A stretch of 64,000 bases of DNA from Xiphias gladius. Its lineage: Eukaryota > Chordata > Actinopteri > Istiophoriformes > Xiphiidae. Each line of letters starts with the position of its first letter. Within the stretch, counting starts at the first letter, position 1. A model generated the notes under the pieces. The model was not told where the DNA came from and did not search any database. It saw only the letters and a program-made list of their open reading frames with translations. Location of the stretch: the NCBI RefSeq assembly GCF_016859285.1, contig NC_053400.1:25566001-25630000 (forward strand), in the 5' to 3' direction. Position numbers and translations under genes: made by a program. Below are positions 1-64,000 of the stretch, one piece after another.

Positions 1-583
1 TCACCTCGGTCGGGGTGTCCGTGTTCACTCTCACAGCCCTCTCTGCTGACAGGTAGGCTACGATTTTTGCCGTTAATCTTCTTATGGATCCTAGAGTCAG
101 GGCAGTTTTAAGGAATGGCCTGTATGGCAGCCAGAGTATCCTGAGGTCATCCCGTGTTGCCCATATAAAGATAGGTCCGGGCCATGTGTAAAAACCTTAC
201 GTTTTATCACCGAACTGACAAGCAAATATTCAGTCGTGTATCGATTACCGGAGCATTACTCGGAGCCGGCGTCCGTTAAAGGCTGTTGAGAACCCGGGAG
301 ACGAGCAGGTGGGCACCAGTTGCTCCAGGATCAACCGTCAATGCACTGCTGTCCGTTAATGATCTCAAACTCGCGCTGTCGAATGACAGTGAGGTGACTT
401 TTGCCTGTTTGGCAGACAAAAAACCATCACTGTCACGGTATGCTATAATGTTTGTGTTCACATATCACAGCCCGCATCCCTCTGAAACCCGAGGGCAAAA
501 AAAACCTGGACGACATCTCTCATCTCACCATGGACATGAAACACACAATAAGCTTCTTTTGAGAAGATGTTGTTTTGGTCACT

Positions 584-625
<42 letters not shown>

Positions 626-3600
626 TCACCCAAAAGCAGCAGGAACCCCCCCCGGTTAACCTGCGTTGCTAAGATCTTCCCACTGTTATAAACGAATGAT
701 CTCGTGAGCGCAAGATGGATTTTGTTGAGTTTGAACCGACTTTGTCCCCGAGCTTTGTGTAACTCATAATCATTTGTCACTCCAATGAGTCATTCCCGCA
801 GCCGCGACCTGAATCGGGATGACGACCGTGAAGCACGTCTCTTTGAGCGGGTCGAGTCAATGCTCCTGATCGCCACAAACGGTGCGACGCATGACAGGAC
901 TATCGTGTGGCAACGTCTCTTACTGCAGGGGAGGATTTACAAATGGCAGTTTCATTTCACAGCAATGCCCTAATTCAGATAAAATATTCCGGATAGAATC
1001 TGCGTCCATCACTTCACCCCAGAAGAATATTATTACCATTTGAATATATGAGAAACCGCACTGGCAAACTATTTTCCCCTTGGCAGCACTTTAGAGGCAA
1101 CATCTGCTCTGCATGCATAACGAGGTAAGCACATTTGCATTGTGCTTGAAGTCTGCAGACCAACCTGCAACCTCGTCACAGATAAAGAAGTGCGTGGCTA
1201 TCCGCAGTCCGCAAAACACACTTCCGCAAAGTTGTGAAAACCGCTACAATCAAGTGTGAGATACACTTACAATTGTAGTTTGAAATGCAACTATTATTTG
1301 CCAAGAGTTAGATAATTTAATCTGAAAGATGCCGTACTCTAAGTACGCATGGAAGTGTATTGAGGGCAAAAGAAGTGAGAGAGCACAGAAGTAAATTCCG
1401 AGCGCTTTTTCAGTCTGCAAGTCACCTTTAAGAGTGCAAGGGCACAGAGTCGTAAGAGCAGAATCGCATCCGAGTGCACAGTCCCCCATCCTAGGTGCGC
1501 TCGTTTTCTGACTTTTTTTTCTCGCGCTGTTTCGGCAGCTCCTGGCCACATGGGATCAGGAGCCCGCAATCAGAGAGCCCGAGTTACTGCTGGATCGGAT
1601 GGAGTCTGAAAGACACCAGACTCTAGTGAAAAGCGCTATTCACTTGGCCTCTTCTGATCCGAATTTGACAAATTATTAAAAAAGAAAAAATCTGTCTCTT
1701 GTGACTCTTTCAACTTCGTGGAAGTGCAACTCTGAATCGCTGGAGCATCTGATCGAGGATTTGTAGCTGCTGGTTGCTGGCAGCTGCCGCCCAGGACAAC
1801 CCAGCTCCCTTCTGGTTGCTCTATCCAGCTTTTCTGAATAAAGGCCAGCAGATCTCCACTGCAGACATTGACCGATCAGGGCCTCACGGTTATAGATGAC
1901 AAAGTCTTCCTGAGGCTGGGGCAGCCAGCCGTCACCTGGCCTCATCTGTGCACAACTGCGTCCTAGAAATTACGTTCATATTTATTTATTCATGAATTAA
2001 GTAATTGCTATATTTATTAATGGCAGCGGTGTCGCAAGGCTGCGTTTGGGTCTGACAGACTGGCAGGCTTCTGCGATTTAGACGACCCCCCCCCAACCGT
2101 CACAATGCTGTGGTCAGTAAAGGTGGATACTGTAAAGCAAGATCAGGTATTTTGGCAGAAAAACAAATACGCTTTTCTGGGAACATCTCACCGACACATT
2201 CAGTATCAACATAACTGCGTCTTTCCGGATGCACACATTGACATATGCTCATCACTTTTATAGAAAACGCAATCCGATTGCAATCGCGCTTCCTTCAAAA
2301 AAATGTATTTGCTGCTGCAAATTCAGACAGGAGGTGCGGCGGACGGGTCTAAACGCTCCAGCATCCCTTCGCCTCGATTGCCGTCGCCGTGGCGGAGAGG
2401 CCGTCGCGATGCGCGGGTGGGAGCGGTAACGACTCCGGAACGCCGTGTCGCTTGCAGCTGAAACCCGAGCGTGGTGCCATAGTTGCTGGAGCCCTCCCAA
2501 ACTAGTCCGGTATTCAGAAGCGAGCTGACCTCGGACGCAGGCTGGGCTTGTAGTTTTCTCAGCAGTGTAACCTGTGGCTTCCTCTCTTCCTCTCAGACGT
2601 AACAGGTGATAGGGTGCGCCCTGCCGACATGCACTTTGGGAGCTGTAGTTACCCTGAATTTCTTTACGTACTTGTACCTGTGACTTTTTAATCAGAGAAG
2701 CAGATATCTTTTATTTTTTTTTATTTTATTTTGCCGAGCCAAACAATAGGACAGCTCCAGCTATGAGTTCCACGACACTGGCTACGCAGAAAACGGATGG
2801 GACTTTTAGCTCCTCCTAAAGTCACAGCCTCAGCATGACTGTATAGCCCCAAAAAATCAAACCACAGACCAAACCGAAGAAATGCAAATCGAAACACAGG
2901 CAATACAGCCACATTTTAGATGCTAATCACATTTCTTTGCATTTCACATTCATACCCAGCTGCAGACGATAGTTCTCTTCCTCTGTATGCACGAGAATGA
3001 ATCTGTATCCCTCAGTCACAGTTACAGTTCGAGTTTGAGTGAGGCAAACCTCACCAGAAACAAAGGTGAAATTTTGAACTGGGTGTAAACCATTTAGTTC
3101 CATAAGCTGTGTCGTTTACAGCTGCTTGTCCAGAGAACGGAATCATGCCATAGTCACGTTTGCAGCAGTATTTCTCAGATAAAGGTAGTTACAGTTTGCT
3201 TCGGGTTGTGAAATAATTGGGAGAGGGGGTAAAGGAAATACAGTGCTACAGTGCTACAGGGCTCAGAGGTTTAACTTTATCCAGCTGGACAAGTACCTCT
3301 GTGTATTATTGGTAATCAATACTTTTAATTGCATGCCGCAGCAACAGGAAGGTGTCGACATGTGGGCGAGAGTACATCTGATACATTAGATCTAAAAAAA
3401 GCTGCTGGAGAGGTGAGCTTTTATGGGTTTTCACCAACATTTCCCACTTCACTAATCCCCCGTGTCTGTCAGAACTGCACAAACTTTTGCCGCCCATTTA
3501 AGTGTGTTTGCTTTGTCACTTGGCAGCATACCGAGCAGGATCACAGAGGAAGAAGTGGTCAGTAGTGAGAAAAATTAAAGAGACCCTTGTGCTATGAGGA

Positions 3601-6397
3601 TGCCCCAGACAAGTATTGAGGAAGGCTTGGCTTGGAGCTGCCTGTTCTCTAACCCACTGAATTATTGTAAGAAGAGAAGGACATTTATTTTTTCTATAAC
3701 ATAATTTTACCAGTGGTGTTTGGGATGATATATAATTCGTGGTTACTAGAGATTTTATACCTTAAAATGTCTTTTTACGTAGACGGGAAACTACATTATA
3801 CTTAACACGTTGTCTGTATTGTTAGGCGAGTTAGCTGAGTTCTGTCGTCCAGCTGTTGAAGTGGACATTAATGTGGACCAAGTTTCACAACAGAAAGTAA
3901 GCAGTAACGCGGTGACTGTCTAGAAAACAGTAAGGATCCAGTGTTACACTATAAACGGAAAATGTCCCAGTGATATCCTGGCACATCCGAAGAGTCAGAC
4001 GTCTCTCTCAGTAACACAGCACAATACTGGAAACAATGATGAGCCAAATATACAAATAAAACCTGAGACCGGATAAAAAAAACCTTCCATTTATTTCAAC
4101 ATAATTAATGAACTTCTCAATTAAATGAAGTAATTCCTCATACAATTTTTGGATAAACCCAAAACAATGCTATTCTTTTGCCTTTTGACATGCCATACTC
4201 TAACTGATTCCTATAACTATAACTGATTTTGCCATAATTGCCAGGACTCTTGAACAACATATCAACTCAGAGATATTCTAATAAATTTGAAATAAATTCT
4301 TTTTATGGATGGCACTAGGACAATATTATTTGAATTTAGATGTCCATATTTTGTGGATATCGTCAGCTAATCACCAGGTCGTCTCAAAAGTTTAACTTTA
4401 TTCAGCTTGACAAATTTTTTTTCCGGCCTGAAATAGCTTCTGCAGAGGTGAGTGTAAAATAAAGTTAGTCAACATGTGTACAAATGTGGATGTGGAAATA
4501 TGTGGAAAAACAATAGTGTGTCTTTCTGCACCACGCTGTCATTTCTCACTTCTCCAAAATGGACACAGACAGGAGCTTCCCCATGAAAACTCATAATCTC
4601 TCACACCACTATTATTGTTATCATTATTATTATTGTTGTTGTTGTTGTTGTTGTTACTACCGCACACACCTTAAAATCTTTGTGAAAAATGTTGTGTGTG
4701 CTTCTCTGGCTGCTGTTTCCTGCACGTAACCTTTATGAATGAAGCTTTAGTGAGTCAGTGGTTTCCACGGTGTTGCCAAGGAACTGTAGCAATGTTCTGT
4801 CGGTACAGTATGTGACAATAGAGTGAGGTCTATCTTTAGATATATTGGCATTGCTATTGGCCAACTAAACTACATGTAGTTGCCAGTCTATTGGGTACAC
4901 CTAACTAAAACTAATGCAGTCTAATACAACAGTCCTGCAATAAATCCTACATCCATGAAGGTCAACTTTATGGTAATTTTGTAGGGCGGCAGTTTGTGGC
5001 ACTGTTTGTAATATTTTGGCCACCCCATTTGCTGTAGAGTCGATTTAACGCAAAAATGAAAAGGGAGGGTTGTATGTTGGTGTTCGAAAAACAACGGGAA
5101 GATATTGTCGTTTGTCCCCCGCTGTTTTGGCCCGTTTATTAACGAGGACAGCAGCAGTGGGTCTGACACACACAGTACCCATAGCCCCTGCGTTAAAACT
5201 CACAAACGCCTTCTCGGACCCATAACTCAGCAAAATCTGAACACACATACATAAGACGCATGTATTTGCCGAAAATGTAAACAAATATAGGATTTAAAGG
5301 GGGGCTCAAGTTGTAGCCCACAGTATAATTTACTAGATCCATGGCAACATTAGACTTCCTGTTTACATCCCCCAAAGCATCATGGGAATTGGTGGGTTTA
5401 AAAACTGCAATATTTCTCAAGGAGAAATGTAGCTGATCTGTTAATGGTGTAACGATTTCAAACGAGCACAGCTCTTAGAAATTATCTTTGCATTAAATGG
5501 TGTTTTCAGATTTGGTTTTTCAGATGGGTTTTTTTTTTTATAGAACTATAAACGACTGCTTCAGACACAGGCAAGTGTAAAAAGTAGAGGACTCTGTTTA
5601 AACAGAAACGAGATGAAATTAAATAGACTGTGGAAGTAAAGGGGGCAAGGATAAAAGTACTAAACTGTCTTTTGTATAACCTGTCTGATCCTTTCACCAG
5701 GATTAATCCTGTTCAAACATTTTAATGATCATTACTCCCTCAAATATTCATAACACCACCAGGCTGATGTTATCTTCTGGACAAGGTTTGTTTTCGGGGG
5801 CCCTCATTTTCTACATTACTTCCTCAAATTCAACAGGGGTATTGCCTTTACTGCTAATAGTTACAAGATCAGTTATAAGATATTATTAAACTACCTTTGG
5901 GTGGCCAGATTGTCCGGACATGTATCTGGTTGGGGTTCATTCTACTCTACCATTATATCTGCTTTTCCCTTTTAGCTTTTCCCCTCCAATGGATCAACTG
6001 ACCACATAATGTCTGGAAAAAGAGCTGCAGAACACCTTGAATTTAATTCATTAACAACTTATTAACATTTACACAGACAAGATGAATTGTTGTAAAAGAG
6101 GACTTGTTAAGATTTATAATTGCAGTTGAGTTGGGTATTTTGGCTGATAGCCTATTATTATGATTATTATTGTTATGCCTTTTGTTAATACAATTCAAAC
6201 CCAAAGTGAGGAACCACCAGGACTAAAAAACAGTAGTCAGAAATGACTCACAATGGACCATAATTGTGCTACGTGTCTGCTAGATTTGCAAATAAGCAAA
6301 CTGTTTGCAAACAAGTACGCGACATGAACTAAAAAGGCGGTAATATGTCAGTGTTTTGTTTTCAGCTTGTTTATGCTGCCCCCAAGGGGCCAAAAAA

Positions 6398-6453
<56 letters not shown>

Positions 6454-8239
6454 AGGTACAGGGCCATTGTGAAGCCCTTGGACATCCAAGCATCAAAAAC
6501 CACTACCAGCATTGTCCTGAGGGCGGCGCTCATCTGGCTCTTCTCCCTGGTCCTGGCAATCCCTGAGGCCATCTTCTCTGACCTCCACACCTTCAACGTC
6601 ACCACTAATGAGAGCTTCGTCACCTGTGCTCCTTATCCCCACGCTGGGGAACTGCACCCTAAGATCCACTCCATGGCCTCCTTCCTCATTTTCTACGTCA
6701 TTCCCCTGCTGGTCATATCTGTGTACTACACCTTCATCGCCCGGAGCCTGATGAGGAGTGCCTCAAACCTGCCTGTGGAGGGAAACATGCACGCAAGACG
6801 ACAGGCTAGTGTTAAAGCTGTCACTAGCAGTGTCGTAACCCAGTTTGTGATATACTGCGGTCATTTTGTTTTATTTAGTCCGTTAATTGTGTTTTTCTAA
6901 AATGTTTTTAGTTTCATTTAGGCCAAACATGGAGTAATGGCTGGTTTGAAGCAGTTGGCCTAAAACTAGTAAAAAATGAAATTACAGAGAAAAAAATATT
7001 AAATTCAAAGACTTAAAATACTGGAATTAGCCCCTTATATACCTGCCATGTGTTTGTGTCCTTTAAAATGTAGCATGTAGCTCCAAATAATGCCAGGGAC
7101 AGAACCTCAAAGACCTCAACGGTAGCTACGGCTCTGGTCATCAGGGTGTATATTTTTTTGGCTAATGTTGTAAAAATTAAATTTAGATTTAAAAAAAATT
7201 TTTTTTTTTAACTTTTTTGATGTTTTTAATGTGTCTTTTATTTACTAGCATTGGTCTTTGGTTTTAAAGTTTTTTCAATAACCCACAGGTTGAATCTAGA
7301 AAGCGCCTGGCCAGGACGGTGCTGGTGTTTGTTGTTCTCTTTGCAGTCTGCTGGCTTCCCAGTCACGTCATCTACTTATACCGCTCCTATCACTACTCCC
7401 AGGTAGACTAAATCAGTTATTGACTATATTTCTGATAGAGCACAATTGTGTATTTGTTTCTGTCTGTTTGTATACACTAGGAGTGTAACTGGAGGTTCTT
7501 AGTCAGATCTATACGGCTTCATTTAATGTATCAATATGTAACTGCTGGCATTTATATTTCTCCCTAAAAAGTATAGAAAATAACATTTGTAACATAATAT
7601 TCTAACCATGTACGTAAATGTATTAATCCGTTATCAACTGTTAATGGTCAACTTAGAAATGGATAGTGGAATGGGCTATAACAGTGGGCACTGTGAGGAT
7701 AATGGCAAGAGAATTTAAAGTTGGTCTGGAGGGTCTAATAAAAAGTTGGACATGGCCATAATAACTCATGGGGACATACAGTATTGCATAATTTTGTTTT
7801 TGAAAAGTTTCTACATGATGTTCAGATTTAAATAAAGCATCTGGACGAATATTACTGTAAAAATTCTGATCCTGTTGTTCAGAACGCATTCATGTCGGAA
7901 TAGTGTATTTGTATTTGTTGTGTCTCGACTCTCCACCCTCTGTCTTTCCCTTGCCAGGTGGACACCTCACTGGTTCACTTTGTGTGCAGCGTCGTGGCTC
8001 GCATCCTGGCCTTCACCAACTCCTGTCTCAACCCTTTTGCCCTTTACCTGCTGAGCAAGACCTTCAAGAAGCAGTTCAACCAGCAGCTCTGTTGCTGCTG
8101 CCGTATGATCCTCAAACACTCCTCACAGAGCCCGACACATTTCAACACACGTGTGACCTCCGTCCGCAGCACACATTATTCCGTGGCGAGTCTTAGCATG
8201 ATCAATGGCAGACAGATCTATCAGGAGGATTATGTGTAA
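1..8239 (+). CDS. grpr: Gastrin-releasing peptide (bombesin) receptor, 5' partial
   Basis: This is a class A GPCR for GRP/bombesin, a plasma-membrane receptor that family knowledge couples to Gq and calcium signalling. Coding pieces are 1-52 (end of exon 1, TM3), 6456-6804, 7289-7402 and 7958-8239 (stop TAA). Splice phases agree throughout. The DRY-type motif is split over the first junction (ADR/Y). The exon at 6456 encodes TM4, ECL2 and TM5, including [12 protein letters not shown] and NLPVEGN. The exon at 7289 has the TM6 CWLP motif. The last exon has NPFALY of TM7, a palmitoylatable CCCC cluster and a C-terminus [12 protein letters not shown]. Similarity is closer to GRPR than to NMBR or BRS3 as I remember them. 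The donor after 6804 is GC rather than GT. The last coding part is split by an intron at 7403-7957, which human GRPR lacks to my knowledge. The start codon, TM1 and TM2 lie left of the window. Confidence 0.95.
53..6455 (+). other. grpr intron 1 (6.4 kb)
   Basis: The intron runs from the donor gtaggc to the acceptor at 6454-6455. I see no supported exon in it. It contains a (GT)n run at 584-624, a GC-rich patch near 2325-2440, a (GTT)n run near 4628-4655 and a tetranucleotide repeat that runs into the acceptor. The remaining short open frames have no recognisable protein character. Confidence 0.8.
6398..6453 (+). repeat. (TATC)n microsatellite forming the grpr exon 2 acceptor tract
   Basis: About 13 copies of a CTAT/TATC tetranucleotide end at the AG acceptor (6454-6455). 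They take the place of an ordinary polypyrimidine tract. Confidence 0.95.
6805..7288 (+). other. grpr intron 2 (GC-AG)
   Basis: The donor reads acag/gctagt and the acceptor acccacag/gtt. Both are in phase 0 and keep the family reading [11 protein letters not shown]. The intron is AT-rich, and nothing else is seen. Confidence 0.8.
7403..7957 (+). other. grpr intron 3, between TM6 and TM7
   Basis: The donor is cag/gtagac and the acceptor ttgccag/gtg, in phase 0. It separates ..YRSYHYSQ from VDTSLVHF. No other feature is seen. Confidence 0.85.
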
Positions 8240-8341
8240 GTGTGTGTGTGTGCACGTATGCGTATATTTGTGTGTGTGTGGGTGTGTGTGTGTGTGTGTG
8301 TGTGAGTGTGTGTGTGTGTGTGTGTGTGCGCGTGTGTGTGT
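8240..8341 (+). repeat. (GT)n microsatellite directly after the grpr stop codon
   Basis: An imperfect TG-rich run begins immediately 3' of the TAA stop and occupies the first 100 bases of the 3' UTR. It is interrupted by gcacgtatgcgtatat and a few single-base changes. Confidence 0.9.
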
Positions 8342-8403
8342 GAGTTCACCAAATAATACAATAAGACCATATATCACTTTGAGAAAAATAGTACATCCCC
8401 ATT

Positions 8404-9528
8404 CAGGGCCGGCTCTAGCCATTTCGGTGCTCTAGGGGGGATTTGGATTTGACCCACCAAATACTGCTGGTGATCCAATATCTCACCGAAAATCAAAAAA
8501 GTCCAAAAACTGAAAAACAGATTTGTTTGTCAGAACTGTGTTTTTTCTTCTTTCCTCTCCCATTAATCATCTCACGACCCCTCAGATTTGTCTGGTGTCC
8601 CTGTGTATGAAACTGTATATAAAGTAGTTCAAAGTAGCTCTGCCTCCAGGAGCTACGACAGTAACATGCTGCTGACACACTGATGCTTCGGTATTTATCA
8701 TCTAATGATATCATATATAATAATATATCAGTCAGAGGGACCAAACCAGTACTTTTACTTCAATACGTTAACTACGTTTTGCTGCTAATACTTATACTTA
8801 AGTGAGATTTGTCAGGCTGGACTTTTGCTTGTAATGGAGTATTTTTACATAGCTGCATTGGTACTTTTACTTCAGGAAAGGATCTGAATACTTCTTTCAC
8901 CACTGCTGACTTGCCATCCAGATTTATATCCTTCACCCTGTATGTGAGTATAGCAGCTATCGTAGCATCATTATCTGGCATTAGTTTTATTGCTACTATT
9001 CTAACTGGCTACTACACAAAGCAGCATTTTAATGTTAACATAAGATGACATAGCTCTATATTGGACTTTTTTTTCCTCCTGTTTTGTCTGTTTTTGTCCT
9101 TGCACTTCTGAAAGCTCGGACCTTTTCAGTATGAAATGATTTCAGCTAATAATAACTGAAGCGTCCCTCTGGTCGATCCAATCTAGCATTTGCCATCAGT
9201 CAGTCAGTGTTATGTCCCAGACTTGGGCTGAGTGATGAACAATTGTGCATCAATCTGTACAAATTATCCCCCACTTTCAGTTTGCAGTGCGCATAGTACA
9301 AGTGCAGTGCAGGGCAGATGAAAAATTGTGAGGAGCAGCAGTGTTTATTCCATCATGTTGTCAACCTGCGACTGACAGTTCAGAGGACACAGCATGTTTA
9401 CTATTGTAATTAAAAGGCTGTTTTTATGATGAACAAAATGAACCTAGTGGTCAGTGGTTAGCGGTGCCCTCCTGACATTCTGTGCCGTAGGCAGTCACCT
9501 ATGTCACCTATGCCAAGAGCCAGCCCTG
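8404..9528. mobile_element. Non-autonomous hAT-type DNA transposon with 8-bp target duplication
   Basis: The ends are inverted: the left end begins CAGGGCCGGCTCTAGCCAT and the right end, read inward, begins CAGGGCTGGCTCTTGGCAT (16 of 19 match). The 1125-bp element is flanked on both sides by TCCCCATT (8396-8403 and 9529-9536). An 8-bp duplication and CAGGG termini are typical of the hAT superfamily. No transposase-like frame is seen, so this looks like an internally deleted or MITE-like copy. Confidence 0.85.
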
Positions 9529-9674
9529 TCCCCATTCGATCCATTATTCTTTTCGTGATTTATCTGTGTATAAAAACCCAGTCTTATTTAATTCGTAGTC
9601 ATAGCAGTTTGTAAAATATCTTAAGTAATATCTGACCAAGCCAACTGCTTAATTGTGAGAGAAAAAAGCAAAAT

Positions 9675-9744
9675 CACTTTTGAGTAAGTGGCTTTTGAAT
9701 AAGGCCACTTACTCAAAAGTGTTTTTGCTTTTGAGTAAGTGGCC
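9675..9744. repeat. Perfect 18-bp inverted repeat plus third arm
   Basis: The left arm 9675-9692 is the exact reverse complement of 9704-9721, with an 11-base loop. A further near-copy of the left arm lies at 9727-9744. Confidence 0.95.
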
Positions 9745-10209
9745 TAGATAACCACATCTGGACATATAATTATGCAAACTAAAGAATCCGATATATGATT
9801 ATATATTATATATATTTACAAAACATGTTGATCATAAGACAGTATTATAATTCATAAAATAAATTATTAAATATTTTACTTCCATAAAGTTTGGGGACAA
9901 ATTAATCAGAATTAAAGCAGCAGAGGCTGATATGTATATCCTGATTTTGACTAACCAATATGGGGCAAACTCCAAATACACTAAACACATAAACCTACAT
10001 TTCCCAACCCCGCTTAGAAAGTACATTTACTCTTATAATACTAATTTGTTTCCCCAGTTACGTCTTAATGGGAAATGCTGCCTAGACAGTGTTTACAGGT
10101 AACCTTTCCTCCAGTGAAGCAGGTAGTACGTTTTTGTACCACATGGAAGTCATAAGGATGGGGTGGGGGTGGATGATGAGCAATCACAGCTCAGGACTTT
10201 GACACTATC

Positions 10210-10400
10210 GACCAGGGTTTGCATCCTGAGTCCATCATGTCCCCTACCAAACTATTGGACAAACATAAATTTTGACATGATGATGTCGCTACATGGAAAG
10301 TGGAAGGGATCACCAAAATGATAATAATTTATCCTGAATGTGTGCACCAAATTTCATTGCAATCCATCCAACGGTTGTTGAGACATTTCAGTCAAAACCA
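10210..10400 (+). repeat. Dispersed repeat family C, copy 1
   Basis: It contains the recurrent text about a base change of 'caatccatccaacggttgttgagac' type. Related copies lie near 23200-23480, 35330-35720 and 55965-56060. It is a degenerate, non-coding teleost-type dispersed repeat. Confidence 0.5.
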
Positions 10401-13400
10401 AATGTCAACCTCGCAAATTATTCCAAAGTTTGTAGTCGTAAATCAACCTTTGTAAACCTTTGAAACAAATCTGCATGAGAAATTAAAGTTTGTGCTTGTG
10501 CGGAAAATATTTGTATTTGTATAAAAGATTTGTGCGTGTGTAGAAATATTTGTATTTGTAAAAAAAAAAAAAAAACGAAAAAGTGTGAATAAAATCTATG
10601 AAAAAATGATATCGGTGGTGAGGTTACACAAAGACACTGTGAAAAAAGAAGTGCTTTCATGAACATCTGTGCACAGATACAAGGCAGAAAACTACGTGTA
10701 AAACTCCCACACTGTGTGTGTGACGCCAAAGTTACAAGCTAGCATTTTGACCCTGTTTTTACAACTGACAATGATACAGAGGTTGCAACTAGAAAGTTGT
10801 TTAGAACTGTTGGTGAATTTATGGAGATGGACGGAACCAAGTTACGAAGACGCAAGTGCCCGAAATCTGGCGCTTGTAGATTTCTTCATGGGAACTGTAG
10901 TTTTTTAGTGCTCACAAAAAAAAAATGTTGTTAAACTTCATTAAAATCTCAGATTTCATTTCTTATAGCAAGGTATGCAGTGGAGTCGATTCGTCTGTGA
11001 ATGTGCAAAGTAAACCCTAGGAACAAGCTTCACCTATGAAAGAAATGCTGACTTAGAGATCTCGTTGACAGAGGCTACTGGAATGGAGGCTAGCCCGGAA
11101 GTGAAGCTATGACTTCAGCTCTCTATAGCCTCAGTGCCTGGTAAACGTTATGTCTTTCAAACTCTGTGCCTCCGGTTTGTGTTGCAGGTTGTTAGAAACT
11201 TTAAGCCACCAAGCTCAACATGAGATAACGATATTATCAGCTTTACATTCGTAGACTTGGCGAAGACAGTATTCCGCTGTTTTTCACAGGCTAAGAGCAG
11301 TAGACCTCATAACGACTTAACTGAACTCCATGTGTAACATTGATGGAGAGTCCCTTCCAGGGTTTCATTCAAGCTTACAAATTTTGCCACAGGTACAGAG
11401 GTACAAGACTCAAATGTTTCAGTTGAAACATTTGCATTTTTGTCTGTGAACAATAATCATCTCTAATAAAAGTACATGTGCAATATTTTGCAACTGCAAA
11501 GTAGAAACCAATGTCAGTCTTCAGAAACGGCAGAATAAGGTAGATCACCCCAGTAGTACCAAGACAATGGCTCTTAAATCAAGGAGTACCTTTAACGAAG
11601 TCACAAACATTGGCACGTTGTATGATTTTTAGGACACAGAACCAGAGTAAAAGAGATCATATGCTTTTGCTATGATACCGCCAAAAGATCCACTCCAATC
11701 CATGCGCCCTAAAATGCGATATTTTTCATTTTCATGGATAGTCTACTGAAATTTGATGTATACTATTCTGCCTGCACCATGTTGCTGTATGTTTATGATA
11801 TTTCTAAATGTCAGATGCTGTGCGTACCTTCAGAGATGTATTTTAAATGTTAGTTGTCCTCTGGTTACAGATTGTTTATTGAGCCGTGTCCCAGTTGTAC
11901 ACAGTGTGAAAAATAAACCGTGAATGGTAATGCATGTGTTTGAAATCACATTTGTAATTTAGCATGGGATTATGAAATGTGTGTTTATATTTTTGTGGTT
12001 GTTGTGTTAATTCTATTTACATGCAGTTCTCAAGGAAATTAAACTGACAGAAGGTTCAGGCTGTTGGTGTTTATCTTAAAGATACTGCATCATGCATTTC
12101 TCTCACCGGTTGAAGAAAAATCATATGAAGTCAATAAAAATGGCAGTGAAATGAGTGCACACTGAATCACTTTCCACATTATATTGCATAGTGACAGTGG
12201 ATCCTTGTGAGTGCCTTTGTGCTTTAGTAATGTTTAGGGTCTTAATCCTGTTGACTGTGTATACAGTATACCACATAGTTTTTGCACCACAGTGTTCACT
12301 GGACATGAGTATTCTGCTCCGTCACATGCTAGATTTACAGTCACCATATCACACCACAATGTCCTAATTTGGTGTTTCACAGAGAGAGAGGATCATATCC
12401 AGGTTGTGATGAGTGGGTGTATAATTCAGTCTGGATAGTGTTTGTTTAATTGTGGTGTGAGTGCCTTGCCAAACTTCTGTCCTGCATGGTCTCAACCTTC
12501 TACTTAACATGTCATCTTTATAGTCAGGCTCATTCTGTGGAAAGTCTGGAATGTAAATAAGGACTAGTTATTATCGTTTTAGTTTAAGGACTGAAAGAAA
12601 CAGAAATTAAGGCTAATAAAAATACACAAATATGTGCTTGAAATCCCTTTCAAAAATTTCTACAGGAATCCTGGAGGAGAGTGCAACGGTCACTTCAAAG
12701 TCCTGCAGTCTCCTGTAGGACTTTTTAAGGACAATGACAGAATCCGATAAGAATTTAAAAGGGATTCAGCATAAATCCTGCAAGAAGATTAATCCTACTT
12801 CCTGTGGGAATTCAGGAGGAAGGCTTCATGCAATGCATTTTCTTTCATAGGTCCTGCATAATCTGGAAAGATGAGATCTGGTTCACAAGCTTTTAATAAG
12901 GTGCAGCGACTAACATTTCAACGCGCATGATGCCAGAAAGAATTGTGCATGACCACTTCTGCCAGTCAAATCTGCAGGATTACAACAGCAAATATAACAT
13001 CAAGTATAATGATTTTGAATTAAATTCATGAAATGTTTAAAGATTAAAAACCTCCCCAGGCATGTTCTAATACAAATAAAACTACTCTGCTTTAAATATT
13101 AATGCGTGTTTGAATTATTTTTCCACAAAAAATTAGAAAAATCACATCTACTTCTCCTTCACTGAAAAATACAAAGTCTATTAATGTGCAAATATTGTTA
13201 ATTTCAAACGTCAACTGCTAACCACAAGATGTCTCTTACTTCACACAATACTCCATTCTCAGTATAAAGGAGATTTCAAATTTGCACATCACAGTAATCT
13301 AAGCCCATAATTGGCTTCCAAACTGTCTGTGATGACACAAGATCCTCTTGTAAGCGTGTTAAATTCAGACTTCCAATGAGCACAGATAAACTTTCCTTCT

Positions 13401-16400
13401 TCAGCAGATGGATGCAAAAACAGCCTTTTAGTGTCAAACTCTGCACATATCCCTACAAAATCTTTAATTAATGGCCCAGAATCAATTTGATAATATTTTC
13501 ATGCAATTATAAAACAAGAATGGCAGCCCGCCAATTGCAAACGATTTTAGATAATTGATCTTTTGGAGAAACCGATGGATACCCTTGTGGCCTGAATATA
13601 CTGTCTGATGAGAGGCACAAACTAGGGCTACAGCTTGACCAGCCGTTTCAGGCCCCGTCTACGTTTAGTAGCAGCTGGAATGAACATGTTCGTATTCCAA
13701 TATAGTTTGTTCCAAATATCCATTCACATTTAAACCTACAGCTTTGTTGGGCGTTTTTACCCAACAACTATATTAAACTTTTTAACTTTCATGTAAAGTC
13801 CCGTCTGGGCAGGTACCAGGTAGTTTAGTCCTTACCTTAATTTAGTGTTGCTTCAAGTGACACCAGCCAACGGTGTCTTGATGGGATCTCGAGAGAGCCC
13901 TGGATTTTCAACCGTGAGCTTATTTGCAAAGTAAAACAACGGACTACTGTAAGTTATCACTTACTTGGCTATGTAACGCGAGTTTGCTGAAATAATAACA
14001 ACAATAACAGTACAATAACAGTTTCAGGGTAAAAAAAAGATTCCAGTTTTTATCCATTAATTAGCTTTTAACTAGCAAGCAAACTCTTGTAGCCGCGCAA
14101 CCCATAGGGTATCATTAGAGGATGCTAACGTTGTGCATTGTTTTTTTCTACTTACACTAAATATCTTTTCACCCGTTACCACAGTAACCCAGTAACATCA
14201 CTCTGTCAGGTTCGATCACGCAGTATAACAGACTCCATTTTATTTCATCATTTCATCATCGTAGGATAGGTAGATACATTACTTTATTAAATGAGTGGGA
14301 GATTGCAGAATCATATCATAACACTTCAGATCACACAATTTTACATTGCGAGATCACTGACTTTGCTCATGACATAGAAAAATGTCACTGTTAGCTGCCA
14401 ACTGTAAGTCTTACAATTAATGTGAACGACTGAACAGAAGCCTGGCAGGCTTATTGTGGATAGAGCTTCGTTGCCATGTGATGCTTATTAACTTAATGGT
14501 AGATTATATGGCCAAAGTACAGCAATATACAGTATAGTACAATACAGTTCGGAATTTGGATCAAATACAAAGGAAAACATGAATAAAACTGGCATGTTAA
14601 AGCAGTAACACAGTAAATTGTTAATGTTGTGTTTTAACTTCTCCTCTTTCTTTCTCTCAATTTTGAAGAACTTGGTAAAATGATACACACAGAAATGTGG
14701 GATTGGCTCTCACTGAATGGTGGGAAGTTTCAGTCTCATCTTTATGTTGCAATACATTCGAAAGTTTTCCTCATTAGCATCTCAATTATTTAAATATGAA
14801 GAGGGCCTAGGATTACTCAGACCTGCCTCAACAGGAGAAATTAAAAGCAAAAAGCACTTCCAGCCTTCCTGAGCCCCTCACACAGTCACTCTAAAGGTCA
14901 GTGTTGTGTGTAGGCATCGTACATGTCCACTGAGCAGTGTATTGATTCGCATGTGGTTGACACCCTTGTTAGGCTTGTGTGCTCACCTAGCAGGCAGCCG
15001 AATGCAACGTGTCAGAGGACGGAAATGTCAACGTATTTATCCCGCAGATGACTGGTGTTGTTGCATGAGAAAAATGTATCACTTTTGGACAGAATTTATA
15101 ATTGGTGACATGGGTTCTCTTTACAGCATCCGTAATCATCTTATAACAGAGCAGTACCAAAGTGAAACTTCTTTCTGTTTTGTTTGAAGCCCTGTCTTTG
15201 TGCCATATTTGTCAGTTTCTTTACAATATCTTGTGATTTTTTTAAAAATTCCTCAACGACACATTTTCATTTTAATTAGGGAATGACATATCGAAGAAAA
15301 TATCGTATTATTATATTATTATACATTTTTTTATATCCTCTGGCTTGTTTATGGCTTATTTTGATGTACCTTGTCTCTACTGGTGTCAACTATGTAGTAT
15401 AAGAACATTAAAAAGGCTGTAAAAGAAGTTATAAATAGCGAAGTAGCAAAATGAGATGGTTGCATTAGGGACAATGAGTAACAGGCTTCGAGAGACTGTC
15501 CGCCTGTGAAAAATGAGCCCATTGGTCGTCTTTGCAAGCAGCTTATGACGACCCGTAGTTAGTTTTATCATGAGGTGACCTCTAGCAGCCACAGTACTTG
15601 TGACAGGAACAAAGGAAGAAGTCAGGTCATGTAGTATATAGAGTGATAAAGTCCTTATTTGTAAGAGGAGGTTAGGGTGGATGGATGGGTCGAAAAAACA
15701 CAGGCCCTTGAGACTAGAGACTGTGAAACCAATAGTTACCGTTGTTTCTTTTATCCACGACCGTTCCACAACCTTAACCGTGTGTTTACTGATGTAACCA
15801 TCTCTGTAAACAACCAGGTGCTCCAACCTCAATGAAGTACTTATTTTAACCCAAACCACAGTCTTTTCCTGAAACTAAGCGGGCAGTTTTTGTGCCTAAA
15901 TCCAACCAAACCGTGACTGTGCCACAAGCTGAACCGCGTGCTTATTACTGTAGCCATGGTGATGAAGGTCCTGTACACCCCCTGCCGTAGGTGTGCTATT
16001 TCAAGAGACGCTCCAATGGGTCGTATCAGGAGGTAGGGACAAATGTCCTATATGGGAGGTGAAACATGTGAAGTGCTTGCCTTTATTGTCCATATATTAG
16101 TATTTTGACATTTCTTTATTGGGTTTTCTGTCTTCATAAAAGAAAACTGTTTCATGATGAAGCATACATTGTTTTCTTTTCGACCACTGCGCTGCACTGG
16201 GGTAAAATTATAGATTTCATGTCCAGTAACATGCACTTGAGTATTCATGACAGCAAAACTTGAGAGATGTGGCTATTTTTCTTTAGACTTTAAAGTGAAC
16301 CTGAGGATGTACAGTGTCTGTGTGAAAATGTGTCAAAATCTCCCACAGGTCTTTCAGATGGACCGAAGTAACAGAGTGCCATTCTGCATATAGCACAGAC

Positions 16401-16857
16401 CTTTCCTCTGGGCTGATGACTTTGGCATCAGATACATCCCTTTTTATTAATACTTCAGATCCACTTAGTCCCAGTTTCATTATGCAGAGTGTACACATTT
16501 TTTATACTTTTGGTCTGGGGTTATTTGGGCAAGCCTTCTTAGTTCCAGTGAAAGGAAATGTGGCAACAGTTTGGTGAAAGTCCGTTCCCGTTTCAACATA
16601 ACGTCCTGTACATGTCCTGTACATAAGGTGAGGTAAAATGTTTTTCAGAGTCTGGTGTGGGAGAAGAGATCGGGACTTTGGCTGGCCAGCAAAGTCCAGA
16701 TCTCAAACCCCTTTAACACTTTTACATGAGGATAAACTGGAGCACCGATTGGTAGTCAGGTCTCACACCCAACATCAGTGTCCGACCTTATTAAACATGG
16801 TTTTACATGCGGTTATGTGCGGGACTATTTCCTGGCTGAAAGCAGTCTTTACGGGTT

Positions 16858-17179
16858 GTCTCAAAACCTCATGGTGATGACAAGACTCCAAGAAGTTTCT
16901 GCGCCTGGCCAAGAAATAGTCTTAAAACCACAGTGTGTTGCTTTTACAAATGAGACACAATGTGTTAATTAGTGAGCTTTAGAGGTGCTGGTTGGTGGAT
17001 TTTGTTACCTTTGCAAGGAGCCGGGCTTGCTGTTTACCCCCTATTTCCGGTCTTCATGTTTATCTAAGCTAACCAGCTGCTAACTGTAGCTAACAGATAT
17101 GATAATGGTATCCTCATTCAACTCTAGGCAAGAGAGTGAATTAGCATAGTCCCCAAAATGTTGAACTATTCCTTTAATG
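16858..17179 (-). repeat. Dispersed repeat family A, copy 1
   Basis: It ends in ..AAAATGTTGAACTATTCC.. followed by TTTAA and contains blocks such as GGCCAAGAAATAGT and CTAACCAGCTGCT. The same blocks recur at 21730-22122 in this orientation, and at 38225-38530, 50338-50710 and 59360-59575 in the opposite one. Confidence 0.75.
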
Positions 17180-18410
17180 GCATTGGTGTTGGAACTAGAT
17201 GTTCAGCAATAACATTTGGGTTTAATAATCAGGTGTCCATGAGTCTGACGTCCACATACTTTTGGCCATATACTGTATCGTCATCACTTAGATAGATAGA
17301 TAGAGTATATTAACAGAGTACTACAGCATCTTACTCCAAGACCAGGAGGGGTGATCAATTTACTTTGATTTGTCCACTTTTGAATTAGGTGATCCTTTCA
17401 AGTCATATGTTGTTTTTGTTTTGGCTAAACTGATGCTCAGTTTCAACACTTTTTGAACAGCTAAGAAATTAATAAATTATTGCTTGGATTAAATACTCGG
17501 ATTTATGGTGATTATGGTGTTATACATTTAGATTAATCTCATTGTCTCATATTTATCTCATAATTTTAATATGGTATGTTACATATATATCATATATATG
17601 ATAGATATATATTTCAATATATAATGATGTTCCTACTCCAAGTAAAAGTGAGGAGCAGTGGGGTAGCAGGAGTACACAAACTGTGCCGCAAGGGGGAGAC
17701 AAAACTCCTTGCAACATCAGCCCGCATAGTATTTTGTTTCATCATGTAATCTGGAATATGATGCGTTGAAGTAATAATCTGAGTCATCGCATGTGATGTT
17801 TACTCGTTCTGTCATTTCTTCATTGTCCTGTGACCCCTAGGACAGCGCTTCTCCCTGCCGTGTCATTTACCGCCTGTATGGCTGTAACTGAGGTGTTGCT
17901 ACTAGAGCGAGCACCCACAGGAGAGCTTGTCACAGTCACAGTCACCATTGTTAATGTGTCAATGCCTGCTGAGACTCACTGACCTTAAAACATTATGGTA
18001 TCTTACCATTATACGATTTGCGCAAAATCAATTCTGATGCCAATAAAAGGAGGAGGGAGATATACAGTATGTTTTAATGTTTTCATTTAAGTTCAGCAGC
18101 ACTGCTGGGGGAAAAAAAAAAGGAATACCAGACTGGAAATCAATACATTCACCAAGCAACAACAGTAAAATAAACACATTTACATGGGCTTTATGAGAAG
18201 CTGCATTTACAATCCAGTCTGTCTCCAAAAAACAGTGTTGTTTCTGCTGCAGGTCTGTAAACTTTAATAGAGAAGATGGAGTTTCACCTGGAAGCTCTAA
18301 TACTTCACATATAACGAATACAAAACATATGGAGGCGTAGATTTCTATCTTCTCTGCCACAATCAGGCACCAATATTTGTAGATATTGTATAGATAGCAG
18401 TGCAGCAGAT

Positions 18411-18600
18411 CTGCCTATAAAAAGTATGTAAAAGTATGTTTTATTGTCTTACAACATTGAATCAAAGTAGACTTCTGACTGCGCAGGTGACGCAGAGTCA
18501 CAAAAAACACATTAGATCCCCTTTGACTTTACTCAAATCAAACATGAAAACTTCCGAGGAGGGTGAATAACTTTATAGACTTTGTATGGTCGCAGGTAAC
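18411..18600. mobile_element. DNA-transposon-like end fragment
   Basis: The text 'gcctataaaaagtatgtaaa', then 'ttacaacattgaatca' and 'gaggagggtgaataact' resembles the ends of common teleost Tc1-like or related elements. Only a fragment is present and the boundaries are approximate. Confidence 0.4.
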
Positions 18601-19341
18601 AATACCCTTTCAGTAACAAGACTTAACTTACTGAGTATTGTTAACTTTACAACTTCATTTTTCATGGTGGAATTCAGCAGCCCTTGTTGCCAATGAAGCA
18701 TGCAAGTTTTGCACCCTCTAAAGGCAAGCGCTGCATGTAGGTGAGTTCTGTACTCAATTATTTTGAATAACCAGAGGAAATACTTATATGGGGTTTAACA
18801 AAAAGTCTAATATTGGTGAAATGTCCATTAGGAGTTAAGCAATAATCCATACATTCATTGCAAATTCAACTTATAAAAATAATCTTTTAATATAAACTAC
18901 ATATTCAGTGCACAAAGAACAAATGTACAAAACATAAATTTGATTTAAACATAAGGTAAGCATGTTAAAAAAATCAATTAACATGGTGTTGTGAGTTAAT
19001 ATCATCTTAATTAGTTAAAGTGATCAGCATAAATAGGACTATAAATAAATTATGAGCCTTCTTTCTCTGCCTCCAAACATTCTTGGGGAGCAGGTTGTCG
19101 TAATTCATTCCCCCAGTGGACTTCTACTTGGGCCATTTACATCTGTGAATAAAAGAGGGATCATTTATAAGCATAAAATATGCATGAATTCAGACACGGG
19201 AGAGCTTAGAAAGTCTACTGCTCTGCCATCCTTCACCTTGGATGAACCTCAACTCAGCAGGAGTTTTAGAAGCTGATCACTTTGTTTGTTATTCCATGGT
19301 AAAACAACAGATTATTATATAAAAGCTTCTCTCTGGCCTAC

Positions 19342-25701
<6,360 letters not shown>

Positions 25702-25908
25702 CCCTTGGCTCTGCTCGCTTTCTCTGAGAAGCCCTCCGCAGTATGAAGTCGTCTCCTTTTACTGCTGGCAGACAGCACTTAGAATCGACTGCCTCTCTGA
25801 CTCAATTTCCCAGGCCAGCTGAGTCCCTCAGACCACACACACACTCAGTCTTCTCAGTGCAGGTATGTGCAACACAAACTCTTGATCTTCCAGCTGCACA
25901 GTACAGAC

Positions 25909-25947
<39 letters not shown>

Positions 25948-27482
25948 CTGAGCCAGACGCAACCTGTCACAGCAACCCAGACACCCGTGAGCCAAATGGA
26001 GAAGGCTAAGGAGGCTTTAAAACATGCACCTCTTACTGCTGAAGCTTTGATGCAGAATCTGAGGTGTCTAGTTAGGTAACAATACTACAAGAAGTTAGAA
26101 GTTGAAAATTACCTCAGAAAAAACGAAAGTCAAGATTCCCTTGAAGACTGTCCAAATGGATTGAAGGCATGTTAGGTAATATAGGGTCTCTAGCTAGATG
26201 ATCTGAACAAATTCCTCTCTGTTCAAACTCTTTTCTTCTTTATATTCCAACCTCCTGAAAAGGCTGCAGGCTTCTGGTTTCCCTTAACTGCTAATTTCAG
26301 TGGTTACAATAACTGCATGTTAAACTTTCCCTCTGTCACTCCTCAGTTCTCCAGATCCTACAGTGGTTTGTCCAAAAACAGGCTCTGAGGTGCAAAAATG
26401 GCCACAAAATTCCCTCTTCTGTGATCTGGAGTAGTTATGAAAGAGCTATGAGAAGCTAGTATGTCTGCCTTGGAGTCTGCCCTTATGTCTCTCCCACTGC
26501 TGCTGATCGTGCTGCCTCAAAGTGCGCCTTTGGATTTGTTTGTGTGTTCCCGTCTTGCTTTTTTAATATCTGTCTGTCAAGTGATCACATCCCCGGCCCT
26601 GTTATGTCGACTATCAGTGTCTTCTCCTCTGGAGCTGCCAAACCGCAAACAGCCAAAGAGCAGTAACATGTGTTTTAAATGTGATCCAGACCTCCGTAAC
26701 GTGTGAGGGGAAGTAAGATGCCAGCACCACCCCTGTCCCTCCGACACCCCACCCCCTCACCCATCCAGGCCCATTTGACTCATCATGTAACACACATAAT
26801 GGACTAAATATGAGAACAGCATTCATAATTTGTATGCAAATGAGGAGCGGCAACTTGGGCATCTTTTCTGTCAGCTGCTAAACAATACCTATAATAATCA
26901 TGAAACAACTTTTATTTGTGGTCTATGTACGTTTTTGAAAATTGTTTCCTTACATCTAACAGTTGGTTGGATTAATAAAGGTTAATGTTTGTTTACAGCA
27001 AATTCTGTTGTACATAAATGTTTGCCGTCAAACATCAAAATATTTGTAAAACCGTCGCACTTACTTCAGGAACAGTATCTTAAATTATCGTTGTGACAAT
27101 GTGTGCAAGCAACTTTCAGGATTTCATGACAGCTCTGCTACAGTGTTATTTCAAACAGCAGAAGGAAAATGTAATAAACGTAAATTTAGCAAGGGACATG
27201 GAAAGCAGTCCGAAACACATTTTCCCTAAAATCTTTATTTTCCCAAGGGAGAGGGGGTAAACTACTACTGTGCTAACAGTGGGGTGTCATTCACTCCCAC
27301 ATGAAGCACTTGGACATGTAACAAGTTAAAACAGATGCTGGAAAGGACTTAATATCCCATAAGTACATAAAGCTATTTTTTTTTTTTTACATAATTATCA
27401 GAAACAAATATCTCTATAAATAGGTTTCTCTAACATGTAAGCTTATCATTTTCACCAGGGACAAAAGTGCAACCTGTGGTGT
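25702..27482. other. Intergenic region, vegfd 5' side to pir 3' end
   Basis: The 1.8 kb should hold the vegfd promoter and 5' UTR and the pir 3' UTR. A (GT)n run lies at 25913-25945. No further gene is recognised; open frames such as 26461-26706 look random. Confidence 0.6.
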
Positions 27483-30400
27483 TTAGAAAGAATCTCTGAT
27501 CTTGGATCTCCAGTTTATGGCCCTTTCGAAGCCATTTCTGCCACTTTGGTAGTCCCCGATAGCCTGTCTGATCTCTTCCTCTGTGGTCATTACAAATGAA
27601 CCTGAAGGGCAGACACAACATAGCAAATAATTACATTACTGGTATTGATTAAGTACTGTTTGTGACTTCTCACACACATCAGAGAATTCCTGTTGTTCAG
27701 GGACATGGAGGGAATAACGAAAATTACGTACCATGTTGTACCACAGGCTCTTTGATTGGTTCTCCAGCGATCAGCACAAAATGGGAAACTTCAGTGTCCT
27801 GAGGAGGAAATATGAGGCAGTGCCATGATTTTAGTCTGGGCGTGAAGCGGACTGACTACAGCCTTTCGTTTGTGATTTCGAAATTAGTGGTTCCAAACAT
27901 GATGAGATGTCGGGATCCTCCAATGGGTCCCAACCTAAATCTGTGGTCACATGGAGATTAAATGGAAAAAATCATACATTTCTGTTGCACAAAATTGTGC
28001 TTTTTCTGACTTTTGTCTGCAGCCCCCCCCCCCAAACAAAATACTGGCTATTTTCACCTTTTTGAGGACTATCTGAGAAGGGGGGAAAAAAAAACAAACA
28101 AAAAAAACAAACCACTCCTCACAACAAGACCGTAACCTGTTAGGTTGAATAGATTGCTCCAATTTTTAGGGGAGGTTGGGAACCACTGATCTAAATGAGT
28201 GATGGATCAAAACCAAGGGAAGGCTGAGTAAAAGTTGAATGAATTTGATTAATTTGTGAACAATAAACAAGGGTTTGTAGTCTCTGATGCTAAGCAAGAC
28301 TACTTGGGTTTATGTTAGCAAGACTTATTGAAACGGTAAAACTAAATGTGACCCACAAAATGGACAGACTTGACATGGAATAAAAGAAAAACAGGTAATG
28401 CTCATTTAACAAAATTGGGGATAGCCAAAGGTGTGTTTTCCCAACTCTGTGTCATCTGGAAGTCCAAGAAATACAGCCCAAAAAACAAATGTTTACATAG
28501 AGCAACATCAAGTCCATCCTAATGTATCGATCTGAATGGTGGCGGGAAACAAAAGGTGATATGAAAAAGACTGAGAAATTCCACAATGGATACCTGAGAA
28601 GGCTATGTAGCATCTTCTGGCCAAACAAGATTAAAATCTTGGAATAGAAAAAACAAATGCAAGGGCATCGTAACTTAAAATAAGGCAGATGTGACTTACA
28701 GTGACGACATGATTTCTTTGCGGCAGGTGCCGCAAAACACACACGCACACGAACATCTGTAATTACGCAAGTGCGGTCGGTGCGGAGACCCAGCGCGTGC
28801 CTCTTAAACATCACACCCAAGCTTGTGCTGAGATGGACTCAAAGGCAAAACAAAAACCAGGAAAACCAAAAATGACATGGCGCACAAGTGTGAAGGGACA
28901 AGCTGACAAAGAGGGGGGAGGCTCAACATGTTGACAAGAATAGGAAACCATGGAAGAAGGTTATTGTGGCCTTATGTCCTAAAGGGGATGAGGAGAATTA
29001 AGTAAGTGAGTCAGTCAGTCATCAAATACATCAGTAAAATCCTAAATACAACTAAGAGCATTATTCAGCCTCCAAAAGGGGGTATCTGGAAAAAAGTTTG
29101 GGAGCCACTGGTCTCGATACAGAGAACTCAAGTTTCTCACCTTGTTTTCAACCTTCACACAATCCCCGTCTCCAAACACCACTGTGTGATGGGGCTCCAC
29201 CTTCTGCTGCTCCTGATCTGGGCCTTGAAAACAGGAAAACTCCAAAGTTTTGCACTTCAACAAACACTAGAACGCTTCATTTTGAAGATTGTCCATGATA
29301 ATTTTATTAAATAAAAGCAACGATAAACATATTATTTCAGATTACTGTGGTCTTTGAGCTCCTTTTGATGTATTTTTGAAAACAAATTGGAATCTATGAC
29401 TTCTGGAAGTAGGAGCTTCTCATTGGAGGAAATAAAAAATAAAAAAAAACAAACAAACAAAAAAAACCAAAAACGAGTTTGCTGTCTGAAATGGTTTGTT
29501 CTCATGCGAGGGGAGTTCCCTGATCACACGATGTCGTCCAATAAGCAGGAAATGCAGAATTTCACGGGATAGTGTCAAGTAGCAACACAGGGCTTAGTTA
29601 TGACATGAGGGTAAGGTGACTGATGTGAAGCCAATCTCTAAAGATGGTCATATTTTATACACAATAGTGAAGTCATTTTTAGTTTTTAGTCATTTTCATT
29701 TTTTAGTCTAAAGTCTCAAGACATCAAAGTCTGTTAGCACGAGGGCCCTTTGGCTGAATGTAGAAGGGAAGTTGCAATTGGACTGAGATCACAGACATCT
29801 CTCTAACATAGAAATGGCAGCAGGAAGAGCAGGGAAGGAAGTGAGGGAGTGATCGTAAACACAGAAAAGAGTGCACATATCCAGCTAAAGAATGTTTGCA
29901 TCACCCTGGTTTATTTGTGATTTCTTCGTCTTATATTAATCTGAAATGTTGGCCAATATGAGACAGATAATGTACTGTATGTATCCATAAGGGAGGGAAA
30001 CTATCTCTTGCTGCAAAGCTGAAATAAAAAGCCTGTGCAGTGGGCCTTTGTCGTAACTCACCAACACAAATTAATCCGGATAATGTGTAGATGAATGTAG
30101 TCCATCCTGTCAAACACAGAGATATTTGTTGTAAAAAAGTATGTGTAATACGGAAGTTGATTAACCAGTGGCGTGTCGTCAGGACAAGCAAGACAAGCAG
30201 TGCTTGACCACTTAAAGCTAAAAAATGGATATCAATAAAAACCATACTGCAGCGGAAGCGATATCGCTCCTTACATCTCAGAAGAGCGTTCTGTCCCATA
30301 AAAAGGATCTGATATTGCCCGTTTGCATTCATCGTGTAATTTATTGCCCTCTTGTGGCCGCAGTAGGCTATTGTCTCTGGAAGCTAGGTTGAGCGGCAGT

Positions 30401-33400
30401 AGTTGCACCTATCAGTTCCGCCATTATCATGTGCGCGGCCGCGTTCCGTTTACAAAGGCTGGGCCTCGTCAAAGAGAAGGGAGAGCAGCATTTCTCGGAC
30501 ATTTGGTGCATGCGTATAGTGGATAATCTGTCGGCTCTGCTTACCTATCTGTGAAAGTCACCATTTTAAGAAGTCATTTTAAAGGAGTTCTGACCTTAAA
30601 CCTGCAATAACTATATATTTTTTTGGGCGCATGGGGGCCGCAGAAACGAGCTGTGAACACAACATTGGCATATCATCAGTTTTTAGTTCGATATACTGAG
30701 CTTGTAAGCAAACAGTTGCTTATGTACACATCTAGCAGTTACAGAGAAACATTTCCATTAATATAGCAGTTTCCTGAGGGAAATATCTGGCTCTTTAGCT
30801 AAATAAATGCTCCATTGTGTTCACCAGCCATTTGATAACCGTGTCTGTCTGCCGTTTGGTACTGAGCAGGTAGTATGCAGTGCCTTTTTAGAGGTTTTTC
30901 AGTGAAAACAGCTGCCTGTTGTAACCGAAAATGACGCAAAGAGAGAGGTGAGAGGTCACAATAAAAGTTGCAGGCAGGACAGCTAAACAATGAACTGAAA
31001 CTTGCTATAAAACGACACTAAGCCAAGCGGAACTGCAGATTCAGGTTCTGTAAGTCCATCACTACGAGCTACCCCTTTAGCATTGTCATTTTGTACACTG
31101 CTATTATAAAAGTATCAGATTTAGCCATTTTAATAAAGTAAATATACAAAATTAAAAAGTGCACTCCACCAATTTTACACACATGTAGTTCAGTTTACTC
31201 CCTCCAAGGAGTATTACGCAGCCTGTGAAAACAGTTTTATAATGTGTTTGTTGATTTGGAGGGAGCTTTCTATAAAAATAAAAAAAATCTTGATGATGCC
31301 ATCAGGGTTAATGAAAGATGATATGCACTTACATTATTGAAAATGCAAATCGAATTTGCAAATGCAAATCAAATTGAAAATCACTCAAATGTGCAGGTTC
31401 TTCCTCCCTGGTACATTGCAGGTAACGTAGCACAGAAAACTCAGCAATGCACCAGGGAGGAAGAACCTGCACGTTTGAGCGAAACATGCACATTTCAAAG
31501 CTTTTAACAAAAGTCGGCTTTGTGAATGTTTCGACATGAAATCAACTGAATTGAAGGAAATGAATTCACCTCATTTATCGGGCCTCCAAAAGCCACCGGT
31601 CATACCAGACAAAGCAAGGCTGTAGCACCAAAACCCCCGAATGTCTTGAACTGACCAAGGGTGAGTTTTATCAGTTAGGAATTAATGTCTCATTTCCAAG
31701 GTAAAAAGAGGGCTATTTCTACACAGTCTTGCTTTGGAAGTCACCACAAAAAAAAAGAGGGAAGCGCAAGTAAAACTGCTTCTCATTTACATGTTATGTT
31801 CCAAAGTATCACACATTGTTCTGTTTTTCTGCCGCAAGAGGAAAATATTCAATACTGTTTGTGGTAAACAGGGTGGTCTCACGACAAGGACACTTCAGAA
31901 TACGTGTATGCTTCCAGTAACAGGAAGTAGAGAAAAATGAGGAGGGATGACTTAAGATCAGGCCGAAAGCAACCATGAGATGCTTCTGTGTACTTTTGTT
32001 ATTAACCAACCATTTGAAGGCAGACTATGGAGAATTTAGAAATGCTCTCCTGCTACCTGAGGGTACTGGCTGCACATGCAAGCCCCCCCGGCTGCAGCCT
32101 GAAGTCCAGGTACACGGTCGGTGTCCTTGTGAAAACCTTAGACTATAGGAAAAAAGAAAGACAGTCAGACAATATGCATACTTTCTAGACACACAAACAG
32201 CCACAGGTTTCAAACGTTTTGTATAAAAACATAAAAACCCATACATACAAACTTTGACATAGTGGCGCCAGTGGCTGCCATGGTCATTTGTTTACAACTT
32301 CAGAACCATCTACATTGCTGTTCCCTGCAAGTGGGTTGTCAACAATGAGTTAAAGCTGCTTTGTTTTAGCTGCCTAACCTACTAACCCTCCCACAGTTTT
32401 TCGGCAATACAAAGTCAGAATCAATTATTGGTAGTTCCACGGCTTACATTTCTTCCTTAAAAACAGCTTTGTGTATTATTTTTTGTTGTTGTTTTTTTTT
32501 CTATTCTATGAATGTGTGTGAGACATTTCATCAGGTGGGATAGGTGCAATTTGATGACATCAGGTCCACGAGCTTACTACGCATCTGCAGTTAATGCAAT
32601 TGACCTTAAAGAACCTCTCAGCACTGAGGGTTTGCAAAGAGGAAACATGGATGAGAAAGTGAGCAACGTAAAGGAAATGAAAGCACTTGTGGCCTCTCAT
32701 TTCTCATTACTCATTGAAAACGTTATTAAACTTTACAACTTTACCAATTACTCAACAGCAAAAGAAAGATGTTACATTACTCATTGCAGTTCTTTGGTTA
32801 CTCAGCCAAGCTCCACTACAGGGGCCTTTCCCCACTTCAAAGCTTAAGACAACGTGGTTTAACAGTCCGTCTATGTTTTGCAGGCATTTACTGACCCTCA
32901 ACAGCTATCTGAGCATCCCTAGTGATTGCACACAGCTCTGCAGAAGTCCTGTCATCACAGTGAAGCTGTCAGGGTCACACACCCACCAAAGCAGGCCAGC
33001 TAAGAACACACAATATATAAACACAACTACTTTGAAGTTACTGGAGGCGGCATTTCTCCTCTTTTCCTTTCTCCAAGCTAACACATACCAGACCAGTCTG
33101 TCAACCTAACTGATATAAACTTGTCATTAAACTCTGGTAAGATAACAACCCCCAAATAATGGAGCGTTATTGGGATTTGTAACTAATGTAAGTATTACAT
33201 TTCAAATTGTAATCTCTCGCTTATTACTGAATAATCAAATTACCGAACTTGTGATTACAGCACCTTTCAACTTATTGTGATGGCATTACTGAAAGTGACT
33301 GTAATAAATATTTTCACAATAACAATATATCATGACAATGTGAAAATAATGTGACAATGTGGGGAATCTAGAGAGAATTATCACTTGAATCTGCAGCTCT

Positions 33401-34482
33401 CCTTCGCTTTTTGGAGCTTTATAGTGAGCTTCATCTTGTTGTTTAGCTGTCCGGCTCACAAATTTACTGTTTTGGTTCACACTCAATGTCTTTTTGGCTG
33501 CACCAAAAAGAAAAAAGAAAAGAAACTGCCTGCAGCAGCAGACACAGTTAGAAGCAATCTGGGGAACAAAGTGGAGCATTTAGCAGCTAAAGGGCCAAAT
33601 ATTTCCCTCAGAAGTTGGCAGAAACCAAAAAACGGCGCTAAAAGACAGTGAATATTAGACATACAGTGGCTTCAGAAAGTATTCAGACCCCTTCCCTTTT
33701 TGCACACTTTGTGTTAGAGTTAGATTATATTTTAGATGGATAAAATTGCCATTTTTGCCCATCGATCTACACTCAATAACCCATAATGAGTATTCCGACC
33801 ATTTGCTGTGGCACTCCAAATTGTGGGTAAGGTGCATGAAATGTGTCTAGAACTTGAGATGAGTCCACCTTCGGCAAATTGAACTAACTGGATATACTGT
33901 GGTTTAGAAAGACACGCACCTGTGTATATAAAAAAGGTCCCACAATTCACACTGCATAGCAGGACAAAAATCAGGCCATGAAATCCAATAAACTCTCTGA
34001 GGACCTCCACGATAAAATTCTGGCGAGGCACGGATCAGGGCAAGGGTATGAAACCATATCTAAAGCATCGAGTGTTCCCAGGAGCACAGTGGCCAGGTCT
34101 CTTCCTAGCGTTGGCCGTGTGGCCAAACTGAGTAACCGGGCAAGAAGGGAGGTGAACAAGAACCCAAAGGTCACTAACAGAATGAAAATGATAGATGACT
34201 TTTACCACTGGAAAAGCTGTCATTTTTAAGTCCTACACATAGGGGCAGTAAACATTCAGTACTTTGATCATTCACTGATTTCTTACTTTTAGCTACTCAG
34301 TGAGTCAATATATTTTCTCCCCTTTCGTGGTCAAGTTGAGCTTAATCCAGTCTGTAAAGGTATTAACTGTAGAAACCCAAGATTTTGAGCCATATACAGT
34401 ATAAATATAATAAATGCAGAGAAATTGATGTTTGTCTCTGTGTCTATTGCCCTGCAGTAGCCCTCAACATCGTACGTACACA

Positions 34483-34519
<37 letters not shown>

Positions 34520-34840
34520 GCTTGGACAATCTGCTTCTCATTTGCTGTTTCCTCTTTTCAGACAGACACTCCTTACACTAACACTGGTTAAATAGCGTGG
34601 TTAACAGGCATTCCCTCAAACACACATGCACATGAATGCATGCTCATTTATGTCATTGTTTGTCGGTTTTTTTTCCTGTTTGCCTCGAGCGTCCAGCAAA
34701 TGAGCAATCACTATGAGATCAACAGCTACCAGGAGAGTAAACATTGAAATCAGTTTCAAAGTGCTCTTCTGGCTGTGGCTTGACTTAATGACGTTGCAGC
34801 GATATTATGGGCCCGTAGGCAAATTATGGAGACGAATTCG

Positions 34841-34920
<80 letters not shown>

Positions 34921-37900
34921 TAGACACACACCTTTGCTCCTAAAGCTTCTCCAGATATCACAGCAACTGTGACCCCTCCCTGGCTGGGTTTGGGGATCTC
35001 TGAGCCTTTAAGCTCCTGGTACATTGGTTCCACCATCTTGTCGTGCCCCGCCAGGTTCACCCACAGCTGTAAGCCCACCACTGGCTCCTCTGATACAGCC
35101 ATTTCGGCATGGACCACCCCGCGTCCCGCAGTCATCCACTGATGGACAAGGAGACATATTTGAAATATACCATATACAGTGTATACCGTATCTATATGCT
35201 TGTATTTGCTGATAACATTGTACTTGTTTGTTTTATTTTTATTAAATAACCAGTAGTGGGAAGATTTTTTTATGATGTGCACCACATGCATGTAGTGTTA
35301 CACTAGAAATAGCATTGCTGATTGGTTGGCTGGTCCAGCACCTCGGGTCAAGTGGAAATAACTCAAAAACAGTTAGAGGAATTGTGACGAAATTTTGTAC
35401 AAACATAAATGTCCCTCAACAGATGTATTGCTGTAACTCTGGTGATCCCCTGATTTTTCATCTAGTGCCACCAGCAGGTCAGAATTTTTACTTTTCCTTA
35501 TCTTATTACAGTGTCTCGAAATTTACAAGATAGATTGGCACAGAATTTGGTTCAAACATTCAGCTGTTAGACGATGTATCCTAATTAGCCTATGACCTTT
35601 CATCTAGCAATACCATGACGACATTTTTTGTTCAAAGTGAAATTTCTCAACAACTACTGGATGGATTTTCGAGAAATCTGAGAGCCAGTTAGGTAGTTAT
35701 GTCCCCCTCAGTATCAATTCTTATAATTCTGGTCAAAACCCAAACCCAACCTCAATTTTACTTTGTGTTTAGTACTAATCAGGACATGTTAGAGGCAAGA
35801 GTATATAAGAGTAAATAAATTCCGGAAGAAAAAAAAAAAAAACCAAACAAATAAAGTAGAGAGAACAAATATTTTGCATAAAAAGCATGACATAAGGAGT
35901 TGAGTTAAAAAAAATAGCATGTGCAGCTAGTTTCAGGTAGTGGTTCAAAACACTGGATGAAATGAAGTATAGTTTAACAGCTTCTGCTTCTCCTTTAGGC
36001 CAGCTGGAAATTTCCACTCTCATGCTCTGCTTTAATGCAGCTGGCCACTAATAATTCATCTGTGACTGTTCGTGTTGTTCGGTTTATTTTATTGCTGAAT
36101 CCTGGGTAATTACTGTGAGGGGATCTACTGGATGATAAAACATGCAGAATACAACAGAGGATAATTAGAAACTCAGAGAAAACAGGCAACACAGATCTGT
36201 GCAGTGCTTCAAATGAAATGAATCCTTGGATCAAATTAAATCTAAAATATCTCATATGATGAAATAAATAGGAAATCTAACATGAAAATAAACTGCCAGT
36301 TTGGGTATATAAAGTCCTGATAAAGATGGATACTGTGTTTATAATTATTAAGATTAATTAATTCATTTAAAACTTTGATACAGCTTATAAAATAATTATA
36401 CTTACAGTAGGATTGCACAAAGTCCATTATATGTAACTATTTACGTTACAAGTCATGCTAAAATAGTTTCTCTCAACTATTTTTCTGGCCACAGAATAGG
36501 GAGATTTTAAAATATTGATTTTCCCTAAGTGGGATATATACAAATGTGGAATTAATTCAAATATTAAGTTAAAAAACGATTTTCTCTTTGGGCGTGATGT
36601 CTTCACCACTTCCTTTAATGAAAACCTGCTTTAATCAGAGACGGTGTTTGAGCTTTCCCTAAAGGACGCGCAGGCGTCTGTTTGAGCATCTGCAGCGCCC
36701 ACGTGACGTCCAAGCCTACAGAGGGTGCACATGGTGGGTTAGAGCAAATTCAGCTGAACTGAGTGAACCTCTGCTACAGAGTGAAGCTGAGTCAGCAGCA
36801 GCAGTGTGTGCGCGTATGTGTGTGTATGTGTGTGTGTGTGTGTGTGTGTTTGAGAATGTAACTTTACTACTTTAAAAACAAAGGAAACAACCCACAGGGC
36901 ATTATATCCAATTAGAGTCACTGCGTAACATTATAATGCATATGTAATGAGTTTGTGTGGATTTGTATAGCAAAAGGCCTAAGTCTTCTTCTACTCTTGT
37001 AGCTTTTGAACTGAATGCTTCTGATTCAAGATTCAGGCAGGTTTCCTAACTCATGTTAGCCTGCTGTTTTGGCCTGTTGTGGTTATGGCAACAGTGGACA
37101 AAGGCGGGGTTGTTGGGGCCGTGTTCCTGGATTTTTGGAAAACATTCCACGCCATTAATCATAACATCTTACAGCATAAACTATTCAATTTAAATTTTTC
37201 CACAGAGTTTTTCAACCTTACCAAATCCTTTCTCTTATTCGGCTCCCGGCTTGTCAAAATTGGTAAGTATAAATCTACTCCTCTTTGTCTAATAACTGGT
37301 GTCCCGCCGGGCTCTATACTGGGCCCAATCCTGTTCAATATGTACATTAATGATTTGATACAAATATTTAGGAGCAAATTTGGATTCAAACCATGGCTTC
37401 AAAACCCATATAAAAAGGGTCTGTAAAATTTAGTTTGGCAATATGTTGGATAAGTTGGTCTAATACAGACTCTACAGCCTTTAAGCTACTGGAATCATTA
37501 TAAAAGCAAGCACTTCAGCACGTCATCAAACACAAAAATGTACGTATAGTTTATAAGATTATGCATAGTTTAGATGCATCTCCTCTGTCTGGCCTCATCA
37601 ACTTCAAATCTACTGCAAACAGAGCTTTCAGAGGTGCGCCGGGGGGCGCAAAATCCCACGCAGATAAACTGCTTTTAGTCAGGCTGTCTTTTCCTTCAGC
37701 GCATCACATCTATTCAATTCAGTGCCACAATCAATTATAGACTCCCCATGCTATTATTCATTTAACTATCATTTTAAGAAATGGCATATTGAGAACCAAC
37801 AATGTAAACACGAATGCTGTTTTTATCCACCTTTTACATTTAACTGTATTATATATCCTGTCTTTAACTGTATTTAACTAAATTGTATATGTTTTTTATC

Positions 37901-40900
37901 TTTATTGTATATGCTTTTATCACAATGCAGTATGTTTGTAACTATTGTATATAGTATTATATTAGATATACATAATATTTATTACATTATTCTTATTTTT
38001 GGATGGCTTACGACATCAGGCAAAGGGACAGCCAATGAAAACTAGCCTGGTGGCTAATACGGTTACATTTACATTTATTTAAATGTTGATCAATGTAAAT
38101 TGTCCATTTCCATAAATAAATAAATAAATAAATAAATAAAAAAGATCCTTCTGTTAGATATTGTGTATCTAATGTCTGGAAAAACAGACAATGTAACCAC
38201 TTCATATAGCAACTTTATTAGCGGTAGTTAAAGGAATCGTTTCACGTTTTGGGAAATACGCTTATTTGCTGTCTTGCTGAGACATACATAAGAAGATTGA
38301 TACCACTCTCTTGTCTGTGAGGTAAATATGAAGCTATAGTTTTAGCGGGACTAGTAGGCAGATTTTGTTAACTTTGGACAGAGTTGTGCTAGCCGTTTCC
38401 CGCTGCTTCCAGTCTTTGTGCTAAGCTAACTGTCTAAGGCTTCATATTTACTGCACAAACATGAGGAGTATTACCAATCTTTTCATTTAACTTTTGGAAA
38501 GAAACTAATCAAAATGCAAAACTATTTCTTTAAAAAAAATAAAATTCCTAAAAATTAACACTATAAGAAGTTATGCAGTACTTGCAGATCTCCAGGTTTC
38601 AGTCGTCCTGAATGGCCACAGAAGTCTTCATGGGCCATGATCCCCTCGAACACATATGTTACCTTTTTGAGGAAAGACATACACATAAGTAGCATTAACA
38701 GCTAGAGCAACGTTGTGCATGATTGCCTCATTCAGATAACTTAATAACTAGTTATATTTCAAAACAAAGTTAAATAACTAGGACTTTTTTCGGTTTATTT
38801 TATTCCTTTTATTATTTTGACAGCTCTATTATAAAGTAATAAACTTTTTTTGGATTAAGTGAAATACCATGTTCCAGGTTTCATTGACTCAGGCCATGAG
38901 CTTACAAATGACTGACACAAAAAGCACATGTGCGCTCGTCCCACTACCCCAGTGGTCAGACTGGACAGGAAAAGAAGTGCTGAATCTGGTGTCATGGGCT
39001 CAAAGGTGAACATCTGTTTAAGGGAGGAAAGCTCAGGCCCCTGCAGTGAGCTGCCTGTGATCTATCGCCACAGCTGTGTGATTTCAAAAGTCATGTGAGT
39101 GTGAGCAAACACACATAATGAGAGGCCTGCTGGGAGTGTAGCCGAGTCCTGTCCACCCACACTCGGAGATTTGAGGTGCATGTGCCAAATCAAATACATT
39201 TGAAAGAACTTCTGGCAATCTGAAGAATATTTGTTTCCTCTTATTTTTGAGTTCCACTTTAAAGCTACAAGTCCTACCTGCCACATCACCTCCATTCATA
39301 AGTGAGGTCATAGGATCACTGCCACTACAACAGTACATATGTATTTAAGAATAATCTGGTGAAATCTAACTTAAATAAAAACACTTGACAGGGCTTGTGG
39401 TGAATTTGATATACATCTTTAAGCTCAAATTGTTTTTGTGAGGGATACATTTATTTATGAAGCCATTTTCAAAAACAAGTTTACCACTAAGGGGCTCACA
39501 GAGTGCGAGCAAGAGTAAGAAATTCTTATATTTTCCGTTCCTTGGGGCCTGAAATGAAAAGTTATTTGATTAGACATTGTCCCACCTTATTCAGACATAC
39601 AGCAGAAACCAGTAAAGCCCAGGCAAAACCAAAAGATGCCCCCTTTCTAAAGATATAATAAAATGAGACACTGAATAACACAGATCACTTATTGTATAAA
39701 TGACAGGTGCAACTATTCTGGAACTACATACTTTTAAACCATGCTCGAATATAATTTGCCAACACTGAAAGCAGCATTAATTGAATTGGCCACTTTAGGG
39801 CAAGTCAATTAGTCTACCGTAGTACTACTTTATTAACTCGTTATAGCTCTCATGTTAGAAAACAGTTGTCTATCAACACACTTCTGTCCACCGAACAAAT
39901 ATGAGTCCAGTATTCAGTCTCCTTTCAGTTCTGTTCTGTTTTCTACCAAGAGGAAAATATCTGGCTCTTTAGCTGCTAATGCTAATGCTAGTTGTTAACT
40001 CTGTCTGTGTGCTGTTTTGGTGGAGGTAGCCTACAGGGGGTTTAATCAGGGCCCTGTTGCTGAAAACATAAGCCTGCCGCTGCTGCTGGAAATGAAAATG
40101 ATGAGAGCAGTGGGACTGAATCAAAACAGTAAAGTTGAGGGCCGCATAAACCAAAACAATGAGCTGAAAGGCGATAAAAAGAAGCTTGTGAGTGTCACTA
40201 TGAGTGACAGCTTTCACATAACACAAAGTCACTGGATTCGTTGTTAGCAAAAAAATATTGATTAGTGCAGGTTCAAAGTAAAAGTCATTCTAACAAATCA
40301 ATTACAACCAGCTTTTAAACATTATGTAGACGGAAAGGTGTGAAAAACCTTGATGTCTACTCTAGATAGCTGGTGCTAATGTACCTGTTATTTTTTCAAT
40401 TTCTATATATCAATCAGCTAGTCTGTATAATGCAAACAGTGATGATCACACCAAAGCCAAAAATGATGTCTTAAAATTGTTTCAGCCCAAAAATTTCAAG
40501 TGACATAAAAATTCTCACACTTAGAAGCTGTAACCAGCAAATATCTGATATTTCTATGCGAAATACTTATATATCCAATTAATGTGGTTGTCAGTTACTT
40601 CTTGGTCAAATAAATAATGACATGAAATGGAGAAAGCAAATAAATGACAAAATGCAAGGAAGGAAAGATGGGAAATAAAGACAGAAGGTAAGCTGTAATA
40701 TGCTAAATTAGTAGGGTTTTACATATGTAATTAAACACTGAGGTCATGTCTACTTTATTAAAATGATCATAAACCAGAGTAGCAAAAGGGGTGGCAATAA
40801 CAGTAGACCTCATTGTTATATACTTTGAAAAAGGATTCAAAATTAGAGCTTCATCATTGGAGAAGAGTTTGTGGTTTATGGGGAGAAAATCAGTGAAAAA

Positions 40901-42752
40901 CCTCGTTAAAAATGTTAAGTATAGAGCTTAATTTTTAACATGTGTATGTAGAGTACAAGAGGCTACGGCAGAAATGCGATCATATTTGTCAAGGTCAAAC
41001 AGGACTCTGTTTGGTGGAGACAGAGTGCATTAATTTCAATTGCAAAAAAAACAAAACAAAAACAAAACAAGAACGGTCCAGAAAAACACTTAAGAAGCAG
41101 AGGCAAGTCCTGTCTTTCAAAATAGGGGATTTTTTTCTGAGGTGTCATGACAAAATATTTTACCCAAACTTTTCTGTCCCTGAACTTGATCTTATGCAAA
41201 CTTAACAGTACCAGCATATATCATACCTCTGGCATATCTGGATCTCTGTATGATTTTTGGTAACTATAAACCTAAAATCTTTTTTGTGGAATGCAAAGTG
41301 GTACAGACACTTTCCTTTTGTCGCCATCTGGCGATGGAAGTAGGAATTTCACCCCTCTGAAAAAAAAAGACATTGAAAGCATACAGATCTTGATGCTTTG
41401 TGCAACAATTTGGACATTCAACTATTTTACGCATTAGTGGGTCGAAATAAAGGATTGTATTTTCCAAAGAATATTCTGAAAAGATAGTTGTAATATTATA
41501 TGTAGGGATTATTCTGATTATTGTTTAGTCTGCAGATAACTTTCTTGATTAATCAATTTATCATTTTGTCAAAGTGTCATAAAATAGTGAAAAATACATA
41601 TCACATTTTTCTAAAGACCAAATGAATGTCATCAAGTTGCTCGTTTTGACCAACTAACAGTCCAAAAACCAGATATATTCAGTTTATTATCATATAAGAC
41701 AAAGAAGAGCAACAGAATTCTCAGAATTGAGAAGCTGGAACTGGCAAATATTTGGTATTTTTGTTTAAGTCAAGTCAAGTCAGTTTCAATTATAAAGCCC
41801 AATATTACAAATCACAAATTTGCCTCAGTGGGCTTTACAGTCTGTACGACACACAATGCCATCTATCCCTAGACCCTCCCCAGAAAACCCTTTAAATTGG
41901 CGAGAAAAAAAAAAAAAAAAAGGATGGCAAACTTGAAAATTAGAAACGATTAATAAGTTATGAAAATAGTTACTGATTATTTTTTTGTCAATCGACTATT
42001 TGATGAAGTGACTAATTGTTGCAGTCTGTAAATATAAGTTTTGTATTTATGTTAATGTCTGGATAATCTAAAATTAAATGGGGCATTTTGTAAAGATTGT
42101 TTTTAAAAACTGACGACGATAATGTGGTTTGTATGCTTAGTATCTAAGGTGATCTATACATGACTGATCAGTGCACTGTGTGTAAGGAAACCGGAAACAA
42201 CCTCCGACACCAACCTGATGAAGGCAAGGTGGTGAAGTGAATAAAGCACAGTGTCCCGGAGAGGAGAGGGAAGTTTGACAGAACAACAAAATATCTGAGT
42301 TCCTAACATTTTACTCAGCAACCCATTAAACAACCACTTTACGTCTTGCTGAAGACGCCTCAGGCTCAAGACTTTGCGTTCAACTTTCTCCAGCTTATCT
42401 AAACATCTGCTGCCACAGTGAATAGTTTGGAAAATCCAAAAATCTGCAGTGAAATGCACTTACCGTCTCAAATCCTCTGTGGGGATGGTCGGGAAAACCT
42501 GACGGCTTGCTCACTCTAAACTCATCCAACATCAGGAAGGGATCCAGGTTCCTCAGCTGGAAATAAAAACACACCCACAGTATTACATGAATTACGACGA
42601 CTGTTACTGTGTTGAGCCTTTGGCAAAATGGGTGACGGCTGAGCTAAATTATGGTGATTGACTTGCCTCCTTTCTGCCGATGCTCCTGCGGAGATGAGCA
42701 CCTCTGCGTGTTCCACACTAAGAACTGTCCTTTCCACTTTCCTCACACTCAT
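27483..42752 (-). CDS. pir: Pirin (cupin-fold iron-binding protein), two apparent frameshifts
   Basis: Pirin is a nuclear bicupin Fe-binding protein linked to NF-kB/BCL3 regulation and quercetinase activity (family knowledge). Coding exons on the minus strand: 42667-42752, 42464-42556, 38582-38662, 34932-35138, 32057-32142, 30062-30106, 29141-29223, 27732-27798 and 27483-27601 (stop TAA). Metal ligands are present: both His of DHPHRGFET, and His and Glu of GRGVVHAEM. Other conserved blocks are [83 protein letters not shown] and NGFERA. Without the two indels the product would be 288 residues (human 290). The first exon is 86 bases where 87 are needed, with the break at 42701/42702. The exon at 32057 carries one extra base in a seven-C run (32083-32089). 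Both look like G-run indels. The gene may be intact with sequence errors, or damaged. Confidence 0.9.
27802..29140 (-). other. pir intron 7
   Basis: The 1.3-kb intron has short homopolymer runs (C8 near 28022 and A-rich 28085-28110). No repeat family or exon is recognised. Confidence 0.6.
30735..31020 (+). repeat. Dispersed repeat family B, copy 1
   Basis: It begins near GAAATATCTGGCTCTTTAGC and contains TACTGAGCAGGTAGTATGCA and AACAGCTGCCTG. Related copies lie at 33385-33650 (reverse), 39950-40255 and 61525-61905. Confidence 0.75.
31385..31478. repeat. 35-bp inverted repeat (hairpin) in pir intron
   Basis: The left arm 31385-31419 pairs with 31444-31478 at 33 of 35 positions around a 24-base loop. 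The core arm reads GTGCAGGTTCTTCCTCCCTG. Confidence 0.95.
33385..33650 (-). repeat. Dispersed repeat family B, copy 2 (reversed)
   Basis: The reverse complement carries the same blocks as 61525-61905, including TTTAGCAGCTAAAGGGCCAA and ATATTTCC near 33580-33610. Confidence 0.65.
33660..34230 (+). mobile_element. Tc1/mariner-like transposon remnant (5' end and transposase N-terminus)
   Basis: It starts with an end-like sequence (TACAGTGGCTTCAGAAAGTA) followed by a leader. A frame at 33978-34229 then reads [20 protein letters not shown].., with [11 protein letters not shown] and [17 protein letters not shown]. This is the DNA-binding (paired-like HTH) start of fish Tc1-like transposases. The catalytic DDE part and the right end are missing. 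It is non-functional and lies inside the pir intron, antisense to the gene. Confidence 0.85.
34845..34918 (-). repeat. (CA)n microsatellite abutting a pir splice donor
   Basis: On the transcribed strand the exon ends GCAAAG and is followed by gtgtgtgtctatttgtgtgt and about 70 bases of (GT)n. The donor at 34931-34930 is the first GT of the run. Confidence 0.9.
35330..35720 (+). repeat. Dispersed repeat family C, copy 3
   Basis: It has the blocks GGTGATCCCCTGATTTTTCA, 'ctagtgccaccagcaggtca' and 'aacaactactggatgga', shared with 23040-23600. Confidence 0.65.
37060..38142 (+). mobile_element. L2-type non-LTR retrotransposon (LINE), 5'-truncated and decayed
   Basis: The open frame at 37079-37426 encodes reverse-transcriptase blocks [41 protein letters not shown]. 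The YADD active-site block that should follow is absent. Beyond stops, the 3' RT end is still recognisable ([16 protein letters not shown], then [10 protein letters not shown]). The 3' region ends in an (AAAT)n tail at 38114-38142, as expected for L2-like elements. It is dead, and antisense to pir within its intron. Confidence 0.85.
38225..38530 (+). repeat. Dispersed repeat family A, copy 3
   Basis: It starts TTAAAGGAATCGTTTCACGT and then has GGGAAATACGCTTATTTGCT. It is the opposite orientation of the copies at 16858-17179 and 21730-22122, and directly follows the L2 tail region. Confidence 0.8.
39950..40255 (+). repeat. Dispersed repeat family B, copy 3
   Basis: It carries the shared blocks AAAATATCTGGCTCTTTAGC and CCAAAACAATGAGCTGAAAG, also found at 61525-61905. 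Confidence 0.7.
41761..41925. repeat. Teleost-type dispersed repeat fragment
   Basis: It contains AAGTCAAGTCAGTTTCAATT, 'ataaagcccaatattacaaa' and 'gtgggctttacagtctgtac', ending in a long A run. It resembles a common fish interspersed repeat; the class is uncertain. Confidence 0.5.
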
Positions 42753-42756
42753 TGTG

Positions 42757-44405
42757 CTGGGAACGGTTTCACCAGTCACCACAAAACGTAAAATACAAAG
42801 TAATGCTCATTAAATTACCGTAAAAAAAAAAACATTTATGGACACAATAAAATGGTTTGGTTTTTTTTAATCTTTTTTCTTGTGCACAAACATCCTGCAG
42901 AGACAAAACATACAATGAACGTGTCTAATTCACCTGTGCCCGGTTTCATAAAGAGGTTTTCCTCTTCATTATTTCTTAAGGATGTCTTAGAAACTGAGGT
43001 ACATCGGTAGTCCCAAAGCAAAATCTTATCATCTGTACTGCAATTCAAAGTGTTATTGTCAAGGTAGCCTACCTTGTAAAAATAAGAAAGAAAGACCAAA
43101 ACTCGACTGGAGAGGAGAGACTTTTCCAAAGTAAAATATTGCAAAGTAACATATGATATGACAAAAATAACGGGAAAAGTCAGGCAATCACAGGGTTCTT
43201 CCCGGTTTCAAAACACTCTTCTAGTCTGTCAGGACAGTCTCAGCTACCCAGCGACTGAAATAGACTGGAGCAACCAATCCGACAGCAGCAATGTCCCGGG
43301 ACTGTATCAGCCGAGCCGATCAGCTGGACATCAGCCGATCTCAGCTCGGCTGCTGCGGCTGCTGCGGTTTGTTCTCTCGAAACTGTCGCTATATTCACCC
43401 CAGATTCACTTCTCTTTAAATGTTACTGCATCCTCTCTGTCCCGGGTGGTCCGCACCCGGTCGTGCATGTATCCCAAGAGCACCACGAAGCGGTTTCTGG
43501 TCTGGGGATTTCCTCGACACTGCTGCACGGCGCATATTTTTTTAACCACACACTTCATTATATATATTTTTTTAACATTTTGCATAATGGAACCGTAGCG
43601 TGTCATTTACCTAAACCTGGAGGAACAGCACTTTCATCAGTGGTTTCACATCGAAAAATCGACCACCTCAGAAACTGCCCTGAGCATTGAATTGCTGGTC
43701 TACAGCCACACCTGAAAGTAAAGGAAAACAAGTCCCCGACACCGTTTTGATACCTCTCATAGTTTTTATGTTGAATTTTCAGTGAGCACCTGTCGCGACT
43801 GCTCGCTCTCGCCGCCTCAGGTAGGATCCCAATGCGGAAGTCCGGCAGGGGGGGCGTGGCTCAAGAAGACGCGTCCACAGCGGGAATCGGAAGGCGAACA
43901 GCCCGAGATAACGGAGCATCATTACAACTTAGCTTCTACGAAGCAGGCTCGTTTTAAACTGACAATGCATGATCCAGATTTGGCCTAAAAGAGTAATCCC
44001 ACCACCTGCACAGGGCTGAAGGTGTCATTCCCGTCCAAGCCAAGTTTACAACCGAGGATCACAGGTATCAGAGGGTCAGAGGGTTTTTACAATGTGAATA
44101 ACATACGAAACCCTTTATCCTTAGACCCTATTTAAGGAAACACTCTATATACATTTTTAAATGGCATATCATCTTTGCTAAACACTGATGACTAACGGTT
44201 CAGGTGAGGATCACACAAAATACAGAACCTTCCATCCGTGTCAGTACATTTCTGTGATTATACCTGAAATTAATGTTTAAAAAACACAGCATGGGCCCCT
44301 TAAGGATGAATACGTGTTTATCCGAAACAGATTTGACGAGGATAATCAGGAATAGATGACTGCTCACGCACGTGAATCTCGAGTTCTTCAGGCTAAATGG
44401 TAAAG
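42757..44405. other. pir upstream region and flavoprotein 3' flank
   Basis: The pir start codon lies just 3' of a possible acceptor (ttcccag/cacaATG), so a non-coding first exon and the promoter should lie in this 1.6 kb. GC-rich sequence occurs at 43270-43520 and 43790-43900. No promoter motif is clear enough to place. Open frames here, such as 43158-43598 on the plus strand, show no family features. Confidence 0.5.
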
Positions 44406-47400
44406 TTAAAGCCATAGTAGGCCTTGCATCTGTCGAATATACTCTTCATTTTTAGATTTCCCCCCACTCATTTCAGAAGCAGCTCCACTGTCCCGGCGCA
44501 TGATGTCCTCGGCGATACGCATGGCGGCAGCCCGTCCACCAGCCAGGTTTACTGCATGAGGTCCAACCTGTGTGTGTGGTGGGGGGGATAGGTTGGGGAT
44601 GCATACGCTGTAAAATAATTGTACGGACTGTTGTTGAGACACCAAGACCCTATATAGAAGACCTACCTGAAGCGCGGCGTACTGCCCCATCAGGTAGAGC
44701 GGGCACCCCTCCGCCCACTGTAAGCTTTCTGATATGCACGGCCAACCATCTATCACCTTCATGGGGGACAAGCCGGACACATTTTATGATTCTATTAGTC
44801 TTACGTCGTGAATGTAGAGCACATGGGTTGGTTTAAAAAATGACCTCATTTTATGCTCTTGTCCTTATCTTGCCATCCTTTAATTTTAACGCTGTTTTCA
44901 ACCAACCGAAACTTTTCTTCTGCTCCCCTGTCATACTTCTTCACATAAAAACATTTTTCTGTTTAACCCACCTGAATTGGGAATTCCTTTATCACCTCAG
45001 AAAGCAACTGGTCCTCTCTCACATCAAGCTTGCAGCCGGTGGCGAGCCAGATCATATCTCCAGTCCAGTGGTCCCCAGTGCTGAGGGAAAGACTCCAGGC
45101 CTGGCTCCTGTAGCACCAGCTGGCTTCACTCACCTGGACAGTTGGATGACATTCAGGATAACTCACCCCACATCGCATTATGTTACCTCACTTGTCCTCA
45201 TGCTATCTCAACCTAAGCTACCTCTCATGTGACCTTACCTCATTTTACCTAACACATTCTCATCTCACCTCAATTCATATCATCCCATCTCACCTCCCCT
45301 TCGCATCAACTCACCGTATCTACTGATTTTCACCTAACCCAAATAGGTGAAATCTCAGCTCACATCATATTATCTCATCTAACATCAACCGTCCTCATCT
45401 TACCTGAGCTGACCTCACCAGATCTAATTTTCGTCTCACCTGACCTCTCCTTATTGCACCTCAGTTTATCTCACCTCATGTCATCTCAGCTTCTCTCATC
45501 TGACCTCAACTGACGCCACCTCATCTCATTTCTTCTTACCTGACCTCACCTTATTGTACCTCACTTTGTCTCACCTCATCCCGTCTGACTTCCTCCCATT
45601 TTAACTCATCTGACTTCGTCTCATTCAATCTCACCTGACCTCGTCTCATTTTGACTCACCTCATCTCATTTTCCCTCCTCTCACCTCATCTCACTTCAGC
45701 TCATGTCCCGTTACTTTACCTGTCCTCATCTCAGCTGACTGACTCCCGTCTTATCTCACTGTAACTGACCTCATCTCATCTAATTTCACCTGCGCTCACA
45801 CACGATCTAACCTCATCACATCTCGTCTTGTCTGGTCCCATCTCATCTTATCTCATGGCATTCACTTCACCCTCAACTTATACCCTGTGGGATGCACATG
45901 CACCAGTACCTCACAGTATGTCCTCACGTCCACCTGTCCATTCAGTATGAACGGCTGTAGGTGGATGTACGCCTCTGGGGTGACGGCCCCGCCTTTCCTT
46001 GCCTGGTGAATCATGGCCAGGCGTTTGTGAAGACTCCGTTCATTATAGAACTGGCGTAGGTAGGCTTGACCATCCATCTTGATGCCGTGCTCCACATGGG
46101 AGTAACGACCCACCAGGCTCTCCACGTCGCCCACATCAAACTGTTTTAACTGTAGAAGAAAGAGAGAAGATGGACATGTGTGGTGGATGCAGACAGGTAT
46201 GTCTACAGTAATTCCTTATGGTTGGTCTACATGCAGTTTCACACTGTCACTAGACCTGGAGGTGCTTCCTCATGACCCATATCACATGGCTGGCACCTTG
46301 CTGCAGGGCAAGTGAGACGACATGAGCACTGGTCAGACCTCCACCAACTACCATTACTCTCTGCCCTGTCTCACACACTACACACAATTCTAGACAGACA
46401 TAGGCATACGGTACTTGTAAAGGAAAGTGCTGCGATTAGGATAGGGGATCAAACAGCCACTGAAGTCTTCGGAAGCACAGAAACCTCAGGTGAAAGCAGA
46501 GTATTATTCAGTATTCTGAAAATTCTGGCAAATGTGCCAAGGCGTTAAGGCATGTGGCCTAAAGTCTTTGCTTAGCAATACCAATTATCCTTACAGCTCT
46601 TGGACACTTGCTAAAACATTGTTTGCTTTTCAGTATCATTATGATATGATGACCCTCAGAAGAAATCTGACTTACCGTGAGTGGGCAATGTCTCTTTCTG
46701 TCTCTGACACTCTGTTTCTCTAAGTTCTTGCTTAGAATTTGAAAGATGATGCATGAGGTGCACTGTGTGCTGCAAACGCTCCTCCGGGTAGCTCTCTCCA
46801 ATGCTTTTCACCCATGAAGGGATGTTTGCCATCTGAGCACGGGTTGGTCCTGTTGCCATAACGACCCGGTGAGCTTTTAGGATGATGCCTTCTTGAAGTT
46901 GGACTTGAAAATACTTCACTCTCTTCCTTGCTCCATCTCCCTTCCTTTCAATCACTCTCATGGCCTCACTCTCTGTTTCCCGCTCCGTCTTACAGCCATT
47001 CTCTTCTTCTGTCTCTACCTTGTGCTCAATAATGGGGAGGATGTGCTCCACTGTTCCCTTCACCAGCACTTTGTCCAAGTTGTATCTCTTCACCTGTATG
47101 TTCAGATTCATCAAGTCAAACACCTCAGGAAATAGCAATGCTCAGATTTTGGTTCTCATGCCACTTAAAGGATAACGTCAGCATCATTAAATATTTTTCC
47201 ATCTAACTGTTAACAAATCCCCATGAAGACCCAAACCAACAAACTGTTAGTCCATTCTCAAACAGCCTGATGATCCATGAGTTAATTTGATCAATTAAAA
47301 AGTGGCTGCAGTGGAAAAGAGCAACAAGATAATAATAATAATATCCTCAGAATGAACGTAAAGTTATAGAAACTAAAATAATTTGCTTATATGCTTCAAA

Positions 47401-47774
47401 GTAAATGTTATATAAATATTTTAAAGCCCCATTTCCACCTCCGCACCACCAACAAATAAAACATTATAGCGGTTCCTTAGACCCGAGAGGACCTGTAAGA
47501 ACCTCCACTTGGAGGTAACATATTGCTGGGTGTATTGCTTATTGTTTATTAGAAGCTTGTAATTATATGATACTATATTCTTCCTACAGCCTAATTTTAA
47601 AATATTTAACCTCGAAGTGTTTGTTAAGTATAACTATATAGGTGCTTTAGCTGCAGTGTTGCATGCTTTGGGGAACTTCTTTTATTCAGTGGGCTAATAC
47701 TGTAAAGACATGGTTTCAAAATTATTCATTGTCTTCAAATGTAGAGTAAATGTAACATTAAACATACCATCCAG

Positions 47775-47840
<66 letters not shown>

Positions 47841-49008
47841 AATACACTATATTTCTAACCTGATCTTTAAAGAAATCCACACTTAGTTTGGTTCCTGGCA
47901 GACTGAAGGATAAACTCTTCTTAAGTGTAGAGGTGATATTCAGTCGTTTCCTCTCCTTCTTGCCAAGTCGCATGTCATTGAAAAATGCATTTTCGTCCAG
48001 AATGTAAACCTGGTCTGGAAGACTATGAAGCTCTGCTGATCGATCACACTTCAGAACAAACTCCTGCAGCGCTTTCTGTAAAGGGAAACATACACACGTG
48101 CTTATTTACATTCATATCGCAAAAGCACCTTCCTGTTTCCTACTTCGGGCAAAGTTATCTGTGTTTGTACTTACCTTATTGAAAGGGTCTGTGTGCACTA
48201 GTGTGTGTGAGCGCAGATGAGGGATGTTAAGGGCTGTGAACTGGCTCTCCCACAAGGCAGTCCACTCTCCATAGGAATCTACCACTCGGAGACACAGCGG
48301 GGGACAAACGGCCCTCTCTGATGTCCTTGACTTCCCTGTTTGCTCCTCCAGTGCCATTCCTGCAGAGACTAATCACAATCTACATATTACTGAATTGTAA
48401 GGCCACATAGGAAGCAAATGGTCTTTTTGATTATGGTAGGTCATATGCATGTGAAAATTCCCAAGTAGTAACGTTGACAAAGGAGCCCCTCATTTATTTT
48501 TTGTTTTATTTTGTAAGTAAGCAGAAGTAACCTGGTTCCAGACCTCTGAATCCTCAATAAATGTTCCAATTCAGTCTGATTATCAGGCCATTACAAAACT
48601 CATCCCTACCAGGATCGTCGTATCAAATCAACAATATAGCCAAAATGTTTGGAAAGACAAAACTCCGAATTTGAATAGTAAGCCAAATTTTGAGCCACTA
48701 AGTCAACATCCAGACCTAATATGGATGGAAAGTCAAAATTATAAGATTGTATCACATAATTATGATTTCGTAAGTAAAGCCAAGCATACTGTACCAGTTG
48801 CTGCTCTCGACTTCTTGTTGCCACCGCAGCATCTGTTGTTGGATGTTCCCGGGTTTGGCTGAGGCCTCGGAGGGTCCGAGCAGGACGGGGAGAGGGCCGA
48901 GTCATTTACAGGGTCTGAGTTCGGGTCAGGGTCTGGATTGGATAGCAAGCTCGCCAGGGTCAAGGCATGGGGACCACCCCCTATTATTAACACATCCAGT
49001 ATCACCAT
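44406..49008 (-). CDS. FAD/NADP-binding monooxygenase-like protein (bacterial ornithine/lysine N-hydroxylase-like fold), function unknown
   Basis: Nine exons on the minus strand, all phase-consistent and without stops, encode about 608 residues: 48795-49008, 48175-48359, 47860-48075, 46676-47123, 46256-46365, 45910-46149, 44972-45133, 44667-44756 and 44406-44567. Residues 5-20 (DVLIIGGGPHALTLAS) form an N-terminal FAD-binding Rossmann motif. HLRSHTLVHTDPF lies near 115-127 and VVMATGP near 292-298. A second dinucleotide motif, RVMVVGGGLTSAH, lies near 357-369, DMIWLATGCKLDV near 498-510, and GQYAALQVGPHAVNLAGGRAA towards the C-terminus. This order (FAD motif, ATG, NADP motif, ATG, then a G-x-x-A-L-x-x-G-P-x-A end) fits flavin N-monooxygenase-like proteins of bacteria. 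No signal peptide or membrane segment is evident. A highly charged insert (about 237-275) is extra. The ATG follows TTTCAG, so a 5' UTR exon is likely. Substrate unknown. It lies between pir and il1fma. Confidence 0.88.
44973..45132 (-). other. Flavoprotein exon with second ATG motif
   Basis: Interior of exon 7 of the flavoprotein gene, listed because it marks the conserved GDMIWLATGCKLDV block and lies beside the pyrimidine-rich repeat. Donor and acceptor are canonical. Confidence 0.85.
45134..45909 (-). repeat. Degenerate CTCAY-rich tract filling flavoprotein intron 6
   Basis: From about 45180 to 45870 the plus strand is a continuous decayed run of short units such as CTCACCTCATCTCATC, with few guanines. 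It reads like an old pentamer-based satellite. The intron is almost nothing else. Confidence 0.85.
46677..47122 (-). other. Long central exon of the flavoprotein with charged insert
   Basis: Interior of exon 4, the longest exon. It encodes VKRYNLDKVLVKGTVEHI, then a Glu/Lys/Arg-rich stretch, then the VVMATGPTRAQ block. Confidence 0.8.
47124..47859 (-). other. Flavoprotein intron 3 with (CA)n tract
   Basis: The donor at 47859-47858 is followed after about 20 bases by a (GT)n run, seen as CA at 47777-47839. The rest is AT-rich. Confidence 0.8.
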
Positions 49009-49059
49009 CTGAAACGAGCACAATGACAGCAAACACACAAAGACAGTTAAAAAGTAGAA

Positions 49060-49330
49060 TGGCACTCAGCAGAGCGCGGACCTCCGCCAACGCTAATGTC
49101 AAACAACGTACACCAGACTTCAGAGAAGAAAAAAAAAAATCAAATTAATAGTAAAGGATCTGGATCTGCCCCAAAATTTAATGTTAGCTTCCCTGGCCCA
49201 CGTCCCGTGCCCTCCACCAAGTTTGGTGCAAATGGGTTCAGTACTTTTTGCATAATCCTGCTGACAAATAAAAAACAAAAAAAAACAAATAAACAAACAA
49301 ACACGGGGGAAAACATAATGTCCTTGGAGG
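49060..49330 (+). repeat. Dispersed teleost repeat, family D
   Basis: It contains AATGGCACTCAGCAGAGCGC, 'ctccaccaagtttggtgcaaatgg' split over 49216-49240, and a closing 'ccttggaggaggtaac'. It resembles a common fish interspersed repeat; only one copy is seen here. Confidence 0.55.
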
Positions 49331-50337
49331 AGGTAACAAGCACGCAAAGGCAAACCGTACTTTCAAAGCTTGTTTTGTAACCAAAGGTGGTTCCTTAAAC
49401 TGTAACATGTCGCTCTGACTGGATGGTGATTTGAAATGAAGAACATCAGTCTTTCACTCTGCTTGAGATCATCACAGACATTATAGTTTCAGTTTCATAA
49501 CATTTCCTATAAATTATACACTCGGCCAAAGCTAAGGAATCTATTGAACCCTGTATGTTCCTATAACTCCGGAGAAGCAGTTTATAAAAACTCCAAACCA
49601 GAGATTTCAATTTCAAGCGAGATAATGCGGCCAAGCTCCAGCAGATAGGTTGAATGGTGTGTTTCTACGGCAGTGGCTCTGTGTGAAAGCCTTTTTATCC
49701 AGCTCTCACATCAATATTTAGACGAGTAAAATGCAATGTAGAAGTCAACATTACTCGACACCTTCAGCCACTACACGGACGGAAACTTTTCTCAGCAGTC
49801 AGACACACGTCCCGCAGAATCTCATGTAAATATATGTTCAGTATGTTACCGTACCTGGTTGAGTTTGGATTTCCAACTTATGGCCGCTCCTGAGATGGTG
49901 GAAACGTGGTCCGTATCTCAGCTCGGGCACACTGCAGTGTACGGTGGTAGACCTGAAATTTTGCGACGGTGCCGTGTGCCCCTCATGTAACTCAATCCAC
50001 CTCAGCGTCTACCGATTTAGCTGGACTCCACTGGCTCAACAGGGAAAGCTGGAAATAGCTTCAGTGTGTGGGCTTGTATAAATTTAGTAACACAACTCAT
50101 CTCAGTATGAAAACAGTAAAGGTGTTGCACTAGCACTGGACTACGTTTGCAGTCATGTGTCCACAGACGACTTTTTCCTTTCTTTTCCTTTATTGAACTG
50201 GGTAAAAGTCTCACATTTAATTATTGTTTTCAGGATACAGCTGGCCAACATGGCAGCATAAAAATATTGTTATAACAATAAAAAACTATACAAATAACTT
50301 ACACAACTACTAAGAAGGAGTTTAAATAACACCCAGT

Positions 50338-50710
50338 TAAGGGAATAGTCCGACGTTTTGAGAAATACACTTTGTTGCTGCGTTTCAGATAAGAGGATCG
50401 ATATCACTCTCGTGTGTACTATAAATAAAGAGCTAACACCAACAGCGGGAAGTGACTGTGCTTGGCCAAGAAATAGGCCGGCACACAACCCTCCATAAAA
50501 CTACAGATTGTCTTCTTTTTTTTTTTTTTTTACATTTAAATTTTTTGTACACATTAAACAAGATTTAACATACTAGTGAGTGAACTTGAGATGTGCTGGA
50601 AGGTTGACTTTGTTACCCTGGGGCACAGCAGTAACAGCTGTTTCCCCCTTGTTTATAATCTTTATGCTAAGCTAAACTAACCAGCTGCTGGCTGTGGTAG
50701 CTCTCCTGGC
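50338..50710 (+). repeat. Dispersed repeat family A, copy 4
   Basis: It starts AAGGGAATAGTCCGACGTTT and continues GAGAAATACACTTTGTTGCT. Later blocks (GGCCAAGAAATAGGC, CTAACCAGCTGCTGG) match the other copies, though some appear in reverse order or orientation, suggesting a rearranged copy. Confidence 0.65.
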
Positions 50711-51865
50711 TATGTCAATTTCAAGTCCTGCTGACTGTGGTTCCAGGGGGAAGGGGCAGCGAAGTTACAGTTACACTGTGGAAATTTATGACCACTAGTA
50801 GTACTATGGATGAATGTTTTTCACAAATGAGGTCCCCCTTTTGTTTGTCTTGTGCACGCAGGATGTGTTTTGATGAGAGACAGTGAACATAAACATAACT
50901 TTGTTTGTTCACAGGAGAATTACACAGGTTACCTTTACATTTTTCCAACATAAAATTCTTGTCACAAGGTCCACTTACTTGGTTTTTTATAAAGCTTTAC
51001 CTTCAAGCTCAAAATCTACGTTGCCCATCCTTATTTCTTCCCAGTTGATTTTTATACAGACAGTATCTATACAGAGGTATGGAGGAACAATTGCAGGGAG
51101 AGATTTACAATACACATAGTAGAGTGAACCATAAAATCTGCTCACATGGAGTGACTGTCACTCAACAACAGCGATACCACACCCAGTGGTAAAAAGTAGA
51201 GTACATTGGTATAAAGAATACAACGTTTTTATTCACTGGACAGGATCATTCACTGAAAGCAGATCACTGTAATCTGATAAAAGTTTAAAAAAGAAATAAA
51301 TAAATTGACCATCAATTATCCTTTCCATTTCTAGTTGGGTAGTGTAGAACCACACTTATTATAAATGTATTTTGTTTACTTTCCACTCTGTGCTGTTACA
51401 GAGGAAGTAATTTTATTCCAGTAGTTCCCGTGTTTACTGTAACATACTGTAAATTGGCAGTTGTCATTTCATCTTCTCTCCGTACAGGATTTTGTGTCTT
51501 CTCACAAATTCTAATTTTTGACAGTAAAACTGCCGTCTTGTTATTTATCTACCAAAAGGAAGTGGTGATCTATAGTTGAATTCTCACCTCTCTTGTTCCT
51601 CCCTATTGGATAGTAAGTTCTGTTTTCTAACAAAATCCTACTCTGTCCCCTTTTTATTTAAGATTTACTAATCTTCATTTGCTTCCTCTTCTGACTGGAA
51701 TCAGTTCCCCATTCATTACTGTGTCAGTGCCCCTTCATCTCCACTTCCCCATCTATTAATGTAAAGCAGAAGCACAAACACACTGATGTCTTTAAAAGAC
51801 TGCCACTATCACTGGTGTCGGCTTCACAGTCTCTGGCATTTTTGGCAGCAGACACTTCTGGCACC

Positions 51866-52609
51866 ATGGATCTTAAGGTGGGTGATGAAATCTAATTGTC
51901 TATAACATTGAACACCACTATATGTGAGAAACATTTTAAAAGAGATGACTGTGTATATTGGCTGATGATCCTTGTTTGTTTATTTATTCCTAAATGTCAG
52001 GATTCTTCGGTTAAGGGAGGCATACTTATCGTCCACCAGCTCCATGAAGGAAAGCACCAGTATGAAGTGGAAAATGTGGTGAAGTACAAAAAAGTGGCTG
52101 GAGAAAAAATGTTTGTCAGGTAAAAGTCAAACATCGCAAACTCTTTGTTTGTGCTACAAAGTTTTCTCAGTAACGAAACATTTATTCAATGCTTGTAAAA
52201 AAATTTTTCCTGTGTTTTCTTGTGTCATACTATTACAAGAATAAAATCTAGAATTAGAATCATTAAATTTATAGCCCTTTTCACGTCCATACCTCAAAGT
52301 GCTTGCCCATGTAGGGTCTATATAAATGTCAAAATAAATGCAAAAAATAAATCAATTAACAAATAATTATCACCAAAAACAGAACAAAAATAAAAAAGAC
52401 ACAGGATGCTGTAGGAATAGCATGAAAAGCTTTGAATAAATGATTTTGACACAATACATAGAAATGACGTAAAAAAACAAACAATATGGGATCTTTAAAG
52501 GTAAAGTTTATATAAACTATCAAATAATCATCCCATCACAGTCTGTTATGGCACATAAACAAAAAACAAGATCGATGAGAACATTGAAAACAAACATACA
52601 CCTTAGCAG

Positions 52610-52643
<34 letters not shown>

Positions 52644-55600
52644 GAATATATATATATGTGTGTGTATATATATATACAAAATGGGGTTTATGAATAGTAA
52701 ATAATGTTTTTAATAATGTTAACTGGACCTGAAATGATTAGTTGATTAACTGATTTTTTGATCGACAGAGAATAAAGTGGCAACTATTTTGATATTTTGT
52801 CATTTATCGCTCCAAAATCCCAAACACTGGCAGGAGAGGAGACAAGCTGATGCAGATAAACGGCATGGACCTGCAGGATCTCACACCTGAGGAGTTAGCA
52901 CAAATGTTAGCTGAGGGTAATCCAATGCTGGTGAGTTCGTGGGCTTCCACACAGTCTTGCACATTGATCATTGTCAAAGTAAAGTTTCTATTTAGGACTC
53001 TATTCTTCTCTCTATTCTACTTCAGTCTTTTAGTCCGAGAAGGGTGAAAGTCACAGCTTCTCCAGGACGCATTGTTGCATAAAACAGTTGTCACTCAAAC
53101 TGCCGCTCATTATTTTAAGAGTAAAATCCACCATGCCAAACACTGCCACTGTCTGCTGGACGAACATGGCTCCAAGGAGCAAGTCTTCAGAAGTATAGAC
53201 CCAATTCTCAGCTTATCTTATACTGTATATTCTCCTAAACACCACGGTAATGTTTGTTAATGAGTGAAACTACAATTTGTACTGACAGAGTAAGAAGAAG
53301 ACTCTTCTCCCCCTGTTACTCTATAATTGCACAGTAAAAAAAAAGGTTGTGAACAATATTTTTCTAAAACGTAAGATTTGTTTCTAGGTACTATACCTTG
53401 TTTTTATATTACATTACATTGTTTTGCACTTGAAGTAGGTCAGGATGACAAGACGCTGCACTGTCTACATTTAGGTATTCACCAGTGGAAGAACACACAT
53501 AGCTACTGTATCTACTCTTTGTGGTTCATGGTGGAATTTTAACACAGTCAATACCCCACAAAGTGTCAGGCACAAAAAGACACGGAGTCAATGCTCCGTC
53601 TGACCCGACATCTGCTTTCTGTCGACCCTCTCCTCGGGTTCTCTTTAGAGGGTGCACAAGGCGAAGAGGGTGGAGGAGCACAACGAGCAGACCTCCAGGG
53701 ATGAGGAAATTTTACGACCCGTCTCCAGAGAATCCACAATTCTCAGTTTCAGCATGGAGATGACGAGAGAGGAGGAGGTTGATTGGGGAGGAGAAGTAGG
53801 AAAGGATGATGGGGCTACAGAGGAGGAGGTTTGTCAAGCTGAAAATGAGGATAACGGGGAGAGGAATGATCTGTTCATCGTTGCCATGAAGAAAACCAGT
53901 ATCTCTGTGGTGAGAGGAAGGGGCTGCGACACCGAGAGTCCCTGTGAGGGATGCCATGGGATAGGATGTAGCTTTAATGACATTGTCATGGTGGCAGAAT
54001 CCAGCACGGTGATGCTTGGTGAGTACGCTTTTTCCTTTTCTCCTCTGCTCTCTTCCCTTAGCTCCGATTTGGTGTCCCAAATTTTAATTTGTTCTACATT
54101 ATAATATACTCATAAGAGTACAACATATCAAACTTTAACCAGGAGCAGGGAAACAAACAGTAGAGTCCTGGACTCATTTGCATCGCAGTCCCTGGTGTTT
54201 ACACACTCCACTAACCTTTATCAAGATGGAGACATGACAACATTCACTGTCAATCAATATTAAGAAATATTAAGAAATAAGAACTAAAAAAGTAGAAAGC
54301 TGAATCACATGACCAAAAAATCCTTTTTTTTCAGAAAGCAGACAAGGTATATCAGACAATATCAAAGACCAAAGGTGGAAGAAGAAGTCAGATGTTTTAC
54401 TTAAGTAAAAGTAGCAATACAATGATGTAAAAATAGTCAATTACAAGTAAAAGTGGCAGCTGCTCGAGATGGAGCTAGTTTTAGCTACTTTTTTAGTCCA
54501 GTGGTTCCCAACCTTTAAACCTTTAAACTCGCCATCAACCCTTGTTCTTTTTTTTTTCTTTCAGAGGGGATATAAATGATAAACTGCTTGATTGTTCTCT
54601 GTGTTACTTTCAGTCCCAAGAGGAAGTAGCAGTTTCAGAAAGGAAAAGGTTGAACTGTCAAACATCTCAATCAAACACGTGGCAACCCATCAATTCCTCC
54701 GAGGTCTATGTTCGCAGAAAACCCTCTATGCTTCACCAAATCCAGGTTTGTCATTCAGAGCAGCACGCAGCGTCATCGTACAAAATAATCACCTGAATAA
54801 TTTGAATTACAATTATCACAGATGAGTTTAATTTCAGATGTTCTCTTCATCCATTCATTATCATGTGCAAATCAATGTTGATTATCCTACAAAAAACGGT
54901 AATTTGTTCTATTGGGGGAATTGATTAGAAATTCCTTTTTTTTCTTTACATGTTTCTTAAAAAATTTTTTATGTGTGTGTGTTCAGAGAGGATCACCATC
55001 TACTACTACAAGTCAAACATTATGGACAGGTCTTTCAGGGGAATGCCAGTGGTCCTAAACTTTACCGACTCCAACTGCTTCCTCAGGTGCAGCAAGGAAG
55101 GAGAGAGGGTGGTCCTACAAGTGGAGGTAATAACAATTACTGAGTGAGTTCATGTATTCATAGTTAGATATAATGAACGAGGGAAACGACTGAATTCTTA
55201 GGCACTTTATCTTGCTTCTGCATTTCAGTCTATCTTGAGTTACAGCTTTTTTTAAAGAAAGAGGCAGGATGTAGCATAAAAAACAGATATTATCAGTCGG
55301 ATGAACCACAGTCATCATCAACATCATACTGTTGTGCTGGGTGACATGTTGCTCGTTCATGTTGAGCGTGAACACTCTCGGTTATTTTGTGTCAATCCTA
55401 CATACACAATCCTGCTGCTGTAAATGCTCACCCGCGCACCGAATGTGTATTAATCCGCCTCTGAAAAAAAGTCCCAACAAATGCACTATGTACTTCCGTT
55501 ACCAAGCGCATTTCTTATAATGTAACAAATGCAAAAGTTACAATGAGTAACGTGTCAGTGTATATGAACATCCGAAAATAATTAAGAATTCGCTGACACT

Positions 55601-55689
55601 CCTGTCACTTTGAAAGTTTTACTTTAAAATTGGTTAAGTTGCAAGTTTTATATGATACGACAAGCAGATAATAATAATAATAATAAGCA

Positions 55690-55736
<47 letters not shown>

Positions 55737-56456
55737 AGGAAGTTTATTTATTTTGCATTTATTGAAACAAGCGATTACAAAGTGCTTCACAAGGACAAAA
55801 TGAAAATGGACACAGAAACTAGGAAAAACACACAACGTACATGTTACATACTGTGTATTTCACATATACTGTAAATACACACATGCAGACAAATTTACCC
55901 GAATTGAACAAGGTTACCAAAAAGATGACTTAAACTTAATTCTAAAGAGGAGATCATTTTGAAATAGCATTAAATATTCATGGAACTCCATCAAATAGTT
56001 GTTGAGATACTTCAGCCTGGACTAAAATGGTGGACTGATCGAATGGCTGATGTCCAACCCTACTATTGTTTCAGGAAAGTAAGAGCAAAGTGATTTTAAA
56101 TGGATATGCGTTATCGATACTTAAAATTATTGAGGTGAAACCTTTTTGGTTTAAATTTAATTGTGAGTTAAAAAAGTTGATTATTAGAATTCCGATACTA
56201 GGAAGCAAAGTAATCAACACCTTTGTCGTTGCAGACGTGCGAAAAGCAGAAGCTGACGCAGATCTCAAAGACTGATGAGAGCGCCCTCTCCTTTGTCTTC
56301 TACATGAAGTCTGACCGCACAAAACAAATGAGGTTTGAGTCAGTGCTGCACCGCGGATGGTTCATCCAAATAGTCAACACGGACTCAGTAGTGAAGCTGG
56401 AGACCCTGGATGGAGGGAAGGAAGAGCACTCATTCCTCTTTATCATTCAGAAGTGA
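51866..56456 (+). CDS. il1fma: Interleukin-1 family member with N-terminal PDZ-like domain
   Basis: Seven phase-consistent exons encode 363 residues: 51866-51877, 52001-52119, 52834-52930, 53649-54018, 54614-54745, 54987-55126 and 56235-56456 (stop TGA). Residues 5-80 look like a PDZ domain (ILIVHQL, then GDKLMQINGMDLQDL and TPEELAQMLAEGNP, RVHKAKR). An acidic, low-complexity linker (about 81-148) follows. The IL-1/FGF-type beta-trefoil begins near DLFIVAMKKTSISVV (residue 150). Its C-terminal FESVLHRGWF (324-333) matches the IL-1 family signature, except that Arg replaces the usual Pro. A cysteine cluster (C169, C175, C178, C183) sits in the trefoil start. There is no signal peptide, as in many IL-1 cytokines. 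It resembles the fish-specific IL-1 family member (il1fma/nIL-1F). Roles are likely in innate immunity; receptor not known from sequence. Confidence 0.88.
51878..52000 (+). other. il1fma intron 1 (short)
   Basis: The donor AAG/gtgggt follows only four codons (MDLK). The acceptor is aaatgtcag/gat, in phase 0. Confidence 0.75.
52120..53648 (+). other. il1fma introns 2 and 3
   Basis: The exon at 52834-52930 separates the two introns. A CA/TA-rich microsatellite lies at 52613-52675. No other exon or repeat family is recognised. Confidence 0.7.
54019..56234 (+). other. il1fma introns 4-6
   Basis: Exons at 54614-54745 and 54987-55126 interrupt this region. It includes a trinucleotide (AAT/AAG)n run at 55668-55740 and a short family C repeat at 55965-56060. 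Confidence 0.7.
55668..55740 (+). repeat. (AAT)n / (AAG)n trinucleotide microsatellite
   Basis: An AATAAT run passes into a GAAGAA run of about 50 bases. Confidence 0.95.
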
Positions 56457-56702
56457 TGGAGGGTCATCTTCTTGAGACATATTAACAGTCCTTGGTCAAG
56501 TCAGTTTAAAATTCAAATATATCTTGTGAATTTTATTTGGCACTTGAAGGTGATGTTAAACTAAAGAAAGACGTGAGAGGAGCTCTTTTGTTTGAGCCGC
56601 CTGGTTCAAGAACAGAAACCAATGTCACTGTGTCAAATTCTGCCATTGCAGAAGTGCGTAGATATGTATCATACAGCTATGTCTAATTCAAAACATGTAT
56701 GC

Positions 56703-56790
<88 letters not shown>

Positions 56791-57638
56791 GTGCGTGTGT
56801 AGTCCAGAATTAGATATATGACAGAATTTTTGGTAATCACTTGTGTTGTTTAAAGTGAACTTTTTATTACAAGCTTTATTAGAAACTTTCATTAAAAACA
56901 TATAGTATAGATTCAAAATATGTTAAAAAAAAAGGTGATGTGATAATAATTTTATTTATTTAACAATTTCTTATGAGATGTTGTAAGCAAATTTACATAT
57001 AATACAAACTATAAACATGGATCCAATGAATTAACACAAGCACACACATTAATTGAATTCTGAATGACTGGTTATCTTATGTACTGTATGTATACTGTAT
57101 AAAGCTGATATTTTGGGAAAATTCTTTTGATAACACTCGCTGGATATTATACCTTAAGACTTTGATCATATAATGTCAACACATATATATGTGTTACTGA
57201 TGTATTACCACCCAAAATGTACATTTATATACGAGTAATAAAATGCCTAGCATTGGTAAACTGTGTATTTTGTTTATTTTACAACAACTGAAAGTGTTGA
57301 ATCCCAAAACACTGTCAGCTGCACATTTTTTGAAAACGCAACATTTCAGTAATATACATGAGACATACATTTTCAATAAACTTACCTTACCTAAGCACTG
57401 GCAGTATGTTTTGCCTAATTTCGTTTTCTTATGCACCTATCTACCAGGTGTGCATTACAACAACATTTAAATTGATATTTCAAAAGAAGTAAAAGTACTA
57501 AATATACTAACAAATGACTGAACATCAAAGCCTTTTACACAATTTTAAATATTAAAAAGTAATATGAACAAACTCTGTTCTTATTGTTCTTTTGATCAAC
57601 TGCCATTAATTTGAGTTGCTCTGTTCTTCGTTCAGAAA
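56457..57638. other. Convergent 3' flank of il1fma and ace2
   Basis: The 1.2 kb holds both 3' UTRs. A long (GT)n tract occupies 56703-56800. A possible il1fma polyadenylation signal AATAAA lies at 57237-57242. No gene is seen. Confidence 0.6.
56703..56800 (+). repeat. (GT)n microsatellite
   Basis: A nearly pure TG run of about 90 bases lies 250 bases after the il1fma stop codon. Confidence 0.95.
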
Positions 57639-59791
57639 TCAGAATCCAGTTTGTTCATCATCACTGTCCTTAAACGCTTTGTTAGTTTGTCCATCAGTGC
57701 TTGAATCGTAGGGATTGTCCACGCCTGTCATTGCGGATTTCCTACAGACACACAAAGAAACGCAACGTGACACACAGTCATGCAGGTAATTGCTCTAACA
57801 AGGTAGAAATGAGTCCCGAGACCAAACTCACTTCTTGCGCTCTCTGACACCAGACACGACGAGGTAGATGCCCATTAGCACCACGACTCCCATGACCACC
57901 CCAAACACCACCAGCCACACCTCCACCGGCTGCTCCACTGGAGGGGCCAGTGTTACTGGGATACCCTCAAACTCCAGCGTCCTGTCGTCCAACTGGAAGG
58001 CATCGTTGATTCGGCCTCGACTTAACCTGGGATCAGTATTGAAATGGGTTTATTATTGCTCACAAATATTGAATGTCTATAGGGAAAGGTCACACAGACA
58101 TAATTATAGCAAATAACTCAAATCCTTACGTTAGAAATGATATAAAAGCTCATGCACCATGAATGTTTGAACAAAATATCACGGGAATTCATTTCAGTCT
58201 GGATCAAAGTGGCAGATTGACATGACCATTACTAGAGCTGGTGTGTCTAAAAAGATCATTCAAAATAAATGCCACTAGCTTGGCTATTGAAGCTGCTTAG
58301 GAAGTCTGTGAAACATTCAGGGTTAAACAAAACAAGTACATTGCACTCAGTGTTTGGCATATACTTTATGTCATCAAAATACATTTGTGTGTCGGATGAA
58401 GCTTGTGCCTCACCGGATGGCAGTCTTCACATCATTCTTTGGGATGTATTCGGAGGGACTTGCCGGGTTGGTGACCACAATGTAGAAGGAGATTCTGGGA
58501 GTCTCCTTATAGGCGAGGACATTCTCAGACCTGCAGGTCCAGACAGAGAATAGCCCTCAAACGAATGTGGTGACAAAAGATAAGTCAGAGGACAACAAAG
58601 CATAAAGTGTCTGCATAGTTATAGTCCCGTGTTGACGCAGTTGCTACTGACGTGAAGAGAAGGGTCTCGTTCTTTTGGCTGTAGTACTGCCTCAAAGCAT
58701 ATGCAATGTTGGTCTTGAACAGATACAGCTCGTTGTCATTCCAGGAATACTGAAACACATTGTAGTTCATTAATATTTCACCTCATTAAATTCTGCAGTG
58801 TGTTCAGCAACACACTGCAGTTCACTTTAAAGCTGGAAAACTCTTTTCATTTTACGTGCAATTACATATTGTAACCCTACAGTAATAACACCTCTAACAA
58901 TCATCAATAATACTCACAGCATTTTCGCCCAAGGCAGTCTTCAAACTTAGTCTCACTTTGATGGCATACTCTGAATCTGTAAATAAATCACATTTATTTC
59001 ATTTCATTTCTTCACTTTAATTAATTAATGTGAATTTGATCATTTAAACATTTGACATGAAAACACCAGTGATTTAAGTCTGTGCTTTTTCTACTTCCTT
59101 GAAAAAGTCCTTGGGGATTTTTTTTTTTACTTCAGTGTCAGTTACGAGACGTAACATCAAGTACTCACAGTTATTACGTAATGGCGAGAGAGCTGTGTTC
59201 ACTCATATAGATTAGATGCCTCTGGGGCAGCTTTTCAGATCTATCAAAAAGTGTTCAGTTAACTGTATTAATTTAAACACTACATGAAAACGATATGGCA
59301 GTATAAATACACTCAACCCAGATACATTGGCTGTGCAGGAAACAAAGCAGGACAGATGGGAAGCTTAAAGGTATGGTTCAAAATTTGGGGAAAAATGCTA
59401 ATTAATTTTTTGCCAAGAGTTAGGTGAGAAGATAAATTCATCTCTCACATCTGCACAATGTCCATAAAGCTCCAGCCAGATGGTTAGCTTAGCTTAGCAA
59501 AAAGACTGTGAACAGGGGGAAACAGTTAGCCTGGTAACAGCCAAAGGTCCCAGGTCAAAGGTCATATGATATAATCTTTTGTACTCACATGGATCTATTT
59601 CTGCCTTCCAGCCTACTTTCCTGTTGTGTTGCATGTTTTCTGCCTTCAGCCAGTCATAAAGTTTTTGAAAATAGTCCAACAGGGGGCGGGCGTCCATCTT
59701 AGCATCACCGGATATCGTATGCAAAGCCCTGGTCCAAGACTGGGACCTTCCCAGCTCTAACATATTCCTGGCAGAAAACATTCACGATGAC

Positions 59792-59822
<31 letters not shown>

Positions 59823-60357
59823 ATGATAAATTACTGCTGCATTTTTACATGTGTACCACAATACAATATAATGTGCTACAGCAAAACTGAAATGAGACAT
59901 TATTTCTCTGTTTATTTCATCTGGGTACATGGACTGTGCAAATAGAAAATGTACAGGTCCATCACATGGATAATCAAAACAACGCAACAGACTTCAATGA
60001 GGAGCAGGAAGTCGTTCATACCTCAGCTTGGATCCTGCTGCTAAAGAACCAGTAATGTCACATGTAGACAAGGCACCTGTGTGACCGGCCGCATCGCAGA
60101 GTGCTTTTTGGAACTGAAACTGGTAGATGGTTCTTGTGAAGTATCTGTATTCACAACCAGTGACAAACACGCACACATGGGTGATGTCTTACAGCAGAAC
60201 TGGGGCAACTGTTTTCCGTACCGTAAATAGTTCTCTAGTGCAGCAGTTAGCAAGATTTTACACTTAACTGACCAGTGTGATAAAAATTAGAAAGTTCTAT
60301 AAATTTGTTATTTTAAAGAAAACATTTTTTTTAATCTGTATTTGGACCTTAAACTGC

Positions 60358-60394
<37 letters not shown>

Positions 60395-63335
60395 CATATC
60401 AAGTGAGTGCAGTAGTTCATAAGAAAGTTGTAAAAGTTCAAAAAATGCTCTATTTTGACAGGTTAAGAAAATCCAGAATCAAAGTGGCTGGACTTGGATG
60501 TTATGTGATTCCTTTTTTCCTTGAAGTGCAGCTTTACAGGAGGAGTGTTACCTGATGAAAGAATAGTCTCCAGATACATGGAACAGAGCAGTCGGGTCAC
60601 AGTATGTCTCATCTCTTGGCACCGGCTCGACCACCCCTACCAACTCCCTCCTGTTATGACAACAGAGAGTCAGCACTGATGCAGGCTGATGCTGTAACCA
60701 CAGCCGTGCAGCGAAGCAGCCGCTGAGGTTACATAACACAAAATGCCGCTATCTTTCTCTACAGAATGTCCACTTTTCATGTCATGACCGGATTTGATTA
60801 CAGTGATATTAGATGTGAACAGATGTTTTTATATCATTTACCTGTGAATTTTCAGCTTAAATTAACTTCGTTATTTACAGATGCTTCATATACAGTCAGT
60901 CTCTACTTACTTCATCTCCCACCAGCGCTCCATCCATTCATCCTTGGAGATGTTCCCTGCGAACACCTGCCACCTCCATTCCTCCAGCATGTAGGTGAAT
61001 GGCAGTGTGGCCACAATGGTGAGCGCCTGTTTGAGCAGAAAGTTGATCTCCGTTTCTGCAAGGCAAAAAAAATCCTTGTAGAGGTTAAGGTCTGAACTCT
61101 ATCTAGAAAGAATGTTGACACAATTTTTACAGAGGAATATTATTCTTTTTTTGGGGACATTTCAGTTAGCTTACTGCAGAACGCAGAAGTGAAGAAAGGT
61201 CCTGTTGTGTTTGATTATCTCGTATCACCGAATTAAACAGGTGAATACCGGTGTGACATGGTCTATTCAGGTAACCCAAACACATCACTCACACCTATTC
61301 TGGTTTGTTCAGATCTTTATATAAATATATATATATATGTGTATATATATATATATAAAGCAACTACAGCATACACTTAACTACAGCATACACTTAAAGT
61401 TGAGACTCTGGAAACCTGATGAATTTAAGTCCAATATTCACTTAAGTTTTAGTTTTGTTTTGGAAACAGCTGCCTGCTGCTGGAAACAATGCTGGAAGTT
61501 GGGGGGGGGGGGGCAGAAAACCAAAACAGTGAGCTGAAAGATGCTAAAAAGCTTCATACGGTTGAAAGGAACTGCAGTCAGGTGAATATTCTCTGGAAAT
61601 ATCTGGCTCTTTCAGCTCTTTCAATGAGCTGAAAGAGCTTTTTAGCATCTTTCAGCTCATTGTTTTGGTCTACACCAACTCCTGAAGGAAATATCTGGCT
61701 CTTTAGCTGCTACACGCTCCAGTATGTCTACCAGCTAGTCGGTGACTGTCTGTCTATTGTTTGGTGCTGAGCAGGTAGCGTACAGTGGGTTTTTAGAGCT
61801 TTTTTGTTGGGAAGAGCTGCCTGCTGCTGAGCAGAAAACCAAAACAATGTGCTGAAAGATTCTAAAAAGCTCCATACAGTTGAAGGGAACTGCAGAGTCA
61901 GGTGAATATTCTCTGTGGGTTCACATATCTATTTGTATTATAAAACTATTAATTATAGCAGCTTTAATGTTAGGAAGAACCAGTATTTCCTTAGTTTGAT
62001 AATTGTCAGTGTTATCTACATCCATGAGTCGTACCACTATCATAAATGAAGTTAGCGGGCAGGAGATCCAGGCTCTGCAGGTGTTTGGGCGTTGCAGCAG
62101 AGAGGGACATGATTTCTCCGACAGCCTCGTGGAAACCCTCGTTGGCTCCGTCCCTCAGGAGGTAGGACAGGTTGCGATAAGCCATCTGGTACTGGTTGTG
62201 ACCCATCTCATGGTGTGCAGTGAGGAAGTGGTCCATGTTGACCACGGTGCACATTTTGATCCTGAAGATGTTGGGGAGAAGTGTCGATGTCAGCAGTTGT
62301 ATTTTGTGATACAGAGATGGCATGATACCATATCGGACCAATAAAACAGCCTGCGCAATAGCATGTTTCTGATGAGACAGATAGCTTGGCTTTTACAGCT
62401 GAAGCCCAAGATCAATAAAATAAATTAAGTCCTTGTCTAGGGAGGCAGGTGGAGTAACACGGTTTCATGGAGAATACATTTTATTCAGTAATTTTAACCC
62501 AAACTGACGCTTGAGGAGCCATAAAACCTGACTTCTGGAAAGAGTTATATTTTGCATTTGGACAAACTTGGCTGCTATAGATACCCAAACCTCCAAATCA
62601 GTTAGAGCTGGGGCAACTATATGGATTAATATTTGACAACATTAAGACTCTGGTTATCTTTATCAGCAGGAAAGAATGACTCAGAGATTAATCAGCACCA
62701 TAGTTCCAGCAAGTTCATATTTATGGCTCACATGTACTGATATACAGTAAGATTACTGCCCATATTGCTCATATTAATTATTATTATTTTTTGGAGAACA
62801 ATTTATTCAAGTTTAGTCAGCAACCTCAATATCATAGAGTTGGCTTGATTATGTTCTTTTTCTTATGCTTGTTCTAAAATGGCTGCATATGTATGCATGT
62901 GTGAATATCTGTAAGTCTGTGGATTTATCCTCAAAAAGTTTATTAATGATAAATAACTGGCTGATTTTGCATTATTGCATTAACATGCACTGTCTGGGTT
63001 AAGTTATAACAGAAAAAAAATCAAATCAAGCATACATCATCAATCTTTTAATTATTTAGCTATGTTTCATATTGATTACTGTATATTTACAAATAAAAAC
63101 TCTCTTTTCTCCTTAAGAATGTGAACTGTGCTTAGAGACCATTAAATCTTGCACTACTAAGATGGCTGTTAAAACTGTCGATGCGTGTATTGTTTTGATG
63201 TCTTAATGTTATTCTGTTGTCTTATTTATTTTATTTTAATTCTCATTTCATTCTTTTTTTTCCATGTCTATGCTGTGAACTCCCGCCAACATTTTATTCT
63301 CAAGATTGTACTTCATCTACATCAATAAAGTATAT

Positions 63336-63384
<49 letters not shown>

Positions 63385-63770
63385 GTATCCTACCTAAAGT
63401 CCTCTCTGTTTCCCATGTCCCAGGCTGTGGGGTGACAGACCACCTTGCGTCCATCATCAGGCTTCGTCAGCATGGAGTTATTCCAGAAGTTTTCAAACAT
63501 CTTGTACAGACCCACAGACATGAAGAACTTCTCTGCTTCTTCGAACAGCCGACGCTCAGGCCAACCCTGAAATTTAAGTTGATCCATTAAAGAATATATT
63601 AAAGGAACATTGTTTCTTTCATATTATTTGAAATTCACACATAATAAAAGAATCAACTAAATTGTGCTTCACCTGCTCCACCATAGTTTTGCTGACATCA
63701 ATATCTGGTTTTCCGGGGTAGGGGACAGACAGGGGGTACAGGTTGTTCCAGAATCTTCCCCACATGTCAC
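57639..63770 (-). CDS. ace2: Angiotensin-converting enzyme 2, 3' two thirds of the gene
   Basis: ACE2 is a membrane zinc carboxypeptidase that converts angiotensin II to angiotensin 1-7. Twelve phase-consistent exons on the minus strand: 63673-63770, 63394-63566, 62035-62261, 60911-61055, 60552-60650, 60022-60144, 59589-59767, 58918-58976, 58652-58749, 58414-58530, 57832-58026 and 57639-57741 (stop TGA). About 538 residues are encoded. The zinc motif HEMGH is at 62198-62212 and the third zinc ligand lies in [10 protein letters not shown]. Other blocks are [45 protein letters not shown] and [17 protein letters not shown]. The collectrin-like neck ([12 protein letters not shown]) and one membrane helix ([20 protein letters not shown]) follow. 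The tail ends DDEQTGF, which keeps a possible PDZ-ligand terminus. The signal peptide and N-terminal third lie right of the window. Being intact and in frame, it appears functional. Confidence 0.96.
58750..58917 (-). other. ace2 short intron
   Basis: A 168-base intron separates ..LGENA from YSWNDNE in phase 0. Nothing else is seen. Confidence 0.8.
58977..59588 (-). other. ace2 intron with family A repeat
   Basis: This 612-base intron carries a family A repeat copy at 59360-59575 that reaches to within a few bases of the donor of the upstream exon. Confidence 0.8.
59360..59575 (+). repeat. Dispersed repeat family A, copy 5
   Basis: It starts TTAAAGGTATGGTTCAAAAT and includes GGTTAGCTTAGCTTAGCAAA, AAGACTGTGAACAGG and GGGAAACAGTTAGCCTGG. 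Confidence 0.8.
59787..59821 (+). repeat. (GAT)n microsatellite
   Basis: About 11 GAT units lie within an ace2 intron, 20 bases upstream of an exon start (59767) on the transcribed strand. Confidence 0.95.
60145..60551 (-). other. ace2 intron with (TA)n run
   Basis: It contains a TA-rich microsatellite at 60358-60395. No exon is seen. Confidence 0.8.
61520..61669. repeat. Nested inverted repeats inside family B copy 4
   Basis: The arm 61520-61553 pairs with 61636-61669 at 33 of 34 positions. Inside, GCTCTTTCAGCTC is followed by its exact reverse complement after a 7-base loop (around 61607-61639). Confidence 0.9.
61525..61905 (+). repeat. Dispersed repeat family B, copy 4
   Basis: The block GAGCTGAAAGATGCTAAAAA, ATATCTGGCTCTTTAGCTGC and TTGGTGCTGAGCAGGTAGCG are shared with the other family B copies. 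Confidence 0.75.
62262..63393 (-). other. ace2 intron, AT-rich
   Basis: The 1.1-kb intron is AT-rich, with a (TA)n tract at 63340-63385 about 8 bases from the donor of the upstream exon. No recognised repeat family. Confidence 0.75.
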
Positions 63771-64000
63771 CTGAACAAATAAAAAAGGGTAATTATTTTT
63801 CACTTGAAGTACTTTTTAAGAAGACACTGAGATGTTCTTCCTACAGCAGATCAGTCAGATGTATGTATGTAATTGCAATCCTTTCAGAGGTGTACATACA
63901 TTTTACATTATATTACATCTGTTACATTTCTTTTGCCTTTGTAACAGTGTTTACCTGTATTATTACATTTAAACAACCAAATAGCTAAATTTCCCTAAAG

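Follow-up and report, generated by a model that had tools for sequence, protein, structure and literature searches.

The 64,000-nucleotide stretch of the Xiphias gladius genome analysed here (the window, on contig NC_053400.1) carries on its minus strand a gene of nine coding exons, which runs from an ATG at 49008 to the end of a stop codon at 44406 (Table 1). All the junctions are GT-AG, the phases join in frame and the spliced product, of 606 residues, contains no internal stop; the intact spliced gene announced in a preliminary description of this DNA was thus recovered, with a product slightly shorter than the roughly 608 residues given there. Exon 6 offers two candidate in-frame donors, and the downstream one was taken for the 606-residue model. 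The start ATG sits immediately 3' of TTTCAG, and for this reason a 5' UTR exon further upstream is likely. The spliced protein contains GGGPHA (residues 10-15), VMATG, GGGLTSAH, LATG and GQYAALQVGPHAVNLAGG, that is, the two Rossmann motifs, the two ATG-type blocks and the C-terminal block that had been recognized before.

Table 1. Coding exons of the X. gladius flavoprotein gene, in window coordinates.
Feature	Position	Strand	Content
Exon 1	48795..49008	-	ATG, FAD motif GGGPHA, then a low-complexity insert specific to fish (alignment)
Exon 2	48175..48359	-	LRSxxxVHxDP block; R121, S122 and H127 retained
Exon 3	47860..48075	-	Coding; residues match the prokaryotic family
Exon 4	46676..47093	-	RVVMATG block and IPSW; charged insert, absent in prokaryotic rows
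Exon 5	46256..46389	-	GGGLTSAH, the NAD(P) Rossmann motif
Exon 6	45910..46149	-	Altered FDxDPGWLGPK loop (fish FDVGDVESLVG..., insert of about 14 residues) and HQARKGGAVTP
Exon 7	44972..45133	-	Second ATG-type block, LATG
Exon 8	44667..44756	-	GQYAALQ
Exon 9	44406..44567	-	VGPHAVNLAGGRAA block, C-terminus, stop codon

The gene is located at about 25.6 Mb on the contig, between a pirin-like exon on its left, which scored 24.0 bits with Pfam Pirin (slightly below the cut-off of 26.1), and ACE2-type exons on its right (Peptidase_M2, 113.8 bits; Collectrin, 99.5 bits), in agreement with the position between PIR and ACE2 proposed previously. In a survey of vertebrate ace2, pir and grpr have been reported among the ace2 neighbours in ray-finned fishes, and the main text of that survey contains no word starting with 'fad' (PMC6278350). 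The closest relatives found for the protein are bacterial, as would be expected of contamination or an assembly artefact, but nine spliced exons flanked by two fish-type genes contradict such an origin, as the introns had already suggested, and we consider its probability negligible. No second copy was found among the best candidates of an exon-by-exon protein search of the 691-Mb genome: the strong matches were the gene's own nine exons only, and the next two had E values of 0.09 and 0.16. In this genome no well-characterised vertebrate enzyme, which would have spoken against the original assignment, came out as the best match. Additionally, Pfam Lys_Orn_oxgnase gave a single weak match in the same genome (contig C6, E 0.29, below cut-off), and one cobW-domain exon was present, on C19.

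When the spliced protein was searched by tblastn, the best match was a cyanobacterial plasmid gene (E = 9e-47, query residues 97-581, about 30% identity). This match, together with residues aligning with and identical to the same prokaryotic family in each of the nine exons, indicates that the gene is more than a product of chance, and it bears out the bacterial-type two-Rossmann flavoprotein of the preliminary description. Among 72,556 plasmid records, 11 had a match to the fish protein (seven cyanobacterial, three bacillar and one haloarchaeal); the best six were all cyanobacterial, with 74-80% query coverage, 27.5-29.9% identity and E values from 9e-47 to 4e-35, and identity to the Leptolyngbya member was 38-40% across aligned columns. 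A scan of genome contigs with the fish protein returned one locus, in Haloferax elongans, and says little on chromosomal bacterial relatives because its exact peptide patterns are fish-specific. Viral contigs yielded no relative in searches with query proteins P0001 or P0006; in a phage collection, two Staphylococcus records match P0001. No vertebrate member of the family was found in the openly licensed literature searched.

To place the fish protein we used an alignment of 19 rows, whose relatives were plasmid-borne except for one haloarchaeal contig, and from which Calothrix L007, a gene fragment only, was left out. In the resulting tree, the fish protein grouped with the cyanobacteria apart from the outgroup (support 99/97), and haloarchaea (100/100) and bacilli (85/82) formed groups of their own. 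A reduced tree again joined fish and cyanobacteria (100/99), with the fish either beside or within the cyanobacterial rows. AU tests, whose groups were chosen after the tree had been seen, disfavoured placing the fish outside all prokaryotic ingroup rows (p 0.013) or with the bacilli (p 0.0025). The fish branch is long (1.22). Of 42 positions 90% conserved in 16 prokaryotic rows, a count that leaves out the outgroup rows Mesorhizobium and Deinococcus, the fish protein keeps 36, including both cofactor motifs, and has lost those at residues 125, 133, 140, 198, 369 and 400; exon 9 keeps 6/6. Of 191 positions invariant in the four cyanobacterial rows, 108 were kept. On the evidence of alignment and trees, the fish protein groups by descent with cyanobacterial "FAD/NAD(P)-binding proteins", with full-length homology to the family associated with Zur and COG0523.

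The FDxDPGWLGPK loop of cyanobacteria and bacilli was not found in the fish protein, where F, D, a later D, L and G are retained, W, P and K are lost, and the DPGWLGPK core is replaced. Haloarchaeal members likewise lack this loop and have an EADPSWINW type instead; the loop is thus no hallmark of the family at large. Long disordered-looking inserts were also present in fish exons 1-4. The rebuilt loop and the long branch suggest that the substrate or the partner may have changed in fish.

The family is FAD/NAD(P)-binding, of the Pfam NAD_binding_9 and Pyr_redox_2 type, and belongs to the Zur response in cyanobacteria and bacilli, whereas in haloarchaea it is found beside COG0523 zinc GTPases. 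The cyanobacterial relatives lie in clusters of zinc-starvation genes (COG0523 GTPases, hemB-II, folE-II, S14 paralogues and metal transporters), and the annotated surroundings of the prokaryotic relatives, which are zinc-starvation-like, also include metal ABC transporters, hemB/folE paralogues and TonB/ExbBD. A cobW-type ORF occurred in 10 of the 15 ingroup loci (stretches of 10-17 kb), the other five being without one in the stretch examined, and in neither of the two outgroup loci. Pfam confirmed cobW in 9 of 10 neighbours tested, the exception being a G0131-type hypothetical protein of PCC 7117 with no Pfam match. Across the 16 plasmid loci an S14 paralogue was found in five, hemB in four and folE in three; the annotation tables of the Salinigranum, Mesorhizobium and Deinococcus loci contained no zinc genes. 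Furthermore, 11 of 59 genomes of Halobacteria had a relative, and a cobW ORF was present in 9 of the 16 haloarchaeal loci (flanks of about 1.4 kb), or 9 of the 11 genomes; these loci were counted apart, and at least two of the genomes seem to duplicate loci of the plasmid count. No hydroxamate-siderophore genes were noted beside the relatives in the annotation tables of the prokaryotic loci.

Upstream regions were scanned with Zur-box consensus palindromes for cyanobacteria and for bacilli, which were not found spelled out in four papers on Zur. A Zur-box-like palindrome with at most two mismatches was found 31-68 bases before the start of all seven full-length cyanobacterial and bacillar genes; the Calothrix fragment, outside this count, has no box directly before it. 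The palindrome used for cyanobacteria is similar to a Fur box. The seven loci contained 16 such sites (seven before the flavoprotein gene, four at hemB, two at cobW, one at a permease, one in a stretch without a listed gene and one inside an antiporter gene), and a second-order Markov control gave 0.05-0.1 sites per locus (5 loci simulated). Six haloarchaeal upstream regions had no such box (at least four mismatches), and Salinigranum, Mesorhizobium and Deinococcus were omitted from the scan. Zur boxes are bacterial and do not apply to the fish gene.

In Picosynechococcus PCC 7002, mutation of zur and treatment with TPEN have each been reported to raise expression of the FAD gene G0132, alongside hemB-II, folE-II and G0131; TPEN also caused iron limitation (PMC4628125). 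Gene counting to G0137/G0138, rather than a locus-tag table, identifies G0132 with the gene of our PCC 7002 locus (L004). This SYNPCC7002_G0132-type protein of the Zur regulon is homologous to the fish protein over nearly its whole length, and both have the two Rossmann motifs and the LRS..VH, ARxGG.xTP, LATG and GPxAxNxxGxRxA blocks. It differs from the fish protein in being bacterial, intron-free and about 420 residues long, with FDADAGWLGPK and a Zur-box-like site 36 bases upstream, whereas the fish protein has four inserts and the rebuilt loop. In addition, Corynebacterium glutamicum Cg0795 has been described as an oxidoreductase under Zur repression whose gene diverges from cg0794, a COG0523 gene, with a common promoter region, and its authors propose a link to the COG0523 GTPase (PMC2823685). 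Cg0795 resembles the prokaryotic family in arrangement and regulation. No biochemical function or enzymology of any family member was found in the literature searched, where the prokaryotic family is recognized as a zinc-starvation gene solely through its regulation.

SidA binds ornithine through K107, N293, N323 and S469, and 6xbb is the structure of DesB, a cadaverine N-hydroxylase (PMC8009421). Searched as a single sequence, the fish protein gave 28.7 bits with Pfam Pyr_redox_2, above the cut-off, and 14.8 bits with Lys_Orn_oxgnase, below the cut-off of 21.3; seven of 14 family members reached the latter profile at E 0.001. Single sequences matched no solved structure significantly (best E 0.37 for the fish protein and 0.012 for Leptolyngbya), and the fold link thus depends on the family profile. 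Profile A2, built from cyanobacterial, bacillar and fish rows (405 positions), had as its best match the putrescine N-hydroxylase 7us3 (E 1.4e-10, profile 3-334 of 405). With the broader profile A1, 129 chains reached an E value of 0.001 or lower, cyclohexanone monooxygenases first and over a shorter stretch; 6xbb and the ornithine N5-hydroxylase PvdA (3s5w) aligned over most of their length, ranked behind the shorter Baeyer-Villiger monooxygenase matches. The three N-hydroxylases have the FAD and NAD(P) Rossmann layout of the fish family and align with its profile over most of the chain, but they serve siderophore synthesis, the similarity is at the profile level only, and 7us3 has GGGQSGA where the fish protein has GGGLTSA. 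GGGQSA/G is the NADPH-motif signature of siderophore-type N-hydroxylating monooxygenases. The N-hydroxylating flavoprotein of the preliminary description therefore stands as a link at the level of the fold, whereas its assignment to siderophore-type ornithine/lysine hydroxylases (SidA, PvdA, IucD) was rejected on the Pfam score, the altered motif and the zinc context of the relatives. The matches to N-hydroxylases and class-B-type monooxygenases fit an NAD(P)H-dependent, class-B-like flavoenzyme. We propose, on these profile comparisons, that the fish protein would be an NAD(P)H-dependent flavoenzyme inherited from the zinc-associated family, and probably of the monooxygenase type.

The best explanation of these data, which we regard as evenly poised, is that the gene represents the zinc-starvation (Zur) flavoprotein family, intact, in the nuclear genome of a fish, with a predicted flavin chemistry and a speculative zinc-ligand role. 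The protein would bind FAD and NAD(P)H, NAD(P)H would reduce the FAD, and a flavin-oxygen adduct may then oxidise a small molecule that contains nitrogen or sulfur, as happens in its distant relatives, the diamine and ornithine N-hydroxylases. More speculatively, the product or the reaction might help to make or free a zinc ligand under zinc shortage, within one pathway with the COG0523 GTPase, whose vertebrate counterpart is ZNG1/CBWD. A zinc role in fish is something that we infer, the zinc context itself belonging to bacteria, and we rejected homology by itself as a ground for assigning a zinc function. The full form of this proposal, in which vertebrate lineages retaining the gene beside PIR and ACE2 keep a cyanobacterium-like flavin monooxygenase for zinc scarcity that works with the ZNG1/COG0523 metallochaperone to make or free a zinc ligand, seems to us unlikely.

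The fish line could instead have left the zinc response, its protein N-hydroxylating diamines or amino acids (polyamines, cadaverine or similar substrates) in a part of metabolism unrelated to zinc. The best full-length profile match among solved structures is indeed a putrescine N-hydroxylase, 6xbb and 3s5w align over long stretches, and the loop altered in fish lies beside the substrate region; however, Lys_Orn_oxgnase stays below cut-off in fish and is reached by only half of the members tested, the GGGQSG motif of 7us3 is absent, and the context of the prokaryotic family is zinc and not siderophore synthesis, and we hold this alternative to be rather unlikely. Matches of A1 to ferredoxin-NADP reductase-like, thioredoxin reductase-like and FSP1 chains, together with the metal-homeostasis context, would suit an NAD(P)H:FAD oxidoreductase passing electrons to a metal complex or a quinone-like acceptor rather than an oxygenase, but these matches cover mainly profile 96-241 and not the full length. 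The invariant columns of A1 contain no conserved cysteine, hence no redox cysteine pair, and a disulfide reductase of the thioredoxin reductase type was rejected; electron transfer to a metal complex or quinone-like acceptor appears decidedly improbable. Very improbable, in our view, is a protein put to new use as a flavoprotein without catalysis or as a scaffold that binds nucleotides: the rebuilt loop with its losses and insertion and the disordered-looking inserts of exons 1-4 would be compatible with it, but the fish protein has retained the two Rossmann motifs, the two ATG blocks and, at its C-terminus, the GPxAxNxxGxRxA block.

Should the zinc link fail in fish, the gene would still encode a vertebrate flavin N- or S-oxygenase without an assigned substrate. 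With a vertebrate member of the zinc-starvation family, a flavoprotein that adjoins COG0523 zinc GTPases in bacteria would become amenable to study in an animal, by zebrafish knockout and as recombinant protein; if the proposed reading is true, such a member would also show how a bacterial-type metal-stress enzyme entered animal biology.

Plus-strand exons lying between the flavoprotein gene and ACE2 gave a weak PDZ match (18.8 bits, below the cut-off). Further along, Interleukin-1/18 was matched twice, at 18.6 and 24.0 bits, both weak and short of the cut-off of 25. Provided that these exons form one gene, it is possibly a fish member of the IL-1 family that also carries a PDZ portion. The GPCR exon might, at a guess from synteny, be GRPR.

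Among the prokaryotic relatives, a palindrome scan placed a Zur-box-like palindrome 38 bases upstream of the Staphylococcus flavoprotein gene (locus L006), and a Na+/H+ antiporter operon also lies upstream of this gene. Furthermore, several haloarchaeal loci carry two adjacent flavoprotein-family copies (L008, L015, L021/L035, L022/L036 and L025/L034).

Features located in the window and in the Staphylococcus locus
Feature	Location	Strand	Basis
Rhodopsin-type GPCR exon	window 6328-8200	+	Pfam 7tm_1, 69.6 bits
Exons with weak PDZ, then Interleukin-1/18 matches	window 52793-56453	+	Pfam
Zur-box-like palindrome	L006 5420-5434		2 mismatches to the Zur-box consensus
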